From Natronomonas moolapensis 8.8.11 (GTDB taxonomy: Archaea; Halobacteriota; Halobacteria; Halobacteriales; Haloarculaceae), in assembly GCF_000591055.1 (NCBI RefSeq), contig NC_020388.1, positions 1,736,001 through 1,800,000 on the forward strand: a stretch of DNA of 64,000 nucleotides, written 5' to 3'. The position numbers were made by a program, and so were the translations under genes. Below, one piece after another: positions 1 to 64,000 of this stretch. The notes beneath the pieces were generated by a model that ran no database searches, had not been told where the DNA came from, and saw nothing but the letters and a program-made list of their open reading frames with translations. Each line of letters opens with the position of its first letter. Position 1 is the stretch's first letter.

Positions 1-506
1 AGTACCTCCACGAACTCGTCGGGCCGACGGGGATGCCCGTCGCCGCCGCGCCGCCGGACGGCGAAGTCACCGACGAGGAACTCGCGGAGGAACTCGGCTT
101 GGAGCTCAATGACGTGCGCCGGGCGCTCTTTATTCTGTACGAGAACGACCTCGCCTCGTATCGCCGCCTGCGCGACGAGGACTCGGGGTGGCTCACCTAC
201 CTCTGGACCTTCGAATACGAGTCGATCCCCGAGCAGCTCGAAGCCGAGATGCGCCGGCTGCTCGATGCGCTCGAACAGCGACGACAGTACGAGGCCGACA
301 ACGAGTTCTACCTCTGTGGGCAGTGCCAGCTCCGGTTCGAGTTCGGCGAGGCGATGGAGTTCGGCTTCGAGTGCCCCCAGTGCGGCGGCCAACTCGAGAC
401 GATGGACAACGACCGACTCATCGACGCGATGGAGAGACGCGTCGAGGAACTCAGCGACGAACTGAACGTGAACAGCGCGGACATCGACGGGGCCGTGGAC
501 GCCTGA
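1..506 (+). CDS. tfe: Transcription factor E alpha subunit, 5'-truncated by window edge
   Basis: Archaeal TFIIE-alpha homologue that helps TBP/TFB and RNA polymerase open the promoter. The reading frame is open to the window edge (codons from base 3), so the start lies outside. An N-terminal winged-helix part (conserved YLHELVGPTG then LNDVRRALFILYENDLASY) is followed by a charged linker and a C-terminal zinc ribbon with Cys pairs CGQC and CPQC about 16 residues apart, near bases 315-385. The stop overlaps the next ATG as TGATG, so it heads a three-gene unit with the DUF2110 and DUF5803 genes, a common haloarchaeal arrangement. Identity is firm; only the N-terminus is missing. Confidence 0.96.
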   Translation, partial: YLHELVGPTGMPVAAAPPDGEVTDEELAEELGLELNDVRRALFILYENDLASYRRLRDEDSGWLTYLWTFEYESIPEQLEAEMRRLLDALEQRRQYEADNEFYLCGQCQLRFEFGEAMEFGFECPQCGGQLETMDNDRLIDAMERRVEELSDELNVNSADIDGAVDA

Positions 507-1180
507 TGGTCGTCCTCGCAACCAAAGTGTACGTGCTCGGCGAGGGCCGTCGTCGAGCGATGGACTCCCTGGAGTCGCTCGTGGAGAACGAACTCGGTGA
601 CCTCGGCGTCGAGTTCACCGTCGGCCTGCGGGACGACGATTTCCCCTCTGTGACCGTAACTGGGGAGGACGCGCCCGTCGCGCGGAACCTGCTCGAAGCC
701 GAGTGGGGAGCGATCACGCCCCACCGGGAGGCCGGCGAGACCTACGTCGGGACGCTCGAGTCGTGGGACGACCGGGGGTTCGTCCTCGACGCCGGGGAGT
801 CGGTTCGGATCCCCGCCGACGAGCTCGGTCTCGGTCCCGGAAGCCCCGCCCAGATCCGGACGCGGTTCGGGCTCGTCCAGCACGTCCCGCTTCGGTTCGT
901 CGAGGGCGGCGAGGGGGAGCCACACAGCCTCGCCGACGCCGAACGAGACCGCCTCTACGAGTGGACCCGCGGCACCGGCCGGGTCAACGCCAACAGCACG
1001 ACGCGGGCCCAACTCCGGGCGACGGTCAACCGATCGGGTCACGCCGACGACATCGTCACCGTCGAGCGCGTCGGACTACTCGAATCGAGCGTCATCTGCC
1101 GGGAGGGTACGGACGCCCCCGGGCTGTTGGCCGACGTCGGTCCGCACCTCGAAGCGGAACTGCTCGCTATCGTCCCTTAG
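506..1180 (+). CDS. DUF2110 family protein
   Basis: A 224-residue soluble acidic protein that begins on the ATG overlapping the tfe stop by one base, implying translational coupling. No catalytic motif or membrane segment is visible. Its fixed place directly behind tfe identifies it as the DUF2110 family, which is known from tfe neighbourhoods in haloarchaea but has no established activity. A role connected with transcription or RNA is only an inference from position. The start was chosen for the TGATG overlap and because the encoded sequence loses its haloarchaeal character upstream of it. Confidence 0.88.
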   Translation: MVVLATKVYVLGEGRRRAMDSLESLVENELGDLGVEFTVGLRDDDFPSVTVTGEDAPVARNLLEAEWGAITPHREAGETYVGTLESWDDRGFVLDAGESVRIPADELGLGPGSPAQIRTRFGLVQHVPLRFVEGGEGEPHSLADAERDRLYEWTRGTGRVNANSTTRAQLRATVNRSGHADDIVTVERVGLLESSVICREGTDAPGLLADVGPHLEAELLAIVP

Positions 1181-1182
1181 TC

Positions 1183-2007
1183 ATGAACCGCCGCCTGCTC
1201 GCCGCGCTTGCGCTGCTCGTTTTGCTCGGGACAGCCGGCTGTACGACGATCCTCGGGGACGACGCCGGCGACCCCGAGGCGCTCTCGGCAGACGCCGAGT
1301 ACGACTACGACACCGACCGCGACGCGTTTATCAGGGTCAACCGGGGGAACTACACCGCAGTTTATAACGTCTCGGCGAAGGTGACCGGCGACAACGGCAC
1401 GATCGAGTTATACCGGACGAACGCGCTGACGATCGAAAACCCCCTCGAACTCGAGGCGCTGCAGTTCCGCTACGCCAACGGGACGGTCGTCAGGTACGTC
1501 GACGGCGAGGCGGTGTTGCTCCGTTCGGACGGGACCCAAGAGCCGACGGACGCCCTGGCCGTCGAGACGACGCGACAGCGAACCGTCGTCGAGTTGCCAG
1601 CCGAAGAGGGACAGATCGCGTTCACGACGCCGAAATCGGGCAAGGAGATCGCTGTGTACACGCCCGTGCACGGGAGTTACGAGGTCGCGCTCCCACCCGA
1701 CCGGGACGCATCGGTGCCGCTCCTTTCGCGGACGCGACCGTCGAACGACGACCGGGCGGTCGTCGGCGATCGGGTCCGTCTCCGGTGGGACAACGTCGAG
1801 ACGTCCGTGCTCAGCGTTCGATGGTATCTCGACCGGGACCTGTGGCTGTTCGGCGGTCTCGCCGTCGTCGGGGCTATCCTAGGTGCTGCCGGGATCGTCT
1901 ACTACTACCGGAGTATTCGAATGGCGGAGAAGCGCCGCGACGAGGCGGGGCTCGACGTCGACACCGGTGACGACGACCGCGAGGGGCCGCCCCCGGGGAT
2001 GCGGTAG
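1183..2007 (+). CDS. DUF5803 family membrane-anchored lipoprotein
   Basis: A 274-residue exported protein. The N-terminus is a signal peptide ending in a lipobox-like LLGTAGC (Cys20). The middle is a beta-rich extracellular domain with many Asn-X-Thr/Ser sites. One transmembrane helix lies near residues 220-242, followed by a basic then acidic cytoplasmic tail. It starts two bases after the DUF2110 stop and so belongs to the tfe unit. DUF5803 is a haloarchaeal family of unknown function. The large outside domain, terminal helix and cytoplasmic tail suggest a structural or sensory role, but nothing more specific can be read. Confidence 0.85.
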   Translation: MNRRLLAALALLVLLGTAGCTTILGDDAGDPEALSADAEYDYDTDRDAFIRVNRGNYTAVYNVSAKVTGDNGTIELYRTNALTIENPLELEALQFRYANGTVVRYVDGEAVLLRSDGTQEPTDALAVETTRQRTVVELPAEEGQIAFTTPKSGKEIAVYTPVHGSYEVALPPDRDASVPLLSRTRPSNDDRAVVGDRVRLRWDNVETSVLSVRWYLDRDLWLFGGLAVVGAILGAAGIVYYYRSIRMAEKRRDEAGLDVDTGDDDREGPPPGMR

Positions 2008-2088
2008 CGCGTCCCGCCGGTACGATCGCTCGGGGCGTCCGGACGGCCCGTCCTCACCGTTTATTCGGTTCCGGCTCGAACCGGACCT

Positions 2089-2781
2089 ATGGACGTCGCT
2101 TTGGTATCCGTCGGGGACGAACTGCTGGCTGGCGATACGGTCAACACGAACGCCGCGTGGCTCGGCGAACGCCTCGCCGAGCGCGGGGCGTCCGTCGAGC
2201 GAGTGACGGTCGTACCGGATCGAATCGCGGACATCGCCCGTGTGATCAACGAGTACGCCGCGGAGTACGACGCGGTCGTCACGACCGGCGGGCTCGGGCC
2301 GACCCACGACGACCGGACGATGGAAGCCGTCGCCGCCGCGGTCGGCCGGGACGTCGGGACCTCGGAGGCCGTCCTCGAGTGGCTCGACGAGGAACGCGAC
2401 TATCAACGCTCGGACCTCACGAACGGAACGGCTGACCTCCCGGTCGACGCCCGCCCGCTGCACAACACCGTCGGCGTCGCGCCCGGTTGCGTCGTCAAGA
2501 ACATCTACGTGCTGCCCGGCGTCCCCGAGGAGATGCAGGCGATGTTCGAGTCGGTCGCCTCGGAGTTCGAAGGGGAGCGCCGACACGTCGAGACGGTCAC
2601 GCTCGACGAACCCGAGAGCGCGCTGGTGGACCGGTTGCGGGAACTGGAGACGCGCTTCGGCGTCAAAGTCGGTAGCTACCCCGGCGAGAACGTCCGCGTC
2701 AAAGTCGAGAGCACCGACCGGGATGCAGTCGAAGAGGCGATCACGTGGCTCCGCGAGAACGGGATCGAGGCGTCGACGTGA
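2089..2781 (+). CDS. CinA-type molybdopterin-binding-fold protein
   Basis: A 230-residue protein with the MoaB/MogA fold used in molybdenum-cofactor enzymes and in CinA nucleotide pyrophosphatases. The N-terminus carries SVGDELLAGDTVNTN and residues 67-75 carry GGLGPTHDD, the family's phosphate/pterin-binding loops. VLPGVPEEM further on is also typical of CinA proteins. It lacks the C-terminal nicotinamide-nucleotide amidase domain of full bacterial CinA, which is normal for archaeal members. A TTTATTC TATA-like box lies about 30 bases upstream. The physiological substrate is not known for this archaeal subgroup. Confidence 0.88.
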   Translation: MDVALVSVGDELLAGDTVNTNAAWLGERLAERGASVERVTVVPDRIADIARVINEYAAEYDAVVTTGGLGPTHDDRTMEAVAAAVGRDVGTSEAVLEWLDEERDYQRSDLTNGTADLPVDARPLHNTVGVAPGCVVKNIYVLPGVPEEMQAMFESVASEFEGERRHVETVTLDEPESALVDRLRELETRFGVKVGSYPGENVRVKVESTDRDAVEEAITWLRENGIEAST

Positions 2782-2901
2782 CTACCGATACAGGTACCAG
2801 AGCCAGCCGACGGTGATGAGGAGGCTCGCGAGCAACACGACCCAACCGGACGCGTCGACGATGGACGGACTGTCCTCGAACGCCTGCAGGACGATATTCA
2901 T
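2782..2901 (-). CDS. 39-residue single-span membrane protein
   Basis: A very short gene lying tail to tail with the CinA-type gene, its stop beginning the base after that stop. The peptide starts MNIVLQAFEDSPSIVDASG and then forms one hydrophobic helix (VVLLASLLITVGWLWYLY) that ends at the C-terminal Arg. The frame is open further upstream, but the upstream part is Arg/Gly-rich antisense-type sequence, so the internal ATG at 2901 is preferred. I recognise no family. The clean amphipathic-then-transmembrane layout and acidic N-terminal half argue that it is translated. Confidence 0.6.
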   Translation of the reverse strand: MNIVLQAFEDSPSIVDASGWVVLLASLLITVGWLWYLYR

Positions 2902-3050
2902 ACGCGACCGTCGTCCCCCCGTGTTCTTAATGGATTCTATTCGCACGCGTCCCGAGACAGCGTGTCCCCCCGGGGCTCGGAACCGCCGCCGAGCGTCCAG
3001 TCGGCCACCGACACCGGGTCCCTTTTCACTCGCCGCCGCCGACACCCAAT

Positions 3051-4121
3051 ATGCGACGCGTTGGGCTGGTGGTGAACCCGATCGCTGGAATGGGCGGTCG
3101 GGTCGGCCTGAAAGGCACCGATAATAAACTCGAAGAGGCCCGCCACCGGGGGGCCGAACCGCGGTCGCCCGGCCGCGCCCGCGAGGCGCTCGAACACCTC
3201 CGAAGCCAGCCAGAAGACGTCGAACTCTACACGTACGGCGGAGCGATGGGCGAACGCGAGGCCCGCGCTGTCGGGTTCTCGCCCGTCGTCGTCGACGCCC
3301 CGGATGGCGGGGAGACGGCCGCCGCCGACACGCGGGCGGCCGTAGGGCAGTTCGTCGAGGAGGAGGTCGATCTCGTCCTATTCGTCGGCGGAGACGGGAC
3401 CGCCGTCGACGTCGCCGAGACGCTCGAGGAACTCGCCGACGAGACGCCGATACTCGGCGTCCCGAGCGGAGTGAAGGTCTACTCGTCGGTGTTCGCCGTC
3501 ACGCCGCGGGCCGCCGGTCGGATCGCGGCGTCGTTCGATCGAACGGAGACGCGGGAGGTCAACGACATCGACGAGGACGCCTACCGCGGCGGCGACGTCA
3601 ACACGGAGCTGAAAGCGCTCGCCGCCGTCCCGATCGGCGACGAGGTACAGTCCGCAAAACAGATCGGCGGCGGGACGGTCGAGTCGCTCGCCGCCGCGGT
3701 CGCGGCCGAAATCGGGGACGACGACGCGACGTACGTCCTCGGCCCCGGGTCGACCGTCGACGCGATCAAGACCGACCTCGGGATCGACGGCTCGCCGCTC
3801 GGCGTCGACGTCTGGCACGACGGCGCGGTGCTCGCCAGCGACGCCGGGGAGACGGAGATACTGGCATCGCTGGGGGAGCGCAACGTCGTCGTCGTCTCGC
3901 CGATCGGCGGTCAGGGGTTCATTTTCGGCCGCGGGAACGACCAGATCTCGCCGCCGGTGATCCGCCGCTCGGAACTCGAGATTGTCGCCTCGAAGCAGAA
4001 GCTCTCCGATATCGGCGTATTGCGCGTCGACACCGGCGACCCCGGGCTGGACGAGTCACTGCGCGGCTGGCAGCGGGTCCGGGTCGGGAAGTTCGAACGG
4101 CAGCTGTTGAAAGTCGTCTAA
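3051..4121 (+). CDS. ATP-NAD kinase family protein
   Basis: A 356-residue cytosolic enzyme of the ATP-NAD/AcoX kinase family, expected to phosphorylate NAD or a related diphosphate-linked substrate with ATP. Visible motifs are NPIAGMGGRVGLKGTD (residues 9-24) and the nucleotide-binding FVGGDGT (111-117), followed by ILGVPSGVK. The length and N-terminal motif match the longer archaeal subgroup rather than the 280-residue NAD kinases. The true substrate is therefore less certain than the family. The gene ends four bases inside the opposing glutaredoxin gene (convergent overlap). Confidence 0.88.
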   Translation: MRRVGLVVNPIAGMGGRVGLKGTDNKLEEARHRGAEPRSPGRAREALEHLRSQPEDVELYTYGGAMGEREARAVGFSPVVVDAPDGGETAAADTRAAVGQFVEEEVDLVLFVGGDGTAVDVAETLEELADETPILGVPSGVKVYSSVFAVTPRAAGRIAASFDRTETREVNDIDEDAYRGGDVNTELKALAAVPIGDEVQSAKQIGGGTVESLAAAVAAEIGDDDATYVLGPGSTVDAIKTDLGIDGSPLGVDVWHDGAVLASDAGETEILASLGERNVVVVSPIGGQGFIFGRGNDQISPPVIRRSELEIVASKQKLSDIGVLRVDTGDPGLDESLRGWQRVRVGKFERQLLKVV

Positions 4122-4525
4122 AAGGGCGCTTCGAGGCCGTCATCGGCGTCGGAGTCGGAATCGAACTCGACGTCCACGTCGACGCCGAGTTCGTCGGCCA
4201 GTTCGCCGCGTTGGTGGAGTTCCTCTAAGATGTCGCTGCCGCCGATGAACTCCCCGTCGACGAACGTCTGTGGGATCGTCTCCCAGCCGCTTTGCTCCTC
4301 GAGGGCGGCCCGGTACGCGTCGAGCGCTGGCAGGACGTCCTCGGCGACGATGTCGTCAGCGTCGTGGTACTTCGTGAGGACGTCGAGGGCCTTCTGTGAG
4401 TAGCCGCACTGCGGCATCAGCTTGTTTCCCTTCATAAAGAGAACGAGTTCGTTGTCCTCGAGAAGCTCGTCGACGCGTTCGCGTACCTCGTCCGGTTCGA
4501 CGCCACCACTGGGATCAAATGTCAT
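4118..4525 (-). CDS. Monothiol glutaredoxin family protein
   Basis: A 135-residue protein of the Grx4/GrxD type. The active site is the single-cysteine CGYS at residues 40-43, preceded by FMKGN. The glutathione-binding part of the fold is visible as IPQTFVDGEFIGGSDIL (residues 84-100). Monothiol glutaredoxins of this class usually carry and deliver Fe-S clusters. In haloarchaea gamma-glutamylcysteine would replace glutathione. The C-terminal tail is a very acidic Asp/Ser stretch. A TTG nine bases upstream is also in frame, but the ATG at 4525 fits the family start better. Confidence 0.9.
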   Translation of the reverse strand: MTFDPSGGVEPDEVRERVDELLEDNELVLFMKGNKLMPQCGYSQKALDVLTKYHDADDIVAEDVLPALDAYRAALEEQSGWETIPQTFVDGEFIGGSDILEELHQRGELADELGVDVDVEFDSDSDADDGLEAPF

Positions 4526-4634
4526 TACGTCCAATCCGAGCGCGATAGTAAAAACAGTTGTGTCGCGACGGGTCGTCGGGTGTCGGCCGCCGTGTCACTG
4601 CGTCGCCGGAGCCCGGGAGTCTCGAACCACCACC

Positions 4635-5432
4635 TCACTCGACGGTTTCGATCGCCCCGCCCTCGCGCTCCCACTCCGTGAGGCTGCCCTCATAGAACCT
4701 CACGTCGGCGTACCCGAGCGCCCGGAGGACGGTGTATGTGTGGCTGATCCGTCGGGCGGTGTTACAGTAGAGCACGACCCGTTTTTCCGGGCGGATGCCG
4801 CGCTCCTCGAGCAGCGACCGGAGCTCCGCCTCCGGTCGGACCGTGCGCGCGTCGGTGTTGACGAGCTCGCGCCAGTCTAGCCGAATCGCCCCGGGGATGT
4901 GGCCCGCCTCGTACTCGTGGGCTTCCCGGGTGTCCACGATGACTGCGTCGGGATCGTCGAGGGCGGCTTCGATCGCCGCGCGACCGACGAGGGGGCCGTC
5001 GGAATCGAACGCCGCCGCGTACGACACGGCGTCGGGACCGGGGTCGTCGGTCGTGGTCGGCTCGGTCCGGTTCCAGACGGAGTAATCACCGTCGAGGAGG
5101 TGTAGCTTCGCGGGGTCGTGGCCGTATAGCTCCGCCGTGACGAGCAGCCGGGCGGCGAAGACGCCGTGTGTGTCGTCGTAGGCGACGATGTCGTCGTCGG
5201 TGGCGATACCGGCCTCGCCGAGCAACTCGGCGAAGGCGTCCGTCCCGGGGAGCATTCCGGCCTCGGCCGCGCCGTGTTCGTCCGCGCGGAAGCTGTCGAA
5301 GGGGACGTTGACAGCGCCCGGGACGTGGCCGATTCCCTCGTATTCCCAGGCGTCCCTGACGTCCACGACGGCGACCCCCGGCGCGTCGAGGCGGTCCGAG
5401 ACCCACTCGGAGCCGATGATTCGGTCGTTCAC
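4635..5432 (-). CDS. Thiosulfate/3-mercaptopyruvate sulfurtransferase (two rhodanese domains)
   Basis: A 265-residue tandem rhodanese that moves sulfane sulfur from thiosulfate or mercaptopyruvate to a thiol acceptor. The N-terminal domain (about 8-125) is the usual inactive copy, with Asp in place of the catalytic Cys (YDDTHG at 85-90). The C-terminal domain carries the active loop CNTARR with Cys223. VVDVRDAWEYEGIGHVPGA and VIVDTREAHEYEAGHIPGA are the CH2A-type signatures of the two halves. It is divergent from the related gene at 5711, so a shared control region of about 280 bases lies between two sulfurtransferases. Confidence 0.93.
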   Translation of the reverse strand: MNDRIIGSEWVSDRLDAPGVAVVDVRDAWEYEGIGHVPGAVNVPFDSFRADEHGAAEAGMLPGTDAFAELLGEAGIATDDDIVAYDDTHGVFAARLLVTAELYGHDPAKLHLLDGDYSVWNRTEPTTTDDPGPDAVSYAAAFDSDGPLVGRAAIEAALDDPDAVIVDTREAHEYEAGHIPGAIRLDWRELVNTDARTVRPEAELRSLLEERGIRPEKRVVLYCNTARRISHTYTVLRALGYADVRFYEGSLTEWEREGGAIETVE

Positions 5433-5679
5433 GATAGCGTGTTCGTGCCCGCCAGTTTAACCGCTTTTCGTCCGCCGCCGTCGCGAATCAGCCGCTGGAA
5501 GCAGCAAACGTGTCCGACATCTACGACGGAGCTGTGGGCCCGGGACTCGCCTGCGCCGGGGGCTCGGGTGTCATGGCAGTCGTTTTCGGCAATTTCAGCC
5601 GCATCTATCGTCTCCCGGTCAGTCGAATCGGTTGCCGTGACCGGTGAGGAGCGGCGGGGCGTGCCGTCACGGATGGTGG

Positions 5680-5688
5680 TTTATATAC
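5680..5688 (+). promoter_or_regulatory. TATA box of the 5711 sulfurtransferase
   Basis: TTTATATAC-type box A lies 23-31 bases before the ATG at 5711. This spacing gives a transcript that starts at or a few bases before the start codon, the leaderless arrangement typical of haloarchaea. The rest of the gap from 5433 shows no gene or repeat. Confidence 0.65.
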
Positions 5689-5710
5689 CGAGAGCGCATA
5701 GGTAGATGTA

Positions 5711-6580
<870 letters not shown>

Positions 6581-6694
6581 GCGAGGACCGAAGCAGTATT
6601 TTTTGCGGTGCGACAGTCCAGAACGGGGTGATCGCCCTCGATATTGCAGCCGCCGACCGCTGCTTACAAGCCCGAACGTGACGTACGGACGCGT

Positions 6695-7321
6695 ATGGAT
6701 TCAGAGGAGTTCATCGAGGCTGTCCGCGCCGGGAACGAGACCGAACTCTCGCGACTCGGGTCGTCGAAGTCGCTGTTCGCCGACACCGGTGGCGAAATGA
6801 ACGCCGGTGACGTCCTTACCGCCGCCGCGACGGCCGAACACCACGCGGCCGAGACCTACGGGGAGTGGGCCGACGCCGAGAGCGGCGCGGTCGCCGAGGC
6901 GTTCGCGGAGACCGAACGCGAGGAACGGGCCCACTACGGGACGGTCGCGGGCGAACTCGACGACCACGAACCGGGGGCAGTGCCGGCGATCCAGGTGTAC
7001 CTCCGAGAGCTCGACGACACGGCGGCGCGCCTCGGTGGGTTCGTCGGCCGGACGATCGCCGCGGAAAAATCGAAGACGCAGATGACGGGCTTTTTTGTCG
7101 GCGATGCGGACCCACAGACTGCCGGGCTGTTCCGGGCGATGGGCGACGATCTCAACGCGCAGCTGTCGCGGGCGGCGGCGTTGCTCGACGCCGAGTGTGG
7201 CGACGACGCGGAGCGGTGGGATCGCGCCCGCGAGGCCGCCGACGGGGCGATCCAGGCGGCCTACGACGAGTACACGGACGCGCTCGAATCGATGGGCGTC
7301 AACCCGAAGCCGGTCTGTTGA
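6695..7321 (+). CDS. Rubrerythrin-like family protein
   Basis: A 208-residue all-helical soluble protein. The pattern AAATAEHHAAETYGEWA, then AFAETEREERAHYGTVAGEL, gives spaced Glu and His residues on helices as in ferritin-like di-iron proteins. TIAAEKSKTQMTGFFVG and the C-terminal AYDEYTDALESMGVNPKPVC are typical of the haloarchaeal proteins annotated as rubrerythrin family. There is no rubredoxin-type Cys4 domain, so classical NADH peroxidase activity is doubtful. Position after two sulfurtransferases suggests an oxidative-stress or sulfur-stress role. The ATG at 6695 follows the only good start context. Confidence 0.75.
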   Translation: MDSEEFIEAVRAGNETELSRLGSSKSLFADTGGEMNAGDVLTAAATAEHHAAETYGEWADAESGAVAEAFAETEREERAHYGTVAGELDDHEPGAVPAIQVYLRELDDTAARLGGFVGRTIAAEKSKTQMTGFFVGDADPQTAGLFRAMGDDLNAQLSRAAALLDAECGDDAERWDRAREAADGAIQAAYDEYTDALESMGVNPKPVC

Positions 7322-7493
7322 GCGGGCGTTCTGTCGACTGCCGTGCCGCTGGCCTCGTCGGATGAATTATATACGATCGGGCGACCAGACCGCCCGTGCG
7401 CTGACGAGTCGCGGTCGGCCCCCGAGGCGGGAGCACGGGGACGGGTCGATCGGACGCTTCCCCGTCTGTTCGCTATCTTCCAACAGCGAGAGA

Positions 7494-7617
7494 ATCCCGC
7501 CCTTCCCGCGAAGGACGAGCGTTCCGACGCTCTGTCGGAACCGAGGACTGAGTCGTTCGAAAATCGAAGAGTTTCGTGATCACGAGAGACTTTGTCTCTC
7601 GGACGACAGGGCGGGAG
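7494..7617. other. Multi-hairpin intergenic region upstream of the TnpB unit
   Basis: This lies in the 409-base gap 7322-7730. An outer stem of nine pairs is formed by TCCCGCCCT (7495-7503) and AGGGCGGGA (7608-7616). Inside are a perfect 8-bp hairpin GTTCCGAC/GTCGGAAC (7521-7541), TTCGA-AAA-TCGAA (7556-7568), the palindrome TCGTGATCACGA (7574-7585) and CGAGAGAC-TTT-GTCTCTCG (7583-7601). The last two overlap and are mutually exclusive. No convincing reading frame covers it. It could be the left end of the IS element, an expanded right-end remnant of an older one, or a structured RNA. The rest of the gap holds an AT-rich promoter-like stretch near 7676-7712. Confidence 0.6.
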
Positions 7618-7730
7618 TGAATCGCGTAAGCTCCGTGCCACAATCTCCGTGACCGTTGCCTGACTGAATACCCAACGTACGTATTTAGTAGGGCAAAAAC
7701 GTACAAAATATTGTGCGAACGGAGATAGAT

Positions 7731-7856
7731 ATGGAGCGCGGTGGCGACCTTCACGAGCGGGTCAAAGAGTACGCCCGTGAGAATGGTATCCGTCATCCGC
7801 GTGCCTACCGCGAGCTAATCGAACAAGGGTTAGAGACGGATGGAAACGACGACTAA
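7731..7856 (+). CDS. 41-residue ribbon-helix-helix-like leader protein of the TnpB unit
   Basis: A tiny gene whose last 17 bases overlap the tnpB start. The peptide is charged (MERGGDLHERVKEYARENG, then IRHPRAYRELIEQGLETDGN), with one helix, a turn and a second helix ending in ELIEQGL, reminiscent of CopG/Arc ribbon-helix-helix proteins though short. An AAAATATT box lies about 20-27 bases upstream. The overlap implies co-transcription and coupled translation with tnpB. A role as repressor or partner of the nuclease is an inference; I cannot assign a family with certainty. Confidence 0.65.
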   Translation: MERGGDLHERVKEYARENGIRHPRAYRELIEQGLETDGNDD

Positions 7857-9111
7857 GACGCTCGAAGCGACCCTCGCCCCGCCGACAGCACACAAGGAGC
7901 GGAAACTGTGTGACCTACTCGAAACCTACCGTGAGGGGCTTCACGAGGCGTTCGACGCCGGGTGTGACACGATGAGCGCTACCAGTGACGTGGTGACGCC
8001 CTACGACCTTCCGTATCAGGCGAAAGCGGCACTGTGCAACTACGTCCCACAACTCCACGACACCTACGACGCACAAGAGTTGGACGACGACCACCCGGTT
8101 CGGCTCACCAACCAAGCCGCCGAGTTTGACCACTCTCCGGCGCGAGACTACGAGTTTACGTGGTGGGCACCGCAACCCGGACGAGGGACGAATTTCTGGA
8201 TACCGCTTCGTATCAATCCCGAACAAGAGGGTCTGTGGCACGACCTCGTAGACGGGGACGCTTCGGCGGGACAACTCCGACTGCAACAGAATCGCACATC
8301 GTGGATGTTACACGTCACCGTCGAATTTCCGGTCGAAGAACCCGACTACGCGACGGACGGCGACGACGTGACGCACATCGGTCTGGACATTGGTGAAACC
8401 GCCCTGATAACGGGCTGTGCCCTCAAGGACGGTTCACCAACTGGCCCGTTCGTGTGTGACGGGAGCCGTACGAAGCATCTTCGCAAAGAGATGCACACGA
8501 CCCTGAAGCGACTCCAAGAGCGTGATGCCGCCGAGTGGCGGATAGACGAGCGATTCGACCACTACCAGAACGCGCTCACCGATATTGTCGAGAAAGCGTC
8601 TTGGCAGGCTGTCGAGTACGCCCGACAATTCGAGAATCCGGTACTCGTGATGGAGAATCTGACGTACATCCGCGAAGAATTGGACTACGGTTCGTACATG
8701 AACCGGCGGCTCCATGCGTGGGCGTTCGCTCGGTTACAGAACCGCGTTGAGGACAAGGCACGAGAGACTGGTATCCCTGTCGAGTACGTCCGACCGGAGT
8801 ACACCAGCCAGACGTGCCACGCTTGCGGCCACATCGGAAACAGAGCCGCACAAGCCACGTTCCGGTGTACCAACGACGGGTGCCACGTTACGGAGTTTCA
8901 GGGCGATATAAACGGCTCAATCAACGTTGCACAACGGGCTGACCCGTGGGGAGAGAGCGTGCCGCTGAAACCGGCAGGCAATGACTCGCTTCGGGATGGG
9001 AGTGCCTGTGACAGCACCGCGACCCATCGAGAGACGAGCGAGAAACACTCGCAAGTGACTCTCTCGGCGTTCCACGGGTCGGAACTCTCTACCAGCAACA
9101 GCGAAACTTAG
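7840..9111 (+). CDS. tnpB: TnpB, RNA-guided endonuclease of an IS200/IS605 element
   Basis: A 423-residue transposon-encoded nuclease, ancestor-type relative of Cas12, that cuts DNA matched by an omega RNA made from the element's right end. All three RuvC acidic residues are present: Asp183 in IGLDIGE, Glu272 in LVMENL and Asp356 in QGDINGSINVA. The zinc finger is Cys326/Cys329 (CHACG) and Cys343/Cys348. So the protein looks catalytically intact, not a decayed TldR-type regulator. No tnpA transposase gene lies beside it, so movement would need one supplied from elsewhere. The unit sits between the rubrerythrin-like gene and purM. A Ser/Thr-rich tail follows the nuclease domain. Confidence 0.93.
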   Translation: METTTKTLEATLAPPTAHKERKLCDLLETYREGLHEAFDAGCDTMSATSDVVTPYDLPYQAKAALCNYVPQLHDTYDAQELDDDHPVRLTNQAAEFDHSPARDYEFTWWAPQPGRGTNFWIPLRINPEQEGLWHDLVDGDASAGQLRLQQNRTSWMLHVTVEFPVEEPDYATDGDDVTHIGLDIGETALITGCALKDGSPTGPFVCDGSRTKHLRKEMHTTLKRLQERDAAEWRIDERFDHYQNALTDIVEKASWQAVEYARQFENPVLVMENLTYIREELDYGSYMNRRLHAWAFARLQNRVEDKARETGIPVEYVRPEYTSQTCHACGHIGNRAAQATFRCTNDGCHVTEFQGDINGSINVAQRADPWGESVPLKPAGNDSLRDGSACDSTATHRETSEKHSQVTLSAFHGSELSTSNSET

Positions 9112-9164
9112 CTGGTATTCCCCATGCGTGGGAAGCCGCACCGTTCACGGCGCGGAGGATGTCA
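9090..9164 (+). ncRNA. Predicted omega RNA scaffold and right end of the TnpB element
   Basis: Three successive stems can be drawn across the tnpB 3' end. TACCAGC (9090-9096) pairs with GCTGGTA (9111-9117) across the stop codon. TTCCC (9118-9122) pairs with GGGAA (9130-9134). CCGCACCG (9136-9143) pairs with CGGCGCGG (9148-9155) with one mismatch and a TTCA loop. The right end closes with GGAGGATGTCAC, a string found again at the other element near 38008. In known TnpB systems the guide is the 16-20 nt directly downstream; here that would be purM 3'-terminal sequence, antisense to purM. Structure is seen; function is inference from the family. Confidence 0.6.
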
Positions 9165-10142
9165 CAGCTCCAGTCCGCGGATCTCGACGCCGTCACCGGA
9201 CTCGACACGACCGATGATCCGTGCGTCCTCTATTGCATCGACGACCGCTTCGACGTCCGTCTCGGGGAGCGCGGCGACGAAGCCGGTTCCCATGTTGAAC
9301 GTCCGGTACATCTCCTCGTCGGCGACTCCGCCTTCCGCCTGGACGAACTCGAATATCGGCTGTGGGTCGAAGGCGTCCTCGATCACGTAGCGGCGCTCGC
9401 CCATCCGTTCGAGATTCGTCCACCCGCCACCGGTGATGTGAGCCGTCGCGTGGGTTTCGACGGCTTGTAGCGGTTCGAGAGCGTCGCGGTAGATTCGCGT
9501 CGGTTCGAGCAGCACTTCGCCGATGGTCCGGTCCTCGTCGTAGGGGAACGGATCGGTGTAGGCGTGGTCCTTCGTCACCGCCTCGCGCGCCAGCGTCAGC
9601 CCGTTCGAGTGGATTCCTGACGACGGGACCCCGACGAGGCGGTCACCCACCTGCGCGTGGCCGTCGAACAGCTCCGTTTCGGTCGCCAGTCCAGCACAGG
9701 CACCGGCGAGATCGAGCCCGCGTATCACGTCGGGCATCACCGCCGTCTCGCCGCCGACGAGCGCGACCCCGGCGCGCTCGGCTCCGGCGGCGAGCCCGTC
9801 ACCGACCCGTTCGGCCGTTTCGTCGTCCGGCGTCTCGACGGCGAGGTAGTCGACGAACGCCACTGGCGTGACTCCGGCCGCGATGAGGTCGTTGGCGTTC
9901 ATCGCGATGCAGTCGATGCCGATCGTCGAGTAATCGTCGAGCGCTTCGGCGACGAGCAGCTTCGTCCCGACGCCGTCGGTCGCCAGCGCCAGGTACCGAT
10001 CGCCGATGTCGATCAATCCGGCGTAGTCGCCCTCGAACTCGCCGATCGCGCCGAGTAGCGCCGCCGTCGCCGCTTCGCTTTCGTCGATATCGACGCCCGT
10101 CTCGGCGTATGTGAGCCCCTCCTCGGGGTCGTCGTCGCTCAT
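9162..10142 (-). CDS. purM: Phosphoribosylformylglycinamidine cyclo-ligase
   Basis: A 326-residue AIR synthetase, fifth step of purine synthesis, closing the imidazole ring with ATP. Recognisable segments are LALATDGVGTKLLVAE, GIDCIAMNANDLIAAGVTP (the nucleotide/Mg region), VGGETAVMP and the C-terminal HITGGGWTNLERM. ATG at 10142 was chosen over an upstream non-ATG extension. Its TGA stop (9162-9164) lies inside the GTCAC terminus of the TnpB element's right end, so the element is inserted exactly at the 3' end of this gene without shortening the recognisable protein. Confidence 0.96.
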   Translation of the reverse strand: MSDDDPEEGLTYAETGVDIDESEAATAALLGAIGEFEGDYAGLIDIGDRYLALATDGVGTKLLVAEALDDYSTIGIDCIAMNANDLIAAGVTPVAFVDYLAVETPDDETAERVGDGLAAGAERAGVALVGGETAVMPDVIRGLDLAGACAGLATETELFDGHAQVGDRLVGVPSSGIHSNGLTLAREAVTKDHAYTDPFPYDEDRTIGEVLLEPTRIYRDALEPLQAVETHATAHITGGGWTNLERMGERRYVIEDAFDPQPIFEFVQAEGGVADEEMYRTFNMGTGFVAALPETDVEAVVDAIEDARIIGRVESGDGVEIRGLEL

Positions 10143-10196
10143 ACCAGACCCGGCGGCCGAACGGGGCAAAAGCGCGTCGGTTGCCCCCGTGGGCGA

Positions 10197-10847
10197 TCAG
10201 AACGTCGGAAATCCGACGAAGAGGAACGAACCGATCGCCAACAGCGCCGACCCGACGAAGACGGCCGCAAAGACCGGCTTGCTCCATGCGGCGACCGACT
10301 TCCCGTCGAGCGGCCCGAACGGGAGCATGTTGAACGCCGCGAGGAAGGCGTTGATCAACACGCCGAGCGCACCGATCTGCCCGGGGAATCCACCGAAGAG
10401 GACGAGCGGGAGGAACACGCCGACGAGGACGACGTTCGTCAGCGGGCCAGCGACCGAAACCAGCCCGCCCTGTCGCCGCGTGATCCGTCCGCGGTGATAC
10501 ACCGCCCCCGGTGCGGCGAACAAAAAGCCGGCAAAGGCGGCGCCGATGCACAGCGCCAACATCCGGTAGTCGGCCCTGAACGACGCGACCTGTCCGAACC
10601 GAACCGCGACGATCTTGTGGGCGAGTTCGTGCAGGAGGAATCCGACCCCGACGGTCAAAGCGCTAGCGACGAACACGCGGACGAACAGCGGCGACGACAC
10701 GGCGCCTGCGATATCGGGGAACACCGCTCGACCGGTTGAGACGAAAATGAAGACGCTGAACGCGAGGCCGAGGGCGGCCCACGCGGCGAAGAGATCTCTG
10801 ATCTCGTCGCGATAAAAACGGATACCGTCGAAGCGAAACGCGCTCAC
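10197..10847 (-). CDS. Site-2 protease family intramembrane metalloprotease (M50)
   Basis: A 216-residue membrane protein with five to six hydrophobic segments. The zinc site is HELAH (residues 73-77) in the second to third helix, and the third ligand motif is NMLPFGPLDG (173-182, Asp181), the defining pair of the M50 family. It cleaves substrates within the membrane. Translation starts at a GTG that overlaps the TGA of the TraB-like gene (GTGA), so the two are almost certainly co-translated. Substrates are unknown; no anti-sigma factor equivalent is present nearby. Confidence 0.9.
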   Translation of the reverse strand: MSAFRFDGIRFYRDEIRDLFAAWAALGLAFSVFIFVSTGRAVFPDIAGAVSSPLFVRVFVASALTVGVGFLLHELAHKIVAVRFGQVASFRADYRMLALCIGAAFAGFLFAAPGAVYHRGRITRRQGGLVSVAGPLTNVVLVGVFLPLVLFGGFPGQIGALGVLINAFLAAFNMLPFGPLDGKSVAAWSKPVFAAVFVGSALLAIGSFLFVGFPTF

Positions 10848-12349
10848 TGTACCGCCTCGCCGAGGATTTCGACGCTGTTGAACGCGGCCTCGATCATCAG
10901 CCGCGCGACGCCTCCGGCTCCTTCGACCCCCGATCCGGCGAACAGATACGGCAGGAGAACAGTCGCGAAGACGACGCTGCCAACGAAGCTCCCGACGTTC
11001 GTCAGCGCGACGATTATGATGAGCTTGAAAAGCGGTACGGCTGTGAGATCGTCCCACAGCTGTCCGAGCGGCGCTTCCTCGTCGGACATGATCTCGTTGA
11101 GCGTCGAGATGTCGCCGACGTTGACCTCGAGATACCGCAACTCCACGTAGCCCGCGAACCATCCGGGGGCGAGCAACGGGTTGACGCTCGTCAGCCACGC
11201 CACCGCGCCGCCGACGCCGGCGGACCGCCAGTGTGCGCCGGCGAGTTTGGCGAGGCCGAACGCGAGGAGCCCGTTGATCAGGAACCACGCGGCGAACAGC
11301 CGGAACAGCAGAGCGCTGGAGGCACCCTCCACGCCGGTGTAGGTCGCGATCGCCAACAGCGCAAAGAAGACGAGAAACCCGAGGGTGAACGCGTACCCGA
11401 ACAGTTTATACAGCGAAACCCGGCCTCGGGAACTCCGCCCGGTAATGGACGCCATCGGGGGAAGCAACGACGGCGTCTCGAGGTAGCGTTCGATCCCCTC
11501 GCGGTGGCCCGCGCCGACGACCGCGACGACGTTGCGCCCCTCCTCGCGCAGCCCGACGAGTTGGTGGGCGATGTAGGCGTCGCGCTCGTCGATGAGCGCC
11601 TCCGCACCGCCGGGGGAGAACCGCCGGAACTCCTCCATCATCGCTCCCACGACGTCGGTGTCGGTCATCCGATCGATGTCGATCTCCTGGAGGTCGTCGT
11701 CCTCGGGTGCCAGCCTCTCGAGTCCGAGAACGATGGCAAGCCCGAACGCCAGCCCGAGCGCGAGAGCGATCATGACCGTATCGACGATCCCGACGAGAAT
11801 CCCCGGGCCGAACGCCGCGGGAACGACGAACGGTCCCCCGATGGCCCCGGCGAGGATCGACGCGACGAGGCCGAGGGCGATCCCGACGCCCATTCCGATC
11901 TCCCTGGAATCACCCAGACCGACGGCGAGACTGCCGGCGAGTTTGAGCTTCTCGAAGGCGGACAGCCGCGCCCAGAATCGCTGGATGGTGACCTGGATGT
12001 CGCGATCGACCAGGGCGACGTCGATGCCGAGGGCCTCGGCGTTCTCGATGGCGGCTTTCATATCCGATCCCGGTTCGATGTCGAATCGATCGCCCAGACG
12101 CGCCTGTACGTACGAGAGCATCCAGTACGCGAGAAACTGATAGACCGTATTTCCCCTCAACAGATCGCCCGCATCGAGGTCCTCGGGCGTCTCGCCGCGA
12201 AGCTGTCGGTACCGCCCCTCGTCGAGTTCGACAGCGACGACGTCGGGGCGTTCCGCCTCGATGACCGACTCGACCTCCTCGACGCTGGCCTCCGAGACGT
12301 GGGCCGTCCCGACGACCCGGACCGACCCCGTTTCGGCGTCCCTACTCAT
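10844..12349 (-). CDS. TraB/PrgY family membrane protein
   Basis: A 501-residue protein of the TraB/GumN (pheromone-shutdown) family. The N-terminal half carries the family motifs GTAHVS (residues 14-19), VVAVELDEGRY, and later VVAVVGAGHREGIERYLE. Hydrophobic helices interrupt the domain after about residue 145, and several more lie in the last 180 residues, so it is a polytopic membrane protein with a conserved soluble domain. Distant TraB relatives include Tiki proteases, so a membrane protease-like activity is possible but unproven. It is coupled by a GTGA overlap to the site-2 protease downstream. An in-frame TTG nine bases upstream is a less likely start. Confidence 0.87.
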   Translation of the reverse strand: MSRDAETGSVRVVGTAHVSEASVEEVESVIEAERPDVVAVELDEGRYRQLRGETPEDLDAGDLLRGNTVYQFLAYWMLSYVQARLGDRFDIEPGSDMKAAIENAEALGIDVALVDRDIQVTIQRFWARLSAFEKLKLAGSLAVGLGDSREIGMGVGIALGLVASILAGAIGGPFVVPAAFGPGILVGIVDTVMIALALGLAFGLAIVLGLERLAPEDDDLQEIDIDRMTDTDVVGAMMEEFRRFSPGGAEALIDERDAYIAHQLVGLREEGRNVVAVVGAGHREGIERYLETPSLLPPMASITGRSSRGRVSLYKLFGYAFTLGFLVFFALLAIATYTGVEGASSALLFRLFAAWFLINGLLAFGLAKLAGAHWRSAGVGGAVAWLTSVNPLLAPGWFAGYVELRYLEVNVGDISTLNEIMSDEEAPLGQLWDDLTAVPLFKLIIIVALTNVGSFVGSVVFATVLLPYLFAGSGVEGAGGVARLMIEAAFNSVEILGEAVQ

Positions 12350-12415
12350 TGTCGGCAACTGTCGGGCGAGCCGTTTACGTGTATCGGGACGGGGATGATC
12401 CGCGGTCTCCGGCGG

Positions 12416-12835
12416 TCACCTGACGACCGTCACCGGGACCGGCGACCGACGGACGACCGTCTCCGCCACGCTCCCGAGGAGGATCCGGGAGAGCCCCTCC
12501 CGGCCGTGGCTCCCGATGATCACGGCATCGATCGCTTCGTCGTCGGCGAACTCGACGATCGCGCGGGCGGGCGAGCCGGCGACGACGTTCGTCTCGGCGT
12601 CGTGACCGAGGGCCTCCGACGCCTCGGCCAGCAGTTTCCTTGCCGACGCCTCCGCCTCGTCGTACCACTCCTCCCAGTAGCCAGCCAGGGCAGCCTCCGG
12701 CGCAGCCCGGTATCCCGCCTCCACGTAATCGAGGACGTACAACAGGACGATTTCGTCGTCGCCGTGGATCTTCCCAGCGTATTCGAGGGCTGCCTCGGCC
12801 TGTTCGGACCCGTCGTAGGGGATCAAGACTCGCAT
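12416..12835 (-). CDS. Universal stress protein (UspA family)
   Basis: A 139-residue small cytosolic protein with the Usp fold. The N-terminal RVLIPYDGSEQAEAALEYA supplies the first strand and nucleotide-contacting Asp, and the C-terminal IIGSHGREGLSRILLGSVAE followed by RRSPVPVTVVR is the Walker-like G-X2-G-X9-G(S) ATP-binding loop. It should bind ATP and act as a stress-responsive dimer. It stands alone, with 66 bases separating it from the TraB-like gene ahead on the same strand. Confidence 0.94.
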   Translation of the reverse strand: MRVLIPYDGSEQAEAALEYAGKIHGDDEIVLLYVLDYVEAGYRAAPEAALAGYWEEWYDEAEASARKLLAEASEALGHDAETNVVAGSPARAIVEFADDEAIDAVIIGSHGREGLSRILLGSVAETVVRRSPVPVTVVR

Positions 12836-12944
12836 ACCGGGCGGTATCCCGCTGCCGGGTTAAAACTTCGTCACCCCCGCCGTTGCGAGGGTATCGGCCT
12901 TCACCAGCGGGGGGTTTATATCGACCGAAGCGGTACGTCGGGCC

Positions 12945-13787
12945 GTGTATCGGCTCTGTGTGGCCCTTTTGCTCGTACTCGCCGGTTGTTCCGGGACCGG
13001 CGGTACCGTCGGCGACTCCCCGCCGGCACCGACGGAGACAGTGACCCCGGTGGCGGTCCCCGACGCCGATCCGGAGCGCGGTCGGCCGACCGGGATCGAC
13101 GGGTCGGGCGTTTCGGACTCGCGGTCGCTCGCGGCGGCACACGACCGACGGCTCGAGGAGCGCTCCTACAGGCTCGTCTCGAACCAGACGGTCCGGTACG
13201 CCAACGGGACCGTCAGATCGCAGTATCTGACCGACCTCCGGCTCGCGGCGAACCGGACGTATTTCGTGACGGTTCGGACGAACGGCCCGGCGGGGCCGCG
13301 ACTGCTTGGCGAACCGCCGGCAGTCTCGGAGTTCTGGTCCGACGGCGAAACGTACGTCCGGGCGTTCGGCACGGACGACCCCACGTACAACGAGTTCGCG
13401 CCGACCGCTTCGGGAGTCGGCACGTGGCGCTTTTGGGCCACCACCGGGGCGTTCGAGGTCCCCCGCTCGCCGACGACGGTGATCGCAGAGAGCCTCGACG
13501 CGGTGCCGACGCGGGTGGAATCGACTCGGTCTGTCGGCGGTAGCGAGCGTTACCGGCTCGTCGACGTCGGTGCCCCCGACGCCGAGCTCCCGTTCCGGGC
13601 GGCCGCCCCGGCACGAAACGTCAGCCTCGTCGCGGTGGTAGATCGGTCGGGACTCGTGCGACGTCTCGAGATCGAGTACGACGGTCGGATAGATGGCAAC
13701 CACGTCGTCGCCTCGCGCTCGATCGCGTACTCCGACGTCGGAACGACAGAGGTCCGGCGGCCGGCGTGGTTCGATCGGGCGACCTGA
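12945..13787 (+). CDS. Haloarchaeal secreted lipoprotein, function unknown
   Basis: A 280-residue protein starting with GTG and a lipoprotein signal (VALLLVLAGCSG). A Thr/Pro-rich linker follows, then a beta-rich domain with motifs such as ERSYRLVSNQTVRYANGT that recur in large haloarchaeal families of LolA-like surface lipoproteins. Many Asn-X-Thr/Ser sites suggest glycosylation outside the cell. A GTTTATATC TATA-like box lies about 25-32 bases before the GTG, indicating leaderless transcription and supporting this start. Ligand and role are unknown. Confidence 0.75.
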   Translation: MYRLCVALLLVLAGCSGTGGTVGDSPPAPTETVTPVAVPDADPERGRPTGIDGSGVSDSRSLAAAHDRRLEERSYRLVSNQTVRYANGTVRSQYLTDLRLAANRTYFVTVRTNGPAGPRLLGEPPAVSEFWSDGETYVRAFGTDDPTYNEFAPTASGVGTWRFWATTGAFEVPRSPTTVIAESLDAVPTRVESTRSVGGSERYRLVDVGAPDAELPFRAAAPARNVSLVAVVDRSGLVRRLEIEYDGRIDGNHVVASRSIAYSDVGTTEVRRPAWFDRAT

Positions 13788-13837
13788 GATCGGACCGAGA
13801 GTACAACAGTTTTGAGCCACCGCACCGACCGGCGGGT

Positions 13838-13939
13838 ATGGACACTGCAATCCCCCCCGAGACGGTCGTTCACCCCTCGATCCGGCCGGGGCCACACCGC
13901 GACCACGACGGCGATTCAACCGGCGGGACACGACGATGA
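13838..13939 (+). CDS. Possible 33-residue leader peptide of the ligase gene
   Basis: A short ATG-initiated frame whose TGA overlaps the ATG of the next gene as ATGA, the usual sign of coupled translation. The peptide (MDTAIPPETVVHPSIRPGP and a His/Asp-rich end) has no recognisable motif. It may be a true small gene or simply the 5' leader. Evidence is the overlap alone. Confidence 0.3.
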   Translation: MDTAIPPETVVHPSIRPGPHRDHDGDSTGGTRR

Positions 13940-15504
13940 GCGACGCCACGGGTGAGACGGTCGAGTTAGTTCGACGGGCGCTAGACCCGGACACCGCCGA
14001 ACCGTTCGAGGCCCGGCTGACCGAACAGGCTCGGTGGCTCCGGGCGGCCATCGAGGAGGGACGGATGGACAACCCCGACTTCGCGGTCGGCCTCGAAATG
14101 GAGGTGTACGCGGTGGCCGGCGGGAACGACGGGAGCGACGGCGCCGGTCCGCGTCTGACTCGCCTCCCGGAGGAGGTCTTCGAGACCGCAGCGGCGAACA
14201 AGGAACTGGGGCTTCATAACGTCGAAATCAACACCGATCCCTCGGTGTTGAGCGAAACGGGACTCGAAACCCAGGCCGAGGCGATCCGCGAGCGAACCCA
14301 AAGCGCCAGTTCGGCCGCCCGCGACCACGGGTGCGAACTCGTACTCGATGCGATGTGGACGCTCCCGCCGACCGGCGGGGCGATGGCGTACCTCTCCGCA
14401 ACGGCGGAGCGGGACGGCGTCGTCCTCGCCGAGAATATGCGCCAGGACCCTCGATACGTCGGCATCGACAACGACGCGCTCCGACACGGTGGCGGCGGGC
14501 CGATCTCGCTGTCGGTCCCCGGAGCCGACATCGAGTTCCCGACGATCCTCTTCGAGTCGCTCGCCACGTCGATACAGCCACACCTCCAGGTTCCGAGTGC
14601 GGCCGAATTACCGGCGTACTACAACGCGGCGATCCGGACGCTCGGGCCGATCCTCGCGCTGTCGGCGAACTCGCCGTTTCTCCCGGCCGAGCTGTACGGC
14701 GACGCCGACGACCCCGAGGCGCTCGTCGAGGCGACGCCGCACGAACTCCGGATCGACGTCTTCGAGCAGTCGGTCAACCGGACGCCGAACGCGAAAGTCA
14801 GCGTCCCCCGCGACATCGGAACGGCAACCGACGTCGTCGATCGCGTCCTCGAGGACGGCCGCTACGCCCCGTTTCTGCGCGAGTGGATCGACGGCGAAAC
14901 CGAACGGACGGAGCTGGCCGACCGCATCTGGGAGTTCGACCACAAACGCGGAACCTACTGGCGGTGGCTTCGCTGCGTGATCGGTGGCGCCCGCGTCGAC
15001 GCGGCCAACGACGAGCGGTCGTTGCGCATCGAGTACCGCCCGATTCCGACACAGCCGTCCGTCGCCGACGTCGTCGGGATGCAGGCGCTCGTCGCCGGGG
15101 TGCTTCGCGGGCTGGTCGGTTCAGGTCACCCGGTCGCCGAACTCCCGTGGTCGGCAGCCGAATCGAGCTTTTATGATGCCGTCGAGAACGGCCTCGACGC
15201 CGAGTTGGCGTGGGTGACCGCTGCCGGCGAGCGCACGAGCGATTCGGACGTCATTTTCGATGAGCTCTTCGAGCACGCGCGGTCGGGGCTCGAAGCCGAA
15301 GGCGTGCCGGCCGACGACATCGAGCAGTACCTCTCGCCGATCGAGCGCCGTTGGAGCGGGCGGGCGACCCCGAGTAGCTGGAAGAAAGCCCGCGTTCGCG
15401 ACGCCCTCGAAGAGGGGGCGGACCTGCCGGGAGCCATCGCCGCGATGCAACGCGAGTACATCGCCCGGAGCCGCGAGGGCGACGCCTTCGTCTCTTGGCT
15501 CTAA
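13936..15504 (+). CDS. Glutamate-cysteine ligase-like protein
   Basis: A 522-residue enzyme resembling the GCS2-type carboxylate-amine ligases. DFAVGLEMEVYAV (residues 48-60) corresponds to the GxExE ATP/metal strand and GLHNVEINTDPS follows, with a later IEYRPIPTQPS (about residues 357-367) typical of the active-site end. Gamma-glutamylcysteine is the main low-molecular-weight thiol in haloarchaea, so a thiol-synthesis role is plausible. However the protein is longer than the characterised haloarchaeal GshA (which I recall as about 360-420 residues), so another gamma-glutamyl or carboxylate-amine substrate is possible. Confidence 0.6.
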   Translation: MSDATGETVELVRRALDPDTAEPFEARLTEQARWLRAAIEEGRMDNPDFAVGLEMEVYAVAGGNDGSDGAGPRLTRLPEEVFETAAANKELGLHNVEINTDPSVLSETGLETQAEAIRERTQSASSAARDHGCELVLDAMWTLPPTGGAMAYLSATAERDGVVLAENMRQDPRYVGIDNDALRHGGGGPISLSVPGADIEFPTILFESLATSIQPHLQVPSAAELPAYYNAAIRTLGPILALSANSPFLPAELYGDADDPEALVEATPHELRIDVFEQSVNRTPNAKVSVPRDIGTATDVVDRVLEDGRYAPFLREWIDGETERTELADRIWEFDHKRGTYWRWLRCVIGGARVDAANDERSLRIEYRPIPTQPSVADVVGMQALVAGVLRGLVGSGHPVAELPWSAAESSFYDAVENGLDAELAWVTAAGERTSDSDVIFDELFEHARSGLEAEGVPADDIEQYLSPIERRWSGRATPSSWKKARVRDALEEGADLPGAIAAMQREYIARSREGDAFVSWL

Positions 15505-15505
15505 C

Positions 15506-15961
15506 TCAGAAGTCGGGGAGGTCGTCGGGGGCCTCGTAGTCGGTCTCCCAGTCGATATACTCCTCCTTCAGCGTTCGGCTGATCGTCTCCCCGAGTTCGG
15601 CCATCGAGGCGTTGATCCCCGAGACCGTCTCCCAGGAGGACAACTCGGGGTGGAGGTCGCGTTCCTTCCAGTCCTCCGGGATTCCGGGAGCGTGGTAGCC
15701 GACCCGATCCGCGAACGCGTCCCAGAAAAAGTCGAAGTGCTGTATCATCCCCAGCTCGGCGACGATGCCGAACGCTCGCTCGTCCAGATCGGTCGTTTCG
15801 GCCCACTCGTCGAACGCGTCCGCCCACGCGCCCGCCTCGAGCAACGACTCGAGTTCGTCGCGTTTGTAGTCGGTGTCGCCGACGACCTCGGCGTCCTCGT
15901 ACTCGTTCGGGTCGGTCTCCTCCAGTCGTGGCGGGTCGGGTCGATCGACATCGAGGCTCAT
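15506..15961 (-). CDS. Conserved haloarchaeal hypothetical protein
   Basis: A 151-residue very acidic soluble protein, stop only one base past the convergent ligase gene. It is rich in Trp, Phe and Asp/Glu, with a helical middle containing FDEWAETTDLDERAFGIVA and IQHFDFFWDAFADRVGYH. No metal-binding or catalytic motif stands out, and no signal or membrane segment. I do not recognise the family. The steady coding pattern and clean ATG support it as a real gene. Confidence 0.7.
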   Translation of the reverse strand: MSLDVDRPDPPRLEETDPNEYEDAEVVGDTDYKRDELESLLEAGAWADAFDEWAETTDLDERAFGIVAELGMIQHFDFFWDAFADRVGYHAPGIPEDWKERDLHPELSSWETVSGINASMAELGETISRTLKEEYIDWETDYEAPDDLPDF

Positions 15962-16066
15962 CGGTCGTGGATACGGGAACGCGACGCATAAGCGTGGCCG
16001 TCCTCGGAATCGCCGCGCCCCGCCTCGCCGTCGGGCGAACCGCCCGCGGTGCTGGCGCGGGACCGG

Positions 16067-16645
16067 CTACGACGACCGTTCTTCGGGGAACCGTTCGTAC
16101 CGGACGCGAAGCGACGTACTCGAGACGGCCGAGAGGTCGCGCTCTATGGCGTCGTCGAACGCGTCGCGGTCGGCACCGGGGGCGAGGTCGAGACGTTCCG
16201 GCAGCGCGTGCGCGATGAACCGATACGCCTGATCGTCGGCGGTCTCGTGACAGGGAGAGCGGTATCCGACCGTTCCGCCGCCGTTTAGCCCCTGGCTTGC
16301 ACCTTCCGGCGAGTCGAGGCGCTCCCGGTCGGGGATTCCGGCCGGGAGTTCGAGCGGGTCAGTCGCCGGCACTCCCCAGAGCAACCAGATCGTCTGGGGG
16401 GTGTACCCGCGGAGCCACTCGCCGATGACCGCGATAGACTCGGCCGCGTCGGGGACGCCCTCGATTCGGAGCGGCGGCGACTCGCCGGTCCCGTCGCAGG
16501 TGTACCGCTCCGGCAACAGTCCGTCCTCGAGGCCAGGGAGGGCGACTGAAAAGTCGTTTTCGCCCGCTCGTTCGGGCTCGCCGCCGATGGTACAGCCGGC
16601 AGAGAGGACGGCCGGGAGAGCCGCGACGAGTTCGCGTCGGCGCAT
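16067..16645 (-). CDS. YbhB/YbcL (Raf-kinase-inhibitor-like/PEBP) lipoprotein
   Basis: A 192-residue exported protein. The start MRRRELVAALPAVLSAGC is a Tat-like lipoprotein signal. The mature part has the PEBP-fold markers LPERYTCDGTGESPPL, then a Trp-rich IWLLWGVPATDP where the family normally has an Asp-X-Asp-Ala-Pro segment, and GYRSPCHETADDQAYRF, matching YbhB/YbcL. Bacterial and archaeal members bind phosphorylated ligands in a surface pocket, but their role is poorly defined. An upstream in-frame extension lacks a signal peptide and is rejected. Confidence 0.88.
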   Translation of the reverse strand: MRRRELVAALPAVLSAGCTIGGEPERAGENDFSVALPGLEDGLLPERYTCDGTGESPPLRIEGVPDAAESIAVIGEWLRGYTPQTIWLLWGVPATDPLELPAGIPDRERLDSPEGASQGLNGGGTVGYRSPCHETADDQAYRFIAHALPERLDLAPGADRDAFDDAIERDLSAVSSTSLRVRYERFPEERSS

Positions 16646-16782
16646 AGCCGCCGTACGGTTCGCAGGGACAAGACCGCATCGACACGCGCTCGGAATCCGC
16701 ACCACTGCGGCCACCGGGACTGGGTCGACGATGCCGATCCGACGGCGGATGGTTGATAACGGTCGAGACCCACCGCACCGGT

Positions 16783-16983
16783 ATGAGCCCCGAAATCGTG
16801 CCGCCGATGCGACGGATCTGTGAGCAGTGTGGACGAACGGACGTCTGGGACGAGGACACCCACAACTGGGTGATCGCCGAGGAGGAGGGAAAACGGAAGG
16901 TCGGCGACAGACACTGCATCCACGAGTGGGACATAAATGGACAGTACAACCCCGTGACGGGCGAGACGGAGCCGGAGGGCTGA
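16783..16983 (+). CDS. HEWD family small zinc-binding-like protein
   Basis: A 66-residue protein with a CEQCGR knuckle near residue 14 and a conserved centre HCIHEWDINGQYNPV that gives the haloarchaeal HEWD family its name. The pair of Cys at the front plus the later Cys/His could hold one zinc. The ATG at 16783 gives MSPEIVPPMRRICEQCG; the open frame ten codons further up is judged untranslated. Function unknown. Confidence 0.8.
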   Translation: MSPEIVPPMRRICEQCGRTDVWDEDTHNWVIAEEEGKRKVGDRHCIHEWDINGQYNPVTGETEPEG

Positions 16984-17029
16984 CGCCGTTGACTCGTTCG
17001 GGGGGTGGGTCGCCGACGGCGTCGGGTCC

Positions 17030-18064
17030 TCACCGCTCCGGGACGGGCGGCGACCAGCCGTGTCGGTCCGCGACGAAGTCGATGAATCCCGGGAACTCGT
17101 GGTCGTGGCCCAGCATCTCGGCCGCGAACTCGGCCTCCGGGGCGTCGGCGAACCCCCCGGAGCCGACCATCCGGCGAAGTACCTCCTCGTGGTCGGCCGA
17201 ACTGTCGGAGAACGCGTCGGTGAACGCCGCCGGGGGCGCGCCGAAGCGGTCCTCGAACGTCGCCGCCGCGTCGTCGTAGGCGTTTTCGATCCACCCCTCG
17301 CGGTGTGTTCTGTAGGCGTCCTCGTAGGCGTCGTGCAGGTCCGAGAACTCGCCTGGCCTGAGCGGATCGGTCGCGGACAGGAACGTCACGAGCGTGATCG
17401 CCGCCGCTCTCGTCGAGGGGGTCTCGGGGTCCGCGGTGGGAAACGGAAGCTCGTCGAGGGGATCGACCGACGGGCTCGGCGTCGAGGAGAGCGAAGCGGC
17501 GTACGTCCCGTCGCCGCGCTCTCGAACGTAGATCGTGTACTGGAAGCGGTCGTGGCGGAACTGCCTGACGATGTCGTCGCCGTGGCTCCTGCCGAGTCGC
17601 CCGTACCAGCGCTCTATCCCCAGGTCCGAAAGCGGCGGTGTGAACGCCGTCGGTGAGAAGACGAGGTCGACCAACTCGACACGACTCAGGCGGGTGGTAC
17701 AGGGCACCGCTGCGAGTTCCTCCAGTACTCGCTTGCGGTCGCCGTCGATCCGGGCGCTCCGCCCACAGGATTCACAGACGACGCTGCGCCCCTTGGTCGG
17801 GTGTTCTGGCGTCACCGTCGGGACGTGATCGCCGACAGGGACGTCCGGGAGCTGATAGCGCCCACACGGGATCGAGGCGAGTTCGTCTAGCGCCCGCCGG
17901 ATCGGGCCTTCCGCGGTCACCGAGTACGGAACAGTTACGCCGCAGGAGCGACACCGGACGAACCGTTCGCGGGGGAACAGCGACGGCGTGTGTCCGCGAG
18001 CGGCGACCTTCGGGTCGACGTCGAAGTCCCGAAGCGTCGTCGACCGGGCGTCCTGCATTGCCAT
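17030..18064 (-). CDS. Haloarchaeal protein with two Cys-X2-Cys...Cys modules
   Basis: A 344-residue soluble protein of no family I recognise. The N-terminal third contains two similar modules: CRSC (38-41) with a third Cys at 67 in ASIPCGRYQ, and CESC (97-100) with a third Cys at 122 in AAVPCTTR. Each module has a basic helix between its Cys residues, so it looks like an internal duplication of a metal-binding unit. The remaining 210 residues form an acidic mixed domain with RERGDGTYAASLSS and a Trp-rich end. Two ATGs six bases apart can serve as start. A nucleic-acid role is only an inference from the knuckles. Confidence 0.7.
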   Translation of the reverse strand: MAMQDARSTTLRDFDVDPKVAARGHTPSLFPRERFVRCRSCGVTVPYSVTAEGPIRRALDELASIPCGRYQLPDVPVGDHVPTVTPEHPTKGRSVVCESCGRSARIDGDRKRVLEELAAVPCTTRLSRVELVDLVFSPTAFTPPLSDLGIERWYGRLGRSHGDDIVRQFRHDRFQYTIYVRERGDGTYAASLSSTPSPSVDPLDELPFPTADPETPSTRAAAITLVTFLSATDPLRPGEFSDLHDAYEDAYRTHREGWIENAYDDAAATFEDRFGAPPAAFTDAFSDSSADHEEVLRRMVGSGGFADAPEAEFAAEMLGHDHEFPGFIDFVADRHGWSPPVPER

Positions 18065-18165
18065 GTCGTGACGTTCGGCACCCTACTTAAAAACCGTACT
18101 CCCGATGTGCTCGTCTGTTTCGAGCGCTGAAACCGGTCGATACGGCGCTCGAAACGGGCTCCGGA

Positions 18166-18173
18166 TTTAAATA
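18166..18173 (+). promoter_or_regulatory. TATA box of the FlaD/E-domain gene
   Basis: TTTAAATA stands 28-35 bases before the ATG at 18201, in the divergent gap between this gene and 17030-18064. The spacing predicts a leaderless transcript. Confidence 0.55.
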
Positions 18174-18200
18174 GTGTGCTTGCGAACTCCCTATAAGAGT

Positions 18201-19079
18201 ATGACCGGTCCGCTGAACCCCCGCAGATACGATCTGGGCGAGCTGCGCGATGCGGCCCGGGACCCCTCCGGCCGGTCCGAGGCCGACGGATCCGACCCCC
18301 AGCGACCGGACGGTGGGCGGCGGGACGCCGCGACGTCCGTCGACGGGGATCGAGGCGACGGTGGACAGTCGGTCCCGGTCGAACCGACCACGCCGCGGCC
18401 GACGGGAACGCCACCTCGAGAGAGTGACGCCGGGCGAGCGGCAGATGCGGTCGATCGGAGCCGTCGACACGAACCGGCCGAGTCACGCGACACGGGGGCA
18501 GTATCCGGGTCCGAGGCCGGGCATCGAACGCCGGAGCCGGACCGCGGACGCGCCGCGGCCGATACCGCCGAACGCCACGAACCGGCCGACGAAGTCGAGT
18601 CGTACCTCCGCTCGCGCCACCGTCGCCGCGATACCGGGGAACGTCGATCCGAGCACCACTCGCACCCGGCCGGCGACCGCGCGGCGTCCCGGCCGGACCG
18701 ACGACGGGCAACGTCGCGCCCCGAGAGGCCCGGTGACGGACGGCCCCCGAACGCGGCTGCTCTTCTTTCGGAGCTCTCCGGACCCGACGTCTCGAAACCG
18801 TATCTGGACCGGCTTCCGGACGCGTACACCGCCCAACTCGAGGTGTTCGAGTGGCTCGAGGAGTTGCTCACCGCGGCCGGTCGCGACGGGGCGCTGTCGG
18901 CGCTCGAATACTACGAGTCGATCGGGTGGCTCTCCGAGCGGAGCCGCGAGGAACTCGAGGACGTCGCATCGGGGCTCTCCGACCCCGCGCCGGAAGCGGC
19001 CGCCCCGTCGCTCGGTATCGAGGATCACCGCGGGAGTCTCGTGTACATCGCGCGGCTGGCGGGCCGGCGAAACGGATAG
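18201..19079 (+). CDS. FlaD/FlaE-domain (archaellum accessory-like) protein
   Basis: A 292-residue protein in two parts. Residues 1 to about 190 are low-complexity, dominated by Arg, Asp, Ser, Pro and Gly, and probably disordered. The last 100 residues form a compact helical domain with KPYLDRLPDAYTAQLEVFEW and ALEYYESIGWLSERSREELE, the signature of the archaeal FlaD/FlaE domain that links archaellum motor and chemotaxis components. The N-terminal NPRRYDLGELRDAA is also shared by haloarchaeal relatives. No other archaellum gene is visible in the window, so this is an isolated copy; a role outside motility is possible. Confidence 0.75.
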   Translation: MTGPLNPRRYDLGELRDAARDPSGRSEADGSDPQRPDGGRRDAATSVDGDRGDGGQSVPVEPTTPRPTGTPPRESDAGRAADAVDRSRRHEPAESRDTGAVSGSEAGHRTPEPDRGRAAADTAERHEPADEVESYLRSRHRRRDTGERRSEHHSHPAGDRAASRPDRRRATSRPERPGDGRPPNAAALLSELSGPDVSKPYLDRLPDAYTAQLEVFEWLEELLTAAGRDGALSALEYYESIGWLSERSREELEDVASGLSDPAPEAAAPSLGIEDHRGSLVYIARLAGRRNG

Positions 19080-19122
19080 GCCGTCGACGCGCGGAGATCT
19101 GCCGCCCGCGACGGACACGCTG

Positions 19123-20283
19123 TCACTCGGCCGCACACCGGTTCGGCCCGAGTTCCAACTCGATGGCTTCGTCCCCCTCGACCGTCGAGTGTCCCCGGTT
19201 GATGGCGATGATCCGCTCGTAGTTCGGCGGCTTCTCCGGGGCCGATTCGACGACGTGTTCGGAGAACGCCTCGCGGTCGCCGCGCAGGATCGACAACTCC
19301 GTCCGGAGCGCCCGAACAGTCGTCGAGACCTCCGATCCGGGCTCGGTCCCGTACGCCCCACCGTCGGAGACCGAAAAGTGCCCAGGGAGGACCGTGACGG
19401 GATCCGGCTCGGCGAGGACGGTGGCCTGGAGCGACTCGTACAACAGTGCCGCCCCCGAGGTGGCGTCCGCGTCGCCGAACTGGAGTTCGGTTCGGCCGAC
19501 GCCGTCGACGAAGACCGTATCGCCGGTCAAAAGCGCCTCGTCGCCGACGAGGTAACTCACCATCCCCGAGGTGTGTCCCGGGGTAAAGAGCGCCTTGATT
19601 TCGACGTCGCCCACCGCGAGTACCTCGTTCCGGGAGAGGGGATCGTACGCGACGCCGGGGTCGCGCTCGGCGACGCGCTCGCCGAGGTGGTAGGGGACTC
19701 CGAGGGCGTCGGCGAGCCGTCGGCCGCCGCTCAGGTGGTCCGCGTGGATGTGTGTATCGAGGACTCGCTCGATCTCGAAACCGCGGTCGGCCGCCGCCTC
19801 GCGGATCGTTTCGACGTGGCGGGTGGGGTCGACGGCGGCCGCGGCGCCGGTGTCGGGGTCGGCAACGAGGTAGCCGAGACAGCCCTTCGCGCGCCGCTGT
19901 AGCTGCACGATCTCGGCGGGGCCGTCGGTGTCGACGTCGACGACGTCGTACACCGCACTCCAGCCGCGCATCCCGTCGTGGACGTGGCGGACGTCCTCGT
20001 ATCCCGCGTCGACGAGTTCCTCGGCGAGCGCGCCGGAGGAGACACCCTTCGCGCAGATCGTCACGACGGGGTCGCCGGGATCGATCCCCGTCTCCAAGGC
20101 GAACGCTTCGGGATCGAACTCGCGGTCGGGTTTATAAAAGAACTGCGTCGCGCCGGCGAGTCGCCACTCCTCGAAGCTCTCGGTGTCGCGCGTGTCGACG
20201 AGGCGAAACGGCTCTCCCGAGTCGACGAGGCGTTTCAGTTCCTCGGCGGAGATGTTTGTCGGCGACGTCGTCGCGTCGGTCAT
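19123..20283 (-). CDS. Rhodanese-MBL fusion, persulfide-dioxygenase-like
   Basis: A 386-residue fusion. Residues 10-115 are a rhodanese domain with catalytic Cys77 in VVTICAKGVSS. From about 125 a metallo-beta-lactamase domain follows, with THIHADHLSGG (177-187), GHTSGMVSYL, LLTGDTVFVDGVGR and LPGHFS supplying the metal ligands of the ETHE1-type persulfide dioxygenases. It would oxidise persulfide to sulfite and pass sulfur through the rhodanese. Naturally fused enzymes of this kind usually have the opposite order; here the rhodanese is N-terminal. It fits with the other sulfur genes in the window. Confidence 0.87.
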   Translation of the reverse strand: MTDATTSPTNISAEELKRLVDSGEPFRLVDTRDTESFEEWRLAGATQFFYKPDREFDPEAFALETGIDPGDPVVTICAKGVSSGALAEELVDAGYEDVRHVHDGMRGWSAVYDVVDVDTDGPAEIVQLQRRAKGCLGYLVADPDTGAAAAVDPTRHVETIREAAADRGFEIERVLDTHIHADHLSGGRRLADALGVPYHLGERVAERDPGVAYDPLSRNEVLAVGDVEIKALFTPGHTSGMVSYLVGDEALLTGDTVFVDGVGRTELQFGDADATSGAALLYESLQATVLAEPDPVTVLPGHFSVSDGGAYGTEPGSEVSTTVRALRTELSILRGDREAFSEHVVESAPEKPPNYERIIAINRGHSTVEGDEAIELELGPNRCAAE

Positions 20284-20368
20284 GCCCGAACGACGCGCCG
20301 GCGAATATTAATACCCCGGAGCGTGGCTGCCACCCGCTCGGCGGCACCCGACTATTACCTCACCGCGG

Positions 20369-22927
20369 TCAGCGCCGCAGCGCGGCGACGGGGCGCAGCG
20401 GGAGCGGGACGTACGCCTCGGCCGGGTCGTAGGTCGCGAACGCGAGGCTGTTCGTCATCACTGAGACGCTCGACACCGCCATCGCCGCGCCGGCCAGCGC
20501 CGGGTTGAGTACGCCCAGCGAGGCGACGGGGACGAGCGTCGCGTTGTAGGCGAGCGCCCAAAAGAGGTTCTGTCGAACCTTCGATATCGTCGCCCGGGAG
20601 ATCCGGATCGCCTTCAGCACGTCGGCGGGATCCGATCGCATCAACGTCACGTCGGCAGCCTCCATCGCCACGTCGGTACCGGAGCCGATGGCGACGCCGA
20701 TGTGGGCCGCCGTCAGCGCGGGCGCGTCGTTGACGCCGTCGCCGACCATCATGGCACGGGTGCCGTCGGCCTGGATCGAGTCGACGACGTCGGCCTTCCC
20801 GTCGGGGAGGACCTCCGAGCGGACGTTCCCGTCGTCGATCCCGACCGCCTCGGCGACTGCCGCCGCGGTTCGGGCGTTGTCGCCAGTCAGCATGAACACG
20901 TCGTACCCGCGGCCTGTGAGGTCCGAAACGGTCGCTTTCGCACTCTCTTTGACCGTGTCGGCGGCCGCGACGACGCCGACGACCGCGCCGTCGAGGGCGA
21001 CGAGCATCGCCGTCTTGCCCTCCCGCTCGAGCCGCGCCATCGTTCCGTCGGCGGGATCAGGGTCGACGCCGTTCGCTGTCAACAGCGCGCGGTTGCCGAC
21101 GAGGACGTCGCCGTGGTCGGTGGTGGCCTCGATCCCCTTGCCCGGGACGTTCTCGAACGACGTCACGTCGGCCAGCTCGAGGCCGCGCTCGTCGGCCCCC
21201 CGAACGATCGCCTCGGCGAGGGGGTGCTCCGATCCCGACTCGGCGCTCGCCGCCACGGAGAGGACGAACGACTCCTCGGGGGCCGGTTCGGCGACCGCGC
21301 CGCCGTCGGCTCTCGCCGCGCCGCCGATCGCCTCGACGTCGGTCAGCCGCATCTCGCCTTCGGTCAGCGTGCCGGTCTTGTCGAAGACGACGGCGTCGAC
21401 CTCGCGGACGCGCTCGAGGACGTCGCCGCCCTCGAACAGGACGCCGTTCCGCGCCGCGATCGTCGAGCCGACCATCGTCGCCGCGGGCGTCGCGAGCCCC
21501 AACGCGCACGGGCAGGCGATGAGGACCGCCGACGCGAAGACGATCATCGAGAACTCGAACACCGGGACGCCGCCGGCGACTGGGCCGCCGCCGACCTGCC
21601 CGATAGGGAGCAACTCCGCGATCCCGTGCAGTTGCGTCGGGAAGGCGTACCAAAGCACCGCCCAGACGGCGGCGTTGAGGATGACGGCGGGGACGAAGTA
21701 CGCGCTGACGCGGTCGACGAGCCGCTGGATGTCCGGCTGTCGGGACTGGGCCTCCTCGACCCGGCGGACGATCCCCTGGATCGCGGTGTCCTCGCCGACG
21801 TTCGTCGCCTCCACGAGGAGGACGCCGTTCTCGTTGATCGTCGAGCCGACGACCTCGTCGCCGGGTGATTTCTCGACCGGGACGGACTCGCCGGTCAGCA
21901 TCGACTCGTCGACGGCCGACTCGCCCTCGGTGACGACCCCGTCGGTCGGGATCCGTTCGCCGGGGCGGATCTTCATCACGTCGCCGACCTCGAGGTCCTC
22001 CGTTGTGACCGTGGTCTCCTCGCCGTCGCGGATCACAGTCGCGTCGTCGGCCTCCAGTTCGAGCAGTTCCCGCAGCGCGTCGGAGGCGCGGGCTTTCGAG
22101 CGGGCCTCGAGCCAGTTGCCGACGGTAATAAACCACAGAATGAACGCGACGGCCTCGAAGTAGAGGTCCCCGCTGATAGCGCCGAGGACGACCGCGGTGC
22201 TGAACAGATAGCCAGCGCTCGTCCCGACCGCGACGAGCGTGTCCATGTTCGCGGTCCCGTTTCTCGCCGCCGTGTACGCGCCGACGAGGAACTCCCGACC
22301 CAGCGTCGCCATCAGCGCCGTCGCGACGGCGAACTGGATCCAGCCGACCGGAACGCCGCCGACCGCCTCCGGTTTGGGCAGCGGGGTGAACATCGCCGAC
22401 ATCAGGTATATAAACGGAAGCGCGAGGACGCCGCCGAAGAGCACGAGCCGTCGCTGTTTGTGGAGTTCGCGTTCGGCGGCGGATTCCTCGCCTTCGGCGT
22501 CGATATCGTCGGCCTCGATCGGTTCGTACCCCGACGCCTCGATGGCCTCATACGCCCGCTCGATCGAGAACACCTCGGGGTTGTACTCGACGGTGGCCTC
22601 GTCGGTGGCGTAGTTCACCGATGCCTCCGATACGCTGGGGAGGTCCGAGAGCGCCTCGGCGACGGTCTCCGAACACGTCGAACAGTGCATCCCGCCGACG
22701 CCGATCGTCCGGCGCTCCCGGCGCGGCTCGTAGCCCGCCTTCTCGATCGCCGCGTAGAGCGCCCCCGACCCCGTCGTCTCGGGATCGTATTCGACGGTGG
22801 CCTCGTCGGTGGCGTAGTTCACCGATGCCTCCGACACGCCGTCGATCGCTTCGAGCGCCTCGGCGACGGTCTCCGAACACGTCGAACAGTGCATCCCGCC
22901 GACGCCGATCCGTTCGCGTCTCGTCAT
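20369..22927 (-). CDS. copA: Copper-exporting P1B-type ATPase
   Basis: An 852-residue membrane pump driving Cu(I) out of the cell. Two N-terminal heavy-metal domains carry GGMHCSTC (Cys14/17 and Cys82/85). The transmembrane copper site is CPC at 472-474 in [13 protein letters not shown], the phosphorylated Asp516 lies in DKTGTLT, and [12 protein letters not shown] closes the hinge. The two metal-binding domains are near-identical at DNA level with a 204-bp period, suggesting recent duplication or gene conversion. The ATG at 22927 begins [14 protein letters not shown]. The regulator at 23128-23718 lies just upstream on the same strand, with 200 bases of promoter region between. Confidence 0.96.
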
Positions 22928-23127
22928 ATTCGTACATACGGCCCCGACGTTCATGCGGTTTGTCGTTTCGAAAGCAAAGTGAAATAGAGTTTCGACACCA
23001 GTTACGAAGCCAGTGGCCACTGGCTGCATAGATATCGAAACAAAGGTCGCGAAACCGGATGTCGGGGACGATGCCTCGGTGTAGCACTGTTCGTTCTCTC
23101 TCGTGGGGCGATCGGTCGGTCGCCCGC

Positions 23128-23718
23128 TCAGGCCCCCTCGCTGAACGCCTCGTATCGGTCCTCGAAGCGCGCCTGACAGGACGCACAACAGAACTCATAG
23201 CGCTCCCCGTCGATGGTCGCGCTGACCCCCTCGACAGTGACGCTGTTGCCGCACTCGACGCATTCGAGCCCGAGCGTCGCGTCACCGAGGGCCGGGTGCC
23301 AGTCGGCCGCCGCGAGCGGCGAGACGTCGACGCGCTCGATTGCCCCCGTCGAGAGGGCCGGCGACAGCGTCGACTCGACGTCCGCGTCGGGGAACGTCCC
23401 GACGACGAACAGCCGGCCGTCGGCGGTCGCGAAGACGTATTCGACGCCCGTCACGTCGGCCAACGCCTCCCGAACCGTTGCCGTCTCTCCCGGAACGGCG
23501 CCGAGGGTCACCGCCAGTCGCGTCCCCTCCCGGAGCCGCGACCGGTCGACGTCGACGGTGAAGCGTTCGATGACGCCCAACTCCCGAAGCCGGTCGATCC
23601 GGTCGCTCACCGCCGGCGGGGAGAGCCCGACGGCGTCGGCGAGTTCGTTGTACGCGGCCCGCCCGTCCTCGAGCAACAGCCGGAGCAGTTCCCGGTCGGT
23701 CTCGTCGAGGTCCCGCAT
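23128..23718 (-). CDS. Lrp/AsnC-type regulator with TRASH metal-sensing domain
   Basis: A 196-residue transcription factor. The N-terminal winged helix-turn-helix ([40 protein letters not shown]) is of Lrp type and is followed by a RAM-like ligand fold (about 65-140). The C-terminal 45 residues are a TRASH domain with Cys153/Cys156 and Cys177-178/Cys181 (CVECG, CCASC). Archaeal regulators of this layout sense copper and control copA. Position immediately upstream of copA in the same orientation supports that role. Confidence 0.93.
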
Positions 23719-23825
23719 GGCTCGTCGTTGCGCCCCCGGTTTAAAAGGCCTGTCGCGGATTGTTCCCGACTCTGTGTGCCGGGTCGGTGCGACGCAATTA
23801 GGTACGCCGCGCCGGTAGCGGACGC

Positions 23826-24311
23826 ATGGACGATCACACCCGCGACCGGACGGTCGATCCGCCCGCCGCCGGGGAGCCGACCGGCTGGCACCCCGATCGA
23901 GGGGTCTGGGAGCACGCGACGCTCCGGCGGGCGGTGAGTCACGGCGTCCGCCTGTACAACGCCGGCACGTACCACGAGTCCCACGACTGTTTCGAGGCGG
24001 AGTGGTACAACTACGGGCGCGGTACGGCCGAGAGCGCCTTCCTCCACGGGATGGTGCAGGTCGCGGCGGGCGCGTACAAACACGTCGACTTCGGGAACGA
24101 CGACGGGATGCGTAGCCTCTTCGAGACGGCGTTGCAGTACCTCCACGGCGTCCCCCGCGATTTCTACGGCGTCGACCTGCTCGAGGTCCGGACGAGGCTC
24201 ACGAACGCGCTCGAGGACCCCGCCGCCGTCGACGGCTGGGCGATCGCGCTCGACGGATCGCGGCCCACGGCCCGGAACGTCGACTACGAGTACGCCGAGA
24301 GGCTCGAGTAG
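23826..24311 (+). CDS. DUF309 family protein
   Basis: A 161-residue helical protein with the DUF309 signature: [19 protein letters not shown] followed by [16 protein letters not shown]. The conserved His, Glu and Asp residues could bind a metal but no activity is established for the family. It starts 27 bases after a TATA-like GCAATTAGG stretch and is divergent from the copper regulator. A Pro-rich N-terminal 35 residues precede the domain. Confidence 0.85.
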
Positions 24312-24334
24312 CACGCCTATCGGGGCGACGCTGT

Positions 24335-24811
24335 TTATAAATCCTTGGCGATCCCGCGGAGCCCGTTCATTCGCCCGCGTTGGGTCCGGATCTCGTCGGT
24401 CGACATCACCTCGGTGAGTCGGCTCCCCTCGACGAGTTCCGCCGCGAGCCAGCGGACGCGCTGTTCGAGTTCGGCACGTTTTATATATTCGGCGACGCGT
24501 TCGACCTCGGCGTCGGTGGGGTGTTTCCCGCCGTCGGGCGAGCGGAGCCGTTTGACGACGTCGACGGGATCGACCGTCTCGTCGGGTCGGTACGCGCCGC
24601 CGGTGAGAAGCAGGGCTTTGGCCGTCACCGACGCCACCTCCTCGTCACCCGAGTACCCGAGGTCGTCGACGACGAGTCCCGCTCCCCGCGTCGACAGCGT
24701 GAACGTCTCCCGGCCCGGGGTGGTGACGTTCGGCCCCCCATCGGGGTCGAGCGTGACGGCGATCGCCGGTTCGTCCTCGTCGGTCGAGGCGAGTCGCGGG
24801 TGATCGATCAT
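24335..24811 (-). CDS. Conserved haloarchaeal hypothetical protein
   Basis: A 158-residue soluble acidic protein, convergent with the DUF309 gene. The N-terminal half is beta-rich (ITVTLDP-like strands around FTLSTRGAGLVVDD), and the C-terminal half is helical and charged (VERVAEYIKRAELEQRVRWL, MSTDEIRTQRGRMNGLRGIA). No catalytic motif is visible and I do not recognise a family. Codon pattern and a clean ATG support it as real. Confidence 0.68.
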   Translation of the reverse strand: MIDHPRLASTDEDEPAIAVTLDPDGGPNVTTPGRETFTLSTRGAGLVVDDLGYSGDEEVASVTAKALLLTGGAYRPDETVDPVDVVKRLRSPDGGKHPTDAEVERVAEYIKRAELEQRVRWLAAELVEGSRLTEVMSTDEIRTQRGRMNGLRGIAKDL

Positions 24812-24949
24812 ACGCTCCGTTGGGCGTCGGGATATTTTTGTCGTCCGCTTCCGGGCGGTGCCGTCGTCGACGCGGGGCGACTAGTATATAAAACCGCCCG
24901 ACAGAAACCGGTGGGTTAAATCCGATGCGATCATTAGCAGGTGTTGCGT

Positions 24950-25033
24950 GCGAGGGTAGCCAAGCCCGGAAACGGCGGCGGACTCAAGATCCGCTCCTGT
25001 AGAGGTCCGTGGGTTCAAATCCCTCCCCTCGCA
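24950..25033 (+). tRNA. tRNA-Leu (anticodon CAA)
   Basis: An 84-nt class II tRNA. The acceptor stem GCGAGGG (24950-24956) pairs with CCCTCGC (25026-25032), and A25033 is the discriminator. The D arm is GTAGCCAAGCCCGG-like. The anticodon stem-loop GCGGA-CTCAAGA-TCCGC gives CAA. A long variable arm follows, then GTGGGTTCAAATCC for the T arm. No intron and no encoded CCA. A TTAAAT box lies about 30 bases upstream at 24915-24921. Confidence 0.97.
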
Positions 25034-25183
25034 TGAGCGAAGCGACGCTCACCGCGTCGCGAGCGAATGCGGGAAGACCGTGCTCGGAGCGGCCTTCCCT
25101 CGCAACAACTTCCGATTCGCCCAGTGGCGACGCCGGGAGCCGCGGCTCTCGGGGCCTGTACCCACCGCCTCGGAGTGGAGCAT

Positions 25184-25525
25184 TCACATCCGTCCGGAGA
25201 GCGCGTCGAACCAACGCGAAAGCGTGTGTTCGCGGCTCTCCGTGGCCGTCCGGTCGTACACGTATCCCTCGCGCGTCACGTCGAGTACTGCCCCCTCGTG
25301 TCTCCCGGACTCGGGGATCGTTCCCGGGTCGACGACGCGTTGCTCGGACGTTCCGTCGCCGCGCTCGACGAGCAACACGGCGGTGTCGTCTGCGAGGCGG
25401 TCGACGACGGCGATTCGTCCCGGGTCGGAATTCGCGAGACAGAGGCTGGAGCCCACGACCGCAGCGACGGCAACGAACGCGACGGCGATCACGACGAGTG
25501 CGGACAGCGTGAGTACGTGACGCAT
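25184..25525 (-). CDS. DUF3006-like exported protein
   Basis: A 113-residue protein with an N-terminal hydrophobic helix (residues 3-28, VVIAVAFVAVAAVVGSSLCL) that anchors or exports it. The outside part GRIAVVDRLADDTAVLLVE, then VVDPGTIPESGRHEGAVLDV, matches the small beta-barrel DUF3006 family, in which a domain of about 70 residues of unknown function is often exported. Short helical C-terminus (WFDALSGRM). It lies 150 bases beyond the tRNA-Leu gene on the opposite strand. Confidence 0.7.
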   Translation of the reverse strand: MRHVLTLSALVVIAVAFVAVAAVVGSSLCLANSDPGRIAVVDRLADDTAVLLVERGDGTSEQRVVDPGTIPESGRHEGAVLDVTREGYVYDRTATESREHTLSRWFDALSGRM

Positions 25526-25597
25526 CGGGACGGGATGGTCCCGTCACAGTATATGAACCCTCGCCCGATCGGCCTCGACGACTGTGCCACCGGCCGG

Positions 25598-25861
25598 TCA
25601 GTCCTCGGCCGGTTCGACCGCCTCGACAGTGCCGGCACTCGCCCACCCGTCGTCGGTTTTTTTACCGGCCACGAGGGGGTCGTCGTCGCCGTCTGTCACG
25701 AGGCGGTACGCCGTGCCGTCGGGGGTGGTTCCCTCGGCCTGGAAGGCCTCCTGAAAGAACTCCGCCGAGTGCATCTCGAGGACGACCGCCGATCCGTCCT
25801 CGAACGTGAGGCGGACGTCCCGCGGCGTGATGTTGTGGATCCGTTTCGCGAGCGTGTGCAT
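25598..25861 (-). CDS. Small haloarchaeal hypothetical protein
   Basis: An 87-residue acidic soluble protein starting MHTLAKRIHNITPRDVRLTF at the ATG 25861. It has alternating strands (GSAVVLEMHSAEFFQEAFQA, TAYRLVTDGDDDPLVAGKK) suggesting a small beta-barrel or SH3-like fold. No recognisable motif. It is divergent from the inositol-phosphatase gene with only 65 bases between the start codons. The longer upstream open frame is antisense-like and rejected. Confidence 0.62.
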   Translation of the reverse strand: MHTLAKRIHNITPRDVRLTFEDGSAVVLEMHSAEFFQEAFQAEGTTPDGTAYRLVTDGDDDPLVAGKKTDDGWASAGTVEAVEPAED

Positions 25862-25926
25862 AAGTGGATCTACAGCCGGAGCCGACAAATCGGTGGCGCT
25901 TTGCCGTCCGGGGTCCCGGGGACAGT

Positions 25927-26721
25927 ATGGGTACGCGAGCCGACTGCGCGCACCGGGCGGCCGAGGCCGGGGCGGCGCTCGCAGCCGAGTCGTTTCGGGG
26001 CGAACTGACGGTCGAGACGAAGGCCGAAAAGACCGACGTCGTGACACGGGCGGACCGGGACGCGCAGCGGCGCGTCGTCGACGTGATCGGTGCGTCGTTC
26101 GACGACGAACCGATCGTCGGCGAGGAGGACGAACCCCCGAGCACGGTCCCGGAGGACGGTCCGGGGTGGGTCATCGATCCGATCGACGGGACGGCGAACT
26201 ACGTTCGCGAGAGCCGGAGTTGGGCGACGAGCGTCGCGGCCACGGCGGACGGCGAAGCGATCGCCGGGGCGACTGTCGCGCCGGCGCTCGGGGACACGTT
26301 CGTACTGGACTCCGGGGAGGCGCTCCGGAACGGCGAGACCGTGGCCGTCAGCGATCGAACGGATCCCGAGACGTTCGCGGTCGTGCCCACGATGTGGTGG
26401 GGACCCGACCGGCGCGACGAGTACGGCGACGTCTGTCGAGGGATCGTCGAGCGGTTCGGGGACATGCGACGGGTCGGCTCCGCGCAACTCGAGTTGGCGC
26501 TGTGTGCGGTCGGCGCGGTCGAGGCAGTCGTAACGAACGTCGAGACGAACCCCTGGGATACGCTCGTCGGCGCCGGGCTCGTCGAGGCCGCGGGCGGGAC
26601 GGTCACGGACATCCACGGCAAGCCGTGGCGGCACGACAGCCGCGGGCTGGTCGCCTCCAACGGGGCCGCACACGGGGCGGTACTCGACGCCGCCCGGACG
26701 CCGGAAACGCCGCCCCGGTAG
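25927..26721 (+). CDS. Inositol monophosphatase family protein
   Basis: A 264-residue Mg-dependent phosphatase of the IMPase/FBPase superfamily. The metal motifs are GEEDE (first Glu), WVIDPIDGTANYV (the DPIDGT signature) and NPWDTLVGAGLVEAAGG (the WD pair). Archaeal members hydrolyse inositol-1-phosphate and/or fructose-1,6-bisphosphate, and the substrate cannot be decided from sequence alone. ATG 25927 gives MGTRADCAHRAAEAG, a normal family start. Confidence 0.9.
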   Translation: MGTRADCAHRAAEAGAALAAESFRGELTVETKAEKTDVVTRADRDAQRRVVDVIGASFDDEPIVGEEDEPPSTVPEDGPGWVIDPIDGTANYVRESRSWATSVAATADGEAIAGATVAPALGDTFVLDSGEALRNGETVAVSDRTDPETFAVVPTMWWGPDRRDEYGDVCRGIVERFGDMRRVGSAQLELALCAVGAVEAVVTNVETNPWDTLVGAGLVEAAGGTVTDIHGKPWRHDSRGLVASNGAAHGAVLDAARTPETPPR

Positions 26722-26779
26722 TGTCGCGGAGTCGCCATCGACCGGAACTCTGAAACCGCGCTCGGCCGGCACTAGTCGT

Positions 26780-27913
26780 ATGCAACTACCCGACGGCGTC
26801 GACCCCGTCCGCGCGTGGCTCGCGACGTGTGCCGGCGGCATCGCGCTCCTCGGTGGCGGCGCGGTCGCGTTCCCGGGGCGGGTGTACGACGGGTTCCTGT
26901 GGCGGTATTTTTGGGGGCCGGTCGACGCCGACGCCCACGGCGCGAGCTGTGCAGTTCGATCCGACGGGACGACGGAACGTCTCTTCGACGGACTCGCCTG
27001 TTCGAACGCTGAGGGGATCGTCGCGGAGCCAGGATATACGGCCGTCTCGACGGTCAGCTACGCGGTCGTGTTGGTGTTTATGCTCGTCGGCGTGCTGTTG
27101 TTGCTCCGGCGGCTGGACGTCCGGATGACCCCGCGGTTCTACGTCGCGCTGTTTCCATTCATGCTGCTCGGCGGCGCGCTCCGGGTCGTCGAGGACGTGA
27201 ACGTTACGTTTCTGCGGGCCGGTGTCGACACCCTGATCCCGTACCCGCCGGTCGCGCTCATCATCAGCCCGTTCATCTACTTCGTGATGTTCGCGTTCAC
27301 GCTCGGCGCGGTCGTCCTCTGGATCCTCCTCTCGCGACAGGGGACAATCGACGCGTACGAGCCGTACGTCGCCGCGACGGGCGCACTCGCTGTGGTCGCG
27401 ACCGTCGGGGGGCTCCTGTACGTCTCCGCGACCTCGGAACTCGTCGGCTTCTTTCCGGCGGTCGCAGCCATCACCCTCGGCGGGGCGACCCTCGTCGCCG
27501 CGCTGTTTTGGTGGGCGAGCCAGCGATACGCCCCGTTCATAAACGAAGGGACGGGGTACGTCGGCGCCGTAATCGTGTGGGGCCACTCCGTCGACGGCAT
27601 CGCGAACGTGGTGAGCCTCGATTGGGCTGACGCGTTGGGGATCGGCGTGACCTACGGCTCGAAACACGTCGTCAACGAGGCGACCGTCCGGATCACAGAG
27701 AGTATCCAGCCGGCGTGGCTCTCGGAGGCGATCGGCACCGCGTGGCCGTTCCTCGGGATCAAGATCGCGGCGGCGGTGTTCGTCGTCTGGGTGTTCAACG
27801 ACGAGATATTCGAGGACAGCCCCCGGTACGCCTACCTGCTGTTGATCGCCATTCTCGCAGTCGGACTCGGCCCCGGGACGCGGGACATGCTCCGGGCGAC
27901 GCTGGCGATCTGA
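26780..27913 (+). CDS. DUF63 family integral membrane protein
   Basis: A 377-residue polytopic membrane protein with about eight hydrophobic helices. Conserved DUF63 features include the charged loop between early helices (LRRLDVRMTPRFYVALFPFM, then GGALRVVEDVN) and a late GHSVDGIANVVSLDW with SKHVVNEATVRI. The family is confined to archaea and its function is unknown. The gene ends 12 bases before the convergent phosphatase gene of the pst unit. Confidence 0.9.
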   Translation: MQLPDGVDPVRAWLATCAGGIALLGGGAVAFPGRVYDGFLWRYFWGPVDADAHGASCAVRSDGTTERLFDGLACSNAEGIVAEPGYTAVSTVSYAVVLVFMLVGVLLLLRRLDVRMTPRFYVALFPFMLLGGALRVVEDVNVTFLRAGVDTLIPYPPVALIISPFIYFVMFAFTLGAVVLWILLSRQGTIDAYEPYVAATGALAVVATVGGLLYVSATSELVGFFPAVAAITLGGATLVAALFWWASQRYAPFINEGTGYVGAVIVWGHSVDGIANVVSLDWADALGIGVTYGSKHVVNEATVRITESIQPAWLSEAIGTAWPFLGIKIAAAVFVVWVFNDEIFEDSPRYAYLLLIAILAVGLGPGTRDMLRATLAI

Positions 27914-27925
27914 AATACGAACGTC

Positions 27926-28417
27926 TTACGCCGATTCGGAGAGATCGGCCTCGACCTCGTCGAACAGCGCCGCGACGCGTTCCTCGACCGCGTCCCGGAT
28001 CCGCCTGGCGGTCTCGGGGTCGGCGCCGTCGGGATCGCTGAGCGCCCAGTCGCGGACGTCGACGTCGTCCGCGTCGAGTTCGAGCGTCGAGCAGCCCATC
28101 GTCGCGACGACGTCGCACGCGTTCAGTTCCGCGGTCGATATCTCCCTGGGGGTCCGATCCGAGAGGTCGATCCCGCTCCCGTCGGCCTCGGCCATGATCT
28201 CGACGACGATGTCGTGGACCGACCCGGCCGGACGGGTGCCGCCGGTCGTGATCTCGACGACGTCCTCGAGGCCGCGTTTCGCTCGCTCCCGCTCGGCAAA
28301 CGCAGTCGCCATCTGGCTCCGCCCGGCGTTTTGGACGCAGACGAATCCGAGCGCGTACGCCGATTCTGCGTCGTCATCGCTCGGTTCCTGCCGATCGTGG
28401 GTCGTGTTCGTGGTCAT
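27926..28417 (-). CDS. Low-molecular-weight protein-tyrosine-phosphatase/ArsC family protein
   Basis: A 163-residue protein with the phosphate-binding P-loop C-X5-R at 27-33 (CVQNAGRS) and the later RDWALSDPDG that supplies the acid Asp. This fold covers protein phosphotyrosine phosphatases and thioredoxin-type arsenate reductases. Cys88 in ELNACDVVATMGCSTLEL lies near where redox Cys occur in arsenate reductases, so both activities are possible. It overlaps the upstream PhoU/AbrB gene as ATGA and so ends the pst operon, which suggests a link to phosphate or arsenate. Confidence 0.85.
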   Translation of the reverse strand: MTTNTTHDRQEPSDDDAESAYALGFVCVQNAGRSQMATAFAERERAKRGLEDVVEITTGGTRPAGSVHDIVVEIMAEADGSGIDLSDRTPREISTAELNACDVVATMGCSTLELDADDVDVRDWALSDPDGADPETARRIRDAVEERVAALFDEVEADLSESA

Positions 28418-29424
28418 ACGTGGTCCGCGATATCAGCGAGCGTGACGATCTCCGCGACGTTGCCTCCGTACTCCGCTGTCCGCCGGATGCTCTCGAGGAC
28501 CCGTCCGTCGAGATACGTCCCCTCTCGATCGGCCGTGTGGAGCTCCCGATCGAGGTCGTCGAGGTGGCCGACGACCTCGTCGCGGCGCAACAGCGCCTCG
28601 CCGGTGTTGCCGTCCAGGGCCGTCCGAACGACGCGTCTGGCGTCGGTGGCGATCGCCTCGAATCGATCGCCGAGCTCCGGGCCCGGCGGCTCCTCGCGCC
28701 GGAGGGCCACGTCGGCTATGAGTTCAGCGTGGTCGGCGACCCGTTCGAGCTGTCTGGCCGTCCGAAACCGGGTGAGTGCGATCCGACGGTCGATCCCGAG
28801 TTTGTCGATCTCGCGGACGTCGGTCAGCGCCCGGTAGAACTGGCGGCTGACGAGCGCGAACAGCCGGTCGACGTCGTTGTCCCGAGAGACGACGTGGCGA
28901 GCGAGCTCTTCGCTGTCGTCGTCGGCCCCGATCAACGCCCGCACGGCGTTTTCGTGCATCGACAACGAGATTCCGCGGAGCTGGTCGATCGTTCCCTCGA
29001 GGGAAACCTCGGACGGATCGAGCAGGCTCCGGGCGACGATCTCCTCGGGCGTCTCGGTCGCGATTTCGATTCCGACGAGGCCCGTGATCGCGCCGCTCGC
29101 GAGCCGGCGTTCCGTCGAGCCGAACTCGGTATCGGATTCGACGACGATCTCGTCGGCCCCGGCCGCGTATGCCGCCTCGATCCGTTCGGTCAGCGATTCC
29201 GTCCCGACGGTCTCGACATTGATCCGGGCGCGACGGACGATACCGTCTTCGGGCTTGGCGACGACGAGGCGGTCGTCAAACGGGTACAGGTGCACAGCGG
29301 ACCCGGAACTGATCTCGCGGGCGTTCGCCCACGACTTCGGGATCGACACCGTATAGGTCGACCCCCCGGTGACCTGCACCTTCCGTTCGATCGGGCCGTT
29401 CGTGTCCTCGGACGTTCGGCTCAT
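28414..29424 (-). CDS. AbrB-PhoU phosphate regulator
   Basis: A 336-residue protein. The N-terminus (KVQVTGGSTYTVSIPKSWAN to HLYPFDDRLVVAKP) is a SpoVT/AbrB-type swapped-hairpin DNA-binding domain, and the rest holds two PhoU-like helical repeats with Glu/Asp-rich metal-cluster helices (SRDNDVDRLFALVSRQFYR, RQLERVADHAELIADVA). Archaeal proteins of this layout are thought to regulate phosphate genes directly, unlike plain PhoU. It lies downstream of phoU in the same operon, separated by two bases. Confidence 0.88.
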   Translation of the reverse strand: MSRTSEDTNGPIERKVQVTGGSTYTVSIPKSWANAREISSGSAVHLYPFDDRLVVAKPEDGIVRRARINVETVGTESLTERIEAAYAAGADEIVVESDTEFGSTERRLASGAITGLVGIEIATETPEEIVARSLLDPSEVSLEGTIDQLRGISLSMHENAVRALIGADDDSEELARHVVSRDNDVDRLFALVSRQFYRALTDVREIDKLGIDRRIALTRFRTARQLERVADHAELIADVALRREEPPGPELGDRFEAIATDARRVVRTALDGNTGEALLRRDEVVGHLDDLDRELHTADREGTYLDGRVLESIRRTAEYGGNVAEIVTLADIADHV

Positions 29425-29426
29425 TG

Positions 29427-30092
29427 TCAGTAAATCAACCCCGCGTCGCTGTCGATCATGTACACCGTTCGGGCGCAGATGTTCACTGCGTGGTCGCCGA
29501 CGCGTTCGAGGTCCCGAACTGTCAACAGCAGCCTGGAGACGTCGTCCATGACGTCCTCGGCTTCGTCGTCGTAATCGGTACGGATCAGGTCCTCGACGAC
29601 GGCGTCGCCAGCCGCCGAACAGAGGTCGTCGACCTCGTCGTCGCGGGCGGCGACCGCCGACGCCTGCTCGGCGTTCCCGATCTCGTAGGCGTCTATCGCC
29701 TCGGCCACCATCGCCCCGGTTTCGGTGCCGATGTGTATCAGGTCGATCTCGGGGTAGCGCTCGCGCTCGGCGGCGATGGCGTACTCGGCGAGGTTGACCG
29801 CCAGGTCGCCGACGCGCTCGAGATCGGTGATGATCTTGAACGACGAGGCGACGAACCGGAGGTCATTCGCGACCGGTTGCTGGAGTGCGAACAGGTCGAT
29901 ACAGTCGCTCTCGAGGTCGAGGTATCGTTGGTTTATGACCCCATCTCCCTCGATGACTTCCTCGGCGAGCGACTCGTTCTTCGTTTCGAGCGCCGTCAAC
30001 GCCGCGTCGTAGCGATCGAGGACGGTCTCGCCCATCGCCACCACGTTCTCACGGAGGTCGTCCAGTTGGTCTTGATACTCGACTCGTGTCAT
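29427..30092 (-). CDS. phoU: Phosphate signalling protein PhoU
   Basis: A 221-residue all-helical protein with two PhoU repeats carrying the E/D-X3-D metal-cluster motifs (VANDLRFVASSFKIITDLER, VGDLAVNLAEYA, and DLERVGDHAVNICARTVYM at the end). It couples Pst transporter state to phosphate-gene control. It lies between pstB and the AbrB-PhoU gene with two-base gaps on both sides. Confidence 0.95.
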   Translation of the reverse strand: MTRVEYQDQLDDLRENVVAMGETVLDRYDAALTALETKNESLAEEVIEGDGVINQRYLDLESDCIDLFALQQPVANDLRFVASSFKIITDLERVGDLAVNLAEYAIAAERERYPEIDLIHIGTETGAMVAEAIDAYEIGNAEQASAVAARDDEVDDLCSAAGDAVVEDLIRTDYDDEAEDVMDDVSRLLLTVRDLERVGDHAVNICARTVYMIDSDAGLIY

Positions 30093-30094
30093 AG

Positions 30095-30997
30095 TTACCC
30101 GAACTTGCCGGTGATGTAATCCTCGACGCGATCGTCGTCTGGGTCCTCGAAGATCTTGTTCGTGTCGCCGAACTCGACGAGTTCGCCGCCGGTGAGGAAG
30201 ACGGCGGTCTTATCGGAGATCCGGGCGGCCTGCTGCATGTTGTGGGTGACGATGATCACCGTGTAGTCCTCGACTAGCTCGTCGATGAGGTCCTCGATCT
30301 TCGAGGCCGCGATCGGATCGAGCGCCGAGGTCGGCTCGTCCATGAGGACGATTTCTGGATCGGGGGCGATCGCTCTGGCGATGCAGAGCCGTTGTTGTTG
30401 GCCGCCGGAGAGCGCGAGTCCGGACTCGTCGAGTTGGTCTTTGACTTCGTCCCACAACGCCGCCGCGCGCAACGACTCCTCGATCCGTTCGTCCGTGACC
30501 TCTCGCCCCTGGACTTCGAGCCCGTAGGCGACGTTGTCGCGGATGCTTTTCGGGAACGGGTTGGGCTTTTGAAACACCATGCCGACTTTCCGGCGGAGGG
30601 CAACGGGATCGACGCGCTCGTCGTAGATGTCCGTCCCGCGCAACGTGATGGTGCCGTCGACGCGAGCGATGTCGATGAGGTCGTTCATCCGGTTGACACA
30701 CCGGAGGAACGTCGATTTACCGCACCCCGAGGGGCCGATCAGCGCGGTTACGTGGTTCTCCGGAATCTCCATCGAGACGTCGTCGATGGCCCGTTCGTCC
30801 CCGTAGTAGACGTCGAGGTCACGGGTCTCGACGACCGTCCGCTCGGAGCCACCGTGCCCGGTCGCGTCGCCCGTCCGGACGTCGGTCGTTATGAGCGAGT
30901 TGTCCGAATCGGTCGCGGACCCATCGCTACCGGCCGTCGAGCCGCCGAGGGCCGAGTCGGTCTGTTCGTTTCCATCGTTGAGTTCGTTTTGTGACAT
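30095..30997 (-). CDS. pstB: Phosphate ABC transporter ATP-binding protein
   Basis: A 300-residue ATPase. Walker [10 protein letters not shown], the signature [14 protein letters not shown], Walker [13 protein letters not shown] and the switch His in IIVTHNM are all intact. A Ser/Asp-rich 55-residue N-terminal extension precedes the ATPase core, as in other haloarchaea. VNRMNDLI after Walker A is characteristic of PstB. It lies one base after pstA in the pstSCAB-phoU unit. Confidence 0.97.
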
Positions 30998-30998
30998 G

Positions 30999-32768
30999 TT
31001 AGGAGTCTCGTTCCGCCTTGTTCCGGACGATGATCGCGGTTGCGTTCATTCCGAGTAGGACGACGAGCAACGTGACGACGCCGGCGGCGACGACACCGTA
31101 TCGGAACTCGGACTGCGGGAAGTCGGACCACGCGAAGATCTGCATGGGCATCGCACTGAAGCGGCTCCAAACGTCGTTCGGCGCGCTGAAGACGGTCGTC
31201 GCGGCCCCGACCATGATAAGCGGCGCTGTCTCGCCGATCGCCCGTCCCAGCGCCAGGATCGTGCCGGTCAGAATGCCGGGGAGGGCTTCGGGCAACACGA
31301 CGTTCTTCGTCGTCTGCCAGCGCGTTGCCCCCATCCCGTAGGAGGCCTGCCGGAGGTCGTCCGGCACCGACCGGATCGCTTCCTGTGCCGAGATGACCGT
31401 GATCGGCAGGATGAGAAGCGATAGCGTCAGCGATACGGTCACGGCCGTCCCGAACCCGAACCCGAGCAGGTTGGCGAACAGGCCGAGTCCGAGCAGCCCA
31501 TAGACGACCGAGGGAACGGCAGCCAGGTTCGCGATGTTGATCTGGATGAGCCGGGTCGCCACGCCGACGGCGCCGGTTCCAGCGGTGTACTCCTCGAGAA
31601 AGACTGCCGCGCCGACGCCGAGGACGAACGACAACAGCGCGACGATCGCGATGATGATGACCGAACCGACGATCGCGGGGTACAACCCCGCATCGACGGC
31701 GTTTCGGGAGGGCGCTTGCGTGACGAATCCCGGATCGATCCACGGGTCGGGCGCGGCGAACCCGAGCGCGCCCACGACGGCCGCACCGGCGAGTGCACCG
31801 CCGCCGAGCAACAGCGGTAGCGCCAAGCCGACCGTCCCCGCCTCGGACCGGCTGACGTGGTGGAGGTACGTCGCAGTCGGTGCGACCGTCGCGGCGAGCA
31901 CTAACACGACCGATCCCTCGGGGAGCGCCGACGAGCCGAGCGTCGTCCCAACGCCGGCCGCGGCGAGCGAGATGCCGGCGATCGCCGCCGTCGTTTCCCG
32001 CCTGGCGTCACGCGAGCCGACGAGCGTGGCGGCGGCGGCCGCGATGGGGACGCCGAACGTCCACAGGGAGATGAGCTCCGGTGTCGGATACGTCCGGACG
32101 ACGTTCCGGAGAAACGCGGCCGACACGACGCCGACGACGCCGACCGGGACTGCAAGTTTGGCCGCCAGGCCGACGTCCCGCCGGGCGCCGTAGAGGCGCG
32201 CGAGGACAGCCGGGAAGACCCCGAGCGTGTACACGAGAAACCACAGCCGCATATCGAAGACGACGAACAGCATAGCCGCGGCGGTGCCGAGGGCGGCCCC
32301 GCCCACGGTTCGGCCGAGCAGGCCGAATCCGGCTCCGCCGACCGGCTTCTGTGCGCCGACGTAGGTGGCGTAGCCGGTCACCGGAATCGCGACGAGGAAG
32401 AGATATACGAGCGGCCACGTAAGCCGCGGAATCGGCCGGACGAATAGCTCGACCGCCTCGAAGAGGACGGCCACTGATATGAGCCCGGCGGCCAGCGCGA
32501 GGACTGTCCGTTTTGTCACTGCCCGGTCTCCGGCGCTGTACAGACAGAACCCCACGAATGGAACCACGAGCGTCAGAAAGTACGTGAGGAGCCACTCGGG
32601 GCTGGCGTTGGTGAGATCGAACGCGTCGATGAGGACGTAGATCAACAGCACGGCCAACGCCAAGATGCCGGTGACCGACGCGCCGAAGGAGAGGTACTTG
32701 AACACGATACCCTTGAGGCGGCTGACCTCCCCGAACGTCGGCTCGGCGGTATCCCTTTCGACCGCCAT
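30999..32768 (-). CDS. pstA: Phosphate ABC transporter permease, long form
   Basis: A 589-residue membrane protein, about twice the usual PstA. The C-terminal 290 residues are the canonical permease, with [34 protein letters not shown] and the EAA loop [22 protein letters not shown] ending in the 20-residue stretch before the stop. The N-terminal 300 residues hold eight to ten additional hydrophobic helices (for example [19 protein letters not shown] and [19 protein letters not shown]) of unknown purpose. Its ATG overlaps the pstC stop by one base (TGATG). Confidence 0.94.
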
Positions 32769-33742
32769 CAGTACTCCTCCCGGTACCGCTGGGCGATGAG
32801 GTCACTCAGGACGTTCATGATCAGCGTGACGACGAAGAGCGCCAATCCGAGGGCGAACATCGCGTCGTAGGGGATCGTTCCCCCGGTGAGGTCGCTGCCG
32901 GCAATCTGCACCATCGAGACGGTGATCGTCATACCCGGATCGAAGAGAACAGCTCCCGGGTGGATGTACGGGATGCCGAAAAGCGCCCGCTGTACGTCCG
33001 GCATGTTCGCCTGCGCGCCCATCGCGACGACGACGATCATGGTCTCGCCGATGGCCCGCGAGATCGCCAGGATGTACGAAGAGGCGATCCCCGACAGCGA
33101 CGCCGGTACGACGATGCCGGTCGAGACTTCGTACTTCGTCGCTCCGAGGCCGTATCCCGCCTGCCGCAACGAGTCCGGAACGGCGCTCATCGCGTCTTCG
33201 CTGATCGAGGACACCATCGGGATCGTCATGATCCCGACCATCAGCGACGCCGAGAGCGCGTTGAACGTGCTCATCTGCGGGAACAGCGTCGCTTTCAGTG
33301 CCGGCGTCACGTACACCAACGCGAAGTAGCCGTACACCACTGTCGGGATGCCGGCCAACACTTCAAGCATCGGCTTGAGGATCGACCGGAGCCGCGATGT
33401 CGCGTACTCGCTGAGGTAGATTGCCGTGAGGGTTCCGATCGGGAGCGCGATGAACGCGGCCGTGATGGTCACGGTGAGGGTTCCGATGACCAGCGGGACG
33501 ATGCCGAACACCTGGCTACCGCCGATCGGATTCGGACTCCAGTCCGTCGAGAACAGGAACTCCGAGACCGGCACCTGGATGAAAAACGCGAACGCGTCCG
33601 AAAGCAGCGTCACGAAGATCGCGACCGTCGTCAGTAGCGTCACGGCGGCACAAGCCACGAACACCCCGCCGTATCCGCTCTCTTTGATCCGTTCGATACC
33701 GCTCGATCGCTGGAGGTCCGGCGCCTCCGTACCGCTGCTCAC
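32768..33742 (-). CDS. pstC: Phosphate ABC transporter permease PstC
   Basis: A 324-residue inner permease half with six hydrophobic segments, GIPTVVYGYFALVYVTP and the EAA-type loop GYGLGATKYEVSTGIVVPAS. The start is set by a perfect Shine-Dalgarno GGAGGTG that lies seven bases before GTG 33742; the more distant in-frame GTG at 33766 would place this site inside the gene. Leadered, SD-driven translation fits an internal operon position behind pstS, from which it is separated by 107 bases. Confidence 0.95.
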   Translation of the reverse strand: MSSGTEAPDLQRSSGIERIKESGYGGVFVACAAVTLLTTVAIFVTLLSDAFAFFIQVPVSEFLFSTDWSPNPIGGSQVFGIVPLVIGTLTVTITAAFIALPIGTLTAIYLSEYATSRLRSILKPMLEVLAGIPTVVYGYFALVYVTPALKATLFPQMSTFNALSASLMVGIMTIPMVSSISEDAMSAVPDSLRQAGYGLGATKYEVSTGIVVPASLSGIASSYILAISRAIGETMIVVVAMGAQANMPDVQRALFGIPYIHPGAVLFDPGMTITVSMVQIAGSDLTGGTIPYDAMFALGLALFVVTLIMNVLSDLIAQRYREEY

Positions 33743-33849
33743 CGGACGGCACCTCCGTTGTGGCACACCGCGTGGTGTGGTGTCTCACGCGCGGTCGGAA
33801 GCCGTCGTGAAGTCTGTGTGGTAGGGGGACGCCGGAGCATCGTCTGGTA

Positions 33850-34878
33850 CTATTGTGCTTCTTCGATCGCGTCTTCAAGCTTCTGCATCTGCGCCTCTTT
33901 GACGTCCTGTGTCGCCGGCACGTAGCCGACCTCCTCGGCGACGATCTGCTCGTTGTCGGACTGGTCGACGAAGTAACGGGCGAAGTCGGCGACGTGGTCC
34001 TCGGCGAGCGACGACATCGACGGGTAGGTGTACAGCGACCGCGACAGCGGCTGATACTCCCCGGAGGCCGCGGTGTCGAGGCTCGGCAGAACCGGGCCGT
34101 TGCCGTTGTCGACCGCGACGGGTGTGATCTGATCTTGGTTCTGGAACCAGTAGGCGAACCCGAAGTAGCCGATCGCGTACTCGCTACCCGCGACACCCTG
34201 GGCGATCGTGTTGTCCTGTTCGGTCGCCTGGTAGTCGTCCGTATGGCCGGCCTCCGCGCCCTGGACGTTCTCGACGAAGTAATCGAAAGTACCCGAGGTG
34301 TCGGCGGCGCCGTAGCGTTCGATCTCCTCGTTGGGCCACTCGTCTCGAACCTCGTCCCACGTTTGTGCGGGGTCCTCCTGCCAGATCTGTGCGAGTTCGT
34401 CGACGGTCATCTCCGTCGCGAAATCGTTGTCGTTGTTGATGACGACTGTCAACGCATCGGTCGCGGCAATCAACTCGATGTACTCGACGTCGTTCTCCGA
34501 ACAGAGGTTCCGTTCTTCTTCCTTGATCGGTCGGCTCGCGTTGTTGAAGTCCGTCTCGCCGACGCAAAAGAAATTCGAGAAACCGCCGCCGGAACCGGTC
34601 GAGCTGATGTCGATGCTGACTTCGGAGTTCTCGGCGGAGTACTCCTCGGCGATAGCCGACATGAGCGGAAAGACCGTACTGGAGCCGGCAATGTTGATCT
34701 CGCCGGAGAGCGACTCCGAGTCGCCGCCGTCGCCCGACATGTCGCCCTCACCGTTTCCGTTTCCGTTTCCGTTGCCTTCGGTCTCGGTACAGCCGGCGAA
34801 GGCGAGTGCGCCCGCGCCGCCGCCGATCGCCTTTATTGTGGTACGCCGCGTCAGTCTGCCGAGGTGACTTGGTGCCAT
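33850..34878 (-). CDS. pstS: Phosphate-binding lipoprotein of the Pst transporter
   Basis: A 342-residue secreted phosphate receptor. RRTTIKAIGGGAGALAFAGC is a Tat signal with lipobox Cys near residue 30, followed by a Gly/Asn tether. NIAGSSTVFPLMSAIAEEY is the phosphate-binding loop and ISSTGSGGGF the second. Phosphate ligands also come from GAADTSGTFDYFVE. It is first in the operon and preceded by a box A and palindromic sequences (34901-34961). Confidence 0.96.
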   Translation of the reverse strand: MAPSHLGRLTRRTTIKAIGGGAGALAFAGCTETEGNGNGNGNGEGDMSGDGGDSESLSGEINIAGSSTVFPLMSAIAEEYSAENSEVSIDISSTGSGGGFSNFFCVGETDFNNASRPIKEEERNLCSENDVEYIELIAATDALTVVINNDNDFATEMTVDELAQIWQEDPAQTWDEVRDEWPNEEIERYGAADTSGTFDYFVENVQGAEAGHTDDYQATEQDNTIAQGVAGSEYAIGYFGFAYWFQNQDQITPVAVDNGNGPVLPSLDTAASGEYQPLSRSLYTYPSMSSLAEDHVADFARYFVDQSDNEQIVAEEVGYVPATQDVKEAQMQKLEDAIEEAQ

Positions 34879-34900
34879 AGTCTATGAGTTTCCAGGATGC

Positions 34901-34961
34901 GTATAAATGAGGTGCTATGAGTACTGTAGACTGCTCACTACTGGTCACATTGTGAATAGTC
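34901..34961 (-). promoter_or_regulatory. pstS promoter with palindromic operator candidates
   Basis: Read on the minus strand, a CATTTATAC box (34901-34910) lies about 23-32 bases before the pstS ATG, predicting a leaderless transcript. Directly upstream of it is a perfect 11-bp palindrome TCACATTGTGA (34945-34955). It lies within a wider broken palindrome, GACTGCTCAC (34929-34938) with GTGAATAGTC (34952-34961). The 167-base divergent gap up to 35045 is strikingly AT-rich for this genome. The box is ordinary; the palindromes are candidate sites for a phosphate-responsive activator. Confidence 0.55.
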
Positions 34962-35045
34962 TTCTATGTAGTTCTATATATTGTGGGTTTCCCGTCGATA
35001 TCCCAATTACGACGACTTATAAGCTAGTTCGACCCTGCGATCGGT

Positions 35046-35837
35046 ATGGACGCGCGACTCCCCCGAGCCGACATCGACGACCGGCTAGCCGCCGCGGCGT
35101 CGGAACTCCGGTGTGAGCGGCGGCGAATCGCCGACGAACTTGAAGCGCTCGAAGCGTTTGCCGATCGGGTTCGCTCGATTCCGACGGAGCGACACACGCC
35201 CCAGGACCGGCAGCCGGTCGGGGTCGCGACCGAGGCTCCGAGCACCGCAACGGGGCTCCGGCAGGTTCGGGAGGCCTACGAATCGACACTGATGAGCGTC
35301 CCACACTACGTCGAGGAGTACGACGACACCTATGTCGAGAGCCTCGCCGAGGAGTTCTCGCCCGACATCGCCTCGGCGCTCACCGACGGGGCCGCGTTCA
35401 ACGGCCGGTGCAAACGAACGCTGTTGTCGGCGGTCGAAACGTCCAGATCCGCCCGGGACTCGCTCGTCGACGTCGTCGACCGCGAACGACAGTCGGTGCT
35501 GGATGCGAAATCCGAACTCGAGGAACTCGCCGCGGAGTGTGCCGACCTCGACGCGACCGAGTTCGGAGGGATGCGGTTCGGCACCCTCGACGCCTACCGG
35601 TCGCGCCTGCGGGTGATGGAGGAGAACTGCGAGGCGCTCTCGGCCCGACGACAGGACGCCATCTTCGACCAACGACGCATCCAGCGGCTCCCCGCCGAGG
35701 TCCCCGACGTGACGGTGTACTTTTATCAGGACCTCGACGCCGACTACCCGGTGATGTCGGTCGTCGCGGAGTTACTCGATACGATCGCGGCCCAGCGGCG
35801 GCGGGTCGAACGCGAGATGTCCCGCTGTCGGTCGTGA
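35046..35837 (+). CDS. Coiled-coil haloarchaeal protein divergent from pstS
   Basis: A 263-residue soluble acidic protein built almost entirely of long charged helices (RLAAAASELRCERRRIADEL, VVDRERQSVLDAKSELEELA), so probably a coiled coil. The last 60 residues contain a short conserved-looking beta segment DVTVYFYQDLDADYPVM. A TTATAAG box lies 23-30 bases before the ATG. It shares the 167-base control region with pstS, hinting at phosphate regulation. I recognise the type as a haloarchaeal orphan family but no function. Confidence 0.68.
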   Translation: MDARLPRADIDDRLAAAASELRCERRRIADELEALEAFADRVRSIPTERHTPQDRQPVGVATEAPSTATGLRQVREAYESTLMSVPHYVEEYDDTYVESLAEEFSPDIASALTDGAAFNGRCKRTLLSAVETSRSARDSLVDVVDRERQSVLDAKSELEELAAECADLDATEFGGMRFGTLDAYRSRLRVMEENCEALSARRQDAIFDQRRIQRLPAEVPDVTVYFYQDLDADYPVMSVVAELLDTIAAQRRRVEREMSRCRS

Positions 35838-36047
35838 GCGTGGCGCTCCGCCCGACGACGGCGATCCGGAGTGGCGATATTTACATATTGGCCTCGGACG
35901 CGACGGCGCGAGCGGCCGCCGGACCGCGAGGCCGAACGCGGGCGCAGTTCTGGTGGATATATATTAGTACGTTCCGGGCCGCGACCGTATCTGGCTCTAC
36001 GTTACGGTCATAGCAACGCTCTTGCGGTGGTTCACACACGGTCCGAC

Positions 36048-36770
36048 ATGGACGCCCACCACCCTGAGGCCGTCGCGTTCGAGCGACGCCTCGAGTCCGC
36101 GACCGGCCGGTATCTCGACCGCCTCGCAGACGGCGTCGCGGCGCTGTCGACACTCGTCGAAAGCTACGGGGCGGGACGGGAGTACCGGACGACCCTCGCC
36201 GGGATACGACACCACGAAAGCGAGTGCGACGCCATCAAACTGGAACTCGGACGGCTTCTCGTGGACGCCAAACGCGGCGACGTTGCTGTCCCTCCAGCGT
36301 GGGATCGCCGCTACGCCGATCGAACCCTGGAACTGTACGAACACCTCGACACGATCGCCAACACCGCCGAACAGTTCGCCGGAGAACTCGTCGCCATTGC
36401 GCCGACGCGGCGCGAGACGTGTCTAGACGGACTCGCGGAGATGGCGGCGCTCGCCGCCTCGGCGATGAACGAACTCGAGGGCGTCGTTAAACCGTTCCTC
36501 CGGGCGCTGTGTCGTCCCGACGACGTCTCGATCACGGGCGGTGTGAGCACGATCCGAGCCATCGAGGGCGAGGCGGACACCGTCAGAAACCGGGTACTCG
36601 AGGCGGCTTTCGCCGGTACGCACGACGGGGACGCGGCCGCCTACCGCCAACTCGCGGTGCTCCTGGACGGCGTCCTCGACGCGATGGAGGACGTGACCGA
36701 TCAGATCCATCTCACCACGGGTATCGAGGGGTGGCCCGACGTCGAGGTGTACCCGTCGTGCGGCCGCTGA
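36048..36770 (+). CDS. DUF47 (PhoU-like, Pit accessory) family protein
   Basis: A 240-residue helical protein of the DUF47 family, whose members accompany Pit phosphate permeases or act like PhoU. Typical spacing is seen in HESECDAIKLELGRLLV, ELYEHLDTIANTAEQFAGEL and RAIEGEADTVRNRVLEAAF, with the closing DAMEDVTDQIHLTTGIEGW. No Pit permease follows. The start ATG 36048 is the best placed; no TATA box is obvious. It lies in the phosphate block 3' of the coiled-coil gene. Confidence 0.8.
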   Translation: MDAHHPEAVAFERRLESATGRYLDRLADGVAALSTLVESYGAGREYRTTLAGIRHHESECDAIKLELGRLLVDAKRGDVAVPPAWDRRYADRTLELYEHLDTIANTAEQFAGELVAIAPTRRETCLDGLAEMAALAASAMNELEGVVKPFLRALCRPDDVSITGGVSTIRAIEGEADTVRNRVLEAAFAGTHDGDAAAYRQLAVLLDGVLDAMEDVTDQIHLTTGIEGWPDVEVYPSCGR

Positions 36771-36970
36771 CGGCGGGTGCCACGACGACCGCTCCGGGGA
36801 GGGTGTCCGAAGCGGGGAGGACCCTTCTGGAGGCCGATCCGAACCTGTTCGTGTTGGGGTTCCTGCTGGTCGGCTGTCTGTTGTACGCGTCGATTTTGGT
36901 TCTCGACGCCGTGGCCGAGTACCGCAGCGGGACCGACGAGAACGCCTCCGACGCACCGCCGGGGCAGTGA
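36758..36970 (+). CDS. 70-residue single-span membrane protein
   Basis: A small gene starting with GTG that overlaps the end of the DUF47 gene by 13 bases. The peptide has one transmembrane helix (FVLGFLLVGCLLYASILVL) followed by a short acidic, Ser/Asp-rich tail. Overlap suggests coupled expression with the DUF47 gene, perhaps as its membrane anchor; that pairing is an inference. No family recognised. Confidence 0.55.
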   Translation: MRPLTAGATTTAPGRVSEAGRTLLEADPNLFVLGFLLVGCLLYASILVLDAVAEYRSGTDENASDAPPGQ

Positions 36971-37120
36971 CGCCCGCACAGGTGGTGCCGACTCCATATC
37001 GACACCGAGCGTTCCGTACGGGATTCTATCCCACACCGGCACGACATATAACAAATATAATAGCTTCAGTACGGTGAGGGCTACCGATCCGATGCGCCTC
37101 GGTGACGGCGCGAGACACCC

Positions 37121-38008
37121 ATGCACCGACGGACATTTCTCACGAAGACGCTCAACCGCGCGACGGTCGCCGGCACCATCGCCGGCGTTATAAATCCCTT
37201 CGAGACGGGGCGCTCTGTCGACGCGTTCTACACCGAGAGCGGCGTGTCGGAGGGACCGGAGAGCGGCGGGTTGGAAAACGGACGACGGACGCTCGCGCGC
37301 GGGATGTATCGTCTTGAATACGACTGGTGGATCCCCGATCACCGCCGGTTCCGACTCCGGTTTCCGGTCGAGCAGTCGACCTACCGGGCGGCCGCGGACC
37401 GCTCGTGGGGGTATCTCAGCGCCTTCGACGCGGCGCGGTCGAGCCGGACGGTGGCACGACTCGCAGGCGAGTTCGCGTCCATTAGCCCACTCGGCGGGGG
37501 TTCGGCCCCCGCCGACGGGGCAGACTCCGAGTTCGGAGCCCGCCTCCCACCGCGAGACCGCCTCGCCGCCGCCGTGGCGTTCGTTCGGAGCTTCGAGTAC
37601 GCCGTCGACCCGGAGACCAAGGGTGCCCCGGAGTACCACCGCGCCCCGACCGAAACGCTCGTCGACGGGCGCGGCGACTGCAAAGACGCCACGTATCTGC
37701 TCGGTGGGATCCTCTCGCAACCGCCGTTCGGCTATCGGACGGCGATGGTGTTCGTGCCCGAACACATGCTCGTCGGCGTTCGACGGGCCGACCTCCCGGA
37801 GGACGTCGACGCCGAGGCGCTCCCCGGGACCGAGTACGTCCCGATCGAGGCGACCGCCGACGAACCGATCGGGGAACTCTCGCGGGACCCGCTTCTCGCC
37901 GTCTACGACCGCGGGTTCGAATTCCTCGATTGCCGGGAGACCGCGGCGACCGCCGGACACCTCCTCTCGAACCCCTCCGAGATCGACGTTCTGACGCGGA
38001 GTATGTGA
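37121..38008 (+). CDS. Transglutaminase-like domain protein with signal sequence
   Basis: A 295-residue protein. The N-terminus MHRRTFLTKTLNRATVAGTI is Tat-signal-like. The core shows a transglutaminase/protease triad: Cys187 in VDGRGDCKDATYLLG, His215 in PEHMLVGV, and an acidic residue in PIEATADEP (about 241-249). Proteins of this type cleave peptide bonds or act as peptidoglycan-free cell-surface enzymes in archaea; the substrate is unknown. An AT-rich TATA-like stretch lies at 37045-37063. Its TGA stop coincides with the right end of the small element that follows. Confidence 0.8.
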   Translation: MHRRTFLTKTLNRATVAGTIAGVINPFETGRSVDAFYTESGVSEGPESGGLENGRRTLARGMYRLEYDWWIPDHRRFRLRFPVEQSTYRAAADRSWGYLSAFDAARSSRTVARLAGEFASISPLGGGSAPADGADSEFGARLPPRDRLAAAVAFVRSFEYAVDPETKGAPEYHRAPTETLVDGRGDCKDATYLLGGILSQPPFGYRTAMVFVPEHMLVGVRRADLPEDVDAEALPGTEYVPIEATADEPIGELSRDPLLAVYDRGFEFLDCRETAATAGHLLSNPSEIDVLTRSM

Positions 38009-38330
38009 CATCCTCCCGCGGGTAAACGCGCGGGCCTCCCACCCGGTGTTGGCCGGGCAAGTCAGTCCCGACGGTTGGGAGTCTACGGTTTGCTGGACAG
38101 TCAGCCAGTGGCGTTGCCACGAAGCCGTTACTCGTACCCCGGAGAGGGCTTCGAGTTACCTGATTGGTTAACGACTGTCGGCGTGGTCGGCTTACTGTTT
38201 GTTTCCGGCTATGAACCGCGACGACCACCGAGTCAACCGCCAGTTCTCCACGCACGGCGTACGGCACGATGGTTTGTAACGTAAATTGTCGGATTCATCT
38301 GGTGGCTAAAGCCACCAGTATTCTCCTCGA
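38005..38330 (-). mobile_element. PATE-like non-autonomous IS200/IS605 relic
   Basis: Read on the minus strand, this element has no tnpA or tnpB but keeps both kinds of terminal structure. One end has the perfect hairpin CTGGTGGC-TTTA-GCCACCAG (38299-38318). The other has CCCGCG/CGCGGG and CCCGG/CCGGG stems ending in GGAGGATGTCAC, the same right-end string as the TnpB element at 9153-9164. Haloarchaeal palindrome-associated elements of a few hundred bases are known to be moved by IS200/IS605 transposases. Interior sequence holds only scrambled frames. The stop codon of the transglutaminase gene falls within the shared terminus. Confidence 0.6.
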
Positions 38331-38335
38331 ATCTC

Positions 38336-38416
38336 TATAATCGGAAGACACTGCACACTCGATCGCACGACTGCAGTGCGATTGACGTGTAATCACTTGT
38401 GATGGTTGCTGTTATA
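38336..38416. repeat. MITE-like repeat, copy A
   Basis: Bases 38341-38410 match 63631-63700 with five mismatches in 70 (first 31 bases identical). The copy is bounded by short inverted TATAA/TTATA and contains the hairpin arms ATCGCAC (38362-38368) and GTGCGAT (38376-38382). Its left end is shorter than that of copy B by about six bases. It begins six bases after the neighbouring PATE-like element. The repeat is seen directly; calling it a miniature transposable element is inference. Confidence 0.7.
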
Positions 38417-38536
38417 ACGCTCGATGTCGGACGGCATCGGGGCGTTCCAGGTAATGTGGTGGACTCTATCGTCCACGAGTGGGCGATGCCGTCGCTGTAC
38501 CCGCATCTGTTCGAATCAGTTGCGTCACGACAGTAA
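38402..38536 (+). pseudogene. 44-residue gene remnant between the MITE and tRNA-Lys
   Basis: An ATG inside the right end of repeat copy A opens a 44-codon frame that ends with TAA two bases from the tRNA-Lys 3' end. Its latter part (NVVDSIVHEWAMPSLYPHLF) has real-looking haloarchaeal codon use and amino-acid make-up. It is therefore probably the C-terminal stub of a gene cut off by the insertion. The parent family is not recognised. Confidence 0.35.
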
Positions 38537-38537
38537 G

Positions 38538-38611
38538 CGGGCCGAGGGGGATTTGAACCCCCGACCGTCTGGTTAAGAGCCAGATGCTCTCCCTGACTGA
38601 GCTATCGGCCC
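38538..38611 (-). tRNA. tRNA-Lys (anticodon CTT)
   Basis: A 74-nt tRNA on the minus strand. The acceptor GGGCCGA pairs with TCGGCCC (38605-38611 and 38539-38545) and G is the discriminator. The anticodon arm TCTGG-CTCTTAA-CCAGA gives CTT. The T arm has GGGGGTTCAAATCCCCC. No intron or encoded CCA. The mobile-element debris lies immediately beyond its 3' end, a common place for insertions. Confidence 0.97.
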
Positions 38612-38733
38612 ACAAACACATGTACCGGCGGTCGACTCAAATACGTTGCGTTCCTCGGAGCGGTGGAGACGGTCTACCATGCCGGGATCCGGACGGGCAA
38701 ATTAAGTGATAGCGCGTCGTCGTGGGCCTTATA

Positions 38734-40191
38734 ATGAGCACCGCCGTCTCGATGGCGTCGATGTCGACGTACGCGATTCTCGGCTGCGGAAGCGTCGGCC
38801 ACGCCGTCGCGGAGGAACTCGTCGGGGAGGACAAGGACGTCCTCATCCTCGATCAGGACGAGGGGCGCGTCGAGGCGCTGCGGGATCAAGACCTCAACGC
38901 ACGCCGCGCCGACATCAAATCCGAAGCCGCCGCGGAGGCCGTCGCCGACCGCGACGTCGTGTTGATCCTCTCGCCGGACGTCGACGCAAATCTCGCCGCC
39001 GTCGAGAACCTCGGTGACAGGGACGGTGACCAGTTCATCATCGTGCGCGCGTCCGACCCGGTGATGGCCGACGAACTCCGGGCGGCGGGCGCAGACGTCG
39101 TGATCAACCCCTCCGTCGTCATCGCCGACTCGGCGCTCCGGGCGCTCGAGCAGGGCGAACTCGAGTACAAAGCGACGCAGCTTTCGGACCTCATCGGGAG
39201 CGGCGACTCGCTTGGAATTCTCGCCCACCGCTCTCCCGGCCCGGACTCGATCGCCTCGGCCGTTGCGCTTCAGGCGATCGCCGAATCCCGCGACATCGAC
39301 GCCGATATTCTCTACGAAGGCGAGATCGGACACCAGGAAAACCGAGCGTTCGTCAACCTCCTCGGGATCGAGTTGGTTTCGTTGGCCGAAACCGACCTCG
39401 AGCGGTACGACACGCTCGCGCTCGTCGACTGCGCGAAGGCGACCGATCCGGTCGTCGACCGTGACGTCGACATCCTGATCGACCACTTCGAGCCCGAGGT
39501 CGACTACGGGGCCGCGTTCAACGACATCCGGTCGAACGTCTCCTCGACGTCGACCATCATGACAAAGTACGTCCAGGAGTTCGATCTCAGCCTCTCCGAG
39601 GAGGTCGCGACCGCGCTCCTGTATGGCATCAGAGCCGAGACGCTGGATTTCAAGCGCGACACCACGCCGGCAGACCTGACGGCCGCGGCGTATCTGTACC
39701 CCTTTGCGGACCACGACACGCTCGAGCAGGTCGAATCCCCCTCGATGAGCCCCGAAACGCTCGACGTCCTCGCCGAGGCGATCCGGAACCGAGAGGTGAA
39801 AGGTTCGCATCTGGTGTCGAACGCCGGGTTTATCCGGGATCGCGACGCCCTCTCGCAGGCGGCCCAGCACCTCCTGAACCTCGAAGGCATCACGACGTCC
39901 GCCGTCTTCGCCATCGCGGACGACACCATCTATCTCGCCGCCCGCTCGAAGGACATCCGGATCAACATCGGCAACGTACTACAGGACGCCTTCGAGGAGA
40001 TCGGCGAGGTCCGGGGCCACTCGACGGACGCCTCCGCGGAGATCCCGCTTGGCATTTTCACCGGGCTAGAAATAACGGGCGACAACCGAGAGACGCTGTT
40101 GAAACTCACGGAACAGGCGGTTCGCTCGAAGCTTTTCGAGGCGATGGGCGTCGAGAGCGGAAGCGGCGGCGACGGATCGAACGGGAGCTAG
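38734..40191 (+). CDS. DHH-family phosphoesterase fused to TrkA-N domain
   Basis: A 485-residue cytosolic protein. Residues 8 to about 125 are a Rossmann NAD-binding domain (YAILGCGSVGHAVAEEL, DVLILDQDEGRVEALRDQDL) of TrkA-N type. The following part is DHH/DHHA1-like: the motif region LAHRSPGPDSIASAVAL, LVDCAKA and IDHFEPEVDYG (DHF rather than DHH), then the C-terminal substrate domain. Such fusions may hydrolyse nucleotide second messengers under nucleotide control. A CCTTATAAT box just precedes the ATG at 38734. Confidence 0.86.
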   Translation: MSTAVSMASMSTYAILGCGSVGHAVAEELVGEDKDVLILDQDEGRVEALRDQDLNARRADIKSEAAAEAVADRDVVLILSPDVDANLAAVENLGDRDGDQFIIVRASDPVMADELRAAGADVVINPSVVIADSALRALEQGELEYKATQLSDLIGSGDSLGILAHRSPGPDSIASAVALQAIAESRDIDADILYEGEIGHQENRAFVNLLGIELVSLAETDLERYDTLALVDCAKATDPVVDRDVDILIDHFEPEVDYGAAFNDIRSNVSSTSTIMTKYVQEFDLSLSEEVATALLYGIRAETLDFKRDTTPADLTAAAYLYPFADHDTLEQVESPSMSPETLDVLAEAIRNREVKGSHLVSNAGFIRDRDALSQAAQHLLNLEGITTSAVFAIADDTIYLAARSKDIRINIGNVLQDAFEEIGEVRGHSTDASAEIPLGIFTGLEITGDNRETLLKLTEQAVRSKLFEAMGVESGSGGDGSNGS

Positions 40192-40484
40192 GCGGCCGCC
40201 TCGTCGTCGGGTTCCTGCTCGGTGAGTCGCTCGACCACGTCGTTGACGAGGACGACGTCGCCGACCGCACGAACCCACCGATACGGGACGATTACACCCT
40301 CCGAGCCCGACGCCCGAGCGTCGAACAGGTCCCGATTTATATCTCCCAGCGCGAGACCGGTGACGGCCTCGCGCTGGAGGTCCAGTTGGATGTCCTCGAT
40401 CTCACCGACGAACACCCCGTTGTTCGAGTACACTTCCCGTCCGACGAGCGACGTGATCTCCTGTGGCGTCGATTCCGTTTCCAT
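40188..40484 (-). CDS. PRC-barrel domain protein
   Basis: A 98-residue protein with a PRC barrel: EITSLVGREVYSNNGVFVGE, then IQLDLQREAVTGLALGD and VIVPYRWVRAVGDVVLVND. Archaeal free-standing PRC proteins associate with RNA- and cell-division-related functions, but no specific partner is visible. Convergent with, and overlapping by four bases, the DHH-family gene. Confidence 0.87.
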   Translation of the reverse strand: METESTPQEITSLVGREVYSNNGVFVGEIEDIQLDLQREAVTGLALGDINRDLFDARASGSEGVIVPYRWVRAVGDVVLVNDVVERLTEQEPDDEAAA

Positions 40485-40630
40485 ACCGCCCGGTCGTGTC
40501 GGCTCCGTTTAAGTGTTTTCGGCCGGCGGTCCGCGGGACCGACGGGTCGCCAGCGCGTCACGCACCCTGGGTGGCATCGCAGCGACACATCCCCGAAGGA
40601 ATTAATTCCGATACGACCGTATCGGCAGTT

Positions 40631-41047
40631 ATGAGCAATACGGACAATTCTGATAGCGCCAGTGATCTCGAGGAGATCCGACGACAGAAACGAGAACGGC
40701 TCGAACAGCGGGTCACGACGCCGGATACGCCGTCAGAACCCATCGACATCGGCGGTATCGGGCACTTCGAGGAGCTACTCGAGGAGTACCCGGTCGTCCT
40801 CGTGGACTTCTACGCCGAGTGGTGTGGGCCGTGCAAGATGCTCGCGCCGACGGTCGCGGAGGTGGCGGCCGAGACCGACGCGGCCGTCCTGAAAGTCGAT
40901 ATCGACGCCCACCAAGACCTTGCCACCGAATACCAAGTCCAAGGCGTTCCGACGCTGTATCTGTTCGCCGACGGCGAACCGAAAGAGCGGATGGTCGGAG
41001 TCCAACAAAAAGGGTCTCTCGTCGACGCTATCGAGGCCGCCGCCTGA
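40631..41047 (+). CDS. Thioredoxin
   Basis: A 138-residue protein with a charged N-terminal extension of about 40 residues (EEIRRQKRERLEQR) and a thioredoxin fold. The redox centre is WCGPC (Cys65, Cys68) in VLVDFYAEWCGPCKM, and the cis-Pro is in VQGVPTLYLF. It reduces protein disulfides. The start ATG follows a TTAATT-type box by about 24 bases. The stop region is duplicated downstream (see repeat). Confidence 0.95.
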   Translation: MSNTDNSDSASDLEEIRRQKRERLEQRVTTPDTPSEPIDIGGIGHFEELLEEYPVVLVDFYAEWCGPCKMLAPTVAEVAAETDAAVLKVDIDAHQDLATEYQVQGVPTLYLFADGEPKERMVGVQQKGSLVDAIEAAA

Positions 41048-41124
41048 AGTCCCTCTCGTGGCTGCCGCCTGAAGTCCCTCTCGTGGCTGCCGCCCGAATC
41101 CCGAAGTCCCTCTCGCGGCCTTCG
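41040..41124. repeat. Tandem repeat of the thioredoxin stop region
   Basis: The 25-base unit GAAGTCCCTCTCGTGGCTGC with flanking CCGCCT occurs twice without a break (units beginning 41040 and 41065). A third, diverged copy lies about 32 bases later, near 41103. The first unit contains the gene's last codons and its stop, so the repeat extends the 3' non-coding tail rather than the protein. Probably slippage. Confidence 0.75.
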
Positions 41125-41131
41125 GGCGCTC

Positions 41132-42190
41132 TCAGGCGTCGAGAACCGCATCGATGTCGGCGTAGTCCTCCAGCAGGCGACTCATCCGATCGACCGTCCG
41201 CCCGTCCTTCGTTTTGCCGGTGTTCATCACCGAATCCGTCCGGTTGAGCGTCGTGGCGGTGTCAGTTCGGACCAACAGGACGGGAACGTCGGCCGATTCG
41301 GCCCGACCGAGGACGGTATCGGGCGGGTAGAACCCGCCGGTCAGGAGCAGGCACTCAACTCCGGAGGTCTCGAGCGCGGTGGTTTGGACGTCGGTCCGGT
41401 CGCCGCCGGTTATAAGTGCCGCCTCCCGGACACGCCGGAGTTGCCCCAGCGCTTCGCCCGCGGACATCGCGCCGACGACGAACCGCCGGATGCGGCCGTC
41501 CGTGGGGACGCCGCTCGTCAGTACATCGGCCCCCATCTCGTCGGCCAACTCGGCGATCGTAACGCCCGCGAGTTCCTCGTCGCGCGGGAGCGTCCCGTAG
41601 ACGCGGATGCCGCGCCCCTCGAGGAACGGGACGGCGTCGCTCGCGAGCGAGTCAAAGGCGGCGTCGGGCACGTCGTTGAACAGGACGCCGCCGAGACGGT
41701 CGCCGAGGACGTCGGCGGCCGCGAGCACGTCGTCGAGGTCGCTCGAGTCCTCGAAGTTGGCGACGAGGACGACGGTCGCGTCCAGCAGTTCGGCCAGGTC
41801 GGCGTCGGTCAACTCGACGATGCCGCCGGTGGTGAGCGACCCGCCCCCCTCGACGATCATGCGGTCGACGTCGGCCGACAGTGCTTCGAAGCGCTGTTGA
41901 ACCTGCTCGCGCAACGCGTCGGGGTCCTCCCGGCCCCGTATCGCCTCCTGGACGAACGTCGGCGAGTAGACGATCGGCTCCATCTCGTGCATCGCCGCGT
42001 CGAGGTCAAGCACCTCGCGGGCGAGCATCGGATCCTCGTCCAGCGTCTTGCCGACGGCCGACTGGAGGCGGGTCCCTTTGGGTTTCATATAACCGACCCG
42101 CTCGTCGCGCGCCTGTGCGGCCGTGCCGAGCGCCAGCGCGACGGCGGTCTTGCCTGTGCTCTCTTCGAGTGATGTAACGAGTACGGTCAT
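41132..42190 (-). CDS. Phosphotransacetylase-family (BioD-like plus DRTGG) protein
   Basis: A 352-residue protein. The N-terminal P-loop domain (VTSLEESTGKTAVALALG, EGGGSLTTGG) resembles dethiobiotin synthetase and the first domain of Pta. The C-terminal part carries the DRTGG-type segment LITGGDRTDVQTTALETSG. No acetyltransferase domain is present. It overlaps the acyl-CoA synthetase gene by ATGA and probably regulates or partners it; in haloarchaea the two genes occur together. Confidence 0.84.
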   Translation of the reverse strand: MTVLVTSLEESTGKTAVALALGTAAQARDERVGYMKPKGTRLQSAVGKTLDEDPMLAREVLDLDAAMHEMEPIVYSPTFVQEAIRGREDPDALREQVQQRFEALSADVDRMIVEGGGSLTTGGIVELTDADLAELLDATVVLVANFEDSSDLDDVLAAADVLGDRLGGVLFNDVPDAAFDSLASDAVPFLEGRGIRVYGTLPRDEELAGVTIAELADEMGADVLTSGVPTDGRIRRFVVGAMSAGEALGQLRRVREAALITGGDRTDVQTTALETSGVECLLLTGGFYPPDTVLGRAESADVPVLLVRTDTATTLNRTDSVMNTGKTKDGRTVDRMSRLLEDYADIDAVLDA

Positions 42191-44280
42191 AGCGTTTCGT
42201 GATCGACGGTGAGTCGGATATCGACCGCGACGACGCCGTCGGCCGTCGCCACGAGCGGGTTGATGTCCAGTTCGACGATTGCGGGGAAGTCGACGACGAG
42301 CTGGGAGAGCCGCTGGATTGTCTCGACGATCCCGGCTTCGTCGACCGGCTCTCGGCCCCGGGCGCCGCGCAACAGCGGCGTCGAGTCGATGTCCTCGAGC
42401 ATGCCGGCGGCCTCCGCCTCCGAGAGCGGCGCGATGCGGACGGTCGTATCCTCTAAGACCTCGACGAAGACGCCCCCGAGGCCGAAGAGAACCAACGGCC
42501 CGAACTGCGGGTCGCGGTTCATACCGACGATGGTCTCGACGCTGTCGTCGAGGTCGATCAGTTCCTGTACCTGCACGCCCAGCAGGCGGGCGTCGGGCCG
42601 GTAGTTCCGCGCCCGGGAGACGAGCGCCTCGTAGGTATCTTCGACGTCCCGGAGCGGGACGCCGACCTCGACGCCGCCGATATCGGTCTTGTGAAGGATG
42701 TCGGGGGAGACGACCTTCATTACGACATCGCCACCGATTCGCTCGGCGAGTTCCTTCGCCTCTCCCGGCGAGTCGACGATGTCGCCCTCGGGCGTCTGGA
42801 TCCCATAGGCGTCGAGAAGCTCCATCGCCTCGATGCCGAGGCGGTTGTCGCCCTGGCTTTTGACTCGCTCGAGGACCGACCGGGCGGCGTCCCGGTCGAC
42901 GTCGAAGGAGGCCGGCGGTTCGTAGCGCCGCTTTCGGATCGTTCGGTACCGCTCGAGGGCCGCGAGGCTCCGGACAGCCCGAGTCGGGTCGAAGTACGTC
43001 GGTGTCTCGACGTCCGAGAGCGTCTCGGAGGGGCCTTCGACCGAGGCCCCGCCCATCAGACAGACCGCGATCGGGACGTCCTCGCGCTTTCGGGCCTCGA
43101 CGAGCGTCTGCGCGAGGCGGTCGAACGAGAGGACCGCGCTCGGACAGGCGATGACGACGGCCGCGCCGACGCCGGGATCCGAGAGGACCACGTCCAGGGC
43201 GTCCCCGAACCGTTCGGCCGGCGCGTCGCCGATGACGTCGACGGGGTTGTACACGTTCGCCGTCGGCGGCAGCGACTCCTGAAGCGTCCGTCGCGTCTCG
43301 TCCTCGAAGGTCGCCAACTCGAGCTCGGAGTCCCCGATAGCGTCGGTCGCGATCACCCCCGGGCCGCCGGCGTTCGTCACGACGGCGACGCCGTCGGCGG
43401 TCGGGAGCCGCCCCCCGGCTAACATCGCCCCGAAGTCGAACAGCTCCTCGGTGGAGTCCGCCCTGATCACGCCGGCCTTCTCCAAGCCGGCCTCGTAGGC
43501 CGCCTCGCTGCCCGCGATAGCCCCCGTATGCGAGGAGGCCGCCTGCGCGCCAGCCTCGGTGCGGCCGGACTTGAGGACGACGACCGGGGTCTCTCGGGTG
43601 ACCTCGCGGGCGGTCTCGACGAACTCGGTGCCGTTCTCGATCCCTTCGAGATACCCCAACACGACGTCGGTGTCGGGGTCCTCGCCCCACGTCTCGACGA
43701 AGTCCGTCTCGTCGAGAACGGCCTTGTTGCCGAGCGAGACGACGTCTTTGAATCCGTGGCCGCGGTCGCCGGCCCACTCGAGGATGGCCGTGACGAGCGC
43801 GCCTGATTGGCTCATGAACGACATCCGCCCGGACAGTGCGTTCCGCGGGCCGAACGTCGCGTTCAGCCCCGATGGCGTCGAGACGACGCCGAGGCAGTTC
43901 GGGCCGACGAGGTTGAGATCGTACGTCTCGGCCAACTCCTGCAGTTTGCGCTCCCGCGTTGCGCCCTCGCCACCCGCCTCGCCGAACCCGGCGGTGATAA
44001 CGACGAGGTTTTCGATGCCCGCCTGGCCGGCGGACTCGACGACGTCGAGGGCGACCGTGGGCGGGACGACGATCACGGCGAGATCGGCGTCCGTCTCCGC
44101 GATATCGTCGACACAGGGGAGCCCGAACACTCGGTCGGCGCCCGGGTTCACCGGCCTGATTTCGCCGCCGAAGTCCTCGAGGAGGTTCTCCATCACTGCG
44201 GCACCGACCGAGCCCTCCCGCTCGGTCGCGCCGACGACTGCGACACGCTCGGCATCGAACACTCCGGGTACCCGTACCAT
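42187..44280 (-). CDS. ADP-forming acetate/acyl-CoA synthetase, fused alpha-beta subunit
   Basis: A 697-residue enzyme converting acyl-CoA, ADP and Pi to acid, CoA and ATP. Residues 1 to about 450 are the alpha part: the CoA-binding VVGATEREGSVG, and SHTGAIAGSEAAYEA, where the catalytic phospho-His is His255 or nearby. The remainder is the ATP-grasp beta part (DAYGIQTPEGDIVDS, PLRDVEDTYEALVSRARNY). A single fused chain is usual in haloarchaea and conserves the energy of acetyl-CoA as ATP. It runs into the Pta-like gene. Confidence 0.92.
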   Translation of the reverse strand: MVRVPGVFDAERVAVVGATEREGSVGAAVMENLLEDFGGEIRPVNPGADRVFGLPCVDDIAETDADLAVIVVPPTVALDVVESAGQAGIENLVVITAGFGEAGGEGATRERKLQELAETYDLNLVGPNCLGVVSTPSGLNATFGPRNALSGRMSFMSQSGALVTAILEWAGDRGHGFKDVVSLGNKAVLDETDFVETWGEDPDTDVVLGYLEGIENGTEFVETAREVTRETPVVVLKSGRTEAGAQAASSHTGAIAGSEAAYEAGLEKAGVIRADSTEELFDFGAMLAGGRLPTADGVAVVTNAGGPGVIATDAIGDSELELATFEDETRRTLQESLPPTANVYNPVDVIGDAPAERFGDALDVVLSDPGVGAAVVIACPSAVLSFDRLAQTLVEARKREDVPIAVCLMGGASVEGPSETLSDVETPTYFDPTRAVRSLAALERYRTIRKRRYEPPASFDVDRDAARSVLERVKSQGDNRLGIEAMELLDAYGIQTPEGDIVDSPGEAKELAERIGGDVVMKVVSPDILHKTDIGGVEVGVPLRDVEDTYEALVSRARNYRPDARLLGVQVQELIDLDDSVETIVGMNRDPQFGPLVLFGLGGVFVEVLEDTTVRIAPLSEAEAAGMLEDIDSTPLLRGARGREPVDEAGIVETIQRLSQLVVDFPAIVELDINPLVATADGVVAVDIRLTVDHETL

Positions 44281-44336
44281 CTATGTCGGCGTACGACCCG
44301 CGGCGAAAAGTACTCTCCGGCTCGCCGGACGTCGGG

Positions 44337-45350
44337 TTACTCCCGGCCGCCGTCGGCCGCCGGCGCCGTCTGCTCCGATTCGTCGGCGGCCGGTATCCCC
44401 GCAACCGCCCGGTTACGGAACCGGACGCCGAGTTTGCTGGCAACGTAGAGGCCGATTCCGACGAGGACGATGGTGCCGCCGGCGGCGACGTCGTACACGT
44501 ACGAGAGCGAAACGCCGGCGATCGTCGCCAGCTGTGCGATCCCGACCGCCGCGGCGATCGAGCGCTTGAACCCGCGAACCGGGGCGGCCGCGGCCACCGG
44601 GACGACGAGCATCGCGGCGACGAGGATCACGCCCATGATCTGCATCGAACCGACGACGACGACCGCAGTCAACACTGCCAGCAACTGGTTGTACCGCCTT
44701 ACCCCGATCCCGCTCGCCCGGGCACCGATCTCGTCGAACGTGATGTACACCAGCGGTCGGTACGCGAGCGCGATGCCGACGGTGACGATAGCGCTCAACG
44801 CGACCAACAGCGCTGCGTTGGGCCGCGAGACGGTCGCCAGGCTGCCGAAGAGGTACGCGTTGATTCCCACGGCGATGCCGCCGTCGGTCGCGGTGATGAG
44901 GACGCTTCCGATCGCGAACGCCCCGGTGAGCACGATCGCGAGTGAGGTGTCCCGGTACGCCCCCGCGTAGTCGACGAGCGTCTGTACCAAAACCGCCGCG
45001 ACGGCGGCGACGACGAGCGCCGAGAGCAACGGCGGGACGGCGACCGCGTACACGGCGTTGACGAACAGACCGGCAGCGACACCGGCAAACGCCGAGTGCG
45101 CGAGCGTGTCGGCGATCATCGCCATCTCGCGGTGAACTAAAAAGGCCCCGACGAGCGGCCCGATAACGCCGATGCAGATCGCGGCGAGATACGCCCGCTG
45201 CATGAACGGAAAGCCGAGGATGTCGATCCCGGTGAGCCCGGCGACCGCGTCCAGGACCGTTCCCCAGACGGTGTCGAGGAGGACTCCGACGCCACGGTCG
45301 AGTGGCGTCACCGCCAGAATGCTCGCGTCCGCGTTCGTGTAAGAGTGCAT
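44337..45350 (-). CDS. Metal ABC transporter permease (ZnuB/MntB type)
   Basis: A 337-residue membrane protein with eight or more hydrophobic helices. AYLAAICIGVIGPLVGAFLV, ADTLAHSAFAGVAAGLF and IMGVILVAAMLVVPVAAA are the ZnuB-family signatures. It imports zinc or manganese. Its ATG overlaps the TGA of the ATPase gene. The ATG at 45350 was chosen because the upstream frame reads as antisense of the ATPase. Confidence 0.9.
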   Translation of the reverse strand: MHSYTNADASILAVTPLDRGVGVLLDTVWGTVLDAVAGLTGIDILGFPFMQRAYLAAICIGVIGPLVGAFLVHREMAMIADTLAHSAFAGVAAGLFVNAVYAVAVPPLLSALVVAAVAAVLVQTLVDYAGAYRDTSLAIVLTGAFAIGSVLITATDGGIAVGINAYLFGSLATVSRPNAALLVALSAIVTVGIALAYRPLVYITFDEIGARASGIGVRRYNQLLAVLTAVVVVGSMQIMGVILVAAMLVVPVAAAAPVRGFKRSIAAAVGIAQLATIAGVSLSYVYDVAAGGTIVLVGIGLYVASKLGVRFRNRAVAGIPAADESEQTAPAADGGRE

Positions 45351-46087
45351 CAGTGATCGTGATGGACGACCGATTGGGTGCCGCCGTAGGCGTCGGCCAG
45401 CGCGTTCGTTTCGACGAAGGTCTCCGGGTCGCCGTGAAAGTACAGCTCCCGGTTGAGACACGCGATCTCCGAGGCGTGGGTGGTGACGACGCCGATGTCG
45501 TGTTCGATCAGGATGATCGTGATTCCCTCGTCGTTCAACTCCCCCAGGAGCGTATAAAAAGCCTCGCGCGACTCGGCGTCGACGCCGACCGTCGGCTCGT
45601 CGAGCGCCAGGAGGTCGGCCTCGGCCGCCAGCGCGCGGGCGATGAACACCCGTTGGCGCTGGCCACCGGAGAGCCGTCCGACCCGGCGCTCGGCGAGGTC
45701 GGTGATGTCGACCCGGCGCATGGCGTCGGCGACGGCCCTCCGGTCTGTGTCTCCGAGCCGGCCGACGAGCTTCCGGGGGTATCGTCCCATTCGGACGACT
45801 TCCCGGACGGTCACCGGCATCTCGCCGCCGCTGTTGCCGGCGTTCTGCGGAACGAATCCAATGCGGTCGCGCTCGCTCGAGGCGTGCGCCGACTCGCCGA
45901 ACAGCGACACGGAGCCGCGATCCGGCTCCCGGAGGCCGATCATCAACTCGAGCAGCGTCGTCTTGCCCGAGCCGTTCGGCCCAACGAGCCCCAAGAAATC
46001 GCCGGCTTCGACGGTGAGCGAGACGCCATCGATCACGGGGCGGTCGGCGTAGGCGAAGGAGACGTCCCGAACCTCGATTAAGCCCAT
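45350..46087 (-). CDS. Metal ABC transporter ATP-binding protein (ZnuC/MntA type)
   Basis: A 245-residue ATPase with Walker A GPNGSGKTTLLELM, the signature LSGGQRQRVFIARALA, Walker B LLALDEPTVGVD and the switch IEHDIGVV. The C-terminus ends QSVVHHDH, a His-rich tail common in zinc transporter ATPases. It overlaps the substrate-binding protein stop by one base (TAATG), so the three genes are one unit. Confidence 0.92.
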   Translation of the reverse strand: MGLIEVRDVSFAYADRPVIDGVSLTVEAGDFLGLVGPNGSGKTTLLELMIGLREPDRGSVSLFGESAHASSERDRIGFVPQNAGNSGGEMPVTVREVVRMGRYPRKLVGRLGDTDRRAVADAMRRVDITDLAERRVGRLSGGQRQRVFIARALAAEADLLALDEPTVGVDAESREAFYTLLGELNDEGITIILIEHDIGVVTTHASEIACLNRELYFHGDPETFVETNALADAYGGTQSVVHHDH

Positions 46088-47136
46088 TATGCGTCCAGTG
46101 CGCGCTCCAGCGTTGGAAGGTTTACGTTCTCCATCACGTCGACGTACCCCCAGTCGTCGTCGGCCCACGCCTCCGTCAGCCCCGGCATCGCTGTCAGATC
46201 GAGCACCGCCTCGGCGTCCGTTTCGGCGACAAGTTGCTCGGCCGCCCGGCGGGATTCCAGCGGATCGGCACAGACGTACCGCAGATCGTGTTCGTCGATG
46301 ATCGATTGGGCCGCCTGGATGTCGCGGGTCGTCGGCGTGTCGTCCGGCGAGACGCCGGTCAACGACTCGACCCGAACGCCGTATCGGTCGCCGAAGTATC
46401 GCAACGAGTCGTGTCCCGCCACGAGGATCGTTTCCTTGGAGGCGTCCGCGACGACCGATTCGAACTGCGCGTGAAGATCGTCGAGTTCCGCCCGGAACTG
46501 ATCGGCGTTGTCGGCGTACGTCGCCGCGCGCTCGGAGTCGACGTCGGCAAGCGCCTCGCTGACGGTCGTGGTGGCCGTCTTTACACGGAGTGGATCCATC
46601 CAGAAGTGTGGGTCCATCGCCCCGTGATCGTGCTCACCGTGATTGTCGTCGTGGCTGTCGTCGTGATTGTCGTCGTGGCTGTCGTCGTGATTGTCGTCGT
46701 GGCTGTCGTCGTGGCTGTCGTCGTTACCACCGGCTTCGAGTAGGTCGACGCCGCTGCTGGCGTCGACAGTCGCTACGTCGGCGTCGTCGGCGTCGAGGTC
46801 CTGTGCGATCGTGTCGACCCACGGCTGGAATCCCTCCATGCCGTGGACGAAAAGTTCCGCACCGTAGATCGCCTCGCGCACGTTCGGGCCCGGCTCCCAC
46901 CCGTGCCCGTGTTGTCCGGTCGGAACCAACAGCGCCGCCGTGGCAGCGTCGCCGACGACCTGCTCGGCGATGTCGCCGAAGACGAAGAACGACGCCTGCG
47001 CGGTCGGTTCCCCTTCCTCGGACGATCCTGACGGGTCGCCGTCTGCGCTCGCGTCGCCGTCGATACAGCCAGCTAGTAGCCCGGCACCGCTCGCTCCGAG
47101 CGTCGCCGCGAGCAGCCGTCGTCGTGTCGTGTGCAT
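46087..47136 (-). CDS. Zinc/manganese-binding lipoprotein of the ABC transporter
   Basis: A 349-residue secreted solute-binding protein of the ZnuA cluster. RRRLLAATLGASGAGLLAGC is a Tat-type lipobox signal. QHGHGWEPGPN contributes metal-binding His, and an acidic His-rich insert HDDSHDDNHDD-type (near residues 139-168) made of 12-bp DNA repeats is the flexible loop typical of zinc-binding members. GHDSLRYFGDRYG and the conserved end follow. The loop points to zinc rather than manganese. Confidence 0.92.
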   Translation of the reverse strand: MHTTRRRLLAATLGASGAGLLAGCIDGDASADGDPSGSSEEGEPTAQASFFVFGDIAEQVVGDAATAALLVPTGQHGHGWEPGPNVREAIYGAELFVHGMEGFQPWVDTIAQDLDADDADVATVDASSGVDLLEAGGNDDSHDDSHDDNHDDSHDDNHDDSHDDNHGEHDHGAMDPHFWMDPLRVKTATTTVSEALADVDSERAATYADNADQFRAELDDLHAQFESVVADASKETILVAGHDSLRYFGDRYGVRVESLTGVSPDDTPTTRDIQAAQSIIDEHDLRYVCADPLESRRAAEQLVAETDAEAVLDLTAMPGLTEAWADDDWGYVDVMENVNLPTLERALDA

Positions 47137-47152
47137 CTTGATTATGAATTTA

Positions 47153-47185
47153 TAGTAGAGATATAATAATATTTCCTTTCTACTA
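47153..47185 (-). promoter_or_regulatory. Metal transporter promoter with inverted repeat around the TATA box
   Basis: Perfect 7-bp inverted repeats TAGTAGA (47153-47159) and TCTACTA (47179-47185) flank an AT-rich minus-strand box A centred near 47165, about 28 bases before the 47136 start codon. Binding of a repressor there would block transcription factor B or TBP. The layout is expected for a DtxR/MntR- or Zur-like metal repressor, but none is coded nearby. Confidence 0.55.
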
Positions 47186-47235
47186 AACGGAGACTAATAA
47201 GACGCGTTGCTACTGGATTCCTCGATGCCATCCCA

Positions 47236-47253
47236 CCCCGCCGAACGGCGGGG
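47236..47253 (-). terminator. Hairpin after the YbaK-type gene
   Basis: CCCCGCCG-AA-CGGCGGGG, a perfect 8-bp stem with a two-base loop, lies just beyond the 3' end of the 47265 gene on the minus strand. No T-run follows clearly, so the role as a terminator is probable but not certain. It also somewhat resembles IS200/IS605 right ends. Confidence 0.4.
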
Positions 47254-47264
47254 CGACCCCGAAC

Positions 47265-47741
47265 TCACTCGCGGATGTCGGTGACGTCCGCGTCGGCGAC
47301 CGCGACGATTTCCCCGGGATCGATCGGGAAGACGGCCTCGGGCGTCCCGGCGGCGGCCCACACCCGATCGAAGCCGGCCAGCGCCTCGTCGAGGAACACC
47401 GGCACGTCCGCTTCGTGGCAGAACGGCGGCACGCCGCCGATCGACCACCCCAGAGTCGCCTTGACCTCCTCGGCGTCGGCCATCGACACCGCCGGGCCGT
47501 CGACGCCGAGCAGGTCCGCGATCTTCGCCGTATCGACCCGGTTCGCGCCGCTGGTCACGGAGACGACGAGGTCCCCGTCGGCCGAAAGGACGATCCCGCT
47601 GGCGATCTCCTCGACGGAGCACCCGACCGCGTCGGCCGCGTCGGCAGCGGTCTTTGTCCCCTTGGGGAACTCCTGGACGTCGACATCGAGACCGTGCTCC
47701 GTGCGCGCCCGCCGTTCGAACTCCTTGGCACGTGGATACAT
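47265..47741 (-). CDS. YbaK/ProX aminoacyl-tRNA deacylase family protein
   Basis: A 158-residue protein of the YbaK/EbsC family that clears mischarged aminoacyl-tRNAs. TKTAADAADAVGCSVEEIAS and GANRVDTAKIADLLG are the family's early motifs, and GGVPPFCHEADVPVFLDEAL carries the conserved GG-PF and acidic core. The MYPRAKEFERRAR start agrees with the family; a GTG at 47777 also overlaps the preceding stop as GTGA and is the alternative. It lies downstream of an MBL gene. Confidence 0.9.
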   Translation of the reverse strand: MYPRAKEFERRARTEHGLDVDVQEFPKGTKTAADAADAVGCSVEEIASGIVLSADGDLVVSVTSGANRVDTAKIADLLGVDGPAVSMADAEEVKATLGWSIGGVPPFCHEADVPVFLDEALAGFDRVWAAAGTPEAVFPIDPGEIVAVADADVTDIRE

Positions 47742-47773
47742 GACACCGTCTCGACCGGCCGACCGCTTGAACG

Positions 47774-48463
47774 TCACGGTTCGACGGCGAGTTCGGACGC
47801 GAGCGCGCTGAGGGCAGCCCGCCCGCCGTCGGCGAGGGGTGGTCCGTGGCCGACGCAGGCCGCCTCGAAGCGCTGGTCGGCGATGCGGGCGACGCTGTCA
47901 GCGATCCGGTCGGTGTCGTAGGAGTCGAGCCACGGCGGCGCGACGAGCCCCGCTGTCGTGTTCCAGACGAGGTCGCCGAGCAGCGCCGCCCCCGAGTCGG
48001 AGTGGATATACACCGTGTGGCCGGGGTTGTGTCCCGGCGTGTGGACGGCGAGAAATCGACCGACTCGGTCGCCGTCGTCGACCCCCCGGAGGACGGTCTC
48101 CGAAAGCGAATACAGCCGGCGGACGATGCGGTGGAACGCACCCTTGTGGTGGGTCCACGGCGGCGACCACGACCGGCGGACGAGGCGGCGATCGAGGGCG
48201 CCGAGATAGACGGGAGCATCGAGGTCGACCCTGGCCAGGCCGCCGACGTGGTCGATGTCGTAGTGGGTCAACAGCACGCGGTCGACGTCCCCGAGGGCGT
48301 ACCCGGCGGCTCGGATCTCGGTCTCAAGTGACCGACGCGGCAGTGGCGGCCCCGCGTCGACGAGTGTCACCTCGCCGTCGTCGACGAGGTAGGCGTTCGC
48401 CCCGACTGGTTCGGGCCAGGCCACCTCCAACAGCCGGACGCCGTCGACGACTGCCCGTGCCAT
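47774..48463 (-). CDS. MBL-fold metallo-hydrolase
   Basis: A 229-residue enzyme with THYDIDHVGGLARVDLD (HxHxDH-type metal site, here His-Tyr-Asp-Ile-Asp-His), HTPGHNPGHTVYIH and LLGDLVWN, in the order usual for glyoxalase-II-like hydrolases. The first His of the HxHxDH motif is followed by Tyr and Asp, as in other haloarchaeal copies. It precedes the YbaK-type gene (GTGA or close spacing). Substrate unknown. Confidence 0.87.
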   Translation of the reverse strand: MARAVVDGVRLLEVAWPEPVGANAYLVDDGEVTLVDAGPPLPRRSLETEIRAAGYALGDVDRVLLTHYDIDHVGGLARVDLDAPVYLGALDRRLVRRSWSPPWTHHKGAFHRIVRRLYSLSETVLRGVDDGDRVGRFLAVHTPGHNPGHTVYIHSDSGAALLGDLVWNTTAGLVAPPWLDSYDTDRIADSVARIADQRFEAACVGHGPPLADGGRAALSALASELAVEP

Positions 48464-48489
48464 GCCAGCCCTACTCCGCCCACCCTCTT

Positions 48490-48557
48490 GACCGTGCCGC
48501 GTCGGCTCCCGAACGCTCGAACGGACCGTGCCGCGTCGACTCCCGAACGCTCAAACC
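48490..48557. repeat. 34-bp tandem duplication upstream of 48579
   Basis: GACCGTGCCGCGTCGGCTCC and the following CGAACGCTCGAAC (from 48490) recur from 48524 with two or three mismatches. The pair lies in the 115-base gap between two divergent genes, and so may affect control of either. Not found elsewhere in the window. Confidence 0.65.
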
Positions 48558-48578
48558 GGTTGCCGTCCAACGACGGGT

Positions 48579-49313
48579 ATGGAAACGCCGGATCCGAACC
48601 CGACCGTGCGGACGTACGGGACCCGCCCCGCCGAGTACGCCGTGGTGGTCCCCGACGATGGCCAGTTCCGGCGTGCGCTTGAAGACCTGGCAGAAGCGAC
48701 CGGGGACGGCGGGGACGTGCCCGCCGTCCGGGCGCTCCTCGTGGACGGAGAGGTCGGCCCGGACGACCTCGTCGGGGAACTCGACGGACTCCCCGGCGTC
48801 GCGGTGTTCGACACCCACGCGCCCGTCGAGCCGGTCGCGTTCTTCGATCGGTCACACCCGGAGGCGTTCGACCTCGTCGCTTCCTTGCCCGTCGGGCACG
48901 CCGTCGACGTTCACGACCTCGACCCGATGGCCGTCTTCGGTCCCGGACCCCACAGCGGGCTCGTGGAGGCGGGGCTCGTCCGCGTCGAGGTCGGCGATGC
49001 CGACCCCGCGGCGTTCCTTCGGGCTGCGTTCGGGTCCCTCGGGATCGAGCCGTCCCCGACGGGCTTTTATGTGATGTCGGACCCCGTCCGCGGTGCGGAC
49101 GCGAGTGCCGTGTCGGCCCCGAACTTCGAACGAGTCGACGCCGGAACGGTGTTCGCCGAGGTCGACGGCGACCGGCTGGTCGCCAACTGGCCGTTCGTTC
49201 CGGTGCTGTTCGGCGAGTGCGGCGTCGACGGCGTCGTGGGATACCGCGCCGCGCGCGTCGGGGGATCGGTCGCCGAGGCACGGGCGGGGCTCCGTCCCGA
49301 TTCCCTCGAGTGA
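48579..49313 (+). CDS. Conserved haloarchaeal hypothetical protein
   Basis: A 244-residue soluble, very acidic protein, with ATG 48579 immediately after the tandem repeat. Predicted alternating helices and strands (RALEDLAEATGDGGD, PVGHAVDVHDLDPMAVF, GFYVMSDPVRGAD, WPFVPVLFGECG) suggest a mixed enzyme-like fold without a recognisable active site. No family assigned. Confidence 0.65.
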   Translation: METPDPNPTVRTYGTRPAEYAVVVPDDGQFRRALEDLAEATGDGGDVPAVRALLVDGEVGPDDLVGELDGLPGVAVFDTHAPVEPVAFFDRSHPEAFDLVASLPVGHAVDVHDLDPMAVFGPGPHSGLVEAGLVRVEVGDADPAAFLRAAFGSLGIEPSPTGFYVMSDPVRGADASAVSAPNFERVDAGTVFAEVDGDRLVANWPFVPVLFGECGVDGVVGYRAARVGGSVAEARAGLRPDSLE

Positions 49314-49446
49314 GGTATCGGCGGATCGGGTATTTAAATAGGCCGTCTTATCATCGAATCGATCAGTTAAATATATCGCCGAGCGAAAGAAGGGGTCACT
49401 ACGCGGAGGGGCCGACCGCGCTCTCGTTTCGGCTTCCGGCCGCCGC

Positions 49447-50628
49447 TTACCGCAGGTCGAACTCCTCGGCGGCGGTGGCCATGTCCTTGTCGCCGCGGCC
49501 ACAGAGGTTGATCAGGATGGTGTCGTGGCGGTCCGCCTCGGCGAGTTTGATCGCGAGGGCGATGGCGTGGCTCGGCTCGAGGGCGGGGATGATCCCCTCA
49601 GTTTCGCTCAACTCCCGGAAGGCCGCGAGCGCCTCCTTGTCGGTGACGCCGTGGTACTCCGCCCGCCCGAGCGACTGGAGGGCGGCGTGCTCGGGGCCAA
49701 CGGCGGGGTAATCGAGGCCGGCGCTCACCGAGTGGTTGGTCGTCTCGTCGTCGATGACCTTCGTCTTCATGCCCTGGAAGATCCTCGGCTCGTCCTGTTT
49801 GCTCGCCGACAGCGCCGCGGAGTGCTCCCCCGAGTCGAGGCCCTTCCCGGCCGGTTCGGCCCCGTAGAGGGCGACGTCGTCGTCGTCGACAAAGCCGCTG
49901 AACAGCCCGATGGCGTTCGACCCGCCGCCGACGCAGGCGACGCAGGCGTCGGGGAGGTCGCCGTGCAACTCGAGGATCTGTTCGCGGGCTTCCCGCCCGA
50001 TGACCGACTGGAACTCCCGAACCATCCGCGGGAACGGGTCGGGACCGACCGCACTCCCCACGAGGTAGTGGGTGTCCTCGAACGATTCGGCGTAGTCCTC
50101 CAAGGCAGCGTCGACGGCCTCCGCCAGCCCCGCGTTCCCGCGGGTCACCGGCTCGACCTCCGCGCCCATGAGTCGCATCCGGAAGACGTTCATTTCCTGG
50201 CGTTCGATGTCTTTGGTCCCCATGTACACCGTCACGGGGAGATCCAACAGCGCACCGACCATCGCCGTCGCGGTGCCGTGTTGGCCCGCACCGGTTTCGG
50301 CGATCAGTCGCTTCTTGCCGGCCCGTTTCGCCAGGAGTCCCTGTCCGAGCGTGTTATTAAGCTTGTGCGCGCCGCCGTGCAGCAGGTCCTCGTGCTTGAG
50401 GTAGATGTTCGCGCCGTAGCGCTCGCTCAGCGTCTCGGCATGAAACACCGGTGTCGGCCGCCCGCCGAAGTGCTCGAGCAACCGTTCGAACTCCGCGGTG
50501 AACGCCTCCGATTCGATCTCCGCGTCGAACGTTTCGGCCAGTTCTTCGAGGGGAGCCTCCAGCGGTTCGGGGACGTGCCGTCCACCGAAGCCCGCGAACT
50601 CGCCGTCGTCGTCGCCGTCTGTGGACAT
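49447..50628 (-). CDS. trpB: Tryptophan synthase beta subunit
   Basis: A 393-residue PLP enzyme that joins indole and serine. The PLP Lys is K89 in [13 protein letters not shown], with ETGAGQHG and the [10 protein letters not shown] phosphate loop. The family type is classical TrpB1, which normally has a TrpA partner. None is present on either side, so trpA must lie elsewhere. A 133-base AT-rich stretch follows, with TATTTAAATA near 49339. Confidence 0.96.
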
Positions 50629-50699
50629 ACCCACGGTAGCCCGGGCGGCGACTTAAATCACCCTACCGACGGTCCATCGGCCGATTCACAGCCCCGCGT

Positions 50700-51458
50700 T
50701 CACATCTCCTGTTGGGTCGGACGGACGAGCAGTTCGTTGACGCTGACGTGGGGCGGTCGCGTCGCTGCAAACCGGATCGTCTCCGCGATGTCCTGGCCGG
50801 TGAGCGGGTCGAGGGAGTCGACCCACGCCTCGGTCTCGCGTTTGATCTCCTCGTCCGGGATGTGCTCTTGGAGTTCGGTGTCGACGATCCCGGGCTCGAT
50901 CAGCGTCGTCCGGATACCGTCCTCGGCGACCTCCTGTCTGAACGCCTCGGTGAACCCGTTGACGCCGAACTTGGTTGCGTTGTAGCCGCTCGCGCTCGCG
51001 ATCGCCTGCCGGCCGGCGACCGAAGAGACGTTCACGACGTGGCCACGACCCTGCTCTCGCATGACCGGGAGGGCGGCGTGGGTCGCGTTCATCACTGCGA
51101 GGAGGTTGACTTCGATCATCTGTCGCCAGTTGTCCGTGTCCGCGTCCGCGACAGCTTCAAGCAACATCACGCCGGCGTTGTTCACGAGGACGTCGAGGCT
51201 GCCGAACTCCGCGACGGTGGTCTCGATCATCGCCTCGAGTTGCTCCTCGTCGGTCACGTCAGTGGGAACGACGAGCGCCTCGCCGCCCTCCGACTCGATC
51301 TCCCGGGCGAGGGTCTCGAGTTCGCCCTCGCGTCTGGCTGCGAGTGCGACGCTTGCGCCCGCTGCGGCGAGTTCGGCGGCCGTCGCCCTGCCGATGCCGG
51401 AGGAGGCCCCGGTGACGAGTGCGACCTGCCCCTCGAGTGCTGCAGTCGTGTCGGACAT
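50700..51458 (-). CDS. SDR family oxidoreductase
   Basis: A 252-residue classical short-chain dehydrogenase with TGASSGIG (residues 17-24), NNAG, the catalytic Ser in NVSSVAGRQ and YNATKFG (Tyr/Lys). Length and the late STNE-type C-terminus match the SDR family in haloarchaea; the substrate is not predictable. Its stop is 71 bases beyond the trpB start. Confidence 0.92.
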   Translation of the reverse strand: MSDTTAALEGQVALVTGASSGIGRATAAELAAAGASVALAARREGELETLAREIESEGGEALVVPTDVTDEEQLEAMIETTVAEFGSLDVLVNNAGVMLLEAVADADTDNWRQMIEVNLLAVMNATHAALPVMREQGRGHVVNVSSVAGRQAIASASGYNATKFGVNGFTEAFRQEVAEDGIRTTLIEPGIVDTELQEHIPDEEIKRETEAWVDSLDPLTGQDIAETIRFAATRPPHVSVNELLVRPTQQEM

Positions 51459-51605
51459 ACCACCTCACGCAAAGCGGGTTCGACACAAAAGACTGTGCGA
51501 ACCGGCCACTCCGGGCGCCCGAGACCGACGAGAGAAACGGTAGCCCCCCGACAGCGCACGCAACCGCCCGTCGGGTTTTTCAGATACCGCTGCGTATCGA
51601 TCGAT

Positions 51606-52655
51606 ATGGTCCCCACTCGCCGGCGCGTCTGTGCTCTCCTCGGGTCCGCGGCACTCGCGGGCTGTAGCGACGCGTTGGATGCGGATTCCGAAGCGGACGG
51701 GGAAACGGGCACACCGGCCGAAGAGCCGACGCCGAGCGGCGAACCGACAGCGACCGAGGAACCGACGCCGACAGAGACCGACACACCGGTTGAGGAGGCC
51801 ACCCCCGAAGAGCCGGACCTGCGGGACCGCGAATCGGAACTCCCGGAGTTGATCCGGGAGTCGCTGACGGCGGCCAGGGACCGCATCGACGCGGCCGTCG
51901 AAATGTACGCGGATTCCGCCGGGGGCGATCCCGACGCCGGGACGCCGCTGGCGTCGGTGTCGCTGTCGGCCGAACCCGACCGGATCGACATCAGCCGCGA
52001 GCTCTCCACCGCGAACGACCGGCTCTCCGGGGCGACCTCGCGGGCCAGCCGCCGGAGGATCGACGACGACCGATTCCAGCGGCTCACCGGGTTGCTCGGG
52101 GCGGAGATCGGCACCCTCCGGGCGGCGGTCGACGCTCACCAGCGACTCGCTCGGGGGTATCGATCGGCCGAATCGGTCGTCGAGCTGGCCGACCAGCGGG
52201 CCTATCGTCTTGCCGAATCCAACCACGAGGAGCTGGGCGAGCGCCGGAGCGAGACCACCGATGCGATCGAGACGGCACGGACGGCCCTGGAGCCGATCGA
52301 GGCGGCGAGCGGCGCCGAGCGGACAGCGCTACAGACCGGCGGCCACGGCGACCTGCTCGATCGCCTGGAAGCGGGGGCGGCGACGCTCGGGACGTACCAC
52401 GATGCACTCGAGGCGGTCCCCTCGGCGTTCTCTGACGTCGACGACGCGGAAGGCGAACTCGGCAACGACGACGAGCGGGCGTTTAGCCTCTCCACTCTTG
52501 CCTCCGAGGACCTGGAGGCGGCCGAGTCGACGATCGAGTCGGCCGATCCGCCGGCGAGCGTCGAGCCCGTCGAGTCGTCGCTGCTCGGGCCGATCCGAGA
52601 AACACTCGAGACCGCACGGGCGGTCCGCGACGAAGCGGCCGAGGGAATCGACTAG
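51606..52655 (+). CDS. Haloarchaeal lipoprotein with helical domain
   Basis: A 349-residue exported lipoprotein: RRRVCALLGSAALAGCSD signal, then a Thr/Pro/Glu-rich linker (about 25-80) and a long helical domain (LIRESLTAARDRIDAAVEMY, TDAIETARTALEPIEAA) with regularly spaced Ala/Glu. It probably folds as a coiled-coil or helical bundle at the cell surface. Unknown function. The GATATGG context of its ATG is weakly TATA-linked. Confidence 0.72.
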   Translation: MVPTRRRVCALLGSAALAGCSDALDADSEADGETGTPAEEPTPSGEPTATEEPTPTETDTPVEEATPEEPDLRDRESELPELIRESLTAARDRIDAAVEMYADSAGGDPDAGTPLASVSLSAEPDRIDISRELSTANDRLSGATSRASRRRIDDDRFQRLTGLLGAEIGTLRAAVDAHQRLARGYRSAESVVELADQRAYRLAESNHEELGERRSETTDAIETARTALEPIEAASGAERTALQTGGHGDLLDRLEAGAATLGTYHDALEAVPSAFSDVDDAEGELGNDDERAFSLSTLASEDLEAAESTIESADPPASVEPVESSLLGPIRETLETARAVRDEAAEGID

Positions 52656-52693
52656 CCACCGGTTTATATCGGTCGTGTTCGATAGGGTAGCCA

Positions 52694-53548
52694 ATGCTCG
52701 CTGGGTTCACCGAGGCGTTCGTCCGACTCGTCGGGCCCTCACCAGCGATACAGGCTCTCGCCGGAGGGCTCGTCATCGCCTCGATGAATATCCTCGGCGC
52801 ATCTCTCGTCCTCGTCTGGCGGAACCCTTCCGAACGAGCTCTCGACGGCATGCTCGGGTTCGCGGCCGGCGTCATGCTGGCCGCGGCCTTCAGCAGCCTC
52901 ATCATCCCCGGTATCGAACAGTACTCCGGGGGGAACCCGATCCCGACGCTGGTGGGTGTCGTGCTGGGTGCGCTGTTTCTCGACCGGGCCGACGTGCTCG
53001 TGCCGCACGCGCACTACCTCCTGACGGGCGAGCGCCGGACGGATGCAGCGGAACCGGCCGAGACGCTTCCCGCCAGTGAGGAGCGTCTGGCGGGTGTGGT
53101 CCTGTTCATTCTGGCGATCACGTTGCACAACATGCCAGAGGGGCTGGCGGTCGGTGTCGGGTTCGGGGCGGCGGCAGGCGATCCGGCACAGCTCGGGGCC
53201 GCGCTGTCGTTGATGCTTGCTATCGGCCTCCAGAACGTCCCGGAGGGGCTTGCCGTGTCCGTGGCGGCAATAAACGCCGGTCTCGACCGCCGGCTGTACG
53301 CCGCCGTCGCCGGGGTCCGGGCCGGGGTCGTCGAGATCCCACTCGCGGTGCTCGGCACCGTCGCCGTGGCGACGATCGAGCCACTGTTGCCGTACGCGAT
53401 GGGGTTCGCGGCGGGGGCGATGCTGTTCGTGATCTCCGACGAGATCATCCCCGAGACGCACCGAAGCGGATACGAACGCGTGGCGACGCTCGGGCTCATG
53501 GCCGGTGTCGTCATCATGGTGTATCTGGATATCGCGCTGGCCGGTTGA
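52694..53548 (+). CDS. ZIP family metal transporter
   Basis: A 284-residue membrane transporter with eight helices. The metal signature is HNMPEGLAVGVGFG in helix 4 with LQNVPEGLAVSVA in helix 5, the hallmark of ZIP importers of zinc and related metals. The loop of about 20 residues between helices 3 and 4 is short and lacks the His-rich repeat of eukaryotic ZIPs. A GTTTATATC box about 25 bases before the ATG suggests a leaderless start. Confidence 0.92.
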   Translation: MLAGFTEAFVRLVGPSPAIQALAGGLVIASMNILGASLVLVWRNPSERALDGMLGFAAGVMLAAAFSSLIIPGIEQYSGGNPIPTLVGVVLGALFLDRADVLVPHAHYLLTGERRTDAAEPAETLPASEERLAGVVLFILAITLHNMPEGLAVGVGFGAAAGDPAQLGAALSLMLAIGLQNVPEGLAVSVAAINAGLDRRLYAAVAGVRAGVVEIPLAVLGTVAVATIEPLLPYAMGFAAGAMLFVISDEIIPETHRSGYERVATLGLMAGVVIMVYLDIALAG

Positions 53549-53725
53549 GAACTACCCACATTCACCCGGGCTGGGTCTCGATGAAACACCCCGGAGATGC
53601 CCCCGGCGTGGGCGACGTATTTATAACTATCTATCGTTTAGATTACCGATGGTGGTATCGATTCGACGACCGAACACCCCGGGCGGGCAGAAAGCTTTTT
53701 TCGGAGTGTGGGCCAGATCCCGTGT

Positions 53726-54328
53726 GTGTCAGAACCCTCCACTACCGACTCGGCGGTCGAGACGTACGATATCTCCACGGTTGATCTGAACGACGACCGC
53801 TACGTGGTCAAGCAGTCGGCGATCCGGAACAAGTACGTCGTCCGCGATAGCGTCGGTGAGACCGTCCTGCGCGGGAAGCAGAAGCTGTTTAAGATGAAAG
53901 AGGAGTTCCCGTTCGTGGCCGGCGACGGCGAGGACGCGTTCACCGTGAAAGCGGGCGGTATCGTGGACATCGCCGGAACCTACGCCATCACAGACGCCGG
54001 TACCGGCGAGGAGGTCGTCGCTCTCGACGAGGACCTCTCGCTGCTCGTCGAGAACTGGACGATCCGGGACCCCGAGACCGGAGCGCCGCTGGCGAGGATT
54101 CGATCCAAAAACAGGCTCCTCTCGGCGCTCCGTCACCTCGTCTCCGTCGCGAATCTCGTCCCGAATAAATACGAGATATTCGATGCGGACGGCGACCACG
54201 TCGGCGACATCGAGGGGCAGTTCTCGCTGCGGGACACCTACACGGTCAGTATCGACGACGCGGGCAACGTCCCGAAGGAAGCAGTAATCGCCGCCGCCTG
54301 CGTCCTCGACGCACTCGAAAACAACTGA
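53726..54328 (+). CDS. LURP-one-related (DUF567) protein
   Basis: A 200-residue protein beginning with GTG (another GTG lies 18 bases earlier). The tubby-like beta barrel of LURP-one proteins is indicated by RYVVKQSAIRNKYVVRDSVG, then KQKLFKMKEEFPF and ITDAGTGEEVV, followed by VPNKYEIFDADG and the hydrophobic terminal helix VIAAACVLDALEN. The fold may bind membrane phosphoinositides in eukaryotes; its haloarchaeal role is unknown. Confidence 0.83.
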   Translation: MSEPSTTDSAVETYDISTVDLNDDRYVVKQSAIRNKYVVRDSVGETVLRGKQKLFKMKEEFPFVAGDGEDAFTVKAGGIVDIAGTYAITDAGTGEEVVALDEDLSLLVENWTIRDPETGAPLARIRSKNRLLSALRHLVSVANLVPNKYEIFDADGDHVGDIEGQFSLRDTYTVSIDDAGNVPKEAVIAAACVLDALENN

Positions 54329-54387
54329 ACGGGCAGAGTGGGCACGGAAGAAGTTGTCACGTCGTGAGACGCACTTCTACCATACGC

Positions 54388-55683
54388 TTACTGTCCGCGC
54401 AACTCGTCCATGTGGTCGATCCGTTTTTTTATCAGTTCGGGTTTCCCGATGTCGTGTCGGACGCGGAGCCCCTCAGTGCCGGTCCGCTCGAAAGCGTCCT
54501 TGACAACCGCTTCGGCCGCGGGGATCGAGTCGGCGAGACCGACGACGGCGAACGACCGGGAGGTGGTCGTGTAGATGCCGTCTTCGCGGGCGTCGACGCT
54601 CGCGTAGAACAGCGATGCGTCCCCGGCGCTGTCGGCGTCGATGGCCACCTTCGCGCCGGCCTCGGGGTCGGTCGGGTAGCCGTCGGGGACGGCGTACTTG
54701 CACACCGTTGCGCGCTCGGCGAACGACAACGCCGGCAGGGACTCGCCCTCGCGGGCCGCGACGAGCAACTCGACGAAGTCCGTCTCGAGGACGGGGAGTG
54801 TGTTCATCGCCTCCGGATCGCCGAAGCGGGCGTTGAATTCGACGACTTTCGGTCCCTCCGTAGTCAGCATGAACTGACCGTAGAGGATGCCCTTGTACTC
54901 GGGCATCGCTTCGACGACGGCGTCGATCACATCGACGGCCGCGTCGTACTCCGAGGCGGTCATGAACGGCAGTTCGGGCGTCGCGTCGCTGTAGGAGCCC
55001 ATTCCGCCGGTGTTCGGCCCCTCGTCGCCCTCGTAAGCGCGCTTGTGATCTTGAACGGCCGGCGAGACGCGGTACTCGCCGTCGGCGACGAACGCCTGGA
55101 TCGTGAACTCCTCGCCGACGAGTCGCTCCTCCAGGACGAACGACTCGTAGTCGCTCTCGAGGACGTACTCGACGCCCTCCTCGGCCGTGATCTGGTCGCC
55201 GATGACCCGGACGCCCTTGCCGCCTGTCAGCCCCCGCGGCTTGATCGCGAGGTCGCCGTCGTGCTCGCGGATGTACTCGGCGGCCGCTTCGGCCGCCTCG
55301 AACGTGGCGAAGTCGGGACACCCCGGAATCGACTCCTCGGCCATGAACTCCCGCTGAAACGCCTTGTCCGTCTCGATGCGGGCCTCCGCCCGTCGCGGGC
55401 CGAACGCGTAAATCCCGGCCTCGTCGAGGGCGTCGGCGATCCCCGCATTCAGCGCCGACTCGGGACCGATCGCGGCCAGCGTCGCCCCCACCGACTCGGC
55501 GTACTCGACGATCGAGTCGCCGTCCGTCTCGCCGATCTCGGCGTATCCCTCGGCGAGCGACGCGATCCCTGGATTCCGGTTGGAGGCGCACGCGTACAGT
55601 TCGGCCGCCTCGGACCCGGCGACCGCGCGGGCGATGGCGTGTTCGCGACCGCCGCCGCCGACGAGAAGTACGGTTTCCGTCAT
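54388..55683 (-). CDS. purD: Phosphoribosylamine-glycine ligase
   Basis: A 431-residue GAR synthetase with ATP-grasp motifs. It starts VLLVGGGGREHAIARAV, contains AIKPRGLTGGKGVRV, the metal-binding region YALIE-like EFTIQAFVADGEYRVSPAV and MEFNARFGDPE. Second step of purine synthesis, fitting purM at 9162. The gene is not clustered with other pur genes. Confidence 0.96.
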   Translation of the reverse strand: MTETVLLVGGGGREHAIARAVAGSEAAELYACASNRNPGIASLAEGYAEIGETDGDSIVEYAESVGATLAAIGPESALNAGIADALDEAGIYAFGPRRAEARIETDKAFQREFMAEESIPGCPDFATFEAAEAAAEYIREHDGDLAIKPRGLTGGKGVRVIGDQITAEEGVEYVLESDYESFVLEERLVGEEFTIQAFVADGEYRVSPAVQDHKRAYEGDEGPNTGGMGSYSDATPELPFMTASEYDAAVDVIDAVVEAMPEYKGILYGQFMLTTEGPKVVEFNARFGDPEAMNTLPVLETDFVELLVAAREGESLPALSFAERATVCKYAVPDGYPTDPEAGAKVAIDADSAGDASLFYASVDAREDGIYTTTSRSFAVVGLADSIPAAEAVVKDAFERTGTEGLRVRHDIGKPELIKKRIDHMDELRGQ

Positions 55684-55833
55684 ACGCGAAAGCGCGACAC
55701 ACGGACGTGTAAACGTTGCCCTTCGCCGTCGGGCCGCTGTACACGAACGTGGATACGACGCGGGCCGCGGACCGCCGTCGAACCGGGAGCGCGCGGGACG
55801 GAGCGACCGGGTGACGATCGGACGCCGGCCCCG

Positions 55834-56613
55834 CTAGACCGTCTCCTCGAAGCCGTAGCCGAGCGACATCGTCCACGAGAAGTCGTACGCGCCGGGTCGC
55901 TCGACCTCGCAGACGCCGACCGCAGACTGCGGGGCGTTGAGGGTCCCATCCCACTCGGTCGTGTAGCTTCCGCCGGCCTCGCGGACGGTCGTCGTATCGA
56001 GCGTGCCGCCCCGGACCGGGAACGACCCCGACGGGGGGGATTCGAGCCCGACGGTACCGTCCGAACCGTCGGTCGTCGGCGTGGCGGCGTCGACGACCGT
56101 CCCGGCGTCGAGTCGGAGCCCGGCCGACAGCGTGGTCAGGTTTACGTCTCGGACGAGGCGGCCGTCCGTCGGGTCGGCGGCGATCCACAGCCAATAGCGG
56201 TAGCGATCCGCCCCGAGGTCGTAGCGGGCGAGACACGCGTCGGCGATCAGCATCGGCGCTTCGGGCTCGACGGCCTCGGGAACGAGATCGAACTCGCCCT
56301 CCGTGGGGCTGCCCGGCGTCGTCCGCGTGATCGCGTACCGGCCGACGTAGGCGATCCCGAACCCGTCCGGGGCCTCGAAGTCGGTCCCGCGGACGCCGCT
56401 GTCGCCGTACCGATCGGCCATCCGCCCGACGTAGTCCTCGAAGCCCTCGCCGTCGAGGGCGACCCCCTCGTCGTCGGGCGAGAGCGCCCACGTCATCGAG
56501 TCGGTGGCCTGCGTCTCGCGTCGCGTCACGCGCTCTTCGATACAACCGGCGAGGCCCGCGCTCGCGAGCAACGCCCCGCCTGCCCCGAGTACGTCCCTGC
56601 GCGATCGTTCCAT
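55834..56613 (-). CDS. Haloarchaeal Tat lipoprotein, function unknown
   Basis: A 259-residue exported protein: MERSRRDVLGAGGALLASAG carries the RR Tat motif, with the lipobox at LAGC. The rest is beta-rich with ITRTTPGSPTEGEFDLVPEA and the C-terminal Trp/Tyr-rich SWTMSLGYGFEETV. No enzymatic motif. It is convergent with purD's start region only by proximity; spacing is 150 bases. Confidence 0.68.
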   Translation of the reverse strand: MERSRRDVLGAGGALLASAGLAGCIEERVTRRETQATDSMTWALSPDDEGVALDGEGFEDYVGRMADRYGDSGVRGTDFEAPDGFGIAYVGRYAITRTTPGSPTEGEFDLVPEAVEPEAPMLIADACLARYDLGADRYRYWLWIAADPTDGRLVRDVNLTTLSAGLRLDAGTVVDAATPTTDGSDGTVGLESPPSGSFPVRGGTLDTTTVREAGGSYTTEWDGTLNAPQSAVGVCEVERPGAYDFSWTMSLGYGFEETV

Positions 56614-56774
56614 GTCCGACCCGACACGTCGGCGTCTCAAATAACGTGCTGTTGCGGCGCGTCGGCGGACGGGCAAGCGGGCGGGCCGGTGGACGGGCCG
56701 TTCCGCCGGCGATGATACGAACAAAACGCTGTCGAAAGCCGCGGCGTTTAGTATCGCGAGCGCGGAGCCGGGGT

Positions 56775-58904
56775 ATGGAAAACCGCCTCGACGAGGCCGC
56801 CTCGCCGTATCTGCGCCAACACGCCGATAACCCCGTCGCCTGGCAGCCCTGGGACGAGGCGGCGCTCGAACTCGCACGGGAGCGAGACGCCCCGATCTTC
56901 CTCTCGATCGGCTACGCCGCCTGCCACTGGTGTCACGTGATGGCCGACGAGAGCTTCGAGGACCCCGAGATCGCGGAAACACTCAACGAGGCGTTCGTTC
57001 CGATCAAGGTCGACCGCGAGGAACGCCCGGACGTCGACACGCTCTATATGAACGTCTGTCAGATGGTCCGGGGGTCGGGCGGGTGGCCGCTGTCGGTGTG
57101 GCTCACGCCGGAGGGCAAGCCGTTCCACGTCGGCACCTATTTTCCCCCCGAGGCGACGGCGAATATGCCGTCGTTCGGCTCCGTCCTCGGCGACATCGCT
57201 GACTCCTGGAACGATCCCGAGGGGCGCTCCCGTCTCGAGTCCCAGGCAGATCAGTGGGCGAGTTCGACGAAAGGAGAACTCGAGGGGACGCCCGACCGTT
57301 CGGGCGAAGCGCCCGGCGAGGGCTTTCTCGATACCGCCGCCAACGCGGCCGTCAGAGGGGCCGACCGGGAGGCGGGCGGGTGGGGACAGGGGCAAAAGTT
57401 CCCCCATCCGGGCCGGATCCATCTCCTCCTCCGGGCCTACGACGCGACCGACCGCGACACCTACCGCGACGTCGCCCTCGAGACGCTCGACGCGATGGCC
57501 TCGGGGGGGCTCTACGACCACGTCGGCGGCGGTTTCCATCGCTACTGCGTCGACCGCGAGTGGACGGTGCCGCACTTCGAGAAGATGCTCTACGACAACG
57601 CCGAGATCCCCCGCGCGTTCCTCGCGGGGTATCGGCTGACCGGCGAGGAGCGCTACGCCGAGATCGCCAGCGAGACGTTCGCGTTCCTCGAACGGGAGTT
57701 GACCCACCCCGACGGCGGTTTCTACTCGACGCTGGACGCCGAAAGCGAGGACAGTACGGGATCGAGGGAGGAGGGGGCGTTCTACGTCTGGACGCCCGAG
57801 ACGGTCCGGGAGGCGGTGGACGATCCGACCGCGGCCGAGCTGTTCTGTGAGCGCTACGGCGTCACCGACTCGGGGAACTTCGAGAACGGGACGACCGTCC
57901 TCACCGAGTCGACGCCCATCGGAGAGCTCGCGGCCGACGCCGTGATGGACACCGACAGCGTCGAAGCGCTGCTCGAGACGGCCCGATCGCAGCTCTTCGA
58001 GGCCCGCGAGTCCCGCCCGCGACCCCCCCGCGACGGGAAGGTGTTGGCGGGCTGGAACGGGCTGATGATCTCCGCGCTTGCCGAGGGAGCGCTCGCGCTC
58101 AATCCGACCTACGCCGACCTCGCGGAGGCGGCCCTAGAGTTCTGTCGCGACCGGCTCTGGGAGGACGAAGGAACGCAAGACGGGGACGTCGGACGGCTCA
58201 ACCGCCGCTTCGAGCGCGGCGAGGTCGGGATTTCGGGCTATCTCGAGGATTACGCGTACCTCGGCCGCGGCGCGTTCGACCTCTATCAGGCGACCGGGGA
58301 CGTCGAGCACCTCCAGTTCGCGCTGCAGCTCGGACGCGCCATCCGGGCGTCCTTCTATGAGGAGTCCGAGGGGACGCTCTATTTCACGCCGACCGGCGGC
58401 GAGGAACTCATCGCCCGGCCCCAGCAGCTCGCCGATAGCTCGACGCCCTCGAGTACGGGTGTCGCCGTCCAGCTGCTCGCGGCGCTGTCGGCGTTCGACC
58501 CCGACGCCGGATTCGACGCGGTCGTGGACTCGGTCCTCGAGACCCACGCGTCGACGCTGGAGTCGAACCCAATCACGCACACCTCGCTCACGCTCGCCGC
58601 CATCGACCGGTCCGTGGGCAGCCCCGAGTTGACCGTCGCCGCCGGGGAACTGCCGCCGGCCTGGCGCGAGGCGCTCTCGGGGACGTACCTCCCGGGGCGG
58701 ACCCTCTCAGTTCGGCCGCCCACTGAATCGGGGCTGTCGGCGTGGCTCGACGCGATCGGTCTCGAAGACGCCCCGCCGATCTGGGCCGGGCGGGACGCCG
58801 TCGACGGGCGGGAGACGGTGTACGCCTGCCGGTCGTTCACCTGCTCGCCGCCGACGCACGACATCGAGGAGGCGATCGAGTGGCTGCGCGAGGCCGAGGA
58901 CTGA
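56775..58904 (+). CDS. YyaL/DUF255 thioredoxin-domain protein
   Basis: A 709-residue cytosolic protein. The N-terminal 180 residues are a thioredoxin-like DUF255 domain (YLRQHADNPVAWQPW, IFLSIGYAACHWCHVM with Cys-X2-Cys). The remainder is an (alpha/alpha)6-barrel with GLYDHVGGGFHRYCVDREW and VPHFEKMLYDNA, related to AGE/glycosidase folds. This family (SSP411/spermatogenesis-associated 20) is of unknown substrate. ATG 56775 chosen; an upstream frame is Arg-rich non-coding. Confidence 0.9.
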   Translation: MENRLDEAASPYLRQHADNPVAWQPWDEAALELARERDAPIFLSIGYAACHWCHVMADESFEDPEIAETLNEAFVPIKVDREERPDVDTLYMNVCQMVRGSGGWPLSVWLTPEGKPFHVGTYFPPEATANMPSFGSVLGDIADSWNDPEGRSRLESQADQWASSTKGELEGTPDRSGEAPGEGFLDTAANAAVRGADREAGGWGQGQKFPHPGRIHLLLRAYDATDRDTYRDVALETLDAMASGGLYDHVGGGFHRYCVDREWTVPHFEKMLYDNAEIPRAFLAGYRLTGEERYAEIASETFAFLERELTHPDGGFYSTLDAESEDSTGSREEGAFYVWTPETVREAVDDPTAAELFCERYGVTDSGNFENGTTVLTESTPIGELAADAVMDTDSVEALLETARSQLFEARESRPRPPRDGKVLAGWNGLMISALAEGALALNPTYADLAEAALEFCRDRLWEDEGTQDGDVGRLNRRFERGEVGISGYLEDYAYLGRGAFDLYQATGDVEHLQFALQLGRAIRASFYEESEGTLYFTPTGGEELIARPQQLADSSTPSSTGVAVQLLAALSAFDPDAGFDAVVDSVLETHASTLESNPITHTSLTLAAIDRSVGSPELTVAAGELPPAWREALSGTYLPGRTLSVRPPTESGLSAWLDAIGLEDAPPIWAGRDAVDGRETVYACRSFTCSPPTHDIEEAIEWLREAED

Positions 58905-59022
58905 TACGGCACGGACGCGGCGGTATGTGATCCAACGGCCCGCAGCCGCGACGGAGCGGAACGAGCCGAACGGACGACCTTTCCCCCGCGTAATGTATAT
59001 CGGCCGCGGAGTAGACGCACCC

Positions 59023-59860
59023 ATGGCTCGACGGAGCGTCCTGTTCTCGCCCGGGGATCGACCGGAACTGATGCGCAACGCACCGCACACCGGCGCCGAC
59101 ACCGTTGTCTTCGACCTCGAGGACGCGGTCGTCCCCGAGGCGAAGGCAGCCGCCCGCGAGGCCGTCGCCGGCGTCCTCGGCGACCCGGCGTTCGAGCCCG
59201 ACTGTGAGGTGTGCGTGCGGCTCAACCCCGACCCGGAGACCGCGGCACTGGACGCCGAGGCCATCGCGGCCAACGATCCGCGCCTCGACTCGATCGCGGT
59301 CCGGAAGCCGAGTCAGCCGGGGACGTCCGTGCGATCCACGAGCTGGTCGCCGCCCGTGGCCACGACCGCCCGGTCATCGCGCTGTGTGAGTCGGCCGCCG
59401 GGGTTCTCGGCGCCGAGGACATCGCGGCCGCCGACCCGGTCGAGGCGGTCGCGTTCGGGGTTGTGGACATCGGCGCGACGCGAACGGAAGGGGAGCGGAA
59501 ATCGCTCACGCCCGCCAACACGACGTGTTGGCGCCCGGCGCGGCCGGCGTCGACGCCGTCGACACGCTCGTGACCGACATCGGGGCCGAAGACCACCTCA
59601 AATCGGAGGCCGGGGTTGCCAGACAGCTCGGCTACGACGGCAAGATGGCGATACACCCGGCGCAGGTCGAGATCATAAACGAGGCGTTCACGCCGCCTCC
59701 GGAGAACGTCGAGTGGGCCAAGTGCGTGCTCACGGCGGCCGATGCGGCCGAACAGAAGGGGCGCGGCGTCGCTCGCGTCGACGACGAGATGGTCGACGCC
59801 CCGCTGATCTCGCGGGCGGAAACGGTCCCCGAGCGCCACGAGGCGGCGGAGAGAGACTGA
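59023..59860 (+). pseudogene. CitE/HpcH-type CoA-ester lyase with two frameshifts
   Basis: The family (citrate-lyase beta-like, malyl- or citramalyl-CoA lyases) is clear from MARRSVLFSPGDRPELM, VVFDLEDAVVPEAKAAAREA, the middle IALCESAAGVLGAEDIAAA and the end RQLGYDGKMAIHPAQVEIIN. However these lie in three successive frames. One base appears missing near 59306-59316 (AVRKP to ESAGDV) and one near 59490-59500 (before AHARQHDVL). As it stands no functional protein is made. Both could also be sequencing errors at GC-rich runs; two independent single-base losses favour neither strongly. Confidence 0.75.
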
Positions 59861-59887
59861 CCGATCCGTCGGGGGCGGGTCGCCACG

Positions 59888-59897
59888 CTTATAAAAA
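59888..59897 (+). promoter_or_regulatory. TATA box of the glutamate dehydrogenase gene
   Basis: CTTATAAAAA lies 20-30 bases before the ATG at 59918, predicting a leaderless transcript. It is the strongest box in the window by consensus. Confidence 0.68.
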
Positions 59898-59917
59898 GGC
59901 TGGACAACCACTGCTGT

Positions 59918-61177
59918 ATGTCCGACGACATAAATCCTTTCGAGAGCCTTCAAGAACAGATCGACGACGCCGCAGCGCACATCGACGTCGACGACGGCGT
60001 GCTCGAGCGGATAAAAAACCCCGAGCGAGTCCTCGAGGCGAACCTCTCGGTCGAACTCGACGACGGGTCGGTCGGGGTGTTCCGGGCCTACCGCTCGCAG
60101 TTCAACGGCGACCGGGGACCTTATAAAGGCGGGATCCGATATCACCCGGGCGTCTCCCGCGACGAGGTGAAGGCGCTGTCGGGCTGGATGGTGTACAAGT
60201 GCGCCGTCGTCGATATCCCCTATGGCGGCGGGAAGGGCGGCATCGTCATCGACCCGCGGGCGCACTCCGCGGCCGAACTCGAGCGGATCACCCGCGCGTT
60301 CGCCACCGAACTCCGCCCTCTCATCGGAGAGGACCGGGACATCCCCGCGCCTGACGTCAACACCGGCCAGCGGGAGATGAACTGGATCAAAGACACCTAC
60401 GAGACGCTGGAGAACACGACCGCGCCGGGCGTCATTACCGGGAAGGCGATCGACTCCGGCGGATCGGCGGGCCGCGTCGAGGCGACCGGCCGCTCGACGA
60501 TGCTCACCGCCCGCGAGACGTTCGATTACCTCGGTAAGGACCTCCCCGACGCCTCCGTTGCGGTCCAGGGGTACGGCAACGCCGGCAGCGTCGCGGCGAA
60601 GCTCCTCGAAGCCGACCACGGCGCGACCGTCGTTGCGGTGTCGGACTCCTCGGGGGCCGTCTACAACCCCGACGGCCTCGACGCCGAGGCGGCCAAGGAA
60701 TATAAAAACGAAACCGGCTCCGTGACGGGCTATCCGGGCGCGAGCAAGGAGCTAACCAACGAGGAGCTTCTTGCCCTCGACGTCGATTTGCTCGTTCCGG
60801 CGGCCCTGGAGAACGCCATCGACGGCGAGTTGGCGACGGAGGTGGACGCCGACGTGATCGTCGAGGCGGCCAACGGCCCCCTGACGCCGGAGGCCGACGA
60901 CGTCCTCACTGACCGGGACGTCACCGTCGTCCCCGACATCCTCGCCAACGCGGGCGGGGTCACCGTCTCGTACTTCGAGTGGGTCCAGAACCGCCAGCGG
61001 TTCTACTGGACCGAATCACGCGTCAACGAGGAGCTAAAGCGTCACATCGTCGAGGCGTTCGACGGTCTCGTGGAGTGTTATGAGGCGTACGACCTCCCGA
61101 ACTTCCGCACGGCCGCCTACGTCGTCGCGCTCCAGCGGGTGCTGAACGCCTCCGAGGAAGCGGGCCGTTGGCCCTGA
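59918..61177 (+). CDS. gdhB: NAD(P)-glutamate dehydrogenase
   Basis: A 419-residue dehydrogenase linking glutamate and 2-oxoglutarate. It has the amino-donor pocket GGGKGGI ([20 protein letters not shown]), the Rossmann dinucleotide [15 protein letters not shown] and [17 protein letters not shown]. Family-typical length (about 420). The GDH symbol is used loosely, since haloarchaea have several paralogues. A strong TATA box upstream supports the start. Confidence 0.93.
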
Positions 61178-61240
61178 GACGGTCGTCCGCGCGTCTATTA
61201 CGGCGGGAGTTCGAACGCCACGACCTGTCTCACGGAACCG

Positions 61241-61528
61241 CTACTCCCCCCGTCCAACCGTGGGGACGGAACCCGGTGCAGAGCGGACGTCACGGTGACG
61301 GGCGTCCACCCAGTCCCTGAGCGCCTCGGGGTCGGACACGAACAGAATTGAGGCCCGTCCCTGTTCGCCCGGGAGCGGTGTTTTGTTATCAGTCAACTCT
61401 AATCGTACGGTCCCAGCATTTAGCGGAACAGTTTGTACGCCTGCTTGAAAGACACAGCGAGAATGCCCCGTCCCGTCCCCACGGAGCGACCAGCGGGGAC
61501 GGACAAGCCGGGAGCGTTCACGGCTCAT
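61241..61528 (-). CDS. Doubtful 95-residue ORF
   Basis: The frame between gdhB and the bactofilin-like gene reads Arg-rich at first and then GTVRLELTDNKTPLPGEQ followed by SDPEALRDWVDARH, which looks like genuine protein. Another frame in the same place reads FKQAYKLFR and ends at a stop, like the tail of a different gene. Probably a patchwork of gene debris; it may contain a small real protein from an unclear start. It overlaps the next gene by 11 bases. Confidence 0.3.
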   Translation of the reverse strand: MSRERSRLVRPRWSLRGDGTGHSRCVFQAGVQTVPLNAGTVRLELTDNKTPLPGEQGRASILFVSDPEALRDWVDARHRDVRSAPGSVPTVGRGE

Positions 61529-62624
61529 TGGGTGCCACGGGAGTCGGAGCCGACTCTTCCGTATCGTCGCTCGTGGACCGCCACTCGTAGAGCGAATTCA
61601 TAAACGCCCCAACCCCGAGTAGCGCGATTGCGATCAACAGAACGCTCACGTACGGGAGTGCGTTGGCGAGACTGACGACCGCTAACCCCAACGCGAGCCC
61701 GCCCCATCGATGGCCGTACCCGAATACGGACAGCCCCCATGTACCGATCACGAACGCCCCATAGACCAGTCCGAGCCACAGGAGGAAGACGGAGCTGTAG
61801 CTGGCGATAACTGCGAGCGGAATACCGACGATAGACAGGGCTAACGCACCGATAATGAACGGTATTCCGATTAGCGTCGCCACGCCGACACCGCCGCTGG
61901 CGATCGGTCGATCGATGCCTCGATCGGCCACCCGATCACTGAACCGGGGCGCAGCCACCAGCGCGATGGCTCCAAGCAAGAAATTCGCGAGAAACAGGTA
62001 CACGTTGAGAAGTGGCGTCACGGCCCCAGCAGGGAGATCCGGCAGCGATCCGTTCGAAAACGGCACTGGCCCCGTGTTGCGGTCGGTTTCGGTTATTTCA
62101 CCCGCGATTTCGGCGTCGTCGGAGATGGCCGTCTCGTTGCCGCTGTATCTCAACTCGTCTTCGATGATCGCAGTTGGGCCGACCGTCACCGATTCGCCGT
62201 CGAGTCGCGTCGTGTCATCGACCGTCCCGTCGACGGTGACGGTTCCGCCGGTCGCCTCGAGGGCGCCACCGACGGCCGCGCCGTCTCGGACGTGGACCTC
62301 GCCGCCAGTTGCCGTCAGGTCGCCGTCGATGGTTCCCTCGACGACTACGGCCCCCCCTGTTGCCGTCGCGTCGCCAGTCACATTACCCGTCACCGTCACC
62401 GATCCACCAGTCGCGGTCAGGTCACCATCGACCGAGCCAGCGATTAGGACGGTACCAGCTGTCACCTCGAGATCACCGTCACGTGTCTCCTCGGGGCCGA
62501 CCGTGATCGAGCCACCCGTTCGTTGATCCTGTGCGTGGACGACGCCGATCGAACTCGACAGACAAAGGAGACCGACGACGATCAACACGGCGAGTCGACC
62601 GAACCACTGGACAGAGTGAGACAT
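61518..62624 (-). CDS. Bactofilin-like beta-helix membrane protein
   Basis: A 368-residue protein. A signal peptide (LAVLIVVGLLCLSSSIGVVHA) precedes a beta-helix of about ten imperfect repeats, each around 17 residues with GDLTATGG or GSVTVTGN-like cores, resembling polymer-forming bactofilin/DUF8173-type proteins. From about residue 215, four to five hydrophobic helices follow (LLNVYLFLANFLLGAIALVA, ALALSIVGIPLAVIASYS), and an acidic tail. The repeat face lies outside the cell. Function unknown, with a possible cell-surface scaffold role. Confidence 0.75.
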   Translation of the reverse strand: MSHSVQWFGRLAVLIVVGLLCLSSSIGVVHAQDQRTGGSITVGPEETRDGDLEVTAGTVLIAGSVDGDLTATGGSVTVTGNVTGDATATGGAVVVEGTIDGDLTATGGEVHVRDGAAVGGALEATGGTVTVDGTVDDTTRLDGESVTVGPTAIIEDELRYSGNETAISDDAEIAGEITETDRNTGPVPFSNGSLPDLPAGAVTPLLNVYLFLANFLLGAIALVAAPRFSDRVADRGIDRPIASGGVGVATLIGIPFIIGALALSIVGIPLAVIASYSSVFLLWLGLVYGAFVIGTWGLSVFGYGHRWGGLALGLAVVSLANALPYVSVLLIAIALLGVGAFMNSLYEWRSTSDDTEESAPTPVAPNEP

Positions 62625-63003
62625 TCTTCGTGCCAGGCCTCGTTGTCGGGGGCGAGTAGCGGCTCTGTGATAACAGATCGGTACGCTAAAATCGACGTTT
62701 AAGACGGGAGACTGTGGTATCAATAACGGAAGTCACTGTGGGCTCAACTGGCCGTTCACACGCGGGTGCCGCGGTTTGCACACCGACTTGCGGCTCCCGG
62801 CACATCGAGTGATGCGATTCCGATGGCTTGGTCGTACTCGTCTCTGAGGGTGAGATCCGGCGCGAGCGAGACGCCCCCACTCGATGGCCACCCCGCGGCC
62901 CGTATGTCCCGCATATTGTGTTTCTAGAGACCATACCGCATTTTTATCCCCTGTGCTTGTAAAAAGCGCAATGATAACAGGACACACGGCGGACGACCTT
63001 TGG
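62625..63003. other. Gene-poor debris region
   Basis: This 379-base stretch has no convincing intact gene. Read on the minus strand, parts such as DEYDQAIGIASLDVPGAA (near 62770-62850) look like shreds of coding sequence in shifting frames, probably transposon debris. The AT-rich piece 62937-62970 (ATTTTTATCC) resembles a promoter but no gene follows that fits. Confidence 0.35.
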
Positions 63004-63006
63004 TGC

Positions 63007-63138
63007 TCAGTCGCCGCCGAACAGGTCCCCGAACAGATTCCGCTGGGCTGCCCGGAGAACCTGGTCGAAGGCCTGCCGGGAGACGCCGAGGCTCTCGGCG
63101 ACTTCGGTCGCGCTCTGGGTGCGAGGCTTTTCAAAGTG
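63007..63138 (-). pseudogene. C-terminal fragment of an HTH_10 (bacterio-opsin activator-type) regulator
   Basis: The minus strand encodes HFEKPRTQSATEVAESLGVS, then RQAFDQVLRAAQRNLFGDLF and GGD before a stop, a good match to the HTH_10 helix-turn-helix that ends Bat-type regulators. Upstream of the His codon the sequence is replaced by the palindrome 63136-63175, and no sensory domain remains. So only 43 codons of a once larger regulator survive, or it has been truncated by an insertion. Confidence 0.6.
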
Positions 63139-63175
63139 ACACCCTCCTCGCCGTTTGCGGCGAGGAGGAGGTCAC
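63136..63175. repeat. 40-bp near-perfect palindrome
   Basis: GTGAC, AC, CCTCCTCGCCG, TTTG, CGGCGAGGAGG, AG, GTCAC: 16 of 18 pairs match around a TTTG loop. It sits exactly where the HTH_10 fragment loses its upstream part. Ends in GTCAC recall the right ends at 9164 and 38008 (GGATGTCAC), so it may be a degenerate IS200/IS605 end; it could also be a simple hairpin within an old gene. Confidence 0.6.
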
Positions 63176-63232
63176 GTCCGACGGTTCCGACTACAGTGTA
63201 TAGACCTCGGTACCCGAGCAGGGGTGTCGGTG

Positions 63233-63478
63233 CTATCGGTTTGCGCTAGCTGCGACGCTGAAGTCCCCTACAGCGTGGAGGTCTTCGTCGATCCCCGCCC
63301 CCTCGCAGTCGTCGTTGGGGCAGACGTAGTGCCAACCGTCCCGGGTTGCCGCCCGCTCGGCGAAGCGTTCGCCACAGCGTTCGCAGACGAGTTGCTCCGA
63401 CGAGCAGGTGTCGCGGTGGAGTTCGTACTGGAGTTCGTCAGTAAACGTCCGTTTACAGGCTTTACACGTGTACGTCAT
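63233..63478 (-). CDS. Small zinc-finger protein
   Basis: An 81-residue protein. MTYTCKACKRTFTDELQYEL and HRDTC make a C2H2-like finger (Cys5, Cys8, His and Cys after 12-17 residues). A second Cys-rich unit CERCGERFAERA and CPNDDCEGAG follows. Small zinc-finger proteins are common and conserved in haloarchaea, often in nucleic-acid processes. The ATG 63478 is immediate to the finger. Flanked by debris, it is still clean. Confidence 0.78.
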   Translation of the reverse strand: MTYTCKACKRTFTDELQYELHRDTCSSEQLVCERCGERFAERAATRDGWHYVCPNDDCEGAGIDEDLHAVGDFSVAASANR

Positions 63479-63619
63479 ATCCGGATCTCCGCCGCCGAAC
63501 CTCTTATAAGTACCCGTTCGTTCGTCGACCCGCGAGACGGACACAGCACGCTGGAACTGTCGATTGCGGCCGTCGACAGCGTTCGGGCGGGATCGGTTCA
63601 CAGGCCGACGTCGAGCACG

Positions 63620-63705
63620 TATAGTAGCGATCGGAAGACACTGCACACTCGATCGCACGACGGCAGTGCGATCGATGTGTAATCACTTGCGATGGTTACT
63701 ATAGG
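63620..63705. repeat. MITE-like repeat, copy B (more complete)
   Basis: Inverted ends TATAGTAGCGATCG and CGATGGTTACTATA match over 14 bases with two mismatches. Inside is the hairpin ATCGCAC/GTGCGAT. GCACG occurs at both sides (63615-63619 and 63706-63710), a likely target-site duplication. The internal 70 bases (63631-63700) match copy A at 38341 with five mismatches. No coding frame. The remainder of the gap 63479-63846 shows nothing else but TTTTATCG just before tyrS. Confidence 0.72.
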
Positions 63706-63846
63706 GCACGCGGTCTCGGGATCCGGTGCCGCCCCGGCAGGCCGCGCACCCAGGGTCTGACCGCACCCCCGACACGGGACACGACAACTCAGTGCACGCG
63801 CCCGGCCACCCGAACGTTTTATCGGCCGTCTCGCGGAACCACACCT

Positions 63847-64000
63847 ATGAACACGGCCGAGCGGACCGGACTGGTCACGCGGTTCACGGAGGAGGTCATC
63901 GCGGAATCCGAGATCGAGGCGTTGTTCGAGGGGTCCGGGGAGCCGACGGCGTACGTCGGCTACGCCCCGACCGGCGAGATGCACATCGGCCACTTTACCA
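63847..64000 (+). CDS. tyrS: Tyrosyl-tRNA synthetase, 3'-truncated by window edge
   Basis: Fifty-one residues begin MNTAERTGLVTRFTEEVIAE and reach YVGYAPTGEMHIGHFT, which contains the class I HIGH signature (HIGH). The Tyr-binding YVGYAPTG is diagnostic of archaeal TyrRS. A TTTTATCG box lies about 25 bases before the ATG. The rest lies outside the window. Confidence 0.9.
   Translation, partial: MNTAERTGLVTRFTEEVIAESEIEALFEGSGEPTAYVGYAPTGEMHIGHFT

Follow-up and report, generated by a model that had tools for sequence, protein, structure and literature searches.

The window, the whole 64,000-nucleotide stretch of Natronomonas moolapensis 8.8.11 DNA analysed here, carries between about 7473 and 9165 what is, judged by sequence, a TnpB-only IS200/IS605 (IS1341-type) element with subterminal palindromes. 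Its features, including a 54-bp repeat lodged within the left end, are as follows.

7473-7552, plus strand: outer part of the left end, bounded by CTATCTT; in many genomes the repeat boundary falls at query positions 12-14, and the flanks differ outside it
7501-7514: hairpin CCTTC/GAAGG, in the outer part of the left end
7517-7532: hairpin GAGCGT/ACGCTC, an alternative that overlaps GTTCCGAC/GTCGGAAC
7521-7541: hairpin GTTCCGAC/GTCGGAAC, in the outer part of the left end
7553-7606, plus strand: 54-bp two-hairpin mobile repeat (the 54-mer), between G7552 and C7607
7553-7557, plus strand: left tag TCGTT of the 54-mer, proposed left guide, conserved in a 79-copy alignment
7558-7576, plus strand: hairpin 1 of the 54-mer, CGAAAATC..GATTTTCG in relatives and slightly degenerate in the window; double changes at 6 of 8 pairs
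7574-7585: palindrome TCGTGATCACGA
7577-7582, plus strand: spacer TGATCA of the 54-mer, proposed right guide, its position 5 complementary to right-end position 4
7583-7601, plus strand: hairpin 2 of the 54-mer, CGAGAGAC-TTT-GTCTCTCG; double changes at 4 of 8 pairs
7602-7606, plus strand: right end GACGA of the 54-mer, proposed right cleavage site (from the 79-copy alignment and the spacer/end complementarity)
7607-7633, plus strand: inner part of the left end, with the downstream strand of the outer stem at 7608-7616; in copies without the 54-mer it follows 7552 directly
7731-7856, plus strand: 41-aa ORF read from the sequence, overlapping the start of tnpB; its plasmid homolog is annotated as a hypothetical protein
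7840-9111, plus strand: tnpB, 423 aa (Pfam PF07282, E 2.8e-16); its homolog is annotated as an RNA-guided endonuclease TnpB family protein
9130-9165, plus strand: right end of the element, GGGAAGCC...GGAGGATGTCAC; identity with two other loci (L334, L335) ends after TGTCAC

The Cas12f1-like TNB domain (PF07282) encoded by tnpB and the left-end palindromes are the features that place the host among TnpB-only IS200/IS605 elements; a Pfam search of the 41-aa ORF returned no match. The right end, which we take to be the omega-RNA 3' hairpin, contributes through its TGTCAC (9160-9165) the TGA that closes a purM-like ORF (9162-10169, minus strand), so the element sits at the 3' end of the purM-like gene. 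The whole element is also found on the Haloarcula sp. CBA1115 plasmid NZ_CP010532.1, 94.5% identical to the window up to 9165 and with the small ORF and TnpB annotated, and there exactly 54 nucleotides (7553-7606) are missing from the left end. Across the 12 nucleotides to the left of 29 left-end copies, nothing was conserved outside CTATCTT, unlike the fixed left target expected for IS200/IS605 elements.

The initial annotation had described 7494-7617 as a densely structured 124-base region in which a 9-bp outer stem encloses three hairpins and a palindrome, with overlapping alternatives that suggested a switchable fold. Its structural description was borne out: TCCCGCCCT (7495-7503) pairs with AGGGCGGGA (7608-7616), every other named feature is present, and the region folds better than all 200 shuffles on either strand (plus strand, minimum free energy -59.2 against -44.2 +/- 3.7 for the shuffles, z -4.12; minus strand, z -3.73; 0/200 shuffles as good on each). 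A search of relatives found 7473-7552 and 7607-7660 as adjoining blocks in many genomes, and 7552-7607 on its own elsewhere. As far as such comparisons of sequence go, the region is a composite in which one mobile element is nested in another, rather than a single switchable RNA. This nesting had been overlooked in the earlier reading: 7553-7606 is a separate insertion, and copies exist in which the equivalents of 7552 and 7607 are adjacent.

Besides the plasmid copy, 28 other distinct left ends lack 7553-7606, the empty junction 7552/7607 gave 48 local matches (duplicates included), and the 54-mer is also present in unrelated contexts. Among the collected loci, exact empty sites were recovered for 10 of the 28 contexts tested, with no target duplication; they lie in tnpA at two positions, in tnpB tails, in transposon ends and in the hairpin GGGAAGCCTCGGGG^CTTGACCCCGAGGC, presumably an omega-RNA 3' hairpin. 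The insertion point is between G and C, although one of the empty sites reads G^T. Comparison of filled and empty sites in this way shows that the 54-mer was inserted precisely at G^C with no target bases duplicated; it is found in many contexts and genera. It is hardly credible that the 54-mer instead belongs to the left end by origin and has been lost from other copies. Two element types do have filled left ends (that of the window, and that of L009 and L010 with other inner sequence), and L042 is also filled, but the 54-mer is seen in tnpA, in the tails of tnpB and within other repeats as well, its absence from most left ends is precise to a single base, and other left ends (L022, L335) hold a different two-hairpin insert. 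At a further locus (L012), the left-end repeat lies upstream of tnpB in a differently organised element. Among the identities first considered for the region, the left end of the element is the one that fits, given the position upstream of tnpB in the window, in the Haloarcula plasmid copy and at locus L012, whereas the data neither demonstrate a new small RNA nor call for one.

Copies of the 54-mer follow a common plan, TCGTY - hairpin - TGAT(C/G)A - hairpin - (A/G)AC(G/C)A, and are 54 nucleotides long in 80 of 97 unique copies. BLAST searches with the 54-mer gave matches in 99 of 195 relatives and 36 of 56 genera, and scanning a single genome of each species for the pattern yielded 88 stretches, of which five bacterial ones are probably due to chance; six such matches (the five bacterial and one on a viral contig; L069, L080, L107, L114, L152, L156) were left out. 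With few exceptions, the named carriers are Halobacteria. A covariance model built from 79 copies (E <= 1e-4, 19 candidates scored per genome) matched 50 of the 53 genomes sampled from the host order, the non-matching ones being those listed in the scan result; in the rest of the phylum it matched 5 of 241. The organism's own genome holds at least 14 places at the same threshold, with 150 of 1925 candidates scored. Sorted by their flanks, the copies fall into 31 clusters, located in genes, transposon ends and intergenic repeats. After 38 copies near contig edges were set aside, 46 pattern copies were evaluable; by a small query panel, 16 of them had tnpA or tnpB no more than 1.5 kb away and the remaining 30 had neither; the 54-mer is therefore not limited to recognisable IS200/IS605 elements. 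At L225, L226 and L286-L300, the 54-mer is embedded in a longer repeat that itself recurs, ..CGCTCGCTG^CGCTCCTC.., away from recognised tnpA or tnpB and in several cases after AAAGCCCC. One locus (L027, the same as L153) is MITE-like, its left end with a degenerate 54-mer almost abutting the right-end hairpin and no tnpB between them.

Both hairpins of the 54-mer vary in a coordinated manner. Across the 79 copies, the two-hairpin fold had 97.0% of cells paired and 10 pairs (51 cells) changed on both sides, which none of 500 shuffles equalled, the percentage paired being inflated by an alignment largely pre-filtered for hairpin arms with at most one mismatch. The comparison was repeated without the structure filter on 84 copies found by pattern, at two positions that the pattern leaves free. 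The varying pair of hairpin 1 was A-T in 73 copies, G-C in nine and G-T in two; that of hairpin 2 was G-C in 52 and A-T in 16, with no mismatch in the 68 copies readable with a 3-nt loop, 16 of the 84 having another hairpin-2 geometry and being set aside. The corresponding p values, 1.5e-10 and 6.8e-16, are counted in sequences rather than in evolutionary events. These paired substitutions show that both hairpins have been maintained through compensatory change. The loops are mostly of 3 nt and mostly read GAA, TTC, GGA or TCC (70 of 84 copies for hairpin 1), and a single context can show both orientations, a change that inversion of the hairpin tip would explain.

The search for compensatory change gave a divided answer, positive for these two hairpins and negative for the long alternative hairpin, whose covariation score fell below its shuffles (500/500 as high); with the long form failing in this way and the two-hairpin fold covarying over 79 copies, the proposed switch between folds is not supported. 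For the left-end stem the test is uninformative: in an alignment of 28 distinct left-end copies, each about 107 nucleotides long without the 54-mer, 98.5% of cells were paired and no pair carried a compensatory change. The fold of the left end is not altered by the 54-mer, which becomes one more arm of its multiloop. With DNA energies, the two hairpins (-15.9) are favoured over the long form (-11.0), whilst RNA energies favour the long form, a difference that fits a role at the DNA level. A small RNA with a regulatory or guide role upstream of tnpB, or a riboswitch-like conformational switch there, would account for the strong fold on both strands and for two mutually exclusive structures, the longer preferred by RNA energies. 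We nevertheless consider such an RNA very unlikely, as the alternative does not covary, a search of 7494-7617 against Rfam matched no family, the 54-mer is missing from the element's closest named relative, and the 54-mer recurs in genes, transposon ends and intergenic repeats.

The ends of the 54-mer show a second kind of complementarity. Of 286 strand readings, 285 have a spacer base 5 that is complementary to base 4 of the right end (C/G in 200 and G/C in 85, with one exception), a copy being entered for both strands when both passed the filter; these counts come mostly from two sequence types and may represent few evolutionary events. In type ii copies, which combine TGATGA with ACCA, the outer stem is broken at that position and the complementarity between spacer and end is retained. 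On the left side, CG stands in both tag and target without variation, which is compatible with a guide. A G before and a C after the insert were seen in 24 of 26 typed contexts, and CGNNG preceded it in 15 of 26, compared with 5 of 26 on the mirror side (10 of 15 against 2 of 15 among type ii contexts, in which position -5 is C in 13, position -4 is G in 11 and position -1 is G in all 15). An independence filter applied to this target motif left no new contexts, and the window's own left flank, CTGAG, is a partial fit. Targeting of hairpin loops was considered and is not supported, junction unpairedness being 0.28 against 0.27 at control GC dinucleotides (p 0.28, 23 contexts after five near-duplicates were dropped from 28). 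In the IS200/IS605 and REP systems, bases 5' of the hairpin choose the cleavage site. According to the accessible text of PMC8266576, cutting by REP transposases takes place at a dinucleotide chosen through the tag, and one REP consists of an 8-bp stem with a 3-nt loop. From the spacer/end complementarity together with this precedent, we infer that the 54-mer is a minimal left-plus-right-end unit for a Y1 transposase.

In 11 loci, the 54-mer is placed before the HUH motif of a 132-aa IS200-type TnpA (PF01797, 1.8e-39); it lies between codons and adds an in-frame TGA in most copies, with GGA in L151. Outside the inserts, 8 of the 11 filled copies are free of other stops or frameshifts, and the dN/dS of filled and empty alleles (ratio of means) is alike at 0.089 and 0.079. 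A tree was built from 24 of 31 rows, 10 of them filled and 14 empty, after seven had been excluded (L246, L247, L253, L254, L256, L239, L099), the second insert of L151 removed and the alignment trimmed to 342 nt. Its branches imply seven label changes, at least four of them forced by well-supported branches, with support low on most inner ones. Filled and empty alleles therefore alternate in a manner that indicates frequent gain or loss of the insert, by transposition or recombination. The tnpA of L151 carries two 54-mers (at about 646 and 751), one on each side of the HUH motif, and that of L085 seems to have recombined between two insert sites with loss of the motif.

Three other accounts of the tnpA insert were set aside. 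An in-frame coding insertion is opposed by the TGA of most copies, translation through which is unsupported; by eye, two tnpB contexts, one in the tail and one N-terminal, were seen to keep an open frame. Ribosome bypass or removal from the RNA was considered because the filled copies are mostly intact outside the inserts and alike in dN/dS, but since filled and empty alleles alternate, recent gain or loss explains this, and inspection by eye turned up no matching take-off and landing codons. A BHB intron was dismissed on the reasoning that the flanks have only G and C in common.

Homologous recombination among tnpA copies could carry the insert without transposition, and a broader possibility is that the 54-mer was formerly mobile and now spreads only through homologous recombination and as a passenger of the IS200/IS605 elements, MITEs and other repeats that carry it. 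Near-identical tnpA alleles that differ by the insert (L057, filled, against L231 and L233, empty; L151 against L234) are consistent with such spread, as are the recurrence of contexts between species with mostly consistent subtype and the fact that several contexts are themselves parts of transposable elements. We regard this as unlikely, because the 54-mer has sharp G^C junctions in 28 or more contexts, which requires many past insertion events. The reading we favour, and judge to be probable, is that the left end of a TnpB-only IS200/IS605 element has been interrupted by a 54-bp non-autonomous repeat that is a minimal substrate of a Y1 HUH (TnpA-type) transposase and is moved in trans. Under this proposal, a single-strand transposase of that type would act on the 54-mer as a left end joined to a right end. 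The tag TCGTT, 5' of hairpin 1, would guide the left or target site (preferably CGNNG^C), and the spacer TGAT(C/G)A, 5' of hairpin 2, would guide the right end, AC(G/C)A. The excised single strand would then join between G and C; in the present left end, it would have added an arm to the multiloop and left the host fold undisturbed.

Other two-hairpin inserts were encountered at these loci. A second family with different stems, TTGA - hairpin - TTCGCACA - CCAGA..TCTGG - GGA, occurs at L022 and L335 (both left ends), L045, L098, L159 and L192, and some of its copies lie within the same left end. Further two-hairpin inserts interrupt tnpA at CPK|YRH, where they are about 51 nt long and at least two leave the frame open, and also at VWC|CPK (L246, L247, L253, L075, L098, L255, L099).

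A search of the literature on archaeal and haloarchaeal palindromic or mobile repeats, with subscription papers mostly outside its scope, found no paper on the 54-bp family. The closest described repeats are the SMR-A of Haloquadratum walsbyi (HqIRS42, HqIRS43 and HqIRS55), reported in 2011 as transposase-less short mobile repeats of 'enigmatic' mobilisation (PMC3119063). As characterized in the available text of that paper, SMR-A share with the 54-mer inverted ends, the lack of a transposase and of target duplication, an unexplained mobiliser, and a position in near-terminal palindromes of IS605-type elements or PATEs; the 54-mer lies also in tnpA, tnpB tails and intergenic repeats. SMR-A are highly conserved within one species, whereas the 54-mer has divergent stems and occurs in most sampled haloarchaeal genomes, a comparison made by description only. 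At about 110 bp they are also longer than the 54 nucleotides typical here, and we therefore class the 54-mer as SMR-like and not as a member. Relative to SMR-A, what is new is a shorter, order-wide family with readable ends. Terminal-only PATEs of IS605-type elements (52 bp), described in the same text, are of similar size, consist of fused left and right palindromic ends and are possibly mobile. They derive, however, from core deletion of a named parent, and neither a full-length parent with the ends of the 54-mer nor a dedicated transposase was found among the data examined.

The inverted pair of tagged hairpins that defines REPINs is present in the 54-mer. To the extent of the accessible text of PMC3733652 and PMC8266576 (see also PMC3116915), REPINs and REPs resemble it further as short tagged hairpins in inverted pairs, believed to be mobile without a gene of their own, with a dinucleotide cleavage logic and intragenic copies. 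They are reported there from bacteria, with GTAG or CGTC tags and a RAYT transposase for GTAG, unlike the archaeal host and TCGTY tag seen here. CGTC-tagged REPs are described in PMC3733652, as far as accessible, by stems of 8-9 bp that start with AT pairs, loops of 4-5 and a CCA tail; the 54-mer departs from these rules with 8-bp stems that start with CG, loops mostly of 3 nt and inner TGA/TCA tails. Its tag reads TCGTT or TCGTC. Rickettsia palindromic elements, in the same partial account, are likewise palindromic repeats within protein genes, but the tnpA insert usually brings an in-frame TGA, and the coding insertions recognised here are in transposon genes. Archaea are reported, in the available part of PMC6006769, with only TnpAY1 subclass 1.1.

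More tentatively, and as a possibility that we would not yet call the likelier one, the family may be an order-wide archaeal counterpart of REPINs. It would then be a guide-coded 54-nt unit of single-strand transposition, composed of both ends only and moved in trans by Y1 transposases, that lodges in the very transposons that supply them, including tnpA (stop-bearing alleles being otherwise intact), with a two-hairpin plan common to at least three unrelated families. The exact insertion site, the conserved ends and the complementarity between spacer and end make the question of how SMRs are mobilised directly testable. The locus also carries a warning, that a structured stretch in a haloarchaeal transposon end or omega-RNA may be a nested mobile repeat rather than a new RNA.
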